Made by a program: the position numbers and the translations under genes. This document shows, one piece after another, positions 1-64,000 of a stretch of 64,000 nucleotides of DNA. Numbering within the stretch: position 1 is the first letter of the stretch; every line of letters begins with the position of its first letter. This DNA is from Methanothrix thermoacetophila PT (GTDB taxonomy: Archaea > Halobacteriota > Methanosarcinia > Methanotrichales > Methanotrichaceae), in assembly GCF_000014945.1 (NCBI RefSeq), contig NC_008553.1, positions 1,116,001-1,180,000 of the forward strand. Reading direction: 5' to 3'. The notes below the pieces were generated by a model. The model made no database searches. It had not been told where the DNA came from and saw nothing but the letters and a program-made list of their open reading frames with translations.

Positions 1-126
1 GAAGACATAGACGTGTGCCGCGCTCTTGCCCTCCTCGCTGAGGTTTCCCTGGTCAGATGCGAGAGCTGCAATGCTCAGAAGAGCTATGCAGGTGAGCAGA
101 GCATGCAAGGAATATTTCTTACACAT
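1..126 (-). CDS. Secreted protein, N-terminal part only
   Basis: The reading frame begins with ATG at 126 and runs off the left edge, so only 42 residues are visible. They start MCKKYSLHALLTC and continue with a hydrophobic stretch ending at LSIAALASD, which looks like a signal peptide with a cleavage site near residue 23-25. The mature part starts polar. A TATA-like element at 154-164 sits about 30 bases upstream of the start, so the mRNA probably has almost no leader. The family cannot be told from this fragment. Confidence 0.6.
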   Translation of the reverse strand, partial: MCKKYSLHALLTCIALLSIAALASDQGNLSEEGKSAAHVYVF

Positions 127-153
127 TTATCATAGATTATGTCATGCAGCACG

Positions 154-164
154 CATAAAAACTT
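154..164 (-). promoter_or_regulatory. TATA box of the left-edge secreted-protein gene
   Basis: On the minus strand this reads AAGTTTTTATG, about 30 bases upstream of the ATG at 126, the spacing expected for an archaeal near-leaderless transcript. Confidence 0.4.
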
Positions 165-226
165 AATTGTTCTATTAAGTGACACTATTAATATTAATAA
201 TAGATTTTAATTCATATGACAAAAAG

Positions 227-236
227 ATTATATATC
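227..236 (+). promoter_or_regulatory. TATA box of the small membrane-protein gene
   Basis: ATTATATATC lies about 30 bases upstream of the TTG start at 265. The flanking 165-225 segment is strongly AT-rich, as expected of a divergent promoter region. Confidence 0.4.
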
Positions 237-264
237 GCAGACGTTCGTTTATTCACGTGGGATC

Positions 265-657
265 TTGAACGACTGGATTCTGGGCCTGCTGGTTGCAGAG
301 GGCATACCTCTTCTGGCGCTTGTTTACTACCTGGAGCACAGGAGAAGGATGTATCTCCTCGAGAAGGGTTGTATGATCGTGGAATCTCCGGAGAGAAGAG
401 CAGAGCGGAGGCTGTGCAACGGTCTGTTTCTCCTGCTCACCGGAGCCTTCGTGCTCTCGGTGCCCGCCCTCGCAAAAATCTTCGGCATCGAGGTGAGGGC
501 AACTCTTGAGCAGGTTCTTGCAGGTTTTCTAATCGCATCAGCTGGGCTCGCACTCATCATAGGCACGATACTCATCATTAGAATGCCTCTTAAGCGCCCG
601 GGGAATTACGAGTCGCATTCCGTTCCAGAGGCGGGCCGCGGGGCGTTGTGGAAGTGA
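265..657 (+). CDS. Small integral membrane protein (DUF6249-like)
   Basis: 130 residues from a TTG start. Three hydrophobic segments lie at about residues 4-22, 52-70 and 83-106. Between the first two is a basic cytoplasmic stretch with YLEHRRRMYLLEKG followed by RRAERR. The pattern of one N-terminal helix, a short charged linker containing 'EKG' and two further helices resembles DUF6249-type proteins, but I assign this only from the pattern. It faces the ABC importer operon tail to tail, with a 20-base gap. Function is unknown. The start is uncertain because it relies on TTG and a weak GTGGG ribosome site. Confidence 0.6.
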   Translation: MNDWILGLLVAEGIPLLALVYYLEHRRRMYLLEKGCMIVESPERRAERRLCNGLFLLLTGAFVLSVPALAKIFGIEVRATLEQVLAGFLIASAGLALIIGTILIIRMPLKRPGNYESHSVPEAGRGALWK

Positions 658-677
658 TGGGAGAGCGGCATGGAGGA

Positions 678-1433
678 TCATGCGTCTGTGGAGCGAGCCC
701 CTGCTGTGGATCCTGTCTTCCATTTTTCAACAGGCCCTCTGAACGTCACCATGCCGTCATGCAGCTCGCATACGGAGTCCGACATGAATCTCATCACGGC
801 AGGGTGGTGCGAGATGTACAGGTAGCCGATGCCCCTCGTTCGCTGAATTTCCTTCAGGAGATTCAGAATCTGCGCCTGGACTGAGACGTCCAGCGAGGCT
901 GTGGGCTCATCCAGTATCAGTATCCTGGGGTTCAGCAGAAGAGCTCTGGCGAGCGCGATCCTCTGGTTCTGCCCGCCGGATAGCTGTCTGGGAAAGCGAC
1001 AGAGCACCTCCTCAGAGAGGCCCACGACCTCCAGCGCCTCTTTTATGATCCCTTCGTGCTCACCATCAGGTACCCTGAGCAGATCCAGCACCTCCCTGAG
1101 CGATCTCCCGATGGTCTTCATGGGGTTCAGCGAGGATTCGGGGTCCTGAAAGACCATCTGCACGGACCTTCTGAATTCCGTGAACTCGTGACCTCTCATA
1201 CCACGCAGCTCTTTGCTGTTGAAGATCACCACTCCGGACGAGGGATGATCGAGCCCGGCGAGTATCCTCGCCAGAGTCGTCTTTCCAGATCCTGATGGCC
1301 CGAAGAGCCCCAATGTGTGCCCTTCCTCGATCTCGACCGTGACATCCCTGAGCACGCACCGTTTTCTCCGGAAGAACAGTCCCTCCTGATAGACCTTGCT
1401 CACGTTCTGCGCCCTCAGGTACACCTCCAGCAC
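678..1433 (-). CDS. ABC importer ATPase, DppF/OppF/NikE type
   Basis: 251 residues. It is one of two ATPases driving import by a family-5 (peptide/nickel) ABC transporter on the inner face of the membrane. Visible motifs in order are Walker A GPSGSGKTT near residue 45, Q-loop VFQDPESSLNP, ABC signature LSGGQNQRIALARAL and Walker B ILILDEPTASLDVS followed by the H-loop ISHHP. This is the last gene of a six-gene minus-strand operon. Its GTG start overlaps the preceding ATPase gene by 19 bases, which suggests translational coupling; a second GTG nine bases further in is also possible. It lacks the C-terminal oligopeptide-type extension, as usual for the F/E partner. Confidence 0.88.
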   Translation of the reverse strand: MLEVYLRAQNVSKVYQEGLFFRRKRCVLRDVTVEIEEGHTLGLFGPSGSGKTTLARILAGLDHPSSGVVIFNSKELRGMRGHEFTEFRRSVQMVFQDPESSLNPMKTIGRSLREVLDLLRVPDGEHEGIIKEALEVVGLSEEVLCRFPRQLSGGQNQRIALARALLLNPRILILDEPTASLDVSVQAQILNLLKEIQRTRGIGYLYISHHPAVMRFMSDSVCELHDGMVTFRGPVEKWKTGSTAGARSTDA

Positions 1434-2350
1434 CTCACGTATCTTCCGCAGGAGTTGTTGAGAGATGGCTTTTCGCGCGAGCAGATGTCCATCTTAAAAG
1501 GACATCTCGGATGAAACCTGCATCCCTCTGGAGGATCGATCATCGATGGGGTGTTTCCGGGTATGGGTTTGAAACCGCGATCAGGCATGCTCTCACGAAG
1601 TGCTTTTGTGTATGGATGCTCTGGATCGCAGAGCACATTCTCTGTCCTACCCATCTCCACGATCTCACCGCAGTACATCACGGCGATCCTCTCGGAGATC
1701 GAAAGGGCGACATCGAGATCGTGGGTTATCATTATAAGAGATGCGCTGCTCTCGTCTCTCACAGATCCTATCAGCTCCAGCGCATTCTCCACCATGCTCT
1801 GGTCCAGGCCTTTCGTCGGCTCATCCGCCATCAGTATTTTTGGTCTGAGAACCGATGAGCATGCGATCATGGCACGCTGGTTCATTCCGCCGGAGAGCTG
1901 GAATGGATACAGACGCCCGGCTCCGTTCAATCCGAGGGCGATGAGGAGCCTATCAGCCTCATGCAGGGCCTTGTGTCTCGGGAGGTTGAGATGTATCAGC
2001 AGCGGCTCCGAGACCTGATCCAGGATTCTGTGGACGGGATTGAGCGCGGCAGACGGGTTCTGGAATATTATCGCGATCTCCCTGCCCCGTATGCGGGAGA
2101 TCTCCCGCTCGCTCATCTTCAACAGATCCATCCCGCGGTAGATCACGCTGCCCGTGACACTCGCATTCTCTGGAAGAAGTCTCAGGATGGCGTTTGCGAT
2201 CACCGATTTTCCGCAACCGGTCTCGCCCACGATCGCCAGGGTCTCATGCTCATCAAGAGCCAGGAAGACATCGGATGCTGCCTTCACAGACCCGGCAGGG
2301 GTCTCGAATCTCACTGACAATCCACGCAGCTCAAGAAGCGACATGCTCAC
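1415..2350 (-). CDS. ABC importer ATPase, DppD/OppD/NikD type
   Basis: 311 residues, the partner ATPase of the importer. Walker A GETGCGKS, signature LSGGMNQRAMIA and Walker B ILMADEPTKGLDQS are present. The C-terminus carries the oligopeptide-type cysteine cluster FHPRCPFKMDICSREKPS, typical of the D subunit. The gene overlaps both the upstream permease and the downstream ATPase gene by about 20 bases. The second in-frame Met (2344) is an alternative start. Confidence 0.88.
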   Translation of the reverse strand: MSMSLLELRGLSVRFETPAGSVKAASDVFLALDEHETLAIVGETGCGKSVIANAILRLLPENASVTGSVIYRGMDLLKMSEREISRIRGREIAIIFQNPSAALNPVHRILDQVSEPLLIHLNLPRHKALHEADRLLIALGLNGAGRLYPFQLSGGMNQRAMIACSSVLRPKILMADEPTKGLDQSMVENALELIGSVRDESSASLIMITHDLDVALSISERIAVMYCGEIVEMGRTENVLCDPEHPYTKALRESMPDRGFKPIPGNTPSMIDPPEGCRFHPRCPFKMDICSREKPSLNNSCGRYVRCWRCT

Positions 2351-3161
2351 CCTCCCTAGCCTCCTCGAGAAGCATGCTTATGCTCACAAGTGAGAGGATT
2401 GAGAGCGTTATGCATATCCCAGGGGGCAGGTACCACCACCAGCATCCGTTTAAAAAACCACCTCTTGAGAATGCGAAGTTTATTATCATCCCCCAGCTCT
2501 TCGCGTTCGGGTCCCCGAGTCCCAGGAATGAGAGCGAGGCCTCGGCGATCATCGCTGATGCAACGGTCAGCATGAACTTCGGCATTATCACATGAATTGT
2601 GTTTGGGAGAACATCTGTGAGGATTATGTGCCTGTCTGAGAAACCAACGACCCTCGCGGCCTCCACGAATGCCATCTCTCTCACCTGGAGGACCCTGGAC
2701 CGCACGATCCTGGCGAGAGAGGTCCACCAGAGGATGCCCATTATCAGTGTTATTGTGATGGAGCTCGGCTTCAGGAACGCAGCAACTACAATCACCAGAG
2801 GTATCTGGGGTATCATGAGAAAGATGTCCGTGATCCCCATCAGCACCTCATCCACCCAGCCCCTGAAGTAGCCTGCAGAGGCGCCAATGATTGTGCCCAG
2901 CAGGGTGGCGATGAGCGCAGAACCGAGACCGATGCCGAGAGATGCCCTAGAGCCGAATACGAGCTCGGAAAGTATGTCATTGCCCATGTCGTTCGTCCCA
3001 AGAGGATGATCCCAGCTCGGCCCCAGATATGGCTCATACCGCTTCCATGGATCGTGTGGCGCCAGGTACGGGGAAAGGATAGCGATGAGCAGAAATGCGA
3101 GAAATATCAGAGCGCCGGGATTTGAGAGCAGCGATCTTTTTGCTGATATCCCGCAGCTCAT
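2331..3161 (-). CDS. ABC importer permease, DppC/NikC type
   Basis: 276 residues, one half of the transmembrane channel. It has about six hydrophobic helices, a periplasm-facing APHDPW segment after the first helix typical of the C-type permease, and the EAA loop EAARVVGFSDRHIILTDVLP near residue 190 that docks on an ATPase. The start codon overlaps the stop of the preceding permease gene in an ATGA arrangement, so the two permeases are very probably made in equal amounts. Confidence 0.9.
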   Translation of the reverse strand: MSCGISAKRSLLSNPGALIFLAFLLIAILSPYLAPHDPWKRYEPYLGPSWDHPLGTNDMGNDILSELVFGSRASLGIGLGSALIATLLGTIIGASAGYFRGWVDEVLMGITDIFLMIPQIPLVIVVAAFLKPSSITITLIMGILWWTSLARIVRSRVLQVREMAFVEAARVVGFSDRHIILTDVLPNTIHVIMPKFMLTVASAMIAEASLSFLGLGDPNAKSWGMIINFAFSRGGFLNGCWWWYLPPGICITLSILSLVSISMLLEEAREGEHVAS

Positions 3162-4084
3162 CTGCCCCTCACCCTTGGATCAAGAATGCCGTAGAGCACA
3201 TCCGCGATCATGTTCGCCGTTACCACCATCATGGTTATTACGAGAAATGAGCCCTGCAGGACGGGATAATCCCTGTACATGAGCGCACTGTAGATGAGAT
3301 TTCCCATACCGCGCATCGAAAAGACCATCTCTATGAACAGCGCCCCGCTGAATATGAATCCGAAGTCGAGGGCGATCAGCGTTATTATCGGGAGGATTGC
3401 GTTTCTGAATAGATGCCTGAAGAGGATCTGGCTGTCGTAGAGACCCTTCGCCCTCGCATACAGTGCATACAGAGTCCGCCTCTCCTGGATCACGCTGCCC
3501 CTCATGATCATGTAATTCCGGGAGGCTGAGAAGAGGCTCATGAGGATCACAGGGAGTATGATATGATGAATTATATTTTCCGGAGAACCTGTGCTGTAGA
3601 ACCCCTTCATCGGAACCCAGCTGAGATGGAAACCAAATATGTAGAGAGACAGGAGCGCCAGAAAGTACGGCGGCGTGGAGTAGATGGTGAGAAAGATGAA
3701 AGTCTGGAGGCGGGAGCTGGGGGACTCCCTCCAGCCAGCGAGCGCCCCGAGCAGCGTTCCGAGAAGAGCTCCTATGATCACAGGAGGGGCTGCGAGAAGA
3801 AGGGTCCATTTCATTCTCTCAAGAACGAGTGGCAGAACAGGAGAGTGGAAGTGGTACGAGTAGCCAAGATCAAGGTTGAGGATGTTTTTCCAGTACATGA
3901 TGTACTGCTCTTTCAGGGGTAGATCCAGCCCCATCTCCCTCCTGATCTCCTGCACAAGATCATCGCTCAGAATCACATCCTCTCCGAGGAGGTTCGTCAT
4001 GGTATCGCCGGGCATCGCCCTCGGTATGGCGAAGTTCAGCGAGAGTATGACAAAAAGCGAGATCACGTACCGGGCGAGGTTCAT
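3158..4084 (-). CDS. ABC importer permease, DppB/NikB type
   Basis: 308 residues from ATG 4084, chosen because GGGAGGATCC lies directly before it; an in-frame TTG twelve bases upstream overlaps that ribosome site and is less likely. N-terminal helix, then the family segment NFAIPRAMPGDT and EQYIMYWKNILNLDLGYS, six helices in all, with the ATPase-docking EAA-like loop around YALYARAKGLYDSQILFRHL. It pairs with the DppC-type subunit encoded immediately downstream. Confidence 0.9.
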   Translation of the reverse strand: MNLARYVISLFVILSLNFAIPRAMPGDTMTNLLGEDVILSDDLVQEIRREMGLDLPLKEQYIMYWKNILNLDLGYSYHFHSPVLPLVLERMKWTLLLAAPPVIIGALLGTLLGALAGWRESPSSRLQTFIFLTIYSTPPYFLALLSLYIFGFHLSWVPMKGFYSTGSPENIIHHIILPVILMSLFSASRNYMIMRGSVIQERRTLYALYARAKGLYDSQILFRHLFRNAILPIITLIALDFGFIFSGALFIEMVFSMRGMGNLIYSALMYRDYPVLQGSFLVITMMVVTANMIADVLYGILDPRVRGR

Positions 4085-4141
4085 GGATCCTCCCAAGGCG
4101 CAGGCAGGGGCGAATTCGCCTCAAGATGGAGCTGCTATCCT

Positions 4142-4912
4142 TCAGCTCTCCACGTCTCCTAGAGTGTGGAGCAGCGCATCGCTGCTGTGGAAGCTGACCA
4201 TCATATCCTCATCGAGCCTGTCTGTGTTGCGCAGGTAATCGATTATCTCCTCTGGAGATCTCTCTGAGTACCTGTACTGCTTCAGCACATATCTGATGGG
4301 AAGCCTGTAATCCCTGGGAAACACATCGACCTCAAAATCATACCCCATCTCTCTCAGAATGCTTTGCAGACATCTGTAATCGAGATGTGGTTTTGGGCCA
4401 TACGCGAAATCGGTAAGAGGATCTGGAGGCTCTGCCCTGAAGACTATGAAGACTCCCGAATGAGAGACATCGATCATTCTCCTAAGAAATGCCTCTATGT
4501 CTTCATGGAATAAACTGTAAGCGGCGAGCGTGTAATCGATATCGTCTCCTATCTCTGCGTCAGGCCACCTGTCGCATATGGCTTTGATGTTATCTATTCC
4601 CCTGGCCTTTCGCATTAGAATCTGCAGCTGGTGCTCGGAGGGATCCAGAGCTATGATCCTTCCTGCGATCCTGGAGAGAGGGATGGAGAAGGCGCCAGTG
4701 CCAGCGCCTATATCGAGAACAGTGGAGCCGGGATGGATCAGGGAAGAGATCCTGTCGAGGATCCTCCCCGGATATCCCATAAGACCCAGGATCTCATCGT
4801 AGATCTCGTACTCCCTCCAGAACTGGTCGTTCGATATGCCCCTCTCTCTCAGATGGCGCATGTAGCTTGTCTTCTCGATGAACTCCCTCCACTGATCCGT
4901 CCAGAAACTCAT
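4142..4912 (-). CDS. Class I SAM-dependent methyltransferase within the ABC importer operon
   Basis: 256 residues starting MSFWTDQWREF. The ATG at 4912 overlaps the binding-protein stop as ATGA and has GAGGGTGG before it; an in-frame upstream start inside that gene is unlikely. Motif I is VLDIGAGTGAFSIPLSR near residue 68, followed by an acidic second-strand residue in IIALDPSEHQLQIL. The C-terminal half is specific to this protein. The substrate is unknown. Being translationally locked between a binding protein and its permease, it probably acts on the transported ligand or on a small molecule that carries it. A stand-alone housekeeping methylase is the alternative. Confidence 0.8.
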   Translation of the reverse strand: MSFWTDQWREFIEKTSYMRHLRERGISNDQFWREYEIYDEILGLMGYPGRILDRISSLIHPGSTVLDIGAGTGAFSIPLSRIAGRIIALDPSEHQLQILMRKARGIDNIKAICDRWPDAEIGDDIDYTLAAYSLFHEDIEAFLRRMIDVSHSGVFIVFRAEPPDPLTDFAYGPKPHLDYRCLQSILREMGYDFEVDVFPRDYRLPIRYVLKQYRYSERSPEEIIDYLRNTDRLDEDMMVSFHSSDALLHTLGDVES

Positions 4913-6483
4913 GCCACCCTCTCTACGTTCAGGAAGTTGTCTAGGTTGTAGATGCCGTACAGCGGATCTGAGTTCCAGCCGGTCCATCTCTTGTTGTACG
5001 GCGTGAAGACCTTGTTCCAGTACAGCGCGATCCCGGGCAGGTTCTCAGCATAGTAATCCTGGAGCATGTACGCGTACTCCTCAAGTTCCTCATCACTTGT
5101 GGCCGCGAGGATGTCATCGCAGAGCTTCTGGAACTCGGGGTCGCTCAGGACGTGGAGCACGCCCTCACCGGTCCTGCGTGAGTCGAAGTACCCGGTCCCC
5201 CAGTTCGCGTGCATCATCATTCCCCACGGAGTTGTCCTCGTGATGGTGAGATCATACTGATACTCATCCTTGAGCTTTATCCATGTCGCATCGTCGACGA
5301 CCTTGAGCTCCACATCAATGCCGACCGCGGAGATGTACTCCTTCACGAGCTCTGCGACCCTCTGGAACTTCGAGCGGGCCAGCAGGAGGAGCTTCACGTC
5401 ATTGCCGCTTGGATCCTCCAGAATCCCGTTGCCGTTTCCGTCCCTGTAGCCTGCCTCCTCCAGGCTCTCCCTGGCTTTTTTGGGATCATACTTGAGAGCC
5501 GGTGTATCCTTGAAGTAGGCCATGCTCGGCGGAACGAAGCCGCGGTTCGGAACGGAGCCGTATCCGAGGGCATCGATCTTGAGGATCTCCGTGTAGTTTA
5601 TGGCATAAGCCATGGCTTCTCTGAACTGGAGATCTGACATCGGCTCCTTGTTCAGATTGAATCCCAGGAAGACCAGGCCGACGTTGTCCTTCTCCACGAA
5701 ATCGAAGTTTCCAGTATCCTTCAGCTTTTGAATGCCTGTGTACGGATATGTGCCAGCGTACTTGTAGTATGCATCAACATCTCCCTTCTCAAGTGCCATT
5801 GAAAGAACATCTGCATTCTCATACATGTGCAGCTCTATCGAATCGATCTTCGGCTCCTTGCCCTTCCAGTAGGGGTTTCTCTTGAAGTATATCACGCCAG
5901 CTCCGAGGTCTGTCTTTTCAATGACGAAAGGACCGCAACCTATCATGGGACCTTCATTGGTGTATTCGGTCGGCTTCTCGATGTTCTCCCAGACATGCTT
6001 CGGCAGTATGTTGTATGTGGTGAACTCGAGGTTCAGACGGGAGTAGGGCTTGTTTAGTTTGAAGACGACTGCATTACCGTCCACGGATATCTCATCCACC
6101 GTATTTTTGATCCAGCCGGCTGGTGGGTACTTCTCTGAGATGTACTCGAATGTGAACTTCACGTCCTCTGGGGTGAGCTTCGTGCCATCGCTCCAGTAGA
6201 GGTTATCGTCTATCTCGAATCTCCAGGTCATCCCATCCTCTGAGACAGAGTAACTCTTCGCTGTCTGGCCGCTCAGAGTGCCGTCAGGGTTCATCTTCAT
6301 CAGGGGTGGATTGGAGAGGTGTGCGAATACCCCCATGCTGGAATCTCCTAGGAGACTGGCGGATTTGACCACGTCCTGGGTCCCTATCCGGAGCACAGTC
6401 TCCTCAGCAGAGGCGCATTGGAGTATTGCTGTAGTCGCTAAAATCAAAACAAGTATCGCGATCTTTTTATGCATGATATTCAT
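4909..6483 (-). CDS. ABC importer substrate-binding lipoprotein or exported protein, family 5 (nickel/peptide)
   Basis: 524 residues. An N-terminal signal peptide (KKIAILVLILATTAILQCAS) is followed by the family-5 solute-binding core, with LYWSDGTKLTPEDVKFTFEY and CGPFVIEK. GGAGGT eight bases before ATG 6483 decides the start. The C-terminal lobe has TRTTPWGMMMHANWG, a stretch I associate with nickel-type NikA/CntA relatives rather than peptide receptors, and a calcium-loop-like DGNGNGILED. Methanogens need much nickel for F430 and CODH, so nickel or a nickel chelate is the favoured ligand, by inference. First gene of the operon. Confidence 0.85.
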   Translation of the reverse strand: MNIMHKKIAILVLILATTAILQCASAEETVLRIGTQDVVKSASLLGDSSMGVFAHLSNPPLMKMNPDGTLSGQTAKSYSVSEDGMTWRFEIDDNLYWSDGTKLTPEDVKFTFEYISEKYPPAGWIKNTVDEISVDGNAVVFKLNKPYSRLNLEFTTYNILPKHVWENIEKPTEYTNEGPMIGCGPFVIEKTDLGAGVIYFKRNPYWKGKEPKIDSIELHMYENADVLSMALEKGDVDAYYKYAGTYPYTGIQKLKDTGNFDFVEKDNVGLVFLGFNLNKEPMSDLQFREAMAYAINYTEILKIDALGYGSVPNRGFVPPSMAYFKDTPALKYDPKKARESLEEAGYRDGNGNGILEDPSGNDVKLLLLARSKFQRVAELVKEYISAVGIDVELKVVDDATWIKLKDEYQYDLTITRTTPWGMMMHANWGTGYFDSRRTGEGVLHVLSDPEFQKLCDDILAATSDEELEEYAYMLQDYYAENLPGIALYWNKVFTPYNKRWTGWNSDPLYGIYNLDNFLNVERVA

Positions 6484-6541
6484 CGGGCTTTACCTCCGTT
6501 GCTACGAAAAATACTATTTTACATAAATATGTTCCGGTAAC

Positions 6542-6552
6542 TTATTATAAAA
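6542..6552 (-). promoter_or_regulatory. TATA box of the nickel/peptide importer operon
   Basis: Minus strand TTTTATAATAA, about 60 bases upstream of the ATG at 6483, so the transcript has a leader of roughly 35 bases. A short palindrome ACATAAATATGT lies at 6521-6532 near the predicted transcription start and could be a regulator site. Confidence 0.45.
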
Positions 6553-7026
6553 GCGCAGAAACTACATCAAAACCTGTACACTCACGGATGGGCATGTTTC
6601 TGAGAGTGCTCACGCAGACCAGAAGAAATACTCTGTCATACTCTGGCAGGACATGTCCGAATAGAGTTTTAGTATCTCAGGCATCCAAAAGCAGTAAGGC
6701 CTAAACATCTGGCCTTAGCTTTTATCCGGACAGGTCCCTCTGGCAGTGCGCCAGCACTCCTCTAGGACTCTTCGCCAGGTATCAGGATGCAACTGGGTAT
6801 ATAAACTCTGGCGAAGATCTCTTGGCGAGCAGAAGCAGCTACGCCAGAAGAGCCGAGTCAGGTGTGGTGATCTGTTCTTGGGATCTCACCGGGATGCATT
6901 GTTTGAGATGTCTGTACCCATCACCTCAAGTGGAATCAGAAAAACCATCAGATGTCTTTGGTTTGATCATTTAACAAGCAGACTTCATCAATTAAACGAA
7001 AATTAATTGTAATAGTAGCGCCAATT
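6553..7026 (+). other. Gene-free segment with nested inverted repeats
   Basis: No convincing gene. It holds an 85-base imperfect inverted repeat (6651-6735) and scattered copies of CTCTGGC or its complement (6641, 6738, 6806, 6844 region). An 86-codon open frame at 6746-7006 has no ribosome site, no hydrophobic pattern and no recognisable motif, so I treat it as chance. Confidence 0.5.
6651..6735. repeat. Nested inverted repeat, possible hairpin RNA or miniature element
   Basis: Outer arms ACATGTCCGAATA (6651-6663) and TATCCGGACAGGT (6723-6735) pair at 11 of 13 positions. An inner stem AAAAGC-AG-TAAGGCC (6687-6701) pairs with GGCCTTAGCTTTT (6711-6723) with one two-base bulge and a nine-base loop. 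The right arm continues into the outer arm with no gap. The outer arms contain the ten-base palindrome-like motif GGACATGTCC / GGACAGGTCC, which recurs near 13.1 kb. Confidence 0.5.
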
Positions 7027-7050
7027 TATCCCACATTCCGCATTAACGCT
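7027..7050 (+). repeat. Left terminal inverted repeat of the insertion sequence
   Basis: Contains CATTCCGCATTAACG; matches the inverted right end at 19 of 24 bases. Confidence 0.75.
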
Positions 7051-8647
7051 CCATTCCGTAGTATTTTTCGCATTCTGGTCCAAACAGTTTTATTATTTTC
7101 AAAGTATTCTCGTTGAGGTTAGCGATTTCCTGGTGTTTCTCGCCGCGCAGCCATATGTTGACTTCGGTGACACCGAGGAACATGAACGCGATCCACTTGA
7201 GAGTTGGTTTTTGTGTGGGTTTCTTCAGCTGATTTGGTATGGATTGATTTGATTCTTGCAACCTTTTTCTGATCAGCCACTCTGCCACGGAATAGATCAT
7301 GAGTGAGAGGACCATGATCATGGCGAGAGCTTCGATGCGTTCTTCTTTTTTGAGGTAGACCTCTGCGACTCGGAAGCTTTTGTCTTTGAGGAACCTGAAT
7401 CCGCGTTCTACCTCTTGCTGTCCTTTATAGTAGCTGAGTAGTGTATCAGGGTCGATATTGAGGTCGTTAGTTGCGATTATAAACCTTCCGAGCCTGGATT
7501 TCGTTTTTTCGACTTTTTCCTGGTCGAGTTCGATATCCGCGTCTATAAAATATATTTCGATGAGTTTTTCGCCGTTTTTAGGTCGTCCTCGTTTTTTATC
7601 TGCTCGTTTGCAGACCTTTTTGAGAGAGATATGGCTGAACCTGTAGAGCGGATGGTCTCTGGCCCACAGTTCAGTTTCTTTCAGTGCGTCTGCTTCGCAT
7701 GCGAACTCACGCCGTTTCAGTTTTGCCAGAGACCGTCTTGCTTTTGTCCCGTCCTTTTCAAGATGATTCTCGAACCTCTCTGCCTTGAGATCTCGCATCG
7801 GTTCTGACTGGTAAAGGACCCACTTCTGCTGTACTCCGCCGTAATCAGAGGTCGTCGAGAAGCATCTGTACCTGGCGTCGCGACACTCAACCATCTCAAC
7901 ATCGCTGTCAAGAAGCATCTCACACTCCTTTATCGTGGCCGGGACACGTGTTATCCATTTCATCTCCCTGCCGAGCATCCTGATGTTGGGCTCGGTGTAG
8001 ACTGCACTGTCTGCTATGTAATACGCGCAGTCTTCAAGGTTGAGTCCGGATTTGATCTTTAAAAACGACTCTATGATCGTGTTCCTGTCGGATGCGTTAC
8101 CTGAATGCGCTTTTGCAAAAAGCGGTATACCGTCCTGGTTCGTCACAAGACTGAGAACAAACTGTTTCAGATCCATCCGGCTGTCCTTCGAATGGCCCAA
8201 CGTTATCTCAATCGATCTACCGCCATTGAAACCCTCATAGCTGCCATGAACGCTGAAGCTTGTGGTGTCTGCGTGCAACCTCTGGACTCCAAGCTCGAGC
8301 TCTCCCATCACCTTCAACGCTATCTCGTTGAAAAGATCCGTAGCACCTTGCTCATAAATCGCATCCAGCGTCCTGCCTATCGCATCATCGTTCAAATCAG
8401 ATGCGTTAACTCCATCCCCAAGAAGCCTCTCAACAGGCAGCCTCTCGTAGAACTCCGGAAACAGGTACAACCTCTGACCCACAAAACCAAGACCGTTCAG
8501 AACCATCGCCTTAACAATCACCGAATGTTCCAGCTTGTGCTGCCTCAACTTCGGCATACGCGAATCTATAACATCCGCTATGCCAAGCCGGTCGAAAACC
8601 GCCGCAACTATCCCCAAATGATCCAGCGATCGCGTGTCTGTCTCCAT
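7043..8647 (-). CDS. Transposase, IS1634 family
   Basis: 534 residues. The N-terminal 110 residues match the DUF4277 region found at the front of IS1634 transposases (HLGIVAAVFDRLGIADVID, then MVLNGLGFVGQRLY). The catalytic triad of the RNase H fold can be placed as D127 in LHADTTSF, D213 in YYIADSAVY and E414 in YKGQQEVERGFRFLK, the last being the family's Y..Q..E..F..LK signature. Full length for the family, no frameshift or internal stop. It catalyses cut-and-paste transposition of the surrounding element. Confidence 0.88.
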   Translation of the reverse strand: METDTRSLDHLGIVAAVFDRLGIADVIDSRMPKLRQHKLEHSVIVKAMVLNGLGFVGQRLYLFPEFYERLPVERLLGDGVNASDLNDDAIGRTLDAIYEQGATDLFNEIALKVMGELELGVQRLHADTTSFSVHGSYEGFNGGRSIEITLGHSKDSRMDLKQFVLSLVTNQDGIPLFAKAHSGNASDRNTIIESFLKIKSGLNLEDCAYYIADSAVYTEPNIRMLGREMKWITRVPATIKECEMLLDSDVEMVECRDARYRCFSTTSDYGGVQQKWVLYQSEPMRDLKAERFENHLEKDGTKARRSLAKLKRREFACEADALKETELWARDHPLYRFSHISLKKVCKRADKKRGRPKNGEKLIEIYFIDADIELDQEKVEKTKSRLGRFIIATNDLNIDPDTLLSYYKGQQEVERGFRFLKDKSFRVAEVYLKKEERIEALAMIMVLSLMIYSVAEWLIRKRLQESNQSIPNQLKKPTQKPTLKWIAFMFLGVTEVNIWLRGEKHQEIANLNENTLKIIKLFGPECEKYYGMER

Positions 8648-8731
8648 CTAAGCTGCTCCTCAGAACAAAACCCTTGGTGCAGCTTAAAACGTTTGCCACA
8701 CGCCCCATCCCAGGAAATTGTTTGGAAAATC

Positions 8732-8755
8732 AACGTTAATGCGAAATGCAGGATG
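8732..8755 (-). repeat. Right terminal inverted repeat of the insertion sequence
   Basis: Read on the minus strand it contains CATTTCGCATTAACG, the counterpart of the left end. The transposase start lies 85 bases inside it. Confidence 0.75.
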
Positions 8756-8811
8756 TATCTAGAGGTGGCAATTTTCTGATCATGCCATTGCACCTTCAGT
8801 CGTGGGCAGCC

Positions 8812-9825
8812 TCAAAGCCACCTCTTGAGAAAAGAGATTACTGCCATAAAGTAATCCTCTCGATATGGACGTCGAAAGCTCTCAAGACTCATTCTCTCTC
8901 TGAGTGTGAGATCGTATGACTCTGCGATCTGCTGGAAGCTGTGGTCCGCATCTGGGATAATGGCCAGCTCCACATTCTCGTTGCCGTGCTTTTTCAAATC
9001 CCGCTCGATCATGAAGGCATCCTCAACAGGAACATTCAGATCGCAGGCCCCATGGATTACAAGAGTGGGCTTTTGTATGTACTTGAACAGGTTCCTCGGA
9101 GCGTGTTCCGGTAAATAGCAGATCGGGTCGTGCCAAATCCTCCACGTTCTTCCCTTATAGCTGAACTGGTGTTCGACCTCGCCCATCCTCGCCCTCTCCA
9201 TCAGCGTGTAGAGGTTCAGTCCAATTACCAGGCCAAGTGGGTCGTTCTCTTCCACCCATCTGAGGTTCTCAGGGCTCTTTGAGGCGTAATCCACTACCCT
9301 TAGGTAGTTGAAGATCATCATCTCCTCATAATCCCTGTAAAGACCACCTTGGAGAATGTACGCTTTCGGTCTACTCTCCTTTTCAGCCAGGAGACATGCT
9401 GTATAAACTCCAGCGCTCTGACCCAGGACCGCGACTCTTTCAGGATCTACGAGATCGAGGGAGGAGAGAGCCTGATAGGCGGCCATCGCATCTATTCCAT
9501 CCTGAAGGTACCCGCCATCACGGATAGAAGACTCGCTCTCTCCAAAGCCTCTTCTGTCCCATGAGAATGTTGCGAATCCCTCCGCTGATAACCTCTTCGA
9601 TATCTCCAGGAAGAAGTTCTTTTTGAATATTGGTCTTCCATCCGGTCTGTTTAATAGATTTCCGTCCCTGTCCTGCTCAAGTGATCCGTGGATCAGAAGG
9701 ACCGCAGGTGCAGGGTCTTTAATCACAGATGGGTATCTGAGGACCCCAGCAAGCCGAGAGGATCCGCTGTAAAAGGTTACAGGCTTTTCAACCATAACTT
9801 TTTCTTCAGACATGGCTATTCCCAT
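8812..9825 (-). CDS. Alpha/beta hydrolase (serine esterase-like), cytoplasmic
   Basis: 337 residues without a signal peptide. The alpha/beta hydrolase fold shows an oxyanion-hole HG (LLIHGSLEQDRDGN, residues 43-56), the nucleophile elbow VLGQSAG with Ser137, an acid in HGACDLNVPVED and the catalytic His in IIPDADHSF. The gene overlaps the FecCD-type permease gene by ten bases, so it belongs to that importer operon. Where other importers have their ATPase, this one has a hydrolase. It may open an imported chelator to release its metal, as siderophore esterases do, but that is inference. The second Met (9813) is an alternative start. Confidence 0.8.
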   Translation of the reverse strand: MGIAMSEEKVMVEKPVTFYSGSSRLAGVLRYPSVIKDPAPAVLLIHGSLEQDRDGNLLNRPDGRPIFKKNFFLEISKRLSAEGFATFSWDRRGFGESESSIRDGGYLQDGIDAMAAYQALSSLDLVDPERVAVLGQSAGVYTACLLAEKESRPKAYILQGGLYRDYEEMMIFNYLRVVDYASKSPENLRWVEENDPLGLVIGLNLYTLMERARMGEVEHQFSYKGRTWRIWHDPICYLPEHAPRNLFKYIQKPTLVIHGACDLNVPVEDAFMIERDLKKHGNENVELAIIPDADHSFQQIAESYDLTLRERMSLESFRRPYREDYFMAVISFLKRWL

Positions 9826-10919
9826 CCAGTATCTCTGGTCATCATCAGGTAGAGAAACATCGGAACTCCTACAAATGAGATGACGATCCCAATGGGGATG
9901 ATTATTGGCGCCAGGATCGTTCTACCGACGAGATCTGCTCCGATCACCAGAATGGCGCCGACGATACAGGACGCGAGAAGTAGAAACCTGTGGTCGCTCC
10001 CAAGCACCATCCTGGCAACATGTGGTGCAACCAATCCCACAAAGCCGATTATCCCAGTGAAGCAGACAATTGCGGCCGTGATGAATGACGAAAGAAGGAG
10101 AGATACATTTCTCACGCGAGCCACGTTTATCCCCAGGCTTTTTGCTGCCTCATCTCCTCCAGTGAACATTATATTCAGGTCCCACGAGAAACGCACAAGC
10201 ACTGGCATCACCAGAAGATATGCTGCAGCAACTATCGTCAGCCTGTGCCAGTCCGCGCCGGAGAGCGTTCCGAATGTCCAGTTGACCATGGCGTTGAGCT
10301 GCTGCTCGTTTGCGAAGAACTGGAGTATCGCTGTCAGCGAACCGAAGAAGTAAGTCAGCGCTATACCAGCCAGGACCATCGTCTCCGGGGAAGATCGCTT
10401 CAATCGGCTTATAAAAAATACCAGGAAACCACAGCCAATGGCGGATATAAAGGCGCTCAGGATTATGACATATGTTCCGGCGGCCGTGTAACCCACCCCG
10501 AACATTATCGCCATGGATGCACCGAATGCGGCGGCAGAGGATATGCCAACAGTGAACGGACTGACAAGAGGGTTTCTTGTCACCCCTTGCATCACCGCCC
10601 CTGAAACTCCCAGCCCAGCGCCTGCCACTATGCCCATAAGTATACGGGGAAGCCTGAGATGCCAGACGACTGATTCCACGAAGGGATCGCTTTCTATTGA
10701 AGGAATGTATCTCGATAGCATTGCATAAAAAACCTCGATCCCGCTTTGGGTGGCGCCTCCGAGGGAAGCAGATAAAGCAGTGAGAAACAGCAGGACAACA
10801 AGGCCCACAGCTAAAAGAAGGATTTTCCTTGCAACAAACTCTGAATAGGCTTGCCTGGGATCGTCGCTGTCAGCCTTTCTTTTTTCATTAAAAGACATAT
10901 TCATAAATATCTTAATCAT
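9816..10919 (-). CDS. FecCD/BtuC-family ABC permease
   Basis: 367 residues with about nine to ten transmembrane helices. Family landmarks are LRLPRILMGIVAGAGLGVSG, VMQGVTRNPLVSPFTVGIS and the C-terminal FTGIIGFVGLVAPHVARM with GADLVGRTI. It forms the channel for import of iron chelates, haem or corrinoids. Three Met codons lie close together (10919, 10904, 10898), so the exact start is open. No ATPase gene of the BtuD/FecC partner type lies in the cluster, so one must be supplied from elsewhere. Confidence 0.88.
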   Translation of the reverse strand: MIKIFMNMSFNEKRKADSDDPRQAYSEFVARKILLLAVGLVVLLFLTALSASLGGATQSGIEVFYAMLSRYIPSIESDPFVESVVWHLRLPRILMGIVAGAGLGVSGAVMQGVTRNPLVSPFTVGISSAAAFGASMAIMFGVGYTAAGTYVIILSAFISAIGCGFLVFFISRLKRSSPETMVLAGIALTYFFGSLTAILQFFANEQQLNAMVNWTFGTLSGADWHRLTIVAAAYLLVMPVLVRFSWDLNIMFTGGDEAAKSLGINVARVRNVSLLLSSFITAAIVCFTGIIGFVGLVAPHVARMVLGSDHRFLLLASCIVGAILVIGADLVGRTILAPIIIPIGIVISFVGVPMFLYLMMTRDTGWE

Positions 10920-11022
10920 GTATAAGATCTCTCGTTCCCAGGATGATGGCCGTACCGCAGGCGATCGTATTTGAGCATAATATGACGGATGCGGGAAGAG
11001 CTACAGGAGCCTATTCAAAATT

Positions 11023-12087
11023 TCATGGGTTTGGATAGAGGTATACACCTCTGTACTCCAACCCCTGGAATCTCCTCAGATACTCCCTGTAGAACTCCAT
11101 CGGATCCATATCCTGGAACTTCTCCGGATAGAGCACCTTGGCCAGGAAGACAGGCCCGAACTTCTTGCCAGCCCCTCCTGCTACGTCGAAACTTATTACG
11201 TAGACCTGGCCGTTCTTAACCGCATTTGTGTTTGCCAGCTCAGGACGGCTCATTATCTCATCCCGGATGGCCTTGAACTCCTCCTCGCTCTCTGCATCCC
11301 ATCCCAAGGTGGTGCCTTTGAATATCACATCGGGATTCCTTCTGGCGACATCCTCAGGATCGACCTCAAAAGCCAGCTCAGACCTCTCAGGATAAAGATC
11401 CTTACCACCGGCAGCGCGGATCATATTAGGTATGCCACTGCCATAACCTGCTCCACCGTATGTGAGGTATTTCTTGGCGCCCTCAAAATAGACGGTCTTC
11501 CGATCTGGGTCTGGTATCGTGGCGAGTGTCTGGTTGATACGGTCGTAATAGCTCCTGAAGAACGACATATACTCTTCAGCCTCGGCCTCTTTTCCGAGCA
11601 TCTTCCCCAGTGTTCTTATCTCATCGAACCAGACCTCGGTCCTGTAGAAGTCCAGTCCGACGACTTTTATCCCAAATGGGTCCAGCTTCTCCTGCACCTC
11701 ATCTGGCTCTGGTGGATACCCAGCTGAGAGGCATATGACAACATCAGGTTTCAGCTCGGCGATCTTCTCGTAGTTTGGCTCCTCCTGAGTTCCCACCACA
11801 GGTACGTTCGTCAGCTCTGGGAGTGTCCCCTTATCTACCTCATCCTTCGTGGACTGATCCATGCCCACAATTCTGTCCACCGCCCCCAGGGCTCTCATCT
11901 CTTTGGCCGCATTGCTCCAGAGAACAACCACAGACTCCACCGGATACGGAACCACCACCTCTCTTCCAGCAGAGTCTACTATGGTTATGAGATCGTCCGG
12001 TTCCGATGCATGCACACTAGTTCCAACTGCCATCAAAATCATGGCAGCCAGGAAAATGTGGATCGATTGGTTCACTCTGATGAACAT
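11023..12087 (-). CDS. FecB/BtuF-family substrate-binding protein
   Basis: 354 residues from ATG 12087, which follows AGGTGT and begins a clear signal peptide (NQSIHIFLAAMILMAVGTSVHAS). The mature part opens with the family's ITIVDSAGREVVVPYPVESVVVL and has the two-lobed PF01497 layout, including PNYEKIAELKPDVVICLSAGYPP and KNGQVYVISFDVAGGAGKKFGP. It captures an iron chelate, haem or corrinoid outside the membrane. First gene of the operon; the 100-base gap to the permease gene shows no terminator-like structure. Confidence 0.87.
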   Translation of the reverse strand: MFIRVNQSIHIFLAAMILMAVGTSVHASEPDDLITIVDSAGREVVVPYPVESVVVLWSNAAKEMRALGAVDRIVGMDQSTKDEVDKGTLPELTNVPVVGTQEEPNYEKIAELKPDVVICLSAGYPPEPDEVQEKLDPFGIKVVGLDFYRTEVWFDEIRTLGKMLGKEAEAEEYMSFFRSYYDRINQTLATIPDPDRKTVYFEGAKKYLTYGGAGYGSGIPNMIRAAGGKDLYPERSELAFEVDPEDVARRNPDVIFKGTTLGWDAESEEEFKAIRDEIMSRPELANTNAVKNGQVYVISFDVAGGAGKKFGPVFLAKVLYPEKFQDMDPMEFYREYLRRFQGLEYRGVYLYPNP

Positions 12088-12097
12088 TTTTACACCT

Positions 12098-12116
12098 TTA
12101 TGAATTAAATTCATAA
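12098..12116. promoter_or_regulatory. Perfect 19-bp palindrome, probable repressor operator of the FecB-type operon
   Basis: TTATGAATTAAATTCATAA is a perfect 9+1+9 inverted repeat. It lies ten bases before the ATG at 12087 and 20-30 bases downstream of the TATA element, so a bound protein would cover the transcription start. A metal-dependent repressor of the DtxR or Fur type is the obvious candidate by context; the sequence alone does not identify the regulator. Confidence 0.55.
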
Positions 12117-12134
12117 TAAGTAGTTGTTTTATCA

Positions 12135-12145
12135 ATTTATATATG
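12135..12145 (-). promoter_or_regulatory. TATA box of the FecB-type importer operon
   Basis: On the minus strand CATATATAAAT, placed 20-30 bases upstream of the palindrome at 12098-12116. Confidence 0.5.
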
Positions 12146-12189
12146 AATATTTCGGTATGATGTTGCGTATGAATGCCATGAATTCTATT

Positions 12190-12321
12190 TTGCTCAATAT
12201 CGTGATGTACTTGAGTTACTGGTCGGGTGATACTGATCAGGTGAAACCACTATAAGCGGGCACGGTCGTTAATCAAGAAATCTGTCAATAGGACATTTAA
12301 CCTAACGTATTGAGTATGTTC
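12190..12321. repeat. Degenerate intergenic repeat, copy A
   Basis: About 130 bases bounded by TGCTCAATATCGTGA at the left and, inverted, TGAACATACTCAATACG at the right, which resemble each other. The inside (GTACTTGAGTTACTG...AACGTATTGAG.ATGTTC) is shared with 30468-30571, so this is a dispersed family. Copy A has a short internal duplication (ACTGGTCGGGTGAT followed by ACTGATCAGGTGAA) that the other copy lacks. It lies upstream of the FecB-type operon promoter and contains no open frame of note. Confidence 0.55.
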
Positions 12322-12420
12322 AATAAGTTACAAAAATGACACTTAAATTACAAAAATAGTATGACATCTTACCGACTTGAAGGCAGACTCTATAATCCCA
12401 ATGGCCATCAGACCGCACGC

Positions 12421-12957
12421 TCACCTCTCGAAGATCTCCAGTATCTTTTTTGATATGAGTTCTGCAGCGCCCTCCGGGTCCAGAGTGGTCGTGTCCACCA
12501 CTATCTCCGGGCTCACCGGCTCCTCGTATGCCACACTCACGCCGGGGACCTTGGCGCCTGAGGCGGCCTTTTTGTATATCTCCTTCGGCGCGAACTCTGC
12601 TTTTCTGAGCGCCTCCCGCTCCATGCACACATCCAGAGGGGCCTTTATGTAAACCTCCGCGAACCTCTCCACGAGTTTTCGGGCGAGATCTCTGTACCTT
12701 CTGCGGTTTGCGGTTGCATCGATGATCACATTGACCCCTGCATCGCAGAGAAGCTTCGCCATGTAGGCGAGGCTCGCATAAACGATATCCCGCTCCTCAT
12801 CTGTGTACCTCGGATTTGGTGTTACCACCCTTCTTATCTCGTCGAGCTCTAGTATCTTGACCTTAACGCCCATCCTCGAGAGGTGCTCCTTTGTCCTTCT
12901 GGCGATCGTGGTCTTGCCGCATCCGGGAAGTCCGGTGAACCATACTGCCCAGGCCAT
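12421..12957 (-). CDS. Adenylylsulfate kinase-like protein (CysC family)
   Basis: 178 residues from ATG 12957. P-loop FTGLPGCGKTTIARR near residue 6, ILELDEIRRVV as the APS-contact region and YKKAASGAKVPGVSVAYEEP as the lid and substrate loop. The family uses ATP to phosphorylate APS to PAPS. A T-rich element (TTTTTATTGG) about 25-30 bases upstream suggests a leaderless message. An in-frame TTG six bases earlier is less likely. No ATP sulfurylase or PAPS reductase gene is nearby, so a different physiological substrate is possible. Confidence 0.82.
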   Translation of the reverse strand: MAWAVWFTGLPGCGKTTIARRTKEHLSRMGVKVKILELDEIRRVVTPNPRYTDEERDIVYASLAYMAKLLCDAGVNVIIDATANRRRYRDLARKLVERFAEVYIKAPLDVCMEREALRKAEFAPKEIYKKAASGAKVPGVSVAYEEPVSPEIVVDTTTLDPEGAAELISKKILEIFER

Positions 12958-13422
12958 GACCAAAACTGTGTGGGCGATCCAATAAAAACTGCGCGTATAG
13001 TCATTAGGAGCAGTCCGGATAAGAGCAGAGGCCAGAAATCTGGACCTTACCGCAATCTGCAGGTTGGAAACGCCTAATTCGCATTCGGAAACGTCCAGAA
13101 ATTGAGATGTGCCCGAATAGGAGCAGAAGTCAGAAATCTGTGGCTTGTTTCTTTTGGCTGGAGGAGATACTCAATCCTCATTCGGACACGTCCGACTTGC
13201 ACACCATCCAAGCTGCTGAACGAAGATTGATCTCATTTTTGGCATGATGGTGAACGCCGAATCCGGACACTTGTTCGGTGATCTGGGCCACAGCCCACTT
13301 CTTTCAGCCCTCTGGCCGTTCAACTCAGCATGTCTATTAGCCCATGGCCGATATGATGACTTTTGCACTGCACCAGGTAGCGGTTCGATAAGGCACTGTG
13401 CCTGCTGAGAAGATGATTGAGG
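12958..13422 (+). other. Gene-free segment rich in degenerate repeats
   Basis: No supported gene. It has two 35-base direct repeats (13014-13048 and 13112-13146) and three forms of the GGACACGTCC motif (13087, 13184 and, degenerate, near 13263). A 65-codon open frame at 13171-13368 has no support. Confidence 0.5.
13014..13146. repeat. Two 35-base direct repeats, 98 bases apart
   Basis: Unit 1 (13014-13048) contains AGAGCAGAGGCCAGAAATCT and unit 2 (13112-13146) contains GGAGCAGAAGTCAGAAATCT; each starts with a CCGRATA-like sequence and ends in CTT. Each includes a near-palindrome CAGAAATCTG. The same leading TCCGAATA occurs at 6656 in the other inverted-repeat segment, so these belong to one degenerate family. 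Confidence 0.5.
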
Positions 13423-14019
13423 TTACGCCTCGGCCACCTCGTAGTCTGTGTCCATGGTATCCTGGAGGCCGTCTTTGGATATGTGGGAGACCATCCTCTC
13501 AGAGACGTCCTGATCTGACAGTATCTCCTCGAACCTCTTGAGGTATCCGTCCCTCTCAGCAGCCCTTTGGCTCTCGAATATGTTCTTGTACTCGCTCACG
13601 GTGGATGGAGCCACATGAAGGACCTCGCTCATCTCCTTCACAGACTTCCCCTCCTCCCAGAGCTTTATGAAGAGCTCCCTGTCGAAGGGCGGCTTGAGAT
13701 CCGAGTCACGGAAGAGATGGAGCTTTATCCGCGCTCTGCTCACGGTCTTGTTGAGCGCGCGATCTCCTAGCTGCTCTGCGATCTCGGTATCGCTGAGGCC
13801 TTTGTAAAACAGTCTTACAACAGCCGCGAGCTGTTTTGGTGTGAGCTTTGTCTGTATGTTATATGCCTTAATCATCTCAGAGACGACGCCAAGAAGTGCC
13901 TGCTCGATCTCAGAAGTGCTTCTCAACGTTCCATGCTTTTTGGCAGGCTTCTCGACGACCTTGGTCGTGGGGGCGATCTTCAGGACGAGCTCTCTTAAAT
14001 GATCGGTCTTGCCGCTCAA
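13423..14019 (-). CDS. HTH regulator, conditioned-medium-induced protein 4 (Cmi4)-like
   Basis: 198 residues from a TTG start with GGTGAT just upstream. Two helix-turn-helix regions are visible: LTPKQLAAVVRLFYKGLSDTE and the following IAEQLGDRALNKTVSRARIKL (about residues 58-98), and KLWEEGKSVKEMSEVLHVAP followed by STVSEYK (about 118-145). The N-terminal GKTDHLRELVLKI and overall plan resemble the haloarchaeal conditioned-medium-induced protein 4, named from memory of that family. It probably binds DNA as a transcription regulator; targets are unknown. No partner gene is close. Confidence 0.65.
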   Translation of the reverse strand: MSGKTDHLRELVLKIAPTTKVVEKPAKKHGTLRSTSEIEQALLGVVSEMIKAYNIQTKLTPKQLAAVVRLFYKGLSDTEIAEQLGDRALNKTVSRARIKLHLFRDSDLKPPFDRELFIKLWEEGKSVKEMSEVLHVAPSTVSEYKNIFESQRAAERDGYLKRFEEILSDQDVSERMVSHISKDGLQDTMDTDYEVAEA

Positions 14020-14046
14020 TTAATCACCCATCGTGAAACTACTCTG

Positions 14047-14060
14047 TTTATAGTATAAAG
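14047..14060 (-). promoter_or_regulatory. TATA box of the Cmi4-like gene
   Basis: Minus strand CTTTATACTATAAA, 28-41 bases before the TTG start at 14019, consistent with a very short leader. Confidence 0.5.
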
Positions 14061-14223
14061 AGATTTCCATTGTATTATTGTTTATGATAGCATGTATGGC
14101 GGTTCAGATTCACAATAATGCCTCTGATTGAAAACCAGGTACTTGGAGGCATCGATCGTGGATCTGAAAATAAATAAGCGTTGCCCCTCTTCACTTGCCC
14201 TCTTGGAGCGGGGCTGTGGCATC

Positions 14224-14628
14224 TCAGACTATCCGCTCTCCCGCGCCCGGTCCCCACATCGCGTTGTATATCTCCTCTACTTTAAATACAACTGCAGCCT
14301 TCGCGGGCAGCTTTGGATTCACGCCGTGAACCCACTTGACCATATCCTCGTAGATAGGCCCCGACTTGTGGACCTCCACAGATCCCTTTATCTGGAACGA
14401 CTTCTTGGTCTCGGAGTTGTAGCAGACGATAGACATCTTCGGGTTTTCATGAAGGTTCGCTGCGGTCTTGTTGAAGAAGTTGTCCGCGATCAGGAGCCTC
14501 TCATCATCGAGTATCTTGAGGAGACCTATGAAAACAACGTTTGGAACGCCATTTTTGCTGGCGGTCGCTATCGGCACGGGCTTCTGCTTCTCCAGTGTCT
14601 GCTTCACATCCTCTGGCATTTTCGCCAT
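14224..14628 (-). CDS. Pyridoxamine 5'-phosphate oxidase-fold FMN-binding protein
   Basis: 134 residues of the split-barrel flavin-binding fold. Visible landmarks are PVPIATASKNGVPNVVFIG at the N-terminus, LLIADNFFNKTAANL in the middle (the FMN-contact strand and following helix) and KKSFQIKGSVEVHKSGP. Too short and lacking the C-terminal signature of true PdxH, so it is a generic flavin reductase-like or heme/flavin-binding protein. Small methanogen proteins of this type often occur as single genes, as here. GGTGAT four to ten bases before the ATG supports the start. Confidence 0.85.
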   Translation of the reverse strand: MAKMPEDVKQTLEKQKPVPIATASKNGVPNVVFIGLLKILDDERLLIADNFFNKTAANLHENPKMSIVCYNSETKKSFQIKGSVEVHKSGPIYEDMVKWVHGVNPKLPAKAAVVFKVEEIYNAMWGPGAGERIV

Positions 14629-14660
14629 TTTAAATCACCATACCAATCTGAAGAGAACAA

Positions 14661-14674
14661 CATATTTATTTTTT
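14661..14674 (-). promoter_or_regulatory. TATA box of the FMN-binding protein gene
   Basis: Minus strand AAAAAATAAATATG, about 35-45 bases before the ATG at 14628; the GGTGAT ribosome site lies between. Confidence 0.45.
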
Positions 14675-14768
14675 CCCCGGAGAGGATATGGTGCAGTACC
14701 GCGATCGTCGGGAATAATCGTGCATGTCCTCCAGTTCGAACCGCAGGAATCCGGTCGGGCTCGATTCA

Positions 14769-14796
14769 CGAATGCCTTCTCAGGACTCGGCATTCG
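14769..14796. repeat. Hairpin between two minus-strand genes
   Basis: CGAATGCC (14769-14776) and GGCATTCG (14789-14796) form a perfect eight-base stem with a 12-base loop, about 75 bases beyond the stop of the MutS-like gene. It could terminate that transcript; no long T-run follows on the minus strand. Confidence 0.4.
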
Positions 14797-14871
14797 ATAA
14801 TCCTTGATCTCAGTGGAGTTGCAACGGATTACAGCCGGAATCCCTCGACTCAGGACTGCGCGTTATGAACC

Positions 14872-16971
14872 TCATGAGTCGATCTGGAGACGTGCACAAT
14901 TTCCTGTAATCTTCTCGGATCGCGACTGTGTGTTACGGAACCTCGTCAGCAGCGCCTCGTAGAACGTCCTCTCCTTCCCTTCTGTTGTTCTGACAAGCCT
15001 GTCGAGTATGAGCTCTGGCGTTGATCTGGCCAGATGGTTGTACCTCGGACTCCTGCTGAGTATGAGGTTGTTCCTCTCATCCAGGCCCTCTGCTTCTATT
15101 CCATCCACCCTGACAGCTGTCCTTGAAAATCTGCGTATCTCATCTGCGAGATGGCTCACGAAAAGAGCCACAGAGCCGTTCTCCTGGACCATATCAAGTA
15201 TCGATGCGATTATCCTGGCAGATGCCCCTGGCTCTGTTATCGCTTCCAGCTCGTCCGCGAGCACGAGCTTTCTTTTCTCGGTTGCGAGAGCTGAGAGCTT
15301 TCTCATTGTGCTCTCGAACGCCCCCGCACTGAGAGTGCCACTGCTCTTTGCAAAGAAGTAAAGCTCATCGAATATCGATATCCTGCACTCACTGGCAGGA
15401 ACAGGCAGGCCCATGTGTGCGAGTATCGCTATCTGCGCCATCAGCTCAAGGAGCGAGGTCTTGCCGCCGGAGTTCACACCGCTCAGTATCGCTGCCTTTT
15501 CAGTGTACTCCCGGATCCCACATGCACCCAGACTGTAGCTGACAGGCTCCGGGTTCTGTATGAATAGATGCCTGCCATCGCGGAATCCTATCCCAGGATC
15601 GTGGATGAGCTCAGGCATTGTGAGACCGCATGAGATGGCGAAGTCTCCGATGGCGTAAAGAAAATCGAGCTGTATGAGTTTTTTTATGAGATTCGCTGTG
15701 AGACCATCCATGTTCGCCAGGGATCCGGCGATCTCTCTCTTCCTCCTCAGCCCTTCTGCCTCCCTCCTCCTCCTCAGCTCAATCTCAAGCTGGCGCAGAG
15801 CTCTGTGGTTGATCTCCAGAGGGTATTTTATCTCCTCGGGTATGATCTCCTCCAGCCAGATTGCCTCTCCTTTAAGGTTCAGATCAGCAGCGACCCTCGC
15901 CCTCGCCTCTGATATCACAGATTTGAAGATCCCATGCATCTGCGTCTCAAACACATCCCTGATCATATCCCCGCGCCCGAGCGCTCTGAGGAGATCCGGG
16001 CCTCCAAGGGTCACAGAGCTCGTCTCTATGCGCTTGCGGAGCTCTGTGTTCGCCTGGGCGAGCGCTGAATCAACCGCCGCAGGTAATCTTTTAAGAAGAT
16101 CATCAATGCGTGATATGTCTGATTGATCTTCATCATCGAACAACCTTCTGAGCGCATTCCTGAGCTTACTCAGATCCTCAAAGTGCTCGATGCCTCTCTC
16201 CTCAAGCACTGCTGCGAGCTCCATGGCGGCCTCCAGAGCGTCTCTGTTCTCTGTATAGAAGCTCAGCACTGCCTCGGGGGCAATGTACCAGATGTCAAGC
16301 TGCTCCGCGATCTCCACACCTGGGAGGGGTACTCCAGGGTCGCTGAGAACGATCACATGATCGTAGCCGCTGGCGATATCCCGTAGCTCTCCTGGGCTCT
16401 CTGCCAGATGTATGTCGAGGAGGCGGTCAAAGCCCATCGACCTCGCCATTGCGAGCTCCTCTGGGGATCTAGCGGCGATAGCCCTCCCTTTTATTCTCTG
16501 AGCGCCCCTCCGCCTGAGCGGCTTTATCCTGCGCAGGAGATCTCTTACATCTCCGAGCCTCCTGCGAAGATCCATGGCGCGCAGCGAGACCGAGCGCATC
16601 TCTTTTATGAGCTCTGGAGATCCTGAGGGGAAAAGGGTGGAAATCCGCATGATGGCATACGCCGTATTCGCATGCTCCGCTATTCTGTTCAGGATCGTTC
16701 TGTATATCCGCTCGGCCTCATCAGTGGCCAGGAATGACTCGGGGGAGACACCGTACCTCAGGCCTCTGGCTGCTCTGACAGTGGCTATGGCATGGCGCTC
16801 GCCGATCGCCGCTCTCAGATCATTCATATCCTCATCTGCGATCGCCCTGAGGGCCATCTCCTCGCTCTCGAAATATGAGAGTAAGCGCTCCCTCAGGCGG
16901 GGCCCCACCCCGGGAATGTCCTGCAGTCTCACAGCATGGAGTGAAATGCTTTCTATATATGAAAGTCTCAT
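14872..16971 (-). CDS. MutS-like ATPase with N-terminal helix-hairpin-helix (archaeal MutS2-related)
   Basis: 699 residues from ATG 16971 (MRLSYIESISLH). A longer frame to 17145 exists, but its extra 58 residues look random and run across the divergent gene. Residues 16-30 (LQDIPGVGPRLRERL) are a DNA-binding helix-hairpin-helix. A long helical region follows, then the MutS ATPase with Walker A GVNSGGKTSLL (498-508), Walker B KLVLADELEAITEPG (D573, E574) and a signature helix around SAGAFESTMRKLS. There is no mismatch-recognition domain and no C-terminal Smr nuclease, so a role in recombination or branched-DNA processing is more likely than mismatch repair. Divergent from the FtsZ-like gene with 21 bases between starts. 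Confidence 0.82.
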   Translation of the reverse strand: MRLSYIESISLHAVRLQDIPGVGPRLRERLLSYFESEEMALRAIADEDMNDLRAAIGERHAIATVRAARGLRYGVSPESFLATDEAERIYRTILNRIAEHANTAYAIMRISTLFPSGSPELIKEMRSVSLRAMDLRRRLGDVRDLLRRIKPLRRRGAQRIKGRAIAARSPEELAMARSMGFDRLLDIHLAESPGELRDIASGYDHVIVLSDPGVPLPGVEIAEQLDIWYIAPEAVLSFYTENRDALEAAMELAAVLEERGIEHFEDLSKLRNALRRLFDDEDQSDISRIDDLLKRLPAAVDSALAQANTELRKRIETSSVTLGGPDLLRALGRGDMIRDVFETQMHGIFKSVISEARARVAADLNLKGEAIWLEEIIPEEIKYPLEINHRALRQLEIELRRRREAEGLRRKREIAGSLANMDGLTANLIKKLIQLDFLYAIGDFAISCGLTMPELIHDPGIGFRDGRHLFIQNPEPVSYSLGACGIREYTEKAAILSGVNSGGKTSLLELMAQIAILAHMGLPVPASECRISIFDELYFFAKSSGTLSAGAFESTMRKLSALATEKRKLVLADELEAITEPGASARIIASILDMVQENGSVALFVSHLADEIRRFSRTAVRVDGIEAEGLDERNNLILSRSPRYNHLARSTPELILDRLVRTTEGKERTFYEALLTRFRNTQSRSEKITGNCARLQIDS
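16950..16961 (+). promoter_or_regulatory. TATA box of the FtsZ-like gene
   Basis: TTCTATATATGA, about 32-43 bases upstream of ATG 16993 and lying inside the first codons of the divergent MutS-like gene. Confidence 0.4.
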
Positions 16972-16992
16972 ATGACCTGGAAGGGGAAGATC

Positions 16993-17868
16993 ATGAGCAA
17001 TCCTGGCAGGCCAGAAATCTTCGTGGCCGGATTCGGCACTGGTGCTGATCTCGTGCGCCGGCTGGCCGTGAGCAGGGATGGCATTGCGGGCGATGTGATA
17101 TACACCGATCGCAGATCCTGCGTTATATCGATTGATGATGGGCAATCAGTCGATATGCGTGCACCCTGCTGTGTGAAGGGTCTGTTTGAGCTCCTGGGAA
17201 GTGCAGCGGTTGTTTTCATGATCTCCGATTGCAAAGAATGCATACGCACGTCACGCCTCGCAACCAGGATTGCGGAAGAGAGTGGTGTCGCAGTCATGGT
17301 TTTTATGATTGAAGATGAAGATGGTCAGCTGGAGATGCCTGATGACCTGGGGCTCCACAACTGCGACCATGAATGGATCTGCGAAAGAAGCTCTGTGGTG
17401 GTTGTCGACGTTCCCTCTGATTTGGATGATGAGCTGCGTCTTGCGAAGATGATTGTATGCATATCAAAGATGCTGCTTGAGCCCTCTACAATAAATCTCG
17501 ACCTTGCGGATCTCAGGACGGTAATGCGCTGCGGCACAGAGGCATGTATAATCTCCGGAACAGGCAGATCTCCTGAGCTCGCCCTCCAGGACGCTCTCGA
17601 TAAATCGCTGAGCCTCATGGCTCCAAGTCGAGTGAGAGGCTGCCTCCTGCACATAACAGGTGGATTGAATCTGACGTTGAGGGATGCGAACCTCATAGCA
17701 GAGAGCATGACTGGGGCGCTCGATCAACATGCGAATATTATCTGGGGTATGAGGGTGAGGGATGAGCTGGATGTGATAGAGATCACAGCGGTGCTCACAG
17801 GGAAAAATATAAAATTACAGAGTTCCAGAAGGAGTTCTGAAAAGAGGGCATGCAGCTGGAGGGTCTGA
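16993..17868 (+). CDS. Degenerate FtsZ/tubulin-superfamily protein
   Basis: 291 residues from ATG 16993, preceded by GGAAGGGGAAG. The C-terminal half matches FtsZ closely: the T7 catalytic loop is kept as TINLDLADLRTVM (N168, D170, D173), followed by GCLLHITGGLNLTLRDAN (216-233) and ANIIWGMRV (247-255). The N-terminal half is shortened. Its first strand and loop FVAGFGTGADLVRRL (10-24) recall the T1 loop, but the GTP-binding signature GGGTGTG is absent, with ISDCKECIRTS (77-87) in its place, and 12 cysteines are scattered through the protein. It probably no longer binds GTP normally and may act as a partner or regulator of true FtsZ. Confidence 0.78.
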   Translation: MSNPGRPEIFVAGFGTGADLVRRLAVSRDGIAGDVIYTDRRSCVISIDDGQSVDMRAPCCVKGLFELLGSAAVVFMISDCKECIRTSRLATRIAEESGVAVMVFMIEDEDGQLEMPDDLGLHNCDHEWICERSSVVVVDVPSDLDDELRLAKMIVCISKMLLEPSTINLDLADLRTVMRCGTEACIISGTGRSPELALQDALDKSLSLMAPSRVRGCLLHITGGLNLTLRDANLIAESMTGALDQHANIIWGMRVRDELDVIEITAVLTGKNIKLQSSRRSSEKRACSWRV

Positions 17869-17947
17869 GGGATGGAGAATTTACATCTCAGTCCGAACCG
17901 GATCGGTTCGCTCGCAGTTGCTGATGCTGAAATATGGTGAGGTTGGT

Positions 17948-18034
17948 ATGACAGCAGAGCTCGGCGCGCTGGCAGTTTCTCTGATCCTGATAGCGGCTCT
18001 GGTCTACAGCATAAAGCTCTACATGGATGTATGA
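17948..18034 (+). CDS. Possible 28-residue single-pass membrane peptide
   Basis: An ATG preceded by GGTGAGG opens a 28-codon frame beginning MTAELGALAVSLILIAALVY and ending IKLYMDV. It is one transmembrane helix with a short charged tail. It follows the FtsZ-like gene by 79 bases on the same strand and its last 16 bases overlap the end of tyrS, which runs the other way. The clear ribosome site and clean hydrophobicity argue for expression; the short length makes chance possible. Confidence 0.42.
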   Translation: MTAELGALAVSLILIAALVYSIKLYMDV

Positions 18035-18996
18035 GATTGGAGGGATTTGACCCGCTCCCTGACAGGAGCGAGTATCTTTATCATGTACTCAGCGCAGGCC
18101 TTCTTCAGATCCAGCGGATGGAGCGAGCCGTTAACAAATGATTCCTCGAGCGCTCTGTAGCTCTCAAATGTGGCATCTCCTCCAAACTTTGCCGGCCGTC
18201 TCACGGTGACCGAATCGACCCTCGGGAATATGTGGTACTTGAATATCTCTGTTATCGGGTTGTTCTCTGTTATCTTTGCGGGGCAGTATGCGGCCAGGAT
18301 CTTCCTCTCTATCTCCTCTGCAGGCTCGTCTACAGCTATGTTGTTTCCCTTTGAGGATGACATCTTCTTTCCATCAAGGCCCGGGATGAGGGGTGTGTGG
18401 ATGCACACTGGCGCTGGAAACCCAAGCTTTGGCAGCTCCTCCCTCGCGAGCATGTGTATCTTTCTCTGATCCATGCCGCCCACTGCGACATCTATCTTCA
18501 AATCGGCTATATCAACAGCCTGCATCAGCGGGTATATCATCTGAGAGACCATGGGATTCTCAGCGCTCCTCGACACCTCATCCATGCTTCTCCTCGCCCT
18601 GTTCAGGGTCGTGTTCCTCGCCATCTGCAGGACCTTTATCACATACTCAGGTCTGAGCTGATACTCTGTTCCATAGACGAACTCCGTCCTTTCCGGGTCA
18701 AGTCCCAGCGCGATGAAGCACTCTCTGTTGTAGTCGGCGATCCTCCTCACCTCCTCCAGAGATCCCTTCTCATTGAGGAAGGCGTGAAGATCTGCCAGCA
18801 AAACGACCACATCGAATCCTGCTCTCTGCATATCGAGAAGCTTGTTCGCGGTGAGCATGTGGCCCAGATGTATGTTTCCGCTCGTCTCGTAGCCGACATA
18901 CGCCCTCGGATGCTCCCTGGCATCAAGCATCTCCTGAAGCTCCTCAAGCGTCACAACCTCTTCAGTGTTCCTTATCACCAGCTCCAGCCGATCCAA
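18019..18996 (-). CDS. tyrS: Tyrosine--tRNA ligase, archaeal type
   Basis: 325 residues, usual for the archaeal and eukaryal class I enzyme. It attaches tyrosine to its tRNA in two steps using ATP. The HIGH motif appears as SGNIHLGHMLTANKL (residues 40-54) and the KMSKS motif as GKKMSSSKGNN (about 209-219). Tyrosine-pocket residues fit YVGYETSG and the QAVDIADLKIDVAVGGMDQR segment. The start is TTG (18996) with GGTGGTGAAG just upstream; a TATA-like CATTATACC lies at about 19033-19042 in the + orientation's complement. Single-gene unit. Confidence 0.93.
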   Translation of the reverse strand: MDRLELVIRNTEEVVTLEELQEMLDAREHPRAYVGYETSGNIHLGHMLTANKLLDMQRAGFDVVVLLADLHAFLNEKGSLEEVRRIADYNRECFIALGLDPERTEFVYGTEYQLRPEYVIKVLQMARNTTLNRARRSMDEVSRSAENPMVSQMIYPLMQAVDIADLKIDVAVGGMDQRKIHMLAREELPKLGFPAPVCIHTPLIPGLDGKKMSSSKGNNIAVDEPAEEIERKILAAYCPAKITENNPITEIFKYHIFPRVDSVTVRRPAKFGGDATFESYRALEESFVNGSLHPLDLKKACAEYMIKILAPVRERVKSLQSHTSM

Positions 18997-19252
18997 TGAA
19001 CTTCACCACCGAGCCGGTGGAAATCAACCGGTATAATGTTTTTGGTCACTGGTTTGGAAAGCGAATCGCATCAGTGGACGTCTCTGATAAGTATGTCTAT
19101 CGTTGTGAACAAGCGTGTGACATAGAATTCGTGGGCCAAAAAGAGTCGATTCCCGCTGACATGCCATTCGATAATCGAAGCCTGCCCCAGAAACATACAA
19201 AAGGCATGAAAATTGCTGGGATTGCTCGAGCTTCTGTGGTGAGACAGACTGT

Positions 19253-19540
19253 TCAGTTAAAAGTCAAGCTCGAGCTCGTTGAATCGGAGATCTCAGCAAG
19301 GCCGGGCTGCCCTCCGTTGGGTACAAGCGTGTATGTTGAATTACCTGCAACGACAACGACATAACCATCCACGGGGGTTGCGTTGTATCCGTGTGTGACG
19401 AGCAAGAACGCCAGGTCCAGAGATGTCATGAGAGGATCATCATAAGAGTAAAGCAGCTCCATGAGCCCAGTATCCACACAGCTCGCTGGAATCAGCAGCA
19501 CCAGCATTGCAAGGGCAACAACATTCATATACCTGTACAT
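19253..19540 (-). CDS. Small secreted protein, unknown family
   Basis: 95 residues from ATG 19540, chosen because GGTGAG lies four bases upstream (an in-frame GTG at 19549 overlaps that site). A signal peptide YMNVVALAMLVLLIPASC is followed by a mature chain of about 70 residues with GYNATPVDGYVVVVAG, i.e. short beta strands and two N-glycosylation sequons (NAT, NST). The cysteine at the end of the signal could be a lipid anchor. No family recognised. A TATA-like TTTAAATAC at about 19573-19583 fits the start. Confidence 0.6.
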   Translation of the reverse strand: MYRYMNVVALAMLVLLIPASCVDTGLMELLYSYDDPLMTSLDLAFLLVTHGYNATPVDGYVVVVAGNSTYTLVPNGGQPGLAEISDSTSSSLTFN

Positions 19541-19683
19541 CTGTCTCACCGCACTTTCTGTTCTACTGGAATGTATTTAAACTTCACAGAACATGAGATC
19601 AGTACTCCAGGACATTATGGATTGTACGTAAGTGCGGTCTGTACGCCGAAATCGGGTTCGTCAATGCAGCAGGAATCAATTTC

Positions 19684-19700
19684 ACAAACCTTTTATACCA
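19684..19700 (+). promoter_or_regulatory. Promoter (BRE and TATA) of the fpo operon
   Basis: ACAAACC followed by TTTTATACCA is a good BRE/TATA pair. Transcription would start near 19722, placing GGAGG at the front of a short leader and the fpoA ATG at 19734. Confidence 0.6.
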
Positions 19701-19733
19701 TGCCTGGTGTTTAGCTTTTACGGAGGAAAAACA

Positions 19734-20138
19734 ATGACCGGCGAACCGTTGGCAGTGGACTATTATATCCCGATTATTCTGTTTCTGGTGATGGGTGCCA
19801 TCGTGCCAATTGTTGCTCTAGCTGCCGTCAAGATCATCTCTCCTCTGAGACCTAACCGGCGTAAGGCGTCAGTGTACGAGGGCGGACTCAAACCTGTCCG
19901 CGACCCGAAGATCCGGTTTAATGTTCAGTATTATTTGTTTGCTATCGTGTTCGTGATCTTCGATGTCGAGGTTCTTTTCTTGTATCCATGGATTTACGTC
20001 TACGCTTCTGAGTTCATGAAGAGGTTTGTGATCTTCGGCTTCATCAACATGGCAGTGATCGAGATGGTGCTTTTCATCGCGGTACTGGTCGTCGGACTGC
20101 TGTATGCTATAAAGAAGGAGGCGTTGCGTTGGGTATAA
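19734..20138 (+). CDS. fpoA: F420H2 dehydrogenase-like complex subunit FpoA
   Basis: 134 residues, three transmembrane helices, homologous to complex I NuoA/ND3. The conserved loop YEGGLKPVRDPKIRFNVQYY and the acidic FVIFDVEVLFLYPW are present. GGAGG eight bases before ATG 19734 fixes the start; the frame is open further upstream but over promoter DNA. It helps couple electron transfer to proton pumping. It overlaps fpoB by ten bases. First gene of an eleven-frame operon. Confidence 0.93.
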   Translation: MTGEPLAVDYYIPIILFLVMGAIVPIVALAAVKIISPLRPNRRKASVYEGGLKPVRDPKIRFNVQYYLFAIVFVIFDVEVLFLYPWIYVYASEFMKRFVIFGFINMAVIEMVLFIAVLVVGLLYAIKKEALRWV

Positions 20139-20701
20139 GCGATGTAATACCTGTACCCGTGGCCATCGACGAGGAGATCGAGAAGTGGACGATCTGGGGC
20201 CGGCCGGTGATGGACGTCTGGTTCACCACCACCGAGAAGATCCACCAGATCATCCAGATGGGCCCGATAAAGAACGTGCTCAACTGGGGCCGCAAGAACT
20301 CCCTCTGGTTCCTGATGCAGCCGATGGGCTGCTGTGGTGTGGAGATGCTCGTCTTCGGCTGCCCGCACTACGACTGCGATCGATTTGGGATAATCCCCAG
20401 AGCCACCCCCAGGCAGGCCGACGTGATGATCATCAGCGGCTACATCACGAGAAAGTACCTACCGGCCATCAAGAACCTCTGGGAGCAGATGCTCGAGCCC
20501 AAGTGGTGTATCGCGGTAGGAGAGTGCGCCATATCTGGAGGGCCGTTCTACGATTCCTACAACATAATACAGAACACGAGCGACTTCTTCCCGATCGATG
20601 TCTACGTCCCTGGATGTCCGCCGAGGCCAGAGCAGTTCATAAAGGGCTTTGTGGAGCTTCAGGAGAAGATCAAGCAGCGCAAGGATAAAAGAGGCTACTA
20701 G
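20129..20701 (+). CDS. fpoB: FpoB, iron-sulfur connecting subunit (NuoB-like)
   Basis: 190 residues from TTG 20129 with AAGGAGG upstream. NuoB/PSST family: it holds cluster N2, the last [4Fe-4S] before the membrane electron carrier (methanophenazine in these methanogens). Ligands are visible as the tandem cysteines in QPMGCCGVEMLVFGCPHYDC, C in VGECAISGGP and C in VPGCPPRPE. Peripheral arm, cytoplasmic face. Tightly packed after fpoA. Confidence 0.93.
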   Translation: MGISDVIPVPVAIDEEIEKWTIWGRPVMDVWFTTTEKIHQIIQMGPIKNVLNWGRKNSLWFLMQPMGCCGVEMLVFGCPHYDCDRFGIIPRATPRQADVMIISGYITRKYLPAIKNLWEQMLEPKWCIAVGECAISGGPFYDSYNIIQNTSDFFPIDVYVPGCPPRPEQFIKGFVELQEKIKQRKDKRGY

Positions 20702-20733
20702 GAGGGAGGTCTCTGCTTACGGCTGGCGATATA

Positions 20734-22422
20734 TTGAGTGCGATCCAGTCGGCCTTTCCAGGAGCGGTTCTTGAGTCGAAGGTCGAGTCTGATCGCCGCC
20801 TTTGGATAACAGTTGATCCGAAGAGGCTCGTTGAGATAACGCAGTTTCTGAGGGACAAGAAGGACTTCGACCACTACTCCGGTGCTGCAGGCATTGACAA
20901 GATAAACGATAACCTCTTCGAGGTCGTGGAGATCCTGACGAGCCATGGGGCGCATCAGGTCGTCGTCATGATGAAGGTGAAGGTCCCCAGGGACAGTCCC
21001 TCTGTCAGGTCCCTCACAGGTCTCTACTGGAACGCGAATTGGTACGAGCGCGAGATCTGGGAGATGTATGGCATTAACTTCGAGGGGCATCCGGAGCTGT
21101 ATCCTCTCTTGCTGCCGGACGAGCTCGTGGGATACTGGCCCTGGAGGAAGGACTTCAAGGGATACCCGGATACGACAACAGGCGAGCGCGCTATAGAGCA
21201 GGTGGGTCCGGATGGCTACACAGAGTTCAAGATAATGCCCCACCCGGAGATGATAAAGGCTGGCGTGGTGCCGGAGAGGCCAAAGTATCCGACGTTCAGG
21301 GAGCGCGAGGAGGCTGAGATAAAGTCCGACTCTGAGATGATCATGCACATGGGTCCGCAGCATGCGATCGTCCCTGGGCCGTTCCTGCTCGATCTTCTCA
21401 TCGAGGGCGAGAGGGTAAAGAAGGCGTTCCTGGATGTGGGATACATCCACAAGGGCATAGAGAAGATAATGGAGAACAGGACGTACCTGCAGGGGATTGT
21501 TTACACGGACAGGATGTGCTACCTCGCGTCCATAACAAACAACGAGGCCTACTGCGGTGCTGTGGAGAAGCTTCTTGGCATAACTCCTCCTGAAAGGGCG
21601 CAGTACATCAGGGTGATACTCGCAGAGCTATCAAGGATTCAGAGCCATCTCCTTGGAACAGGCGAGTTCCTGACGCTGCTCGGCGCTGCGACATACTCCC
21701 CATTCCAGTACATGATCATAGACAGGGAGGACATAGTGTATCTAATGGAGAGCATCACCGGCGCCAGAATCACGCATACATTCGTGAGGTTCGGAGGGGT
21801 CAGAAACGATCTGCCTGATGGATTTGCAGATAAGGCCCGCCCGATACTGAAGAGGATGAGGGAGAGGACAGAGGAGTACATGGATCTGCTCCACAGCGAT
21901 CCGATATACACGAGAAGGATGCGCGGAATAGGCGTTCTCTCGCCTGGAGATGCGCGCAGGCTTGGCGTCTCCGGACCGCCGCTGAGGGCATCAGATACGC
22001 CGTATGATATGCGCAGGGAGGATCCGATTCTGGTCTACCCTGATCTGGACTTCAAGGTCGTGACGAGAAAGGCGGGAGATGCTGAGGCCAGGGTTGAGGT
22101 CCGCCTGGAGGAGATCCTGGAGAGCATCCACATCATAGAGCAGTGTCTCGACCAGATACCGGATGGGCCGATACAGGAGAAGCTTCCGAAGAAGATCAAG
22201 CCCGAGCCAGGAGAGGCATACTACAGGGTCGAGGATCCGCGCGGCGAGATGGGATTCTATGTTGTGAGCGATGGATCGGAGAAGCCCTACAGGGTGAAGG
22301 TCAGGGGTCCGGTGTACGCATACATGCAAGCTCTTCCGCCGCTTCTCGAGGGCGCTTATGTTGCTGATGTGGTCGCGATAGCAGGCAGCATGGACGCATG
22401 CACAAGCGAGGTGGACCGCTAA
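20734..22422 (+). CDS. fpoCD: FpoCD, fused NuoC-like and NuoD-like subunits
   Basis: 562 residues. About residues 1-150 are FpoC (NuoC/30 kDa; LTGLYWNANWYEREIWEMYG, then EGHPELYPLLLPD) and about 195-562 are FpoD (NuoD/49 kDa; MGPQHAIVPGPFLLDLLIEG, DVGYIHKGIEKIMENRTYLQ, ending in GSMDACTSEVDR). FpoD lines the methanophenazine site next to FpoB. There is no stop between the parts. The TTG at 20734 is 24 bases past the only strong ribosome site (GGAGGGAGGT, 20701-20710), while the frame is open upstream and codes LTAGDILSAIQ, so initiation at CTG 20713 is a real alternative. Confidence 0.92.
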   Translation: MSAIQSAFPGAVLESKVESDRRLWITVDPKRLVEITQFLRDKKDFDHYSGAAGIDKINDNLFEVVEILTSHGAHQVVVMMKVKVPRDSPSVRSLTGLYWNANWYEREIWEMYGINFEGHPELYPLLLPDELVGYWPWRKDFKGYPDTTTGERAIEQVGPDGYTEFKIMPHPEMIKAGVVPERPKYPTFREREEAEIKSDSEMIMHMGPQHAIVPGPFLLDLLIEGERVKKAFLDVGYIHKGIEKIMENRTYLQGIVYTDRMCYLASITNNEAYCGAVEKLLGITPPERAQYIRVILAELSRIQSHLLGTGEFLTLLGAATYSPFQYMIIDREDIVYLMESITGARITHTFVRFGGVRNDLPDGFADKARPILKRMRERTEEYMDLLHSDPIYTRRMRGIGVLSPGDARRLGVSGPPLRASDTPYDMRREDPILVYPDLDFKVVTRKAGDAEARVEVRLEEILESIHIIEQCLDQIPDGPIQEKLPKKIKPEPGEAYYRVEDPRGEMGFYVVSDGSEKPYRVKVRGPVYAYMQALPPLLEGAYVADVVAIAGSMDACTSEVDR

Positions 22423-22434
22423 GGGGGATTCGAG

Positions 22435-31045: not shown

Positions 31046-31957
31046 TTGACCGCTCTCGTCACCGGAGGTGCTGGATTCATAGGCTCCAACCTGGTCGAGG
31101 AGCTTGTGAGAAGTGGCGAGGATGTGATCGTCCTGGACAACCTCCAGACAGGGAGCCTGAGGAACCTCGAGGGTCTCGATGTCGAGATAGTGACGATGAG
31201 CTGCAACGACATCCCGCGGCTTGATGTAAATGCTGACAGGATATTTCACCTCGGCATACCATCATCATCTCCGATGTACAGGGATAACCCGTTTCTCGTG
31301 GGCGAGGCGCTGAACGGCTTCGTCGCGGTGATGGAGCTCGCGCGGAGGTGCGACGCCAGGGTCGTCTACGCGTCCACCTCGTCCCTCTACAACGGTCTCG
31401 AGCCGCCGCACCGCGAGGATATGGAGATAAAGGTCACGGACTACTACACAGAGGCGAGGTTCGCGATGGAGCGGATCGCAGAGCTCTACAGAAAGCTCTT
31501 CGGGGTGAGCTCACTGGGGATGAGGTTCTTCTCCGTATACGGCCCGAAGGAGGAGTCAAAGGGGAGATACGCGAACATGGTCACGCAGTTCCTCTGGGGC
31601 ATGATGAGAAAAGAGACGCCTGTAATATACGGAGACGGATCACAGACCAGGGACTTCATCTACGTCAGGGATGTGGTGAGGGCGCTCATCCTCGCGATGG
31701 ATTCTGATTATAACGGTGTGCTCAACATCGGAACCGGCAGGGCCCACAGCTTCAACGATGTGATACACATCCTGGGCAGAAGGCTTGGTGTTGAGGTGAG
31801 GCCGAGGTACGTCGAGAATCCGATAAAGAATTACGTGCAGCACACGCTGGCGGATATCAGTAAAGCTGAAATATGCTTGGGATTCCGTGCGGCTTACAGC
31901 CTTGAGGATGGGATCAACGAGATCATACAGTACTACACTACATGTATTAGACGGTGA
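31046..31957 (+). CDS. NAD-dependent sugar-nucleotide epimerase/dehydratase (SDR)
   Basis: 303 residues from TTG 31046 after AGGTGG. Rossmann motif ALVTGGAGFIGSNLVEEL, the substrate-side YASTSSLYNG and RFFSVYGPKEESKGRYAN of extended SDRs. It acts on a nucleoside-diphosphate sugar, probably for the polysaccharide made by the genes that follow. Oddly, the catalytic YxxxK pair reads YTEAR (in YYTEARFAMERI), so the active-site Lys seems to be Arg. Overlaps the next gene by four bases. Confidence 0.83.
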   Translation: MTALVTGGAGFIGSNLVEELVRSGEDVIVLDNLQTGSLRNLEGLDVEIVTMSCNDIPRLDVNADRIFHLGIPSSSPMYRDNPFLVGEALNGFVAVMELARRCDARVVYASTSSLYNGLEPPHREDMEIKVTDYYTEARFAMERIAELYRKLFGVSSLGMRFFSVYGPKEESKGRYANMVTQFLWGMMRKETPVIYGDGSQTRDFIYVRDVVRALILAMDSDYNGVLNIGTGRAHSFNDVIHILGRRLGVEVRPRYVENPIKNYVQHTLADISKAEICLGFRAAYSLEDGINEIIQYYTTCIRR

Positions 31958-33192
31958 TGCCCTTGGATATTAGAAACAAGAACATCCTCATAACGGGAGT
32001 AAGCGGTTTTGTTGGCTCGCGGATGGCCAGGCGGCTTGTTGATGCGGGTGCATCTGTTTACGGGCTCGTGCGGCGCAGGTCTGATGGCAGGATGCCAGTC
32101 AACCTGGAGCGACTTGGGATCAAAAAAGATGTCCGGCTTATAGAGGGCGATCTTGAGAATATCTCCAGCATAGGAAACGCGATAACAGCAAGCGATCCGG
32201 ATATAATATTCCATCTGGCTGCACAATCCTTTGTGCCAAGGTCATTTGTTGATCCTAACGAGACTATGCTCTGTAACTGCTGGGGGACCTCGAACCTTCT
32301 GGAGGCAGTTCGGCTTAAAGATGTCGATGCCACCGTGGTCTTCGCGGGAAGCAGTGAGGAGTATGGGCTAGTCATATCCTCTGAGGAGCAGTACAAAAGA
32401 GCGCTTGAAAAGTACGGAGCAGTGTTCCCTGAGCCTGAGCGCATACCCGAGCTTCCGATATCTGAGACAAACCCTCTGAGACCCATGTCTCCATATGCGG
32501 TGAGCAAGGTCTACGGCGACTACCTGATGAGGAATTACTGGCATTCCTATGGAATACCGACTGTGGTCTCCAGGGCGTTCAACCACGAGGGAGCAGGCAG
32601 AGGGATAATGTTTGTGACATCAGTCATAACCAGCCAGGTTATGAAGCTCAAGCTCGGCGAAATAGATGGTATTACCATAGGAAATGTGAACGCCTTTCGC
32701 GACTGGAGCCATGTGGACGATATCATAGATGGTTATATTTTGCTGGCAGTGAAGGCCAAACGTGGCGATGTTTACAACCAGGGGTCAATGCGGACCAACT
32801 CTGTGCTGAGCTATATTCTCATGAGCCTTGAGGAGGCAGGCTATCCTGTAAGCAGGATCGAGACCTTCCACGGCGAGAAGATTGTGGACGATCCCACAGA
32901 GCCTGACAGCTCACCGATATTCGGCCTGAACTTCGACAAAACAACGGTGGATGGCATGATGCTTCGCGGGGAGCTAGAATTTGTGCAAGAGGATGGAGGG
33001 ATTATAGCACACTCCGGAGAGAGACGTATAAGGATAGTATTCGAGAGGGAGCGGTTCAGGCCTGCCGAGGTACCTATTCTGCTATCAGATACCAGAAAGA
33101 TAGAGTCGATCGGATTCATGGTGAGGCATACCGTAAGAGATATCATAAGAGATCAGCTGGATCAATTCCTATCTGACAAGGAAAGAAAGTGA
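31954..33192 (+). CDS. GDP-mannose 4,6-dehydratase-like SDR with C-terminal insertion
   Basis: 412 residues; GMD-type enzymes usually have about 320-370. NAD motif [20 protein letters not shown], catalytic SSEEYG and [12 protein letters not shown] (Tyr and Lys kept), and [18 protein letters not shown]. About 75 residues near the C-terminus (roughly 315-390, from [14 protein letters not shown] to [11 protein letters not shown]) look like an added beta-rich segment. Likely makes a 4-keto-6-deoxy sugar nucleotide. Start is GTG 31954 or the adjoining ATG 31957; both overlap or abut the previous stop. Confidence 0.82.
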
Positions 33193-34280
33193 TCCTGGTG
33201 AGAGTTGCGATATTTCTCGATTACATCGGGGCTATCGGTGGAGGCGAGCGTGTCGCACTGATGCTGGGGCGGGCGCTGGGAGCAGATATCATAACCACGG
33301 ATCTGAATCCGGAGTTGGTGGATCGCCTCGGATACGGGGATGTTACAATAAAACGGCTTGGAGATACGATCAAGCTTCCGCCACTGAAGCAGATCTCAGC
33401 ATCTCTGCTTTTTGGTATGTGTGATGTGTCTGATGGTTATGACTTTTTCATCTTCTCTGGAAACTGGTCGCATTACGCTGCCAGAAAGCACCATCCAAAC
33501 ATGTGGTACTGCTACACGCCTGTGAGGGCATTCTACGATCTCAGGGAGAGCATGATATCCAGGCAGCCTGGATATTTTAGGAGGCTTGTAACATCCTCCT
33601 GGATAAGGTGCCACAGCTGGTTTGACCAGAGGTCGGTGAGGAACCTGGACAGGATCGTGGCGATCAGCGAGACTGTGAGGCAGAGGATTGAGAAGTACCA
33701 TAAGAGATCTGCAGATGTCATCTACCCACCCGTGGATACGGGCAGGTTCAGGTTTAGGACGTACGGCGACTTCTGGCTCTCAGTGAACAGAATATACCCT
33801 GAGAAGAGGATCGATCTGCAGTTCGATGTCTTCCGGAAGCTTCCGGATGAGCGGCTTGTTGTTGTGGGTGGTTATGCGAAAGGAGATCATGCAGAAAGCT
33901 ATTACAGGCGTCTGGTTAAGAAGATCCCTGATAATGTCAAGATGCTCGGTACTGTAAGTGAGGACGAGCTCGTGGATCTCTATGCAAGGTGTAAGGGGCT
34001 TGTGTGCACAGCCATGGATGAGGATTTTGGGCTTACGCCTGTAGAGGCGATGGCCAGCGGAAAGCCTGTTGTTGCAGTGCGTGAGGGCGGGTATGTCGAG
34101 ACCGTCGTGGATGGTGTCACAGGAGAACTGGTCGCGGCTGATAGAGATGAGCTGATCGCAGCTATAAAAAATATATCATCGAACCCGGAGAGGTACAGAG
34201 ATGCATGCCTCGCGCGCGCCAGGGAGTTTGATATGGGTGTGTTCCTGGAGAAGTTCCGGAGTGCCATCAGGTCAGGATAG
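33189..34280 (+). CDS. Glycosyltransferase family 4
   Basis: 363 residues, GT-B fold. The N-terminal lobe starts [20 protein letters not shown] (the glycine-rich acceptor loop) and the C-terminal donor lobe carries [20 protein letters not shown], the E-x7-E retaining motif. The acceptor lobe contains [15 protein letters not shown]. It transfers a sugar from a nucleotide donor to the growing glycan in the cytoplasm. GTG 33189 overlaps the previous stop; GTG 33198 is an alternative. Confidence 0.88.
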
Positions 34281-34287
34281 GTGCACT

Positions 34288-35073
34288 ATGCTCCTGAGCG
34301 TATCACACCTGCGTGAGCTGGTCGGGTTCAGGGATCTGATAATCAGGCTCGCATGGAGCGACTTCAAGCTGAGGTACAAGAGCTCAGCTCTGGGGTTCTT
34401 CTGGTCGCTTCTAGAGCCCATGCTCATGCTGCTGGTTCTGTACGTGGTGTTCACGAACCTCATGCGCATACAGGTTGAGCACTATCAGCTTTTCCTGCTT
34501 CTTGGCATAATCCTGTGGAACTTTCTCGACAGGGGGACGTCCATGAGCATCTGGGGTATTGTCGGCAAGCCGAGCCTGGTACAGAAGGTTTACTTCCCAA
34601 GGGATATAATTGTCATATCCACATGCATCACGGCTCTGATGATGACCGCGCTGGAGTTCATTGTCTTCGTGGTATTCATGCTGATCTTCAGGGTTATGCC
34701 GGCATGGACTGCGGTTTACTTTCCTTTGCTTCTGATGCTTGAGCTGATGATCATAACAGGCCTTTCGATGGCCCTCTCTGCGATGAACGTCTACTTCAGG
34801 GATGTCCAGTTCATATGGAGGGTGGTGCTGCAGGTCGGTTTCTTCGCCACGCCTGTTATATATCCAATCACCATATTTCCTGAGGGTGTGCGCTGGATGG
34901 TCATGCTCAACCCCATGGCACAGATAATAACTATGATGCGGGATTGTGTTCTGTACGGCACACCGCCAGGGATGGAATCTCTTTCCTATGTGGCTTTATC
35001 TTCAGCGGCAGTTCTCCTTATAGGGTATCAGATATTCGAGCGGCTCGAGCCCGGGTTCGCGGAGATGATTTGA
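34288..35073 (+). CDS. ABC-2 polysaccharide exporter permease (Wzm-like)
   Basis: 261 residues from ATG 34288; a frame upstream runs over the previous gene and is not credible. Six helices, ABC2-membrane family, with the amphipathic N-terminal LRELVGFRDLIIRLAWSDFK, the gate-helix region KYKSSALGFFWSLLEPMLML (first residue R in fact precedes) and late FFATPVIYPITIFPEGVRW. It forms the channel through which a lipid-linked glycan crosses the membrane. The stop overlaps the ATG of the ATPase gene. Confidence 0.88.
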   Translation: MLLSVSHLRELVGFRDLIIRLAWSDFKLRYKSSALGFFWSLLEPMLMLLVLYVVFTNLMRIQVEHYQLFLLLGIILWNFLDRGTSMSIWGIVGKPSLVQKVYFPRDIIVISTCITALMMTALEFIVFVVFMLIFRVMPAWTAVYFPLLLMLELMIITGLSMALSAMNVYFRDVQFIWRVVLQVGFFATPVIYPITIFPEGVRWMVMLNPMAQIITMMRDCVLYGTPPGMESLSYVALSSAAVLLIGYQIFERLEPGFAEMI

Positions 35074-36272
35074 TGGGCGAGACAGCGGTTAAGGTCGAGC
35101 ACCTCTGGAAGACGTTCCGGATACCTCACGAGCGGAGGAACACGCTGTTCGAGAACATCATTGGTTTTTTCAGGCCGAACAGCTATGAGACATTCACCGT
35201 GCTGAAGGACATAAACCTAGAGGTTGAGCGCGGGGAGTGCATCGGCATAATCGGCGACAACGGTTCCGGCAAGAGCACGCTTCTGAAGATCATAGCGAAG
35301 ATACTCAGGCCAACAAGCGGATTTGTAAAGGTATTCGGGAAGCTCACGCCGTTCCTCGAGCTCGGCGTCGGGTTCCAGCCGGAGCTCAGCGTGAGGGAGA
35401 ACATACGGATTTATGCCACCATAATGGGTCTGCCGAAGAAGGTAATAGATGACAGGATAGATGATGTGATAAGGTTTGCGGGGCTTGAGCGGTTCGAGGA
35501 CGCAAAGCTGAAGAATCTCTCGTCTGGCATGCAGGTGCGGCTCGCGTTCTCGACAGCGATCCAGACAGACCCGGATATACTCCTGGTCGATGAGGTGCTG
35601 GCAGTCGGTGATATGGAGTTCCAGCAGAAGTGCTTCAGGGTGTTCGAGGATTACAGAGATAGCGGAGTTACAATACTGTTTGTGTCTCACGATCTGAACG
35701 CGGTCAGGATGCTATGCGACCGGACACTGCTTCTCAGCAATGGAGAACGTGTGGATTTTGGAGACACAAATAGCATTATAGATAAATATATTTATAAGAC
35801 AGATGTATCTGAAGTTGCAGAAACATCTTCTGAGAAGGAGCGCGCATCCACCAGGAAAGAGATAGAGATTGTTGATGTCAAGTTCGTGGACAAATACGGA
35901 TGTCCCAACGAGAACTTCGTAGCCGGAGATCCGCTGAGGGTCCGTATTTTCTTTGATGCACATGGGACGGTTAGGTCTCCAGTATTTGGTATAATATTTT
36001 ATCATGGAGATACCTACTGCTACGGGACAACCACGGAGTTTAAGGGATCTGATACGGGTATTATCAATGGCAAGGGATATGTGGACTTCATAATACCAAG
36101 TTTGCCTTTTCTTCAGGGGAGGTTCGAGGTAACAGTGGCTGTGGCATCACATGATTACAGCACACAGTACGACTGGCACGACAGACGCTATGCATTCAAC
36201 GTCCACAATCCAACACGTGACCTGGGCATGATGCTTATAGAAGGCACATGGTCGCTGCGCAGGGATGCTTAG
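35073..36272 (+). CDS. ABC polysaccharide exporter ATPase with C-terminal glycan-binding domain (Wzt-like)
   Basis: 399 residues from ATG 35073. Walker A GIIGDNGSGKST, signature LKNLSSGMQVRLAFS and Walker B DILLVDEVLAVGD form the nucleotide-binding domain (about 1-245). From about residue 265 a beta-rich domain follows (IEIVDVKFVDKYGCPNENFV through FEVTVAVASHD), which is the Wzt C-terminal carbohydrate-binding module. In Wzt systems that domain reads the capped end of the finished chain, so a chain-capping enzyme is expected nearby. Confidence 0.9.
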   Translation: MGETAVKVEHLWKTFRIPHERRNTLFENIIGFFRPNSYETFTVLKDINLEVERGECIGIIGDNGSGKSTLLKIIAKILRPTSGFVKVFGKLTPFLELGVGFQPELSVRENIRIYATIMGLPKKVIDDRIDDVIRFAGLERFEDAKLKNLSSGMQVRLAFSTAIQTDPDILLVDEVLAVGDMEFQQKCFRVFEDYRDSGVTILFVSHDLNAVRMLCDRTLLLSNGERVDFGDTNSIIDKYIYKTDVSEVAETSSEKERASTRKEIEIVDVKFVDKYGCPNENFVAGDPLRVRIFFDAHGTVRSPVFGIIFYHGDTYCYGTTTEFKGSDTGIINGKGYVDFIIPSLPFLQGRFEVTVAVASHDYSTQYDWHDRRYAFNVHNPTRDLGMMLIEGTWSLRRDA

Positions 36273-36344
36273 AGCAACTCCAGTCGCGCCGAATTCCTAT
36301 AGCCCTTAGGTACTCCAGCGCAAGTGTGGTATCCTGCAGGGTGT

Positions 36345-37049
36345 CTAACGTCTCAGAAGTATGCATGCAAGGCCAGACGCTGCTGGTGCTTCGTTGTCTT
36401 TGTACAGCACATCCTCCAGCTCATCTTCAGAGGCCTGATGCCAGCCAGCCCTGTAGATGTAGAGATCCTTTCTGATAAGACGACATCCTGAAGCTGATAT
36501 AAGCCTGTCCAGGCTCTGCCTATCGTACTGCTGGAACCATCCGTAGTTCATCCTCCGACCATAGGGAACTGTTATAACAATCTTACCGTTCCTTCTCGTT
36601 ATTCTGGCCATCTCTCTGATCGCACTGAGGTCTCCCTCCGGATCCTGAGGTATCGGTCCATTAAAGTAGATGGTGTTGTCCCGGCCGATATGCTCCAGAG
36701 TGGAGATGCAAAGGATCATGTCGAAGGCGCCATCACGGAATGGCATGCTCCTTGCATCTCCCACGACCGGTCTTATTCCTGGTATCGATCTGCCCACAAG
36801 GTCCAGCCCGTAAAGCTCCGGGATATTCAGTGCATTGATCGAATCGATATAGCGGTCCTCTGCATTCGCATAGCCTATATCAAGGACACGTCTCTCTCCT
36901 CTGTACCACGAGAGTGCCCAGGGGATCTCTACACACCGCTCAGTGTCGCCCAGGCCATACTGCAAATCCGGCAGCTTGAACCCCTCATCGTCGATGTGCT
37001 TCCAGATCCGCATGGCCAGACGTTTCAGCAGATCGAAAAATCCAGTCAA
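36345..37049 (-). CDS. Class I SAM-dependent methyltransferase
   Basis: 234 residues. The SAM-binding strand reads RRVLDIGYANAEDRYIDSIN, where the usual GxGxG is replaced by GYAN, and GDARSMPFRDGAFDMILCIS with TLEHIG is the motif II-III region of methyltransferase type 11. It probably methylates a sugar or lipid-linked glycan, given the setting. The ATG lies just past the stop of the upstream methyltransferase gene, so both are in one two-gene unit. Confidence 0.8.
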   Translation of the reverse strand: MTGFFDLLKRLAMRIWKHIDDEGFKLPDLQYGLGDTERCVEIPWALSWYRGERRVLDIGYANAEDRYIDSINALNIPELYGLDLVGRSIPGIRPVVGDARSMPFRDGAFDMILCISTLEHIGRDNTIYFNGPIPQDPEGDLSAIREMARITRRNGKIVITVPYGRRMNYGWFQQYDRQSLDRLISASGCRLIRKDLYIYRAGWHQASEDELEDVLYKDNEAPAASGLACILLRR

Positions 37050-37050
37050 A

Positions 37051-38304
37051 CTAAATCACACCCACCCTGTACACGGCTATTCCAAGCCTTCTCGTGTCGT
37101 CGTTCCCCCACTCCCTGGGAACGAATGTCCTGTCGACAGTGAGTCTCACCCTGTGGAGGCCTGGGCTGATCGGTGTGGGAAGATCGAAACAGATCGACCT
37201 CCTTCCAGGATCACTCAGCGCGAACTCGCCTACTTTACGCCCATCGAGATGCACAGCCAGTTTTAGTGGTCTCCTGCTCAGATCCGGACGGGCTGCCGCT
37301 ACATCCAGTTTCAGATGAGATTTCATCTCATTGGACCTCAGATACAGTACCGCGGACCTCTCAGTCCACCGGAAACATCCCTCACATGGATAAAAACCGG
37401 CACCTATAGCCCACTCGGTGCAGTTAAGCATGTCGATCTCTGATGGGAGATCTATCAGATCCAGGTAGGGAGCCTCTGGGAATGTCGGATCTGGGGCACG
37501 GCCTTTCAAGCCCACTGCCCAGATCTGGTCCGGGATCCATCTGCTAATGAATCCTGGCAGCTTATCTTTGAGATATTTCACCTCTCCCCAGACGATGGGC
37601 GACAGACCGGCGGCTCTCATGAAGCCTCGTATGCTGCCGCGGGAGTGGTATCTTATGTGCAGGTGCTCATACTCCGGGGTTACAAGATGTTTTTGCAGAT
37701 CGGCGGTGCCCAGTGAGATCGCACGCAAAAGGCAGGCCGCCCTCATGGCCTCAAGCGCTGGAGCTGTATGGAGCACCAGCCTTCCGCCAGGAGTCAGAGT
37801 GCGAAAGCACTCACTAAGAAGCGTGCTCAGCGTGCCGTCATCGATATGTTCAGCCACATCTGCCATTATCACTGTGTCGAATGAGGAATCCTTAAAGGGC
37901 AGAGACCTGCCGTCGAACTCGAACAGCTCGATGCGTGCGCCCGCATCTCTGGCGCGTTTTGCGCTGATCATCAGTGCGGCCCTGGATGGGTCCACTGCGT
38001 ACACCTCAGCACCGAGGAGAGAGCAGCGCAATGCAACAACGCCCGGCCCACATCCGAGATCCAGGACTCTTTCTCCAGGCAGAATCCGTGCGAGCGATAC
38101 CACCTTTGATATCCGATCCTCGGATAGGTCGTAGAGGCTCGATCTGTAGTACTCCTCGGAGTACTCCGTATCGTGGTTTCCGGCGCCCTCGATGAGATGG
38201 ACGTCATCTCTCAGAAGGTACGAAAAGCCGCACGAGCAGCAGAGCGATCCATGGATACTCTCGAGCTCGCCGCTGCATCTCGGACACCGGAGCAGGCTGA
38301 GCAT
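37051..38304 (-). CDS. Methyltransferase with N-terminal zinc ribbon and C-terminal beta domain
   Basis: 417 residues. Residues 1-40 form a zinc ribbon (LLRCPRCSGELESIHGSLCC then CGF). The methyltransferase core follows with ERVLDLGCGPGVVALRCSLL and FDTVIMADVAEHIDDGTL. The last 130 residues are beta-rich (LAVHLDGRKVGEFALSDPGR, HRVRLTVDRTFVP) and look like a jelly-roll module of glycan-associated proteins. Target unknown, a surface sugar being likely. TATA at 38327-38336 is about 26 bases from the ATG, so the transcript is probably leaderless. Confidence 0.8.
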   Translation of the reverse strand: MLSLLRCPRCSGELESIHGSLCCSCGFSYLLRDDVHLIEGAGNHDTEYSEEYYRSSLYDLSEDRISKVVSLARILPGERVLDLGCGPGVVALRCSLLGAEVYAVDPSRAALMISAKRARDAGARIELFEFDGRSLPFKDSSFDTVIMADVAEHIDDGTLSTLLSECFRTLTPGGRLVLHTAPALEAMRAACLLRAISLGTADLQKHLVTPEYEHLHIRYHSRGSIRGFMRAAGLSPIVWGEVKYLKDKLPGFISRWIPDQIWAVGLKGRAPDPTFPEAPYLDLIDLPSEIDMLNCTEWAIGAGFYPCEGCFRWTERSAVLYLRSNEMKSHLKLDVAAARPDLSRRPLKLAVHLDGRKVGEFALSDPGRRSICFDLPTPISPGLHRVRLTVDRTFVPREWGNDDTRRLGIAVYRVGVI

Positions 38305-38326
38305 GGACAGAGCTGAAATCTGGCAT

Positions 38327-38336
38327 GATAAAAAGC
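38327..38336 (-). promoter_or_regulatory. TATA box of the methyltransferase pair
   Basis: Minus strand GCTTTTTATC, centred about 26 bases before ATG 38304. Confidence 0.45.
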
Positions 38337-38403
38337 TTGCGAGGACGTCTGGATCTCGGTGTTGGGCAGCTGCGCTGCGAATCGGCGACTGTGGATTGGA
38401 ACG

Positions 38404-38415
38404 AAATATTTATTA
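38404..38415 (+). promoter_or_regulatory. TATA box of the exported-protein group
   Basis: AAATATTTATTA. Transcription would begin near 38438, leaving a leader of about 80 bases that ends in the strong ribosome site TAGGAGGA (38506-38513). A long leader is unusual in this window and suggests a highly expressed or regulated message. Confidence 0.45.
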
Positions 38416-38520
38416 GCAGGTTCTGCGCAACTGTAGCAGCTGTAAAGGTATGTGGTCGGGGCTCATTGTGGATTGCTATGTAGCCCTGATCACAGGAGTA
38501 TAGTGTAGGAGGATAATGTC

Positions 38521-40248
38521 ATGAAAATGATGAGATCGATGCTGGCTCTAGCTGTCCTGCTAGTCATGGTGGGCTGGGCATCCGCAGCAACGGTGACTCA
38601 GATGCCTGGCGGAACGCACGCTTGGACCCAAGCGGACGGCGCGACAGCTGGATGGGCACATTCGTTCTACGAGGATACCAACTTCATTCAGGCGGACATC
38701 CTTGCGGTGGCATCGACAGATGGTGAGGGAGAGGCGTGGGTAAAGACAACGGTACCCGATCTCGCATCGAAGGATCTGGCGATAACTAACGGAAAATTGA
38801 CAGTCAGTGCCAAGGGCACAGTTGAGGCGTACGTCAAAGGAGAGACAGGCTCAAAAGCGACAGCAGTAGGGCAAATCAGCTCTTACGCGAACGATAACCT
38901 TGCGGGATCTGCGGAAATAAGCTCCTCGTTGGGTGAGTCTTGGAGTAAAAATTTCGGAGACCCTGATTACCAGTTAGGCGATCCCCAGGGAAGTGCTAAA
39001 GGCAAGTTCTATGCATATGCAAATGCAGACGGATTTGCTGGATATTCAGCTGATGAAACCCTCAAGGTGGGCGATACTACTACTACATACACCATCAAAG
39101 GTGGTGTTGAGGGCAGAACCACAATAGAGGGCGAAGTGAGGGACTCGAATCGAGCAATAGGAGGTGGGTTGTCCCCCATGCTGCAAGTTTCTGAAGACCC
39201 AGCATATGCATCGATGGTTGCCCTCTCTACCTCCACGGAGGCTCATGTTTCTTCCAATGTTGATAATGAGATTTCTATAGCAGCCGGGCAGATAAATCTG
39301 TGTAATGGTGCAACAGGTTCGGCAGCGGTATCAGCAACAGCAAGCGGCAAGAGTTCTGCAACTGGCGGTAATATGACCTCCACTTATAGATGTGATCCGA
39401 ACACTGGCTACTGTGATTACTCGGAGTATTATACATCAGCGACAACATCAAAAGAGGATATGATGAGCGCTGATGCGTATGTGCTCAACAATCGAGATGC
39501 TGCCGAGGCCAGTGCGGAACTGGATGTTTTGGGAGATGCAGACAATACAGATTCATATACATATAGTTTTATCAGGACATATGGATTCGCAGCGAGGATT
39601 AATCCAGGCAATAAGGATGATGGCAGCGACAGGACATATGGCAGGGCGTTCATAACCACAGGCAAGTGGAATGCCGAGGCATCACAAGTATACAGCCATT
39701 GGTGGATCGATGATGATGGATATCACTCTGAGAGTTCGACAAACCATTCTGCTGAACTCTCTGGCGAGCTGAGCCAGGTTAAGGATCCGACTGTGGCCAA
39801 CGAGTACGGTATTGGTGCAGGTGCATTCCTGCGTAACAAGAAGAGTTCACCAGCAAGCGCAGATATTAGGCTTGAACAGTACGCTTGGTCAGATGGCACC
39901 ACTAAATCAACCTGGATGTTCAATTATGCGTCCATAAGTGGCCCGTCCGCACCGATCTACGGCTCCTCAGTCTGGGATGGGTCTGGCGTCTACGAGGCGT
40001 TCAAGGACCTGCATGTGGGGGCAGATCCCGACGGTACTGTGTGGTCCACTGACATTCCGAGTGTAGAGGCCTACTTCTGGATCGACGGCACAAACGACAA
40101 GATGATGAACGGGCCCGGACTCAAAGTTGCGGAAGTTCCGACGTTCAACCCGAGCGGTGAGTATACACCACCGTACTGGACTCCGTTCCCAGGGAGTTCT
40201 ACCGAGAGAAAGGCAGAAGTTGAGCTGGAAACTGAGCAGCCTTACTAA
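38521..40248 (+). CDS. Large exported Ala/Ser/Thr/Asp-rich surface protein
   Basis: 575 residues. A signal peptide (SMLALAVLLVMVGWASAA) is followed by a long chain of short alternating polar/small-residue strands, e.g. GKFYAYANADGFAGYSAD and GSAAVSATASGKSSATGG, with tyrosines and tryptophans at intervals and several N-glycosylation sequons. No transmembrane anchor or known domain is visible and cysteines are few. This composition fits a beta-solenoid or fibre-forming envelope protein. The next gene encodes a protein of similar build. A sheath or amyloid-type role in Methanothrix is possible but not shown. The strong GGAGGA site supports high expression. Confidence 0.8.
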   Translation: MKMMRSMLALAVLLVMVGWASAATVTQMPGGTHAWTQADGATAGWAHSFYEDTNFIQADILAVASTDGEGEAWVKTTVPDLASKDLAITNGKLTVSAKGTVEAYVKGETGSKATAVGQISSYANDNLAGSAEISSSLGESWSKNFGDPDYQLGDPQGSAKGKFYAYANADGFAGYSADETLKVGDTTTTYTIKGGVEGRTTIEGEVRDSNRAIGGGLSPMLQVSEDPAYASMVALSTSTEAHVSSNVDNEISIAAGQINLCNGATGSAAVSATASGKSSATGGNMTSTYRCDPNTGYCDYSEYYTSATTSKEDMMSADAYVLNNRDAAEASAELDVLGDADNTDSYTYSFIRTYGFAARINPGNKDDGSDRTYGRAFITTGKWNAEASQVYSHWWIDDDGYHSESSTNHSAELSGELSQVKDPTVANEYGIGAGAFLRNKKSSPASADIRLEQYAWSDGTTKSTWMFNYASISGPSAPIYGSSVWDGSGVYEAFKDLHVGADPDGTVWSTDIPSVEAYFWIDGTNDKMMNGPGLKVAEVPTFNPSGEYTPPYWTPFPGSSTERKAEVELETEQPY

Positions 40249-40284
40249 GTAAAACCATTATCACTTTTTTTTGGGGTTCTTACA

Positions 40285-41805
40285 ATGTCACGTTACTTCA
40301 TCTTTCTGTGTTGCCTTCTTCTTTTCACCCCCGCGCTCGGCGCAATTGAGATGTCCGGGGGGTGGTCAGTATCCAGCGATGGCGAGTCGGTGAGCAGCGG
40401 CTCCAGCGGGGTATCCTCGGTATCAGGAGACCCGACCCTGGTAATAGGCATACTATCATCAACAAGCCTCTACGGACCTGGCAGCGTCAAGCTCGTGCGA
40501 GAGGGGAGTATTGAGAGAGAGATCACCTCCGGCGGTTTCGTCCTCTCGGCGGGCTTCGATGGCAGTGTTGAGTCTGAGGTCATACTGGAGAGCTCAGGAA
40601 CAGCATCAGCAGCGGCCTTCATCGGCGCCACTGCATGTGCGATGCCAACTGGCGGAGGCAGTCACGAGATATTCGGGACTGCTGATGTGACCACTGAGGG
40701 CATGCTCGTCGGCAAGGGCTCTGTCACCTCAAAAGCATCAGGCGAGGCCAGCTATGGAGTCTCTCTCCAGTCCGGAACCACAGAGGTCTGGGGCGAGGTC
40801 GAGGGGTCGAGCAGCACCTCCCTCCAGGGATCAGCTGCAGACTCTCTGCTGAGCACATCGGGCAGGAAGAACGGTTTGCACACAGAGTCGCGCGTACTCT
40901 CAAACCGCAGGAACGAGCTCACCGATAGCTCGACGAGCATCCTGTCAGCATACGCAACAGCGATGAACTCCGCGACTGCGGATGTAACAGTTTCTGGCAG
41001 AGCGGTGAGCGGCGGGTGGGACTCCACATCGACCACGAAATCGAAACTCGAAAACGAGAACGTGGCGTCGTCAGCCTCCGGCACACTGAAGGGAAAGGTG
41101 ATCGCCCCAGGAAATGGCGATGCGGCATCTGTCATCGCGAGTGTTGAATCGACAGCGACACGCAACACTGCGCTTTACACAGGCCTGCCCATCGGGCTCT
41201 ACGTCTCAGGAGGGCCGTCAAGCTACGCATCAGCGAGCCAGTCTTCTAGCTCGACCGAGAGTTATGCTCAGGCTCTGATCGATCCGCTCTGGGGATCTGT
41301 TGCAAGACAGCCTGGAAGGACTGCGCTAGAATGGGGCAGCATCGAGACGACGGGATCCGGGGCGATAGCAAGAGAGTCCGGAGCTTATGCGTTATCCTTC
41401 GCTAAGATCCAGCTGACCACAGACCTTGTCGAGCGTTCAGGTATATCAAGCTCCTCAGGTAATATCACCCTTGCAACATCTACTGAGATCTCAGGTGACA
41501 GGAAGGCGGTTGCAGGTGCGATAGCCCACGGCGTGGGATACGGCGACATGTGGACCAGTGACGGTTACATGCATAACTTCGCTTCCTACGTTGGAGATGC
41601 GGAAACGCCCATCCATCACTACTCCTATGTCAGCTCAGGGGATATTGTTCGTGGAGAGATATCGAACATAGCAAAGAACGTCGTCATATCCCAGGATCCA
41701 TCAGGCACAGCAATCCTGGCCAAGCCGTTTGAGACCAATACCAAGACTAAGCCGGTTTATTACGCCTGGTCGAGCACCGAGGGCTGGTACTACCAGGCGC
41801 ACTAA
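40285..41805 (+). CDS. Large exported Ser/Gly/Thr-rich surface protein
   Basis: 506 residues with signal peptide YFIFLCCLLLFTPALGA, then a Ser/Gly/Ala/Thr-rich chain (SSDGESVSSGSSGVSSVSGD, SSYASASQSSSSTESYAQA) with very few charged clusters. It resembles the preceding protein in composition and strand pattern and ends in a similar aromatic, acidic way (YYAWSSTEGWYYQAH). Likely co-expressed, 36 bases after it across a T8 run (40265-40272). Function unknown; a surface or sheath component is the natural guess. Confidence 0.78.
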   Translation: MSRYFIFLCCLLLFTPALGAIEMSGGWSVSSDGESVSSGSSGVSSVSGDPTLVIGILSSTSLYGPGSVKLVREGSIEREITSGGFVLSAGFDGSVESEVILESSGTASAAAFIGATACAMPTGGGSHEIFGTADVTTEGMLVGKGSVTSKASGEASYGVSLQSGTTEVWGEVEGSSSTSLQGSAADSLLSTSGRKNGLHTESRVLSNRRNELTDSSTSILSAYATAMNSATADVTVSGRAVSGGWDSTSTTKSKLENENVASSASGTLKGKVIAPGNGDAASVIASVESTATRNTALYTGLPIGLYVSGGPSSYASASQSSSSTESYAQALIDPLWGSVARQPGRTALEWGSIETTGSGAIARESGAYALSFAKIQLTTDLVERSGISSSSGNITLATSTEISGDRKAVAGAIAHGVGYGDMWTSDGYMHNFASYVGDAETPIHHYSYVSSGDIVRGEISNIAKNVVISQDPSGTAILAKPFETNTKTKPVYYAWSSTEGWYYQAH

Positions 41806-41840
41806 TCTTTTTATCGTATGGATCTGACCTGTTTACGGCC

Positions 41841-42677
41841 ATGGCTTTGAAGATGTTTAAGATCTTTCTTCTAACAGTCGCGGTGATTGTGGCTGCGCTT
41901 TACGTGAGCCTGTCATATCAGCGGTCGGCAGACCTTGCAGCATCTCCCATCCTGAGCCCTGAAGATCTGACGAGCTCCTGCGTGCTGCTAGACGTAAGCG
42001 AGGAGGCAGAATCCCATATACCCGGAGCAGTTCACATCAACTATACCGATCTCTGTGGCGAGGACGAGATTCTCAAGCCTCCGGAGGATCTTGCCCGGAT
42101 ATTCGGTAAGGCAGGCATATCAGACAGCGATTCTGTGGTGATCTACGGCGAGTGCAGGCCCTGTGGAGGCTCTGGCGTTACAATACATCCGTCGACCCTG
42201 ACATACTTCGCGCTCCTGTATCTCGGACATAGAAACGTCTGGCTGCTCGACCGCGGCATCACCGGCTGGACGAACGCTGGCATGCCAACTGCCAGCGAGA
42301 CATCCAAGAGGCCCCCTGCAGTATACACACCACACCCACGCGGAGGTCTTCTGGCATCGATAGATTACATAAAGAACAGCGATGTCCAGCTGGTGGATGC
42401 CAGAACAGTGCAGGAGTTCGAAGCATCAACAATACTGGGTTCGATCAACATACCTGCAGATACTGTGGTCTCAGGCGGCTGGTTCAGGGAGGATTCAGAG
42501 CTCGAGAACCTGTTCAGGGCCAAGGGTCTGACAAAGGAGAAACCAGTTGTGGTGTTCACATCAACAGGCGTGAAGGCGACTGTGGTATGGTTTGCTCTTA
42601 AGAGGATGGGCTACGATGCCAGGCTCTTCGCCATGAGGAGATGGGTCGGGGCAGGCGAGACCATAGTCAAGCCCTGA
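41841..42677 (+). CDS. Membrane-anchored two-domain rhodanese-like protein
   Basis: 278 residues. An N-terminal anchor or signal helix (MFKIFLLTVAVIVAALYVSL) precedes two rhodanese folds, about residues 40-145 and 155-278. In normal sulfurtransferases of this layout the second domain has the active Cys in a YCxSGVxA loop; here that loop is FTSTGVKAT, so the Cys is lost. The first domain has C105 and C108 in YGECRPCGGSG instead. It faces outside the membrane. It may be a disulfide or sulfur-handling protein for the exported neighbours, but catalysis is doubtful. Confidence 0.78.
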   Translation: MALKMFKIFLLTVAVIVAALYVSLSYQRSADLAASPILSPEDLTSSCVLLDVSEEAESHIPGAVHINYTDLCGEDEILKPPEDLARIFGKAGISDSDSVVIYGECRPCGGSGVTIHPSTLTYFALLYLGHRNVWLLDRGITGWTNAGMPTASETSKRPPAVYTPHPRGGLLASIDYIKNSDVQLVDARTVQEFEASTILGSINIPADTVVSGGWFREDSELENLFRAKGLTKEKPVVVFTSTGVKATVVWFALKRMGYDARLFAMRRWVGAGETIVKP

Positions 42678-42722
42678 GAGAGCATCGCAACCTTTAAGTT
42701 TTATGTGGATGAGGGGCAGGCT

Positions 42723-43631
42723 ATGTGTAGGATTCCCGTCATAATGTGCATTTTATTTATAGCAATCATGATACCCGCGAAATGTCTCAGTCTCCCCGGG
42801 GGCGAGAGCGTGACAGTGATCGGCGAGGGCTCGACGTCATCCTCTCCCCCGGGCCAGCCACCAGTCTACCGTTATCCGGGAATCTCGTTTGGCATGGGCG
42901 ACCCATCAAACTATGTGGTTCCTATAGTGAAACCCAAGCCCACCCCTCCAAAACCCGACGGCAAATCCGGTCAAAACGTATCATACGGCACATCAGTCTC
43001 GCCTGTAATGGTCTTCACGATGAGCTCTGATGTCTCAGGCACCGGTCGGTTTTCCACGCGGAGCTTTATGGACGGGAGTGAGTATGATAACAATGCGTAC
43101 CAGCTCATGAGCGCAAGATACGGGAATCTCACCCAATCCAGGGAGGTGAGCTTCATAAAAGAGAGACGGTCGGGATCACTGGGCTCTGATGAAATAACAT
43201 ACTCCCTGGCGCAGATCAGTATCCAGGATTCCATGAGGTTTCTGGGCATGTCCTACACAGATCTGACCAGGTTCAGGAGCGATAGGGATCTGATACAGGA
43301 GGGCATCAGAACCGGGGCTATATCCAGAACCTCGATGTACAGAAGCCAGTCCCTGGATTTGCAGCTCGAAGGCGATAACTACAGGCATCTCATGAACAAC
43401 TATACCGCATACAATATCGACACGCGGTTTGTGGGATCATCCAATCTTCACGTGATCACAAACAGCAGCGAGATCTTCGAGTCCTACATAGGGCGTATCG
43501 CCGTCAAGAGGGATCTTGGAAGCCAGATGAAGCTCAACGATACTATATACGATGTGGGAATGCTCGAGTGCTGCGCTCAGCTCTTGCCAGAGAACACCTC
43601 AGGGGCGCTCCTGGTGTCAAAGCGCGATTGA
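42723..43631 (+). CDS. Exported protein with proline-rich segment
   Basis: 302 residues from ATG 42723, chosen because GAGGGG precedes it. Signal peptide CRIPVIMCILFIAIMIPAKC, then a Ser/Pro-rich linker with VKPKPTPPKPDGK (about residues 60-80) and a globular part with SFIKERRSGSLGSDEITYSL. Six or more N-glycosylation sequons. No known domain. Its last 55 bases overlap the end of the giant glycosyltransferase gene on the other strand. Last gene of the exported-protein group. Confidence 0.75.
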   Translation: MCRIPVIMCILFIAIMIPAKCLSLPGGESVTVIGEGSTSSSPPGQPPVYRYPGISFGMGDPSNYVVPIVKPKPTPPKPDGKSGQNVSYGTSVSPVMVFTMSSDVSGTGRFSTRSFMDGSEYDNNAYQLMSARYGNLTQSREVSFIKERRSGSLGSDEITYSLAQISIQDSMRFLGMSYTDLTRFRSDRDLIQEGIRTGAISRTSMYRSQSLDLQLEGDNYRHLMNNYTAYNIDTRFVGSSNLHVITNSSEIFESYIGRIAVKRDLGSQMKLNDTIYDVGMLECCAQLLPENTSGALLVSKRD

Positions 43632-46600
43632 CCCTCTAAAATGCGCTGGAGCAGCATCTCGGTGCTCTCCCTCCAGGTGAGCCATCGCATGCCCTCTGAT
43701 TCAGGGTGTCTCTTCTCTCTGTAGAGCTCCAACCACTCCTTTATCGCACTGGCCAGATCTGAGGGCTCATCGCCTTTGAAGTAGAACGCATGATCTCCAG
43801 CCACCTCTCGAAAAACGGGTATGTCCCGGGCGATGATCGGCATCTTATGCTGCGCCGCCTCGATCAGGGGCAGGCCGAAACCCTCCCCCAGTGACGCTGC
43901 TACGAGACATTTACATGACTCGTAAACCCTCTCCAGGTACTCGTCGCTTATCCCATCGAGCCAGAACAACCGCCTGCCAAGCTCAGGATGGTGGCGCAAG
44001 CGGTTCACAGTCTCTGGAATATTGCGACGCATATCATCAGAAAGATGCGTCCATCCCTCCCTGCCGACGATCACGAGATTTACATCAGCACCATCCATCC
44101 AGAGCATCTCAAACGCCCCGATGGCCTGAGGGTAACCCTTCCGCGGCTCTATCGTGCCGACCATAAGGAAGCTCATCCGGGATCGAATCTGATTCAGCAC
44201 CTTAGACGCGTTCTCTGGAAGACCTCGTGTTGGCGAGGAGCTCTCCAGATCTGCACCTATATGGAACCACTCGACCCTGAGCGGACGGAGTCTATCAGGG
44301 CCGTGGCTCTTCAGCCATTCTGCCACACCATCTGCAACCGATTTGGAGATGCATAAAACGCCATCAGATACACGGCACACACAGCTCAGCCATTTACTAT
44401 GAAGATCATCAGTCCCCGGCGGGAACACCTCTGGCATCTGAATTGGGAGAACGTCATACACAACGAAAAAGATCTTAACGCCTGCATTTCTGAGAAATTC
44501 CAAATAACGGGACTGCGCTGTTACAACGTACTGGTTCAGATCCAGGCCGAGGAATATATCGCCAGCCTGATACTCTATGGGATCGTCCTGAAGATCCATG
44601 GGGCACTCCAGAAATCGCATTGTAAAACTTCTCGCATACCGGTAGCCATGGGCTGGTGATGCATACACAGGCTCAACCCTGTAACCCTCTGGAGGATCCA
44701 GGAGCAGGCATCGCAAAATGCCCCTCGTCACCCTCTCAACGCCAGTTCTCAGATCACACTGCACAATTGCAGATACATCCACAAAGATCTGTCTGGCAGG
44801 ATGCTTCCTGGGCAGACTTCTAGCTATGCAATCTGCCAGAGCTGCTACAAATTTATCATCTGATGGCATTCCATCAAGTTCTGCAATAGATTCTATCAGC
44901 GCCCTTGTTCCTGTTCGCGCGCGCTCATAAAATCTCTCTATCGCCTCACAGTACTGCTTTGCGCAGCGCGACGGAGCATGATTGGCGGATATGACCTCTC
45001 GTGCTCTTCTTCCCAGAGATTCACGCCTTTCAGCATCGCGCCAGAGCAACTCCAGGGCCTCTACAAGCTCCTCATCCCTGAAGTCATCAGGCAACATGTA
45101 CACCGCATCATCGGGAAGCTCCGCTGAAGATCCGTGGGCGTTGACTATGAGAGGCAATCCGTAGCTCATGCAGTCCAAGATCGTTCCCGATGTCTCGCCT
45201 CTTGAGCGGGTGCGAAGCTGCACAGCCACGTCTGCTGCTTCAAGATAGCTCCTGAACGTCTCCCTATCCACCCAGCCGGTTATATGAACGCGATCCTGAA
45301 CACCGCTTTCTTTTATAGTTTTTAACAGACTTTGACCGTACTCTCCCCCATGATTCTCCCCGACGAAGACAAGCTGGCAGTGGCGGTCACGCGAAAGGCT
45401 GGATTTGATCCATGCGTTGAGAAGACGGTGGTTATTTTTTGTTGGAGCAATAAGGCCAAAGCTGCATACCAGAAATGCATCCTGCGGGACTCCTAATTTT
45501 TTGCGGGCTGCTATCCTGTCGACATTTCTGGGCAGGACACGTAGGTGTGGTATAACAGCCCAGTCCTTTCCGGCTCCATACCATTTCAGCGCCAGCTTTG
45601 ATGAATACGATGAGTGAACGATTATGCCCAGTGACTTGCTTATCGCATCAAAATTGCACGGGTATGTGAATATGGTCTTCTCAAGATCCTCCTCATGGAA
45701 GCGCTCGAACACTGCCTTATAGCCATGAGACTCGTAGAGCGAGTGAGTCCACGCGCCGGGGTATATTCCGTTAAACTCCATGTTTGCCTTAAAATTTCCG
45801 AGGTAGAAATCATGCAGCACTGTAACACCAGGGTATTCATCAAGCATCTCGAACATATGGTGGTGAAACGGAGAGTTTCCTATGTGGTATAACACTCTGT
45901 CGTATCGATATGCATTCTTCTTGAAATAATCCACAGAACGTATCGGCAGACATGCCCTGATCCAGGGGTCTGTTACCTCTGGGTGGTTGACCACGACCTC
46001 GATATCATAGTATTTAGCAAGCTCAGGTAAAAGCTCCGCGCTGTAGTCTGATATGCCGCTGCGCTCCGGCGGGAGAGGTGATATGTAGGCAAGAAGAGGT
46101 CTTTTATTCAGCTGGTAGTATCTCTTCGATATCTTATTTTTCGATAGGATACTCTCAACCGCCCCGATTACCTTTCTTGCGCACTCGTTCCAGGAGAACC
46201 TCTTTGCCTGCTGAAGTCCGTGACGGATCAGATCCTGACGTAAGTCCTCATTCAGGAGCACCACAGCCATCTTGGAGGAGATCGATTCCACGGAGAAAGG
46301 ATCAAAGAGCGCATCCTCCCGACCGATGACCTCTGGCAAACTTGATGTACTGGAAGCTATCACAGGTGCCCCGCACGCCATTGCCTCGAGGGGTGGGAGA
46401 CCAAAACCCTCATGCCAGGATGGAAATACGAAAAGTCTGCAGAGATTGTACAGCTTCAGGAGATCCTCGTCTGTGACATATCCTGTAATGACGAGCTTGT
46501 CTTTTTCAAGATGAGCATCCCGCGCGATGTCCTCAAGTCTCTTTTTGTCTTCCGGATCTATAGTGGAGACTATGACAAGCTGATGGTCTCTTCTCAGATC

Positions 46601-47362
46601 ATCAGGCAGACGTGCAAAGGCGCGAATGAGTCTATCTAGATTCTTCCGTGGGTCTGTACCACCAGGTGCGCACATGACAAAAGGTCTGGATATGCTGTAC
46701 TTGCTGAACAGCTCAGTTTTCTGCTCGTCGGATATATCTATGGGCCTGAAGCGTTCGTCGCATGCTTCATACGTGGTGAATACGCGATCTGGCGGAATGC
46801 CCAGCGCTGTTATTGCATCTCTGGCAGACGAATCAGATACGGCAAGCCAGGCATGGGCTCTTTTAAGATGGTATATCTTTCTCAAATAGTATTGCTTGTA
46901 AGCTGGGTTGTCACGTAGGTAGTGATCTGGATTCAGCAATGGTATTAGGTCATGCAGTGCAACCACGGTTGGCGTTCTGAGGTCGAAGATGCCAATGCTT
47001 GTGACCGCGTCATCGACGAACCCCTCGAAGAGGCTTGTTACAAGAATAACATCCGGCTCAAGGCTGGCCAGAAACGCCTCACGTATGCGCTCTGCAGCCG
47101 CACGGCGAAGATCGTTCCCGGGCTGGGACTCACGTACGGGTCCTGGCGCGTACCATACGCGTATGTTCTCCGGCGGGAGAAGTCCCACAAAAGCAGCGCG
47201 AATGGGCTCGATCGTCTCCGGGAACATACCGTTCAGAGCGATTAATATCTCATGATCCTCACGGTTTCTGGCGATCGCCTGAGCTATGGACAGTGAGTAC
47301 CGGCCTATGCCGCGAAAGCGGGATTGTGTCTGAGCCCCCTGCAGGTCTATCACCATTCTCAT
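43577..47362 (-). CDS. Giant triple-domain glycosyltransferase (three GT4 modules)
   Basis: 1261 residues from ATG 47362, which follows GGAGGTGAT; an upstream in-frame start reads across the preceding gene end. Three GT-B units follow one another: about 1-395 (GTDPRKNLDRLIRAF; HEGFGLPPLEAMACGAPVIA), 415-800 (YISPLPPERSGISDYSAELL; GETSGTILDCMSYGLPLIV) and 850-1261 (DVSAIVQCDLRTGVERVTRG; GTIEPRKGYPQAIGAF; LGEGFGLPLIEAAQHKMPII). Each has the EX7E-type donor motif or a close variant. Such multi-catalytic chains build repeating polysaccharides (for example polymannan) in bacterial ABC-exported O-antigens. It is the last gene of the minus-strand run and is membrane-associated at most. Confidence 0.9.
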   Translation of the reverse strand: MRMVIDLQGAQTQSRFRGIGRYSLSIAQAIARNREDHEILIALNGMFPETIEPIRAAFVGLLPPENIRVWYAPGPVRESQPGNDLRRAAAERIREAFLASLEPDVILVTSLFEGFVDDAVTSIGIFDLRTPTVVALHDLIPLLNPDHYLRDNPAYKQYYLRKIYHLKRAHAWLAVSDSSARDAITALGIPPDRVFTTYEACDERFRPIDISDEQKTELFSKYSISRPFVMCAPGGTDPRKNLDRLIRAFARLPDDLRRDHQLVIVSTIDPEDKKRLEDIARDAHLEKDKLVITGYVTDEDLLKLYNLCRLFVFPSWHEGFGLPPLEAMACGAPVIASSTSSLPEVIGREDALFDPFSVESISSKMAVVLLNEDLRQDLIRHGLQQAKRFSWNECARKVIGAVESILSKNKISKRYYQLNKRPLLAYISPLPPERSGISDYSAELLPELAKYYDIEVVVNHPEVTDPWIRACLPIRSVDYFKKNAYRYDRVLYHIGNSPFHHHMFEMLDEYPGVTVLHDFYLGNFKANMEFNGIYPGAWTHSLYESHGYKAVFERFHEEDLEKTIFTYPCNFDAISKSLGIIVHSSYSSKLALKWYGAGKDWAVIPHLRVLPRNVDRIAARKKLGVPQDAFLVCSFGLIAPTKNNHRLLNAWIKSSLSRDRHCQLVFVGENHGGEYGQSLLKTIKESGVQDRVHITGWVDRETFRSYLEAADVAVQLRTRSRGETSGTILDCMSYGLPLIVNAHGSSAELPDDAVYMLPDDFRDEELVEALELLWRDAERRESLGRRAREVISANHAPSRCAKQYCEAIERFYERARTGTRALIESIAELDGMPSDDKFVAALADCIARSLPRKHPARQIFVDVSAIVQCDLRTGVERVTRGILRCLLLDPPEGYRVEPVYASPAHGYRYARSFTMRFLECPMDLQDDPIEYQAGDIFLGLDLNQYVVTAQSRYLEFLRNAGVKIFFVVYDVLPIQMPEVFPPGTDDLHSKWLSCVCRVSDGVLCISKSVADGVAEWLKSHGPDRLRPLRVEWFHIGADLESSSPTRGLPENASKVLNQIRSRMSFLMVGTIEPRKGYPQAIGAFEMLWMDGADVNLVIVGREGWTHLSDDMRRNIPETVNRLRHHPELGRRLFWLDGISDEYLERVYESCKCLVAASLGEGFGLPLIEAAQHKMPIIARDIPVFREVAGDHAFYFKGDEPSDLASAIKEWLELYREKRHPESEGMRWLTWRESTEMLLQRILEGQSRFDTRSAPEVFSGKS

Positions 47363-47366
47363 TGTA

Positions 47367-48686
47367 TCACCTCCTGCTCCTTTCTGTGGCTTCCTTGAGA
47401 TCCCTGTAGATATGTCGAGCATGGTGGGAGAGCTCTGATATATCCGGTGGCAAATGCAGACATGAATGATCTCCACTTCCTACGCTGCGCTCAACCAATC
47501 CGGATGAGAGTACAGACTTACTGAATGCATCAAGACGCCGAGATCTTTTTAACATATACGCTGCCATGCGTCTCAATATGGAATGTGATAAGACAAAATT
47601 TGCAAACCCACCTAACACCATCATTATTACGTAAACCACCTTGCGCCTTAGCTTCGTGGGCATATCTATTATCGTCGCTTTTAATCCTAAAAGCAAATCA
47701 AAACCCACACGCAGAGGCGCTGTTATTTGCCAGCATTTGCTGGAGTACACCGACCTCAGTTCGCGCTCGAGCATCTGCGCACGTGCACGTTCGCTCTCTA
47801 ATGTCTGGTACATCTCATCGGCTAAGCGGTCTATCTTAGAATTCATTACGCGCCATTCGCTCTCAAGCCATCGCCACCGTTCGCGTTCATATGCGATAAG
47901 CTGCTTCTCTTTCTCTGCATAACGCATTACCAATTCATCTCTAGCAAGTCCGTGCTTCTTATCGAAAGCTCGATCAAATAAGCTCATTTGCTCTTTTGAT
48001 GTGCCTTTTTGAGCAACTACTGCGTAGTCGGGGCTGACACCGAAAAACACATCGGCCAGACTCATCTCATCCGGATTCTGTATTTGAGACGGCTCATTAA
48101 GCCTCAGTATCTTAATCCTTGCGAACCCGCTGCATTCGACTAAAAAATGTAATAAGTTTGGCGGTATCGGCCTTTTATGGGTTGGATCCAAGTAGAACTC
48201 CGTTGTGCTGACAATGAGGCTCTCGGGGTTTGGAGTTTCCAGGATCAATAATCCACCGGGTTTGAGGACGCGGTATGCGTCCTTCACAAGCTTCTTCACA
48301 GATTCGAATGGTATATGCTCGATTATATGAAAACCAGATACTATTACCGCACTTTCATCATCGAGTCTCTCTAGATGTTCTATAGCATCCGCTTTTTCCA
48401 CCGATAGCCCTTTGGATCTGCATGTGTTGACCATGGCATCGTCGAGATCGACACCTTCGGCCTGGAAACCATTCTCTTTGAGCAACTCGAGCCATTCGCC
48501 TCTACCACAACCAAGATCCACGGCTCTGAGCTCCCCGTAAATCGATTTTAGAGGCAGGACGAAAGGAAGATACACATATAATCGAGATCTTACCAGTTCT
48601 TGAGAACCACGGAACCTGTTCTCAAATTCAAGGTAAAATCCATCATTATCCAGAATTTCAGCAGGTTCTCTCTCCACTTTGGTCAC
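47367..48686 (-). CDS. Methyltransferase with coiled coil, WbdD-like organisation
   Basis: 439 residues. The N-terminal class I methyltransferase has AVDLGCGRGEWLELLKENGF and LKPGGLLILETPNPESL, and is of the kind found in O-antigen clusters. Residues about 255-315 form a charged coiled coil (YAEKEKQLIAYERERWRWLE, IDRLADEMYQTLESERARAQ). A hydrophobic stretch (VVYVIMMVLGGFANFVL, about 345-365) may attach it to the membrane. In bacterial O9a-type systems a similar protein caps the chain with methyl groups and its coiled coil sets chain length. The gene starts inside the 3' end of the upstream gene and ends five bases before the GT start. Confidence 0.8.
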   Translation of the reverse strand: MTKVEREPAEILDNDGFYLEFENRFRGSQELVRSRLYVYLPFVLPLKSIYGELRAVDLGCGRGEWLELLKENGFQAEGVDLDDAMVNTCRSKGLSVEKADAIEHLERLDDESAVIVSGFHIIEHIPFESVKKLVKDAYRVLKPGGLLILETPNPESLIVSTTEFYLDPTHKRPIPPNLLHFLVECSGFARIKILRLNEPSQIQNPDEMSLADVFFGVSPDYAVVAQKGTSKEQMSLFDRAFDKKHGLARDELVMRYAEKEKQLIAYERERWRWLESEWRVMNSKIDRLADEMYQTLESERARAQMLERELRSVYSSKCWQITAPLRVGFDLLLGLKATIIDMPTKLRRKVVYVIMMVLGGFANFVLSHSILRRMAAYMLKRSRRLDAFSKSVLSSGLVERSVGSGDHSCLHLPPDISELSHHARHIYRDLKEATERSRR

Positions 48687-50892
48687 ACCTCAATCGATTT
48701 CCGCAATCTATTCTCACGTTCTGTAGAGCCATGCTAAGGCATCTCCGATCTTGGACATTTATCTCTCTAATGTCTGATGGTCTATCGCAGCCATCTGGTA
48801 CACGCAGCTGTATTGTATTCATGCCCCTAGCAAGCTTTATGGAACATGTTACATTGATGAAGTCGTCACTCGGAACTGAAACGCTATTTATAAAAGCATT
48901 TCCTGCATATATTTCCAGCGTTCTTGTACAATGGAAGCTCCTCGCTCGTATGCTTAGGTTACAGGTTAAATTATCCAGCGAAAATACTCCAAGATCTGCA
49001 TCATCCATGATCCAGTTTGTTGGTATTCCGGACCAGGATTCGATACCATAGAACCCTGAAATGGGTGTATAGTATATGATGGACTCAGATGGCATGATCT
49101 TTAAGTTCTGCACAGCAATGCTCAGGCACCTGGAGTCAGGGTTGTTCAGCTCTTTTATGTCGCAAGGTCTTTCGCAACCCTCTGGCACATGCATGCGTAT
49201 TACATTCATGCCCTCTACAAGGCTTACAGGTACAGACAGATTGATAAATCCGTCGCTGGGGATTTCAACGGTTAATATCTTCTCGTCTCCTGCATATATC
49301 TCCAAAGTCCTTGGATGGTAGAAGCTCGTTGCTTGCAAGCTCATTTCGCATGTCTGATTATCGGGAGATTTTAATGCCACCTTTGCATCATCTTGCATCC
49401 ATCGTGTGGGCACATTATTCCATAACTCTATTCCATACCAGCCGGCAAGTTTCATTATGCTGTAATCGGAGATATCTTTTATATGTAAAAGAGACATGGC
49501 AGAGAAGATATTTTTAAAGCAGCTCAGTGGTGATGATGCCATACCAGCATTGAATGTTCTGGTCAATTGTGTGTCTTTCCAGTCCCACAATTTTTCAGGG
49601 TGCAGATCCACGTTTGGATCGCCATCCCAGTTGCCGTTTGGATAATAGAATGCACCGACAAATTGTGTAAAAAACGACCAAAAAACTAGGGCGGATACGA
49701 TAAAAATAATTGATAAATTTTTAAATCTGTAAACGTTCAATTTAATGTCTTTGATAAAAAATCCTAAAAAGATCGCCATTGCAGGAAGCATGCCAGTCAG
49801 GAACCTGGGTCCATACGACCCACCTGCCCACCATATGATAAAAGAGCTGTATATTATGACCAGAGTAAAGCACGAAATGCCCATCAAAATTAGAAAATTT
49901 TTGATTCGTTTGTTGGGTATCCGCATAACTTTAGCAAATCCTAACACGGATAACAACGTGATAGGAGTATATACGAAGAGCCCTCGACTTGGGCTAACTA
50001 GCAATCCAGCAAATCTTGTAACCATCTCAGGACTTAAATCAAACAATTTTAGCAGATCTGTATAACCTCCAAATAAATTTCCAAAATAATAAATATTATA
50101 TAAAAGAAACGGTGCACCGGATGAAAATGCTGAAAATATATAATAAATGATCCTTTTATCTCTCATATCAAATATATAATATAACACAGGCGCCAATAGT
50201 ACGCTGTCGATTGGTCTGTTAAATACGAATAACCCGGATAAAACACCCAGAGAAATAACTATCTTATTTGACTTTATCTTTTCGTTTATTAAAACTAGAT
50301 ATATGAACATGGCCAGGATAAGCTCTATCAATCCATGCTGCCACAGTGCCTGACTGCTGATTGCCCAGGTGTTGGTTCCAAATGCAAATAGTACTGCTAC
50401 GATAAATGCAACTCTTCTATTTATTAGCTCTTTTATTGATAAATAAACAAAAACAACAGATGTCGATGCAATTAAAGATGCGGATAGCTTCTCCATCACG
50501 CAAACTGTTTTAGCGAACCCAGGATGGAATAAATCGATTGGCAAATTATTAAATTTCAAAACAATATATGGAATTACATAAAGTGGTGTGATTAATAATG
50601 GTGTTACAATTGGATAGCTCGACAAAAAATGACCATCAGCCTCTTTGAAATACCATAGCTGATCATAATTAGAAAAATAATAAAAATAAAAATTATCCAT
50701 ATATAAATTGTGGTATTCCAATATGCTGAATGGTAACAAAGAAGCTGGAATGGTATCTCCGGATCCAAGGGTTCTACAATTGATATTGTATATGAAATAT
50801 ACCGACAAGAGAACCAAAAACACTTCGTTTTTTATTATGAAATCGTGCAATTTAAGCCAGAATCTAAAAAAAATGTTTGACTCATATTCCAT
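48658..50892 (-). CDS. Polytopic glycosyltransferase (ArnT/PMT-like) with two C-terminal repeats
   Basis: 744 residues from ATG 50892 after AAGGTG. About ten to twelve helices occupy residues 25-440, with an early acidic lumenal loop typical of the GT-C fold. From about 495 to the end lie two tandem outside modules of about 110-125 residues sharing YGIE.W, PT.W..DDA, RTLEIYAG and GC.RP.DI. They probably bind or position sugar. It likely moves a sugar from a polyprenyl phosphate to an outside acceptor. This stretch (48.7-51.2 kb) is clearly AT-rich compared with its surroundings, suggesting recent acquisition or high divergence. Confidence 0.75.
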   Translation of the reverse strand: MEYESNIFFRFWLKLHDFIIKNEVFLVLLSVYFIYNINCRTLGSGDTIPASLLPFSILEYHNLYMDNFYFYYFSNYDQLWYFKEADGHFLSSYPIVTPLLITPLYVIPYIVLKFNNLPIDLFHPGFAKTVCVMEKLSASLIASTSVVFVYLSIKELINRRVAFIVAVLFAFGTNTWAISSQALWQHGLIELILAMFIYLVLINEKIKSNKIVISLGVLSGLFVFNRPIDSVLLAPVLYYIFDMRDKRIIYYIFSAFSSGAPFLLYNIYYFGNLFGGYTDLLKLFDLSPEMVTRFAGLLVSPSRGLFVYTPITLLSVLGFAKVMRIPNKRIKNFLILMGISCFTLVIIYSSFIIWWAGGSYGPRFLTGMLPAMAIFLGFFIKDIKLNVYRFKNLSIIFIVSALVFWSFFTQFVGAFYYPNGNWDGDPNVDLHPEKLWDWKDTQLTRTFNAGMASSPLSCFKNIFSAMSLLHIKDISDYSIMKLAGWYGIELWNNVPTRWMQDDAKVALKSPDNQTCEMSLQATSFYHPRTLEIYAGDEKILTVEIPSDGFINLSVPVSLVEGMNVIRMHVPEGCERPCDIKELNNPDSRCLSIAVQNLKIMPSESIIYYTPISGFYGIESWSGIPTNWIMDDADLGVFSLDNLTCNLSIRARSFHCTRTLEIYAGNAFINSVSVPSDDFINVTCSIKLARGMNTIQLRVPDGCDRPSDIREINVQDRRCLSMALQNVRIDCGNRLRCDQSGERTC

Positions 50893-50902
50893 CTTGAACA
50901 CC

Positions 50903-51250
50903 TTACGATCTAGTTATTATTATCAGGCCAATTATTATTATAATACTTCCAATCAATTTATTGATGCCAAGCGGCTCTTTCAACACAACACTTGATAGTA
51001 TTAGAACCAGCACGTATGTTAGTGATATAAACGGATACACGAAGCTCAGGTCCTTTTTTGACAAAGCAACCAGCCAGAAGATCGTGCTCGTACCGTACAT
51101 CAAAAAGCCAAGCATAACAGGGAGGTTGAGCAATAAGTAAGGAAGAGATGAGAGAGTGAGCGTGCCTGCTTGATTGATGCCAAGCTTCCAGCAAAGCTGA
51201 CCAAGTGCTGCAAAGACAACACTTGCGATAATTATAATAATCGTATTCAT
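50903..51250 (-). CDS. Small EmrE/ArnE-like membrane protein
   Basis: 115 residues, four helices, with short loops, of the small multidrug-resistance/EamA fold. TIIIIIASVVFAALGQLCWK begins it and SFVYPFISLTYVLVLILSS is helix three. In bacteria ArnE/ArnF proteins of this size move aminoarabinosyl-phospholipid carriers across the membrane. Its position between an ArnC-like GT2 and an ArnT-like protein suggests the same role rather than drug efflux. Separated by ten bases from the ArnT-like gene. Confidence 0.78.
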   Translation of the reverse strand: MNTIIIIIASVVFAALGQLCWKLGINQAGTLTLSSLPYLLLNLPVMLGFLMYGTSTIFWLVALSKKDLSFVYPFISLTYVLVLILSSVVLKEPLGINKLIGSIIIIIGLIIITRS

Positions 51251-51271
51251 ATGCGCACCTGCTTGATTATC

Positions 51272-52168
51272 TTATTTCACCAGACGCTCCTCTATTCTGT
51301 CAAGCTTCTTTGTAAGATAATCCACAATCAAACCCAGCGAGATCAGCTGAACGCCGACAAGTATAAGAAATGCGGTGAGTAGGGGGTAAAACTCATGATA
51401 TATTACACCAGAATACAACTTCTCATAGATGGATACAGATCCAGTGTAAAGACCAATCAGAATGAAGATCAAGGAAGGCACGAGTATCATCTTCGAGAGC
51501 AAGGACGTCTCTGTGTACGCCACGGAGATGAGAGCAACCATCATCCTGGCGCCATCCTTTATTGGGTTCAGCTTGGACCTTCCCACCCGCGGCCTGTACT
51601 CTATGGGTATCTCGATAATCTTGTAGCCTAGCTTCGCAGCCCTTACTGTCATCTTGGTCTCGAACTCCAGGCCTTTAGCGTTGACGTCGAGCTTCTCGAA
51701 CATCTCCCTCTTGAACGCCCTCATGCCGGTCTGGCTGTCCTGAATATTCATGCAGCTAATGTAGGTTGCGAGAAATGAGAATATGTTATTTCCGAGCCTG
51801 TTAAATGCTGGTATGTTCGTCCTGTTCTGAAGCCTCGCGCCAAGTACAAGATCCGCGCCCTTCTCTATCTCCCTCACGAGCTCGGGCACGTATCTAGCGG
51901 GATACGTGTAATCTGCATCAGTGAACACGATCACATCCCCGCTGGCGTGCTTCACGCCAGTTCGCAGGGCGGCTACCTTACCTCTGTTTATATCATGCCT
52001 AAAAATTTTCACTTTCTCCCCAGCGAATCTTTTTGCAACCTCATAGGTGCCATCATTGGAACCATCATCCACCACTATGATCTCGTCAACCCATTCCAGG
52101 TACTCCGCAATGACTAAGGGCAGTCCTTTCACCTCATTGAATGCCGGGACTACTAGCGATACTCGCAT
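51272..52168 (-). CDS. Polyprenyl-phosphate glycosyltransferase, GT2 (DPM1/ArnC/GtrB type)
   Basis: 298 residues. The GT-A core shows VSLVVPAFNEVKGLPLVIAE, the donor-binding VDDGSNDGT and FTDADYTYPARYVP with the metal-binding DAD motif, then QDSQTGMRAFKREMFEKL. Two C-terminal helices (MILVPSLIFILIGLYTGSV and LLTAFLILVGVQLISLGL) anchor it. It loads a sugar from a nucleotide donor onto polyprenyl phosphate on the cytoplasmic side. Confidence 0.9.
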   Translation of the reverse strand: MRVSLVVPAFNEVKGLPLVIAEYLEWVDEIIVVDDGSNDGTYEVAKRFAGEKVKIFRHDINRGKVAALRTGVKHASGDVIVFTDADYTYPARYVPELVREIEKGADLVLGARLQNRTNIPAFNRLGNNIFSFLATYISCMNIQDSQTGMRAFKREMFEKLDVNAKGLEFETKMTVRAAKLGYKIIEIPIEYRPRVGRSKLNPIKDGARMMVALISVAYTETSLLSKMILVPSLIFILIGLYTGSVSIYEKLYSGVIYHEFYPLLTAFLILVGVQLISLGLIVDYLTKKLDRIEERLVK

Positions 52169-52183
52169 TGTATGACACCCTAT

Positions 52184-53005
52184 TTAAGATGCGAAGCGCG
52201 ACCATAGAGAATCCACACATCGAATTATCTCGGTCATTGTCATGTTCTTGCTCTCCAGTATGATATTATCACAGTTGATCCGGCTGATATGTTCCAGAAG
52301 TTCGCTTTTTGAGGGATCCAGGTGCAGATCCGATCTACTATCATTTTCATGCACATGTACCCCGATGACTCTGCCGTGGACACAGGATATAAACTCTTCC
52401 ATTGTGAAGCACAGCCTGCGTGAGGCGATCTTAAGATGACCAAGGTCCAGCAGCAAGAAAAGCTCAGGAAACATCTCTAGGACACTCGTGAACTCAGATG
52501 GTCTAGTCATCATGTATGCATCATTCTTGTGCTCAAGGTTCTCGAGAGCAACCTTGATTTTGTGCTCTCTTGCATATGATAGTATCTCATCAAGCGATCT
52601 CGTGAAGTTTCTGAACGCTTCCTCGTACGGTATGGTCTTACCTGACAGGCTGAAATCCCTGCCCAAAGCTCCTGCGATCCTGAAACCGGGATGGAACGAG
52701 TAGAACTCCGCCCCAATATAGCTGCACAGCTCTATGGCTCTTCTGCATATATTTAGGCTCTGCTGACGTATAATCTTATCTTGAGCAGCGAGGTTCATCA
52801 TAAACGAATCTCTCGGCGGAGGAAAGTAGTTGTGTATGACGAATTCTACATCAGGATAGCGCTTCAGGAGTTCATCTATATCTTCGATATAACTATGACA
52901 GCTTCCGAGTTCTATATGTCTGATCCCGGCATTTGTGTAAGCATCCAGCACCTGAGGAAGGCACATGCAGTTTCTCAGGCAGGATGTTGAAACGTATATT
53001 CTCAA
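52184..53005 (-). CDS. Xylose isomerase-like TIM-barrel protein
   Basis: 273 residues from TTG 53005. AGGAGA six bases upstream decides this start; longer versions read back through the preceding gene. AP-endonuclease-2/xylose-isomerase fold, with IELGSCHSYIEDIDELLKRY, GAEFYSFHPGF, KVALENLEHKND and LFLLLDLGHLKI giving the metal-binding Glu, Asp and His set (also HVHENDSR). Sugar epimerases and isomerases share this fold. Its place among UDP-sugar genes points to sugar isomerisation or epimerisation; an endonuclease role is less likely. Confidence 0.78.
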   Translation of the reverse strand: MRIYVSTSCLRNCMCLPQVLDAYTNAGIRHIELGSCHSYIEDIDELLKRYPDVEFVIHNYFPPPRDSFMMNLAAQDKIIRQQSLNICRRAIELCSYIGAEFYSFHPGFRIAGALGRDFSLSGKTIPYEEAFRNFTRSLDEILSYAREHKIKVALENLEHKNDAYMMTRPSEFTSVLEMFPELFLLLDLGHLKIASRRLCFTMEEFISCVHGRVIGVHVHENDSRSDLHLDPSKSELLEHISRINCDNIILESKNMTMTEIIRCVDSLWSRFAS

Positions 53006-54039
53006 ACGGACTCTCCTGAGCACGATCTGAACCACTCGACAGTACGTCTGAGGCCGTCTTCGAGCGCAACCTTGGGCGCCCATCCAAGAAGCTCTCTCGC
53101 TTTGGTGATATCAGGGCAGCGGCGCAACGGGTCATCTTCAGGCAGCGGCTGGTACACTATACCTGAGTCAGAACCTGTTATCTTGAGCACTATTTTCGCC
53201 AGCTCGATTATCATTGTCTCTCTATCGTTACCGATGTTGACTACAGCTCCCTTTACTTCATCGATCGATGCGAGCCTCAACAGCCCTTCGATCTGATCTG
53301 TTACATATGTGAAGCTCCTGGTCTGAGTGCCATCTCCGAATATCGTTATTGGTTCTCCACGAATTGCCTGGGCTATGAACCTGGGAACTGCCCGGGCATA
53401 GATACAGTCCCAGCGTATCCTGGGGCCGTATGTGTTGAATATGCGGGCAATCCTCACATCGAGTCCATACTGGTTCCTGTATGCCATGACATATGCTTCA
53501 CCGCAGCGTTTTGCCTCGTCATAGCAACCTCGAGGTCCGATTGGATTCACATTGCCGTTATAGCTTTCAGGTGTTGGCACAACCGTCGGGTTGCCATACA
53601 CTTCGCTCGTAGATGTGTAAAGTAACCTTGCATCGTGATTTCTTGCGATATCCAAAGATGCCATCAATCCGATGGTGTTCGCCTTCAGTATCTCAATCGG
53701 GTAGTGCTCGAACTCAAAAGGCGAGGCCCTGCTTGCCATGTGAATCACAAGATCCAGCTTTTGATCGATTTTTAGTGGCCTCGATAAATCCGATACATCG
53801 TGCTGGATGAATTCGAATCTGTCTGCATCAAGAAGGTGGGATATGTTAGAGATAAGGCCGCTTGAGAGATTGTCCACACAAACAACATTAGCACCCTGTG
53901 CAATAAGAGCGTCGCAGATCCAGGAGCCCAGAAAGCCCGCACCTCCTGTGACAAGTATGTTCTTTTCCTGAAAGTACTGCTCTCCGAGTTCTCTGTTAAT
54001 ACTCTCTATCTCCCTCATGTTGCTCCAGCTCATACTCAC
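53002..54039 (-). CDS. UDP-glucuronate decarboxylase (UDP-xylose synthase)-like SDR
   Basis: 345 residues. NAD motif ILVTGGAGFLGSWICDALIA, TSTSEVYGNP with the Glu used in decarboxylation, catalytic YDEAKRCGEAY (Tyr and Lys) and the Arg in FGDGTQTRSFTYVTDQIEGL. These fit UXS-type enzymes, which turn UDP-glucuronate into UDP-xylose or stop at the 4-keto pentose. GDP/dTDP-sugar dehydratases are a less likely reading. The upstream GalU and Ugd genes supply UDP-Glc and UDP-GlcA. Overlaps the TIM-barrel gene at its stop (TTGA). Confidence 0.87.
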   Translation of the reverse strand: MSMSWSNMREIESINRELGEQYFQEKNILVTGGAGFLGSWICDALIAQGANVVCVDNLSSGLISNISHLLDADRFEFIQHDVSDLSRPLKIDQKLDLVIHMASRASPFEFEHYPIEILKANTIGLMASLDIARNHDARLLYTSTSEVYGNPTVVPTPESYNGNVNPIGPRGCYDEAKRCGEAYVMAYRNQYGLDVRIARIFNTYGPRIRWDCIYARAVPRFIAQAIRGEPITIFGDGTQTRSFTYVTDQIEGLLRLASIDEVKGAVVNIGNDRETMIIELAKIVLKITGSDSGIVYQPLPEDDPLRRCPDITKARELLGWAPKVALEDGLRRTVEWFRSCSGESV

Positions 54040-54051
54040 ACCCGCAGATCC

Positions 54052-54927
54052 TTATTCTTTCAAAAGAGACTTCATGAATCTCCTGAGCTCATCTGCAAAC
54101 TCATCTCTGGCGAGGGCCAGTTCCAGGCTGGACTTCATCCAGCTGATCTTGTCGCCTATGTCATAACGACGGCAACGTGTGACCAGCCCAATTGCATCAC
54201 CACAGCACTTTAGAGCATCGGTGAGCTGTATCTCGCCACCATGTCCGGGCTTAATAGTCCTGAGGATATCGAATATCTCTGGCATAAGTATGTATCTGCC
54301 GATTGCTCCGAGGTCTGATGGAGCCACCTCCGGCGATGGTTTCTCCACTATATCAGTTATCTTGTAGACGCCATCCTCCAAGAGCGTACCATCAATTATG
54401 CCGTAGTCCTGTATTTTATTTTTCGGAACTCTTTCCACAGCCACAATGGTGCTGTGATACTTTTTGTAAAACTTTATCATCTGGGAGGTACACGGCTCTG
54501 AACCGTTATATGGAACTGTTATCGTGTCACCCAGCAAAACTGCGAAGGGCTCACCATCACAGTGCCTCTCTGCATGCAGAATTGCATCTCCTAGTCCTCT
54601 CGGCTCTTTCTGCCGGATATAATGTATATCTGCAAGATCTGAAATTCTTCTGTACTGGTCGTAGAGCTTGGCATCATTCTTCTGCAGCAAGGTTTTTTCC
54701 AGCTCGCAGGATACGTCAAAGTGATCTTCAATTGCCCTTTTGCCACGGCCGGTTATTATCAGGATATCCTCTATTCCTGAGGATATCGCCTCCTCTACCA
54801 CATACTGTATGACCGGCTTATCCACAACAGGCAGCATCTCCTTCGGCTGTGCTCTGGTTATTGGAAGAAATCTCGTACCCTGGCCGGCTGCAGGTATCAC
54901 CGCTTTCCTGATTTCAGGATTTCCCAA
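54052..54927 (-). CDS. galU: UTP--glucose-1-phosphate uridylyltransferase
   Basis: 291 residues from TTG 54927, preceded by GGAGGGGGT; an ATG further upstream (54966) would overlap the ugd gene and lacks a site. Nucleotide-binding KAVIPAAGQGTRFLP, PKEMLPVVDKPVIQYVVEEA, the lysine-bearing EKPSPEVAPSDLGAIGRYIL and GHGGEIQLTDALK are all characteristic. It makes UDP-glucose, the input for Ugd next to it. Confidence 0.92.
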   Translation of the reverse strand: MGNPEIRKAVIPAAGQGTRFLPITRAQPKEMLPVVDKPVIQYVVEEAISSGIEDILIITGRGKRAIEDHFDVSCELEKTLLQKNDAKLYDQYRRISDLADIHYIRQKEPRGLGDAILHAERHCDGEPFAVLLGDTITVPYNGSEPCTSQMIKFYKKYHSTIVAVERVPKNKIQDYGIIDGTLLEDGVYKITDIVEKPSPEVAPSDLGAIGRYILMPEIFDILRTIKPGHGGEIQLTDALKCCGDAIGLVTRCRRYDIGDKISWMKSSLELALARDEFADELRRFMKSLLKE

Positions 54928-54940
54928 TATACCCCCTCCG

Positions 54941-56218
54941 TCACCAGCATATCCCCTCTCTGTCATTGCATGAGAGTATCCTTCTACCCTCTATAACAAT
55001 TCTGGATTTCATAAGATCGAATTCTTTATCAAGATGAGCAAACTCCGGCCATTCTGTCATAACCAAACATGCATCTGCACCAGTAAGAGCTTCGGATGCG
55101 CTCGAGCAGTAATCGATTTCTGTCAGGAATCTTTTCATGGACTGGTTGGCCTTGGGATCATATGCGGCGACTCTTGCTCCTCTCCTAATAAGCTCCTTTA
55201 TAACGACTATGGACCTAGATTCTCTCACATCATCTGTATTTTCTTTAAAGGAGAGACCTAGAACAGCTATCTTTTTGCCATTCAAATGACCAACTCTCTT
55301 TATAAGCAGATCTATTAGTCGCAGCGGCTGAAGTTTATTGATTTGCATGACGGATTTCAGGAGAATTGGGTCTTCACCCATATCCTCGGCCAGAGCGATT
55401 AGAGCAGAAACGTCCTTGGGAAGGCAGCTACCTCCGAAGCCGATTCCGGCATTCAGAAATGCGGGACCTATCCTCCTATCAAGCCCAACGGCGCGCATCA
55501 CTTCATAGACATCTATCCCAAGCTTCTTGCATATGTTACCTATCTCATTTGCATATGAAATCTTGGTGGCCAGAAATGCATTTGATGCATATTTTATCAT
55601 CTCTGCAGCCATTATCCCTGTGCGGATAACCGGCGCGTTTATGCCTGAGTAGGCAGCCTCTACAAGATCCCCATCCATCTTTTTGCGGCAGCCGATCACA
55701 ATCCTGTCTGGGTTCAGGAAGTCCCATACGGCCATGCCCTCCCGCAGAAATTCTGGATTCACAGCAAACCCGATTTGGTCGTTATTTTTACCAAATTGCC
55801 TTAAAACAGAAGGTATGACCTGCCTCTCAGTGGTTCCAGGAGGTACCGTGCTCTTCACCACTACCACATGGTATCTTGTGCCATCTTTGTCTCGCAAAGC
55901 CCTACCGATGGATTCTGAGGCTGATATTATATTAGAGATATCAGGATGGCCATCAGGGCCCTGGGGCGTACCAACACAAATGAATATGATATCTGAATAT
56001 TTTATATGATCGTATTCAACATACGCATGCAGGTTTCTACCTGCATGGGCTGATAGACGCTCTTCTAGACCAACCTCATATATGGGCGGCTGACCTGCAT
56101 TTATCGCATCGCATTTTGCCCTGTCGATCTCAATCAAATCCACGGAATGGCCAAGCTCCGCAAAACACACAGCTGAAACGAGACCAACATATCCGCCGCC
56201 AACAACTGATATCTTCAT
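54941..56218 (-). CDS. ugd: UDP-glucose 6-dehydrogenase
   Basis: 425 residues from ATG 56218. NAD-binding ISVVGGGYVGLVSAVCFAEL, the substrate region NPEFLREGMAVWDFLNPDRI, catalytic Cys in GFGGSCLPKDVSALI and the C-terminal domain VLGLSFKENTDDVRESRS. It oxidises UDP-glucose twice to UDP-glucuronate with NAD. Together with galU and the UXS-like gene it forms the UDP-Glc to UDP-GlcA to UDP-pentose route. Confidence 0.93.
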   Translation of the reverse strand: MKISVVGGGYVGLVSAVCFAELGHSVDLIEIDRAKCDAINAGQPPIYEVGLEERLSAHAGRNLHAYVEYDHIKYSDIIFICVGTPQGPDGHPDISNIISASESIGRALRDKDGTRYHVVVVKSTVPPGTTERQVIPSVLRQFGKNNDQIGFAVNPEFLREGMAVWDFLNPDRIVIGCRKKMDGDLVEAAYSGINAPVIRTGIMAAEMIKYASNAFLATKISYANEIGNICKKLGIDVYEVMRAVGLDRRIGPAFLNAGIGFGGSCLPKDVSALIALAEDMGEDPILLKSVMQINKLQPLRLIDLLIKRVGHLNGKKIAVLGLSFKENTDDVRESRSIVVIKELIRRGARVAAYDPKANQSMKRFLTEIDYCSSASEALTGADACLVMTEWPEFAHLDKEFDLMKSRIVIEGRRILSCNDREGICW

Positions 56219-56263
56219 ATGTACACCAATTAAGGCGATCATTTCAATTCATATAAATATTTC

Positions 56264-57178
56264 TCATATAATTCTGGAAGCAGCCCGCCCGCCTGCGATG
56301 ATGTGGAATGCAACTGTCACCATCCGGTCCAGGAAAGCTATCGAGAGGCCAGTTGATGCGGGGATCCCCTGGGAGGCGAGGAGCGCTGCCATGCCGCCCT
56401 CGACCAGACCAATGCCTGAGATGCTTACTGGTATTAGAGATAGAGCGCTGACGAGCGGCAGCAGAAGAAACAACATCTGAAGCGATGGCGTCTGGTCGAC
56501 GGAGCTCGCGAGGATGTACACCCTCAGCGCATGTGTGATCCAGGCGATTGTGGTCAGGAGAACAGATCTGATCATGACGAGCCTGATGTCGTTTATCGCG
56601 CTGAGGGCATCGAACGATCGGGCGAGCGGCGCCAGGCGGTCCGAGCCTCTCAGTCTATCGGCGATCTCTGTTCTTCTCCGCCAGATCACCACAGAGGTCA
56701 GGGCCACGATCGCGAGCACCAGCGGGATTTCTATCATTTCTTCCCCAAAGAACAGGCCCAGCCCACAGGCTCCTAGGATGAACATCGTGAGGATATCCGA
56801 GAGCCTGTCGAGGACGACCGATGCGAGAGCTCTGCTCATCTCGATCCTGTCCCTAACAAGAAGAGGCCGAGAGAGCTCCCCGATCCTGGCTGGGGTGATG
56901 TCGGAGAGGATCATCCCGCCCGCGAATGCCTGGTACGCTGATACCAGTGGTATATTTCCGCCCATATCGTGAAGGATCATCCTCCATCTTGTTGATAGAA
57001 TAAGAAACGTGAGGGCGTAGACCGAGGCTGCCATGAGAACATACACAGGCCTTGCTGAGATGATCGTTTGCGCGACCTCGGACGGTCCGAGCCTGTGGAG
57101 CAGTACAGCTACCAGAAGCAGGCCAAACGCGAGCCGGAGAGTCTTTCTGAATATCATCACGTCATGTATGCAGATCAT
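56264..57178 (-). CDS. UPF0104/AglD-like flippase or lipid-modifying membrane protein
   Basis: 304 residues, seven to eight helices. Conserved pieces are AFAGGMILSDITPARIGELS with RPLLV, ALASVVLDRLSDILTMFIL and LVSALSLIPVSISGIGLVEG. This family (lysylphosphatidylglycerol synthetase transmembrane part, AglD of haloarchaea) works in lipid-linked sugar use or flipping, though exact roles are unclear. Two Met codons (57178, 57157) could start it. Confidence 0.85.
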   Translation of the reverse strand: MICIHDVMIFRKTLRLAFGLLLVAVLLHRLGPSEVAQTIISARPVYVLMAASVYALTFLILSTRWRMILHDMGGNIPLVSAYQAFAGGMILSDITPARIGELSRPLLVRDRIEMSRALASVVLDRLSDILTMFILGACGLGLFFGEEMIEIPLVLAIVALTSVVIWRRRTEIADRLRGSDRLAPLARSFDALSAINDIRLVMIRSVLLTTIAWITHALRVYILASSVDQTPSLQMLFLLLPLVSALSLIPVSISGIGLVEGGMAALLASQGIPASTGLSIAFLDRMVTVAFHIIAGGRAASRII

Positions 57179-57183
57179 GTGTT

Positions 57184-57909
57184 TCAGGGTTTCGTCAGGA
57201 GATGAACCCGCCGGATCGGATCGCCTCCCTTGGAGAGCATGATCTCCACCCTGGATGTGTTTCTAATCTCCTCAGAGCTGAGGTTCATCGACCAGATCGA
57301 TTCTCCATCGAGCGTGAACTGGTGGCTGCTCAGAGTGCGTTCGTCGCCGATTATATCCAGTCTGTAGCTGACGTTGCCAGCGTGGTTAGCCACAACGACC
57401 ATCACATCTGATGTTGTGGGCACATCTCCGTTCTGGTCTGTGAGATATAGCTCGACAGGCCTCTCCTGCTCCATGCTCAGAGCGATCACGATCGCCATAA
57501 CTAAAAGCAGGATCGGAACTGTCCGCTTGATGCTTATCCTGAGCTCCAGGAGTTTCAAATTGGAGTGAACCCCTCCGCGCCTCTGCAGGATGGACACGAT
57601 CACGAAGGCAGCAGTTGCGGCAGTGAGAGCGACTAGGAGCGGCGCATACCAGAGGCGCATGCCCAGGAAATCAATACCCACGGCAAGCATGCAAACCAGT
57701 GATACGTTCAGCCCGATGCTCATCACCAGGCGCTCGATTGGATTGAGGTCGTCCCTGTGCGGGAACAGAGCCACCGAGAGCGCATAGCCTGGCAGGAGCA
57801 GGATGACCGGAAATGCGATCAACGGGACCCCAAGGTATGCGCCTGCGTCTCCGATTAACAGCAGTATAAATGTCAGAATCGCATCCAGGGGAATCTCTTT
57901 CAAATCCAT
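57184..57909 (-). CDS. DUF1616 membrane protein
   Basis: 241 residues from ATG 57909; an upstream extension reads inside the previous gene. Four hydrophobic helices in the first 145 residues, with FPVILLLPGYALSVALFP and NPIERLVMSIGLNVSLVCML as the DUF1616 signature, then a helix VPILLLVMAIVIALSM and an outside beta-rich tail (VELYLTDQNGDVPTTSDVMV) with several N-glycosylation sequons. Function unknown. DUF1616 genes commonly lie in archaeal glycosylation clusters, as here. Confidence 0.83.
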   Translation of the reverse strand: MDLKEIPLDAILTFILLLIGDAGAYLGVPLIAFPVILLLPGYALSVALFPHRDDLNPIERLVMSIGLNVSLVCMLAVGIDFLGMRLWYAPLLVALTAATAAFVIVSILQRRGGVHSNLKLLELRISIKRTVPILLLVMAIVIALSMEQERPVELYLTDQNGDVPTTSDVMVVVANHAGNVSYRLDIIGDERTLSSHQFTLDGESIWSMNLSSEEIRNTSRVEIMLSKGGDPIRRVHLLTKP

Positions 57910-57913
57910 AGCA

Positions 57914-59719
57914 TTATCCCATGTAAATCCAGGCCTCTCCATTATCGTATATCCTGGACGTCTTCCTCTCGAGCTTCTCGATCTCATCCTGTCTAAGCGG
58001 CATTTTCTCCTTGAGCAGCCACTCACCGAATTCAGCGTATCGCATCATCCTCTCGCGAACCAGAACAAAGTCGATGCCGCCTGAGAACCTGTCTGGATCC
58101 AGCTTCTCGCGCGCAGAGGTGCTTTTCCGCTCCAGCAGATCTATTGAGAGATCTGATGTGATGTTTTCCAGCTGGAGCGAGGCGTATCCAACATATCTGT
58201 CTGTATGCAACATGCCCTCCGCCCTGCCTCTCAGATAGTCGAGCGCCATGATCTCCGTCTCCGGATGGTATATTATAGATGCCCTGGCGTCATACCTTGG
58301 ATCGCTCTGTGGGAACTCCTGTCCCCAGAAAACGGTTGATGGGAACGCCACAACCAGGCTGAAAAGACACATCAGAGCCATGGCGGTGGCTCCAGCTTTT
58401 GCATTCGACCTCTGGATCAGATATACAAAGCCATAAGCTCCGATAACCGCAAGCGATGGATATATGAACTCTATGAACCTTAGAGGATCCTCAAAATAGT
58501 ACAGCTTCAGTATGCTGCCCAGAAAGAGCACAGCTACACCGCCAGCCCACGCCAGGAACGGCATGCCCCTTGTATTCATAAAGCCCCTCAGGCCGATAAG
58601 CGCAAGGACGATCATCATAAGGCCGTTCGTATAGAATGACAGCGGATAGCTCAGCACGAAGAAGGATCTTCCAAGAAGAAAGTTCAGAGCAAAGGCTGCG
58701 CCGATTGCTGTAAATGCAATCAATCCATAATACACAGGCGCAGCGAGGTGCTGAAGGCGGTGTGCATGTGATCTAATGTATACGATACGATCTTCCAAAA
58801 GGCTGAGCGATACATAGATCGAGATTATGATAATGAATATCACAGCAACAGGATCTCCCGGGATTGCAGCTGGAATGAGCCTGTCTGCTGTGCCAATCAC
58901 AAGTCTGTAGATGCTTGGCAGTCTAATGCTCCACCACATGAGTGGAACAGCTAATGCAAAGAGCGAGAGGATAAGAGCCCTGAGGGCGTCTTTATGGTTT
59001 TCAGAAACGAACAGCAGGTACGCAATGGTGAATGAGTTGATCCAGACAACGAAGATCATTGCCGTCAAATGATGTGTGAGCGCGAGAGAACTTATGGTGA
59101 TAAGAGCAACCGGAAGGTATCGTGTGCTCCCAAGAGCTCTGTATGAGATGTAGAAAGCGATCAGCGCTATGGGGATGCCGAGAGATTCAGTTGCAGCCTG
59201 GGATATCCAGTGTATGTATGCGGTGCCAACTGAGAGGAGCAGGCCAGAGGTTATGGCGATCCTGTCATCGAAGAAATCCCTTGCGAGGAGATACAGGGAT
59301 ATGATGCCAGCTGCGCTGAATGAGGGAACCAAAAACTTCTGGAGTGGCATGGCTTCGGTGTGCATGTACGTCGACGCGGCCGCGATCAGAGCGTGAAGCG
59401 CAGGCTGCTGGTCGGGATAGTATGCAGGAGTGAGAAGTCCGCTCTTCATAATTTTGAGTATCATCGAGTACTCGAACCATGGGTCGCCCCATGTGAGATA
59501 CTCGAAGCGGAATGCCAGCACAAGTGATGACTGAATGCTGCAGAGGGCAAGGCCCGCCGGACTTTCTGTCAGCCAGGTGCGGTATATCAGAATCGAGTAG
59601 CAAGCTGCGAAAAGGATCACGGCCAGTATGTCAATCCTGCTCAGGGCGAGCCCCAAGAGACCTCCGAGAAAAAGCATGATCTCAAGTGCATGATTGCGCC
59701 TGTCAAGATGCTCTCTCAT
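57914..59719 (-). CDS. Polytopic membrane protein, GT-C-like (oligosaccharide or mannosyltransferase type)
   Basis: 601 residues from ATG 59719 (after GGAGGAG), with the ATG at 59734 as an alternative. About 13 helices occupy residues 15-450, with an early outside loop TWGDPWFEYSMILKIMKSG carrying an Asp-Pro-x-x-Glu feature like GT-C enzymes, and YYPDQQPALHALIAAASTY. The C-terminal 130 residues are a soluble domain. It is the first gene of the UDP-sugar operon, behind a TATA at 59761-59771. The donor would be a polyprenyl-phosphate sugar, by analogy. Confidence 0.72.
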   Translation of the reverse strand: MREHLDRRNHALEIMLFLGGLLGLALSRIDILAVILFAACYSILIYRTWLTESPAGLALCSIQSSLVLAFRFEYLTWGDPWFEYSMILKIMKSGLLTPAYYPDQQPALHALIAAASTYMHTEAMPLQKFLVPSFSAAGIISLYLLARDFFDDRIAITSGLLLSVGTAYIHWISQAATESLGIPIALIAFYISYRALGSTRYLPVALITISSLALTHHLTAMIFVVWINSFTIAYLLFVSENHKDALRALILSLFALAVPLMWWSIRLPSIYRLVIGTADRLIPAAIPGDPVAVIFIIIISIYVSLSLLEDRIVYIRSHAHRLQHLAAPVYYGLIAFTAIGAAFALNFLLGRSFFVLSYPLSFYTNGLMMIVLALIGLRGFMNTRGMPFLAWAGGVAVLFLGSILKLYYFEDPLRFIEFIYPSLAVIGAYGFVYLIQRSNAKAGATAMALMCLFSLVVAFPSTVFWGQEFPQSDPRYDARASIIYHPETEIMALDYLRGRAEGMLHTDRYVGYASLQLENITSDLSIDLLERKSTSAREKLDPDRFSGGIDFVLVRERMMRYAEFGEWLLKEKMPLRQDEIEKLERKTSRIYDNGEAWIYMG

Positions 59720-59760
59720 GCTCCTCCGACACATCTCATCATTTGAATCCTTTGCACATA

Positions 59761-59771
59761 CTTAATAAAAC
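59761..59771 (-). promoter_or_regulatory. TATA box of the long minus-strand glycan operon
   Basis: Minus strand GTTTTATTAAG, about 40 bases before ATG 59719. Confidence 0.45.
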
Positions 59772-59788
59772 TGATTCCGATCGTCATA

Positions 59789-60250
59789 TCATCGCGCTGC
59801 CAGCGTGATCATCCCGATTGCAATGCAGAGCCACGAGAAGCTGACATCCCTCGCAAATCTCGTAAGCACATCCACCGTCGCATACCCGGTGATGAACGAA
59901 GATATCATTATCGCTGCTCCGGGCAGCGGTTGAATCGAGACAGATCCTGTGAAGCAGTCGAGCGCGATCGCGCCGAGGACCGCGGACACACTTATGATGA
60001 ATGATATCAGAAGAGCATCATACAAATTCACTCCACGCATAAGATGAACTGTGAGTGTTGTGCCGAATCTCGTGACTCCGGGAAGTATCGAGAAGCTCTG
60101 GGCCAGTCCCAGGATGGCCATCTCCTTCGTGATGATCGCCTCTCTGTCTCCGGTGGACGAGCCGCGCAGCCTGAGCATCGGTCTTGTGATTATGAGCGGA
60201 CAGCCTATCAGCAGACCGAAAGCGAGCCGGAGGATCTTTTTGTGGCGCAT
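59789..60250 (-). CDS. Half-length UppP/BacA-like membrane protein
   Basis: 153 residues, against about 265 in undecaprenyl-diphosphatase. Only the second half of the family is present: MAILGLAQSFSILPGVTRFG corresponds to its second catalytic segment (normally PGVSRSG), followed by TLTVHLMRGVNLYDALLISF and two more helices. The N-terminal glutamate motif is missing, and the serines of the motif are Thr and Phe. It starts cleanly at an ATG after GATGATGAG, so it may be a trimmed functional protein or a remnant. It sits between DUF2117 and the glycan operon. Confidence 0.7.
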   Translation of the reverse strand: MRHKKILRLAFGLLIGCPLIITRPMLRLRGSSTGDREAIITKEMAILGLAQSFSILPGVTRFGTTLTVHLMRGVNLYDALLISFIISVSAVLGAIALDCFTGSVSIQPLPGAAIMISSFITGYATVDVLTRFARDVSFSWLCIAIGMITLAAR

Positions 60251-60254
60251 CTCA

Positions 60255-61376
60255 TCATCTGCCGTTGCATCGGATGACGGAGACGATGCGCTCTCCAGCC
60301 ACCTCTCTCACCATATCCAGCGCCTCATTCAGGCTTGACGGTCTGTGCTTTTCCGATATCGCTTTTATGGCCCTTCCGATTATGTCATCGTTCCCCTCTC
60401 TAACCCTGACGACCACGCTCCCCTCCGGCATGACAAGCCCGTTGCAGATGCAGTCGAGATCGCCATCGACTATCCCCAGCACCGGTATCCCAAGCCTGGA
60501 GAGAACATCTCCGGCGATGGCAGTTGTATCGTCTCCTATAGTTATTACAAATGATGCATCTGATGCATGCTCGAATGATTCCTCTGCAGCATGATCTATG
60601 ATCGCGAACCTGCCGTTCCTGCTCGTTTTGACAGAGGAAATCCTTGGTTTCAGCATCCCTGCGGTTCTCCGCACAGACCCACTTCTAAGTATCGCGGATC
60701 TCAGATCGACATAGGGGAGCTTCTCCAGACCGTGCCTCTTGAGATTGATCCCTCTCCCGCCGACAATCCTTCCGTCACGGGCCATGATCTCGACATGTGC
60801 ATCCGTGGCAGTGCCGATAACCGTGCCGTTGACGGAGATCCTCTCTCCCGGCAGGACCCCGCTCATCCTTCTCACGATAACATCGCCTTCCTGGCGCAGA
60901 TTGTCATAAGGCATGCAGGCGTCCAGAATATCAAAACCGAAATGTGATGCAAGGCCTTTTGCGATGGCATCGCTTTTCTCAGAGAGATTCGCAAGGGCTG
61001 CGACGAAGCGACCGCCGGAGTCCACCTGAACTAGGGGATTCGCGGGCCTTGCCCTTGCAGCCACGATCGCTCCAAAAACAAGCCCCGTCTCCCTGCTCTT
61101 CGCATGGTTCAGGAGAACTGTGAGATCCGAGTGCTGGAGGTCGTGCACAGACTGGCTGGGGGACCTGCGCCTGCTGATATCTATCCTTCTCTCAAGCCCG
61201 GCGTCGATGACCGCAACCCTGCCCATGGTACCGCCGAGGACTGCCACCACATCACCACGCTCCTCAAGCCACTCCAGGGCCTGAAGAGCAAACCCAGTAT
61301 CCACTACCTCAGGGCCATGAATTACAACGCCTATCAAGAGCCTGCGCTCATCCACCGCACTCGAGGTTCTCATCAT
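60255..61376 (-). CDS. DUF2117 family protein
   Basis: 373 residues from ATG 61376 (MMRTSSAVDERRLLIG would begin it); an ATG at 61388 and a GTG at 61355 are alternatives because ribosome sites are weak. The N-terminal third is a Rossmann-like fold (LLIGVVIHGPEVVDTGFALQ, VVAVLGGTMGRVAVIDAG) and the C-terminal part has GDDTTAIAGDVLSRLGIPVL and VDGDLDCICNGLVMPEGS. This is a methanogen-conserved family of unknown function. It overlaps the DUF2098 gene upstream, so the two are coupled. Confidence 0.75.
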   Translation of the reverse strand: MMRTSSAVDERRLLIGVVIHGPEVVDTGFALQALEWLEERGDVVAVLGGTMGRVAVIDAGLERRIDISRRRSPSQSVHDLQHSDLTVLLNHAKSRETGLVFGAIVAARARPANPLVQVDSGGRFVAALANLSEKSDAIAKGLASHFGFDILDACMPYDNLRQEGDVIVRRMSGVLPGERISVNGTVIGTATDAHVEIMARDGRIVGGRGINLKRHGLEKLPYVDLRSAILRSGSVRRTAGMLKPRISSVKTSRNGRFAIIDHAAEESFEHASDASFVITIGDDTTAIAGDVLSRLGIPVLGIVDGDLDCICNGLVMPEGSVVVRVREGNDDIIGRAIKAISEKHRPSSLNEALDMVREVAGERIVSVIRCNGR

Positions 61377-61620
61377 GGAGCCTGGCACGTTCCATCAGCT
61401 CTTTCTCCTCCTTCATCCTCTCCGTGAGATCCTCAAGAGACATGCCGCTGAGCTCCTTGCGCTCAGGGACCTTCTCTATGGGCTCCAGGTAGGATGTGAG
61501 GTAGTAGAGATCTGTGGAATCCAGAAGCGCCCAGGTCTCCCCGTCCTCCTCTTTTATGAGCTTTACGACCCCCACAGTCCCAGTACCGTTGTACCTGACC
61601 AGGGATCCTTCCTTTATCTC
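61348..61620 (-). CDS. DUF2098 family protein
   Basis: 90 residues from ATG 61620, which has GGTGATGGTG just before it; two earlier in-frame starts exist. A small beta-barrel-like domain (VRYNGTGTVGVVKLIKEEDG, ETWALLDSTDLYYLTSYLEP) is followed by a charged helix (MSLEDLTERMKEEKELMERA). Conserved in methanogens, function unknown. The barrel resembles RNA- or nucleotide-binding folds only in general outline. Confidence 0.78.
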   Translation of the reverse strand, partial: EIKEGSLVRYNGTGTVGVVKLIKEEDGETWALLDSTDLYYLTSYLEPIEKVPERKELSGMSLEDLTERMKEEKELMERARLHDENLECGG

Positions 61621-61858
61621 CATCACCATCACCATGCAAGCCGGAAGACTCATGATATTCTTCGTGTCTCTCTGGTTTAAGCCTTGCGATTTTGATAAAG
61701 CTCTCTGATTGGTTCAGAATCTGTGGGAGCAGCTGAGCGGTTTCGTTGTAAAAGTCTGACTGATCAAGCATAGATGATGCGGGACATGATACAGCCAACA
61801 GAGCTCTCTAAAACTACTGTTTCCTGTGATCGCCTGGGGGCAACGGGCTTCCAAAAGA

Positions 61859-61870
61859 TTAAATTGTATG
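61859..61870 (+). promoter_or_regulatory. Probable TATA box of the MoxR-DUF58 pair
   Basis: TTAAATTGTATG about 32-43 bases before ATG 61902; GGAGAG precedes the start. Confidence 0.35.
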
Positions 61871-61901
61871 TATCCGATTTGAGCTGGGGCTGGAGAGATA
61901 G

Positions 61902-62858
61902 ATGTCAGAGGATCTGAGTAGCATTTATGCGAGGGCGCCTGCAATATTCAGGGGGATACGTGGGGAGATCGAGAAGGTCATGGTCGGGCAGAGGGTGGCT
62001 ATAGAGCAGCTTCTCGCCTCCATAATCGCGGGAGGGCATGCGCTTCTTGAGTCCAACCCGGGCCTTGGGAAGACCCTGCTGATAAAGACCACAGCGAAGA
62101 CCATGAGCCTGAGCTTCAGCCGGATACAGTGCACACCTGATCTGATGCCGGCTGACATCACAGGGACCACGATCATCGAGGAGGTCGACGGGGAGAAGAG
62201 GTTCAGGTTCGAGCCCGGGCCGATATTCGCAAACATAGTCCTGGCGGATGAGATAAACAGAGCCTCGCCAAAGACGCAGTCTGCGATGCTCGAGTCGATG
62301 CAGGAGAAGCAGGTAACTGTTGGGAACAGGACCTACAGGCTCGACGATCCGTTCTTCGTCCTGGCAACGCAGAACCCGATAGAGATGGAGGGTACGTTCC
62401 CGCTTCCAGAGGCGCAGCTCGACAGGTTCCTCATGAAGATAAAGCTTGATTACCCATCGCCCGAGGAGGAGTTCCAGATCATGGAGCGATACACTGGACG
62501 GGTGGAGCCAAGGGTTCAGAGCGTTGCGAGCAAGGAGGAGATCCTGGGGCTGCAGCAGATAGCGAGGGAGGTGCCGATCTCCGAGGATCTCAGAAAGGCT
62601 GCAGTGCAGCTCGTGGTTTCTACAAGAAACTGGAATGGGGTGAGATACGGGGCCAGCCCGAGAGCCAGCATAGGTCTCGTCCTCGCAGCCAAATCAAGAG
62701 CTCTGCTCGACGGCAGGAACTACGTCTCCAGGGAGGATCTCCATGTCATGGCGTATCCTATCCTGAGGCACAGGCTCATACTGACATTCGAGGCTGAGCG
62801 GCGGGGCCTGACCCAGGACCAGGTGATCACCGACATACTGAAAGAGTTGAAAATCTGA
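61902..62858 (+). CDS. MoxR-type AAA+ ATPase
   Basis: 318 residues. Walker A ESNPGLGKTLLIK, Walker B IVLADEINRASPKTQSAMLE and sensor-1 FFVLATQNPIEMEGTFPLPE, then AQLDRFLMK (arginine finger region) and a C-terminal lid. MoxR proteins act as chaperones that assemble or activate partner proteins. The partner here is encoded one base downstream: a DUF58 protein with a von Willebrand-like domain. Confidence 0.92.
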   Translation: MSEDLSSIYARAPAIFRGIRGEIEKVMVGQRVAIEQLLASIIAGGHALLESNPGLGKTLLIKTTAKTMSLSFSRIQCTPDLMPADITGTTIIEEVDGEKRFRFEPGPIFANIVLADEINRASPKTQSAMLESMQEKQVTVGNRTYRLDDPFFVLATQNPIEMEGTFPLPEAQLDRFLMKIKLDYPSPEEEFQIMERYTGRVEPRVQSVASKEEILGLQQIAREVPISEDLRKAAVQLVVSTRNWNGVRYGASPRASIGLVLAAKSRALLDGRNYVSREDLHVMAYPILRHRLILTFEAERRGLTQDQVITDILKELKI

Positions 62859-62859
62859 T

Positions 62860-63714
62860 ATGGACACGGAGTTCTTCGAGGAGCTTGAGCGTTTCAGTTT
62901 GCTGGTCAAAAAGAGGGTATCCACAGCACATATTGGGTCCAGAAGGTCCATACGGTTCGGCCACGGGATAAGCCCTGTCGGATACCGCGAGTACAGGAAG
63001 GGGGATGACTTCAAGCTCGTCGACTGGAAGGTGTATGCAAGGACGGAACGGCTCTATGTCAGGGAGCATGAGGAGGAGCGGAGTCTTCTGGTTCACATCC
63101 TCCTTGACTCGAGCGGCAGCATGCGCTTCAACAGAAAGTTCGAGCTTGCATCGGAAATCGCTGCAGGCTTTGCGTTCATTGCAGCACAGGAGAACGAGAA
63201 GTTCTCAGTCTCCACCTTCGCAGAGGAGCTCAGGGCGGGGGAGCCTGTGAGGGGTGTCGGAAACCTCCTGAAGGTGATAGATCTCCTGGACGGCACCAAG
63301 CCATCTGGCGGCACGGATATACTGAAGGCATCAGACCAGTTCGACAGGATGATCTCGACGACCAGCCTTGTTGTTCTCATATCAGATATGCTGGACGATC
63401 TCGATAAGGTGGAGACCGCGATCTACAGATTGTCACGCCATGATCTCATCGTTGTGCAGATACTCTCGCATGAGGAGCGCGATCTCGGAATAGCCGGAGA
63501 TGCGAGGTTCATCGATATGGAGAGCGGAGAATCTCTCATAACAAGGGTGAGCCAGAGGCTCAGAGACGATTACAGATCCAGGCTCGAGGCGCACAACTCC
63601 AGGATATCAGAGGTCTGCGATTCTGTGGGGTCGAGTCGGTTTCTATTCGATTCGGAGATGCAGGTCTTCGATGCATTCTCAGAGATACTGAGAGCCGGAG
63701 TGCTTAAGGTCTGA
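62860..63714 (+). CDS. DUF58 domain protein with VWA-like fold
   Basis: 284 residues. DUF58 signature SPVGYREYRKGDDFKLVDWK followed by RTERLYVREHEEERSLLV, then the metal-site-like LLDSSGSMRFNRKFEL (MIDAS DxSxS) and PSGGTDILKASDQF. No transmembrane segment. It is the usual partner of MoxR and probably its substrate in a peptidase- or secretion-linked complex. The target in this organism is unknown. Confidence 0.88.
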   Translation: MDTEFFEELERFSLLVKKRVSTAHIGSRRSIRFGHGISPVGYREYRKGDDFKLVDWKVYARTERLYVREHEEERSLLVHILLDSSGSMRFNRKFELASEIAAGFAFIAAQENEKFSVSTFAEELRAGEPVRGVGNLLKVIDLLDGTKPSGGTDILKASDQFDRMISTTSLVVLISDMLDDLDKVETAIYRLSRHDLIVVQILSHEERDLGIAGDARFIDMESGESLITRVSQRLRDDYRSRLEAHNSRISEVCDSVGSSRFLFDSEMQVFDAFSEILRAGVLKV

Positions 63715-63795
63715 GGAGCGGTAGTAAGCATCTGAACGCACCCAAAAATCGCACTCTGTTTCTGCTTCAGCGGTTTCTTGCTCAAAAAAGATGCT

Positions 63796-63820
63796 GCTCG
63801 CATCGAGAATGCATGCGAGC
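63796..63820. terminator. Hairpin between convergent genes
   Basis: GCTCGCAT (63796-63803) and ATGCGAGC (63813-63820) form a perfect eight-base stem with a nine-base loop, placed between the end of the DUF58 gene and the end of the minus-strand gene at the right edge. A six-base A-run (63784-63789) just before it is a T-run on the minus strand, so it could stop transcription from the right-hand gene. Confidence 0.45.
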
Positions 63821-63854
63821 CCTGTATGCCCCAGTGCTCTCCTTTACTGAAGTA

Positions 63855-64000
63855 TCAGCAGAACAGACTCCTCACGACCTCTGTCAGTATCGGCCCTGCT
63901 GTGTCTATTATCTTCGCCTCGAAGATCCAGCCTCTCTTCTCCGGCAGCTCACCTGTCACCATTATCGCACATCCCTCATACTGGCTCAGATCTAGCTCAT
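63855..64000 (-). CDS. C-terminal end of an unidentified protein (partial)
   Basis: The last 47 codons are visible, ending in a TGA at 63855-63857. The chain includes LDLSQYEGCAIMVTGELPEK and ends TEVVRSLFC. The repeated beta strands suggest an OB-fold-like end, as in nucleic-acid-binding proteins, but too little is present to name a family. The start lies beyond the right edge. Confidence 0.55.
   Translation of the reverse strand, partial: ELDLSQYEGCAIMVTGELPEKRGWIFEAKIIDTAGPILTEVVRSLFC

Follow-up and report, generated by a model that had tools for sequence, protein, structure and literature searches.

Methanothrix thermoacetophila PT encodes a real, conserved pseudo-GTPase derived from FtsZ2, a protein from which the GTP-binding signature of FtsZ has disappeared and in which the T7 face is kept, with parallel cases elsewhere in the Methanotrichaceae and a plausible mechanism as a GTP-free accessory of FtsZ1. 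The gene lies within the window, by which we mean the whole stretch of DNA analysed (64,000 nucleotides; positions 1,116,001 to 1,180,000 of contig NC_008553.1), in a genome that consists of a single contig of 1,879,471 bases. Its open reading frame is unbroken and gives the translation quoted in the preliminary description (Table 1).

Table 1. Positions in the window of the ftsZ2-like gene, of the parts of its product and of the downstream gene.
Feature	Position	Strand	Remarks
FtsZ2-derived pseudo-GTPase, 291 aa	16993..17868	+	start (MSNPG) conserved in the genus; in-frame ATG also present upstream at 16972
Degenerate N-terminal GTPase domain, residues 8-144	17014..17424	+	strands and helices predicted; GTP loops T1-T6 lost or altered
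ISDCKECIRTS in place of the T4 signature GGGTGTG	17221..17253	+	
T7 loop and start of helix H8, PSTINLDLADLRTVM	17482..17526	+	catalytic-type N168, D170 and D173 intact
C-terminal FtsZ domain (S7-H9-S8-H10-S9-S10)	17533..17805	+	pLDDT >90 over most of the domain; without SepF-binding tail
Single-transmembrane microprotein, 28 aa, MTAELGALAVSLILIAALVYSIKLYMDV	17948..18034	+	partner gene directly downstream of ftsZ2

The preliminary description had aligned the C-terminal half of the protein with FtsZ by eye, and profile and structure searches bear this out. Pfam FtsZ_C (PF12327) matched residues 196-270 (E = 3.1e-12; 47 bits against a cut-off of 27), and all PDB sequence matches to the 291-residue protein were to FtsZ (best E = 7e-13) and covered the C-terminal half only. 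TIGR00065 (ftsZ) matched residues 150-282 (E = 4.9e-18) with 65.6 bits, far below its equivalog cut-off of 295.2, and no curated family matched residues 1-145 above cut-off. A genome-wide search with the Tubulin family (PF00091) returned FtsZ1 (gene at G000:C1:966380-967450, match at C1:966494) and CetZ (G000:C1:236876-237415) above cut-off, and the gene studied here was not among the matches. A weak Tubulin match (22 bits, below cut-off) fell on a 509-residue protein starting MRSCCVGIGGCGGKMLEVF (locus L153, 1063-2589, + strand; match G000:C1:435406-435675), which is possibly a further FtsZ-like protein. AlphaFold modelling from 35 alignment rows (pLDDT 79, pTM 0.80) predicted an FtsZ fold with a reduced Rossmann-like N-terminal domain, helix H7, the T7 loop and a confident C-terminal domain, and the top Foldseek matches in the PDB were all FtsZ (E-values down to 7e-15, TM-scores mostly 0.5-0.62). 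As a control with three genus rows only gave a pLDDT of 42 and a nearly unchanged order of predicted elements, the fold assignment, including the confidence in the N-terminal domain, depends on the canonical FtsZ2 rows of the alignment.

We sampled six members of the genus of M. thermoacetophila (g1), and the full-length protein was present and intact in all six genomes (65-70% identical in the genome search, 63-69% by tblastn) and nowhere else among 61 genomes; it is no oddity of a single strain. Purifying selection on it is strongest at T7, as detailed below. Of the outcomes that the preliminary description had named as refuting it, neither a predicted fold unlike tubulin/FtsZ nor a confinement to this strain with signs of decay was seen. 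The other members of the family encode a canonical FtsZ1 (~33% identical to the protein) and, with exceptions, an FtsZ2 of 340-410 residues that is ~37-44% identical over the C-terminal half. In a whole-protein tree, the g1 proteins fell inside the Methanotrichaceae FtsZ2 clade (support 100/99), with a very long stem (6.2 changes per site), and FtsZ1 stood apart at 100/100. A tree from the C-terminal 122 residues alone kept the FtsZ2 placement (99/94) with a stem of 1.8; the exact sister of g1 within the FtsZ2 clade, where long branches meet, is unsure. By phylogeny, the gene is an archaeal ftsZ2 orthologue. Origins from FtsZ1, CetZ or FtsZl were rejected on the tree and on the higher identity to FtsZ2 than to FtsZ1, CetZ having been left out of the tree and having given no match in the protein search. 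The host genome retains a normal FtsZ1, a CetZ and a SepF; SepF was found in all 38 genomes searched, and FtsZ1 was canonical in our motif table wherever its N-terminal half was readable. Sampling across the class, we found a long FtsZ2 match of at least 62% identity in 76 of the 77 genomes that do not belong to the family, the sole genome without one being G114 (93% complete). The motif GGGTG[TS]G was present in 77 of 80 FtsZ2 loci from GTDB, which were the best matches to the query rather than an unbiased census, and the three exceptions were all from the Methanotrichaceae. Makarova and Koonin mention in general terms that some archaeal FtsZ paralogues lack key motifs (PMC2875224), and we found no description in the literature of a degenerate FtsZ2 in the Methanotrichaceae.

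Loss and retention divide the protein by face. An FtsZ subunit rests on the GTP of its neighbour with a face made up of T7, H10, S8 and S9 (PMC8936486, PMC11938149); H10, S8 and S9 are its C-terminal polymerisation face (PMC11938149), and the T7 residues D210 and D213 of a Staphylococcus aureus subunit hold the catalytic water at the GTP of the following subunit (PMC8936486). The preliminary description had read the absence of GGGTGTG, the shortened N-terminal half and the intact T7 residues correctly: the N-terminal half lacks ~45 residues (T2/H2 to T3/H3 region), ISDCKECIRTS occupies the position of the signature within a stretch, ISD..E..RTSRLA, that is nearly invariant across g1, and the T7 loop, NLDLAD, carries its two catalytic aspartates in all six genus members. 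The protein has lost the glycine-rich T3 and T4 loops together with the contacts of T2 and T6, and it keeps only part of the T1 glycines. Counting columns at least 90% conserved in 84 canonical FtsZ2 proteins and averaging over g1, we found that ~13 of 62 such columns were retained across T1-T6, with 0.2 of 10 in T2, 2.5 of 10 in T3, 4.3 of 21 in T4 and 1.8 of 14 in T5-T6. Retention was 1.7 of 15 in H7 and 4.3 of 16 in S7-H9, and on the bottom face it reached 7.8 of 9 in T7-H8, 7.8 of 10 in S8-H10 and 9.7 of 12 in S9-S10; seven of the nine canonical T7-H8 columns were retained in every one of the six members. The destroyed part is the opposite, GTP-bearing face of the subunit, and part of the S8-H10-S9 conservation may be structural. 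A SepF-binding tail of the GID/IDxI type known from other archaea (PMC8178401, PMC12583498) was not found in g1, where the proteins end in ...KNIKLQSSRRSSEKRACSWRV and in variable forms. The tail is also missing from FtsZ2 of g3, g5, g6, g7, g9 and g10, and FtsZ1 retains it as HGIDFL.

Within the Methanotrichaceae the GTP signature has disappeared about three times. FtsZ2 is canonical in the Methanosarcinaceae and in g2 (most genomes), g5, g7, g10 and g11, whereas T4 has changed in g3 (to GLGDGTGTF) and in six of the nine g9 genomes (e.g. GLGDGAGGG, GLGDAAAGG and GLGEGMKPEG) and absent from all six g1 genomes; on the tree, parsimony requires three changes of T4 state. The T4-broken g9 proteins (Methanothrix harundinacea group; genomes G013, G024, G030, G020, G018 and G028; loci L010, L012, L014, L036, L043 and L046) resemble those of g1 in the parallel loss of GGGTGTG and the tail, but they are near full length, more mildly eroded and placed as a separate loss on the tree. 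In two of them (G018 and G028; L043 and L046) the second T7 aspartate is gone as well (NLDYAG), and the microprotein described below was not found beside the T4-broken g9 genes. We compared pN/pS, as pair averages from simple counts in small samples rather than a likelihood test, for the N-terminal domain, the 30 codons around T7 and the region from H7 to the end of the C-terminal domain. In g1 the values were 0.61, 0.12 and 0.28, respectively, rising to 0.91 in the loop of residues 27-63. The T4-broken g9 clade gave a similar contrast (0.62, 0.145 and 0.37), T4-intact g9 gave 0.33, 0.18 and 0.27, and the canonical FtsZ2 of the Methanosarcinaceae gave no regional contrast (0.04, 0.02 and 0.04). 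The canonical FtsZ1 of g1 is nearly frozen (0.01, 0 and 0). The same rate contrast in two lineages argues that T7 is maintained for its function and does not simply decay later than the rest.

These data bear on the reading that FtsZ2 is losing its job across the Methanotrichaceae, and that the g1 gene is at a late stage of relaxed selection with its function gone. FtsZ2 evolves fast throughout the family, on long branches, and ftsZ2 was missing, also when a canonical query was used, from five of 37 family genomes (G006, G008, G016, G033 and G035; 93-96% complete); in G012 (L180) it is spread over three frames, reflecting a pseudogene or an assembly error. The high pN/pS of the N-terminal domain and of the 27-63 loop, and the loss of the tail, point the same way. 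However, six frames have stayed intact while diverging to 63-70% identity, for which a crude neutral simulation that assumes independent lineages gave a probability below 1e-4 that all six copies would be free of stops, even with each lineage at 0.1 substitutions per site. The low pN/pS of T7, the conservation of the newly arisen ISD..E..RTSRLA stretch and the recurrence of the T7-kept pattern in a second clade argue against decay as well, and we consider it unlikely that the gene is dying. A pseudogene or sequencing error in g1 was rejected on the six intact frames and the purifying selection, decay without function being kept as the rival just weighed.

The reading we favour, to which we would give about an even chance, is that g1 has made of FtsZ2 a GTP-free accessory of FtsZ1, whose T7 face docks on GTP-bound FtsZ1 and caps or activates it. 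With the GTP loops and the SepF tail lost, formation of FtsZ2 filaments and anchoring by SepF are probably no longer possible, and we infer that the protein neither binds GTP nor polymerises. The bottom face that is kept, with the two T7 aspartates, helix H10 and strands S8-S9, would dock through T7 on an FtsZ1 subunit, at its GTP-bound top face. Its only docking place would be an FtsZ1 top bearing GTP, which would be exposed at one end of a filament or on free monomers. A subunit docked there would complete the GTPase site of its FtsZ1 partner and block further addition at that point; as its own ruined top face would accept no subunit, it would either cap the filament end or sequester free FtsZ1 and activate its GTPase. 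Control of FtsZ by capping is established (PMC11938149), and the FtsZ1 and FtsZ2 of an Asgard archaeon (the Odinarchaeota pair) co-sediment with GTP (PMC12583498). The five relatives without ftsZ2 and the two g9 proteins without the second T7 aspartate indicate that such a role would be dispensable in some sisters. More tentatively, and with rather less than an even chance of being right in our judgement, the Methanotrichaceae may more than once have made of FtsZ2 a GTPase activator or end cap that supplies T7 to FtsZ1 and binds no GTP itself, perhaps working together with the ftsZ2-linked membrane microprotein, which is not SepF.

The microprotein, a candidate new divisome membrane peptide, has relatives of 23-31 residues with one helix and a consensus ending in IYSIRLYLEI. 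It lies directly downstream of ftsZ2 in g1, g2, g6, g8, g10 and g11 and, in diverged form, in g7 (E-values 1e-3 to 1e-15; loci with this arrangement include L008, L011, L015, L018, L023, L031, L033, L034, L038 and L170), and possibly also in g3 (E = 0.26); outside the Methanotrichaceae it was not found at E < 0.1. Between g1 and other genera all larger neighbours differ, and the ftsZ2-microprotein pair was the only conserved context that we found: synteny with canonical ftsZ2 through large neighbours was not found, the MutS-like and TyrRS flanks being specific to the genus. The microprotein linkage common to g1 and the canonical ftsZ2 of the family supports positional orthology. The survival of this pair in g1 through the change of all other neighbours, together with the need for another anchor once the SepF tail is lost, could also mean that the protein is a GTP-independent scaffold or anchor at the septum that works with the microprotein and no longer contacts FtsZ1 through T7. 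Yet the microprotein persists in four g2 genomes without ftsZ2 (G006, G016, G033 and G035), it is missing from g4, g5 and nearly all g9, or cannot be recognised there, although g5 and g9 retain ftsZ2, and a pure scaffold would not need conserved catalytic aspartates; a scaffold of this kind seems to us distinctly unlikely.

The retained surface is, in addition, a hotspot of known FtsZ inhibitors (PMC11938149), and the bottom face could in principle act as a decoy or landing pad that titrates MinC-, MciZ- or SulA-like inhibitors, through H10, S8 and S9, away from FtsZ1. No such inhibitor was identified in this analysis and a decoy role alone does not explain the conservation of the T7 aspartates, so we hold this to be very improbable. 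That the protein still binds GTP or another nucleotide at a rebuilt site, with ISDxxExxRTSR standing in for GGGTGTG, and polymerises seems to us highly improbable: a Rossmann-like core is predicted and the genus conserves the stretch that replaces T4, but the loops and contacts that would form the site are gone from T2, T3, T4 and T6 and partly from T1, and the Tubulin domain gave no match.

The g1 protein as proposed here resembles ARC3, a division regulator of chloroplasts with a diverged FtsZ-like domain that acts on canonical FtsZ. ARC3 differs from the g1 protein in being a plant protein of unrelated origin with MORN repeats, which negatively regulates Z-ring placement. MciZ, SulA and MinC exert the same kind of control as that proposed for the g1 protein, as end caps or sequesterers, but they have no homology to FtsZ and attach to its bottom (C-terminal) face, whereas the g1 protein would bind the GTP-bearing top. 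CetZ and other archaeal tubulin-like proteins belong to the same superfamily; CetZ keeps its GTPase domain, while the g1 protein groups with FtsZ2. The FtsZ2 of Haloferax volcanii and the Methanosarcinaceae is an orthologue by phylogeny that has the C-terminal domain and T7 in common with the g1 protein, which in comparison is ~100 residues shorter and lacks the GTP signature and the SepF-binding tail. In H. volcanii, SepF binds FtsZ2 and not FtsZ1 (PMC8187382), and the GTPase activity of FtsZ2 and SepF are reported to be essential for constriction (PMC7617429). Reading the g1 protein as a GTP-free helper conflicts with this model, in which FtsZ2 GTPase and SepF drive constriction. As the only FtsZ2 of g1 would hardly be able to constrict or to bind SepF, constriction would fall to FtsZ1 alone or to something else; if the Haloferax logic holds in these genera at all, FtsZ1 would have to carry it out. 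Where the GTP site has repeatedly been lost and T7 preserved, nature has in effect separated the functions of the FtsZ active site, which makes it possible to test whether a subunit that itself binds no GTP can supply T7.

The preliminary description had reasoned that growth as filaments in a sheath would make an unusual divisome partner sensible, an argument weakened by our survey. Sheath proteins are reported in several lineages, including ones that contain Methanophagales (PMC11576556), and canonical FtsZ2 is present both in Methanophagales (L074, L081, L100, L102, L114, L118 and L137) and in most genomes of g2, a sister genus that includes records of Methanosaeta and Methanothrix; the sheath as a cause of the change in FtsZ2 is therefore unsupported. 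In a weaker form of the argument, FtsZ2 may be less needed where the envelope is rigid, by analogy with walled archaea such as Methanobrevibacter smithii, which possess only one FtsZ (PMC7617429).

A ribbon-helix-helix regulator is reported as a neighbour of archaeal ftsZ2 (PMC8178401, PMC9871819), and in a Pfam search of the adjacent genes only (the MutS-like gene and two more) it was not among the matches. The MutS-like gene (14872-16971, - strand) encodes a MutS-domain-V protein with a helix-hairpin-helix start and is divergent from the ftsZ2-like gene, the two starts lying ~20 bases apart, an arrangement seen only in g1. A conserved TATA-like stretch upstream of the ftsZ2-like gene was set aside because it falls inside the start of this divergent gene. 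At 13423-14019 (- strand), the window also encodes a 198-residue protein with sigma-70 region 4-like and other helix-turn-helix matches, which is unusual for an archaeon and is 98% identical in another member of the genus (L072).
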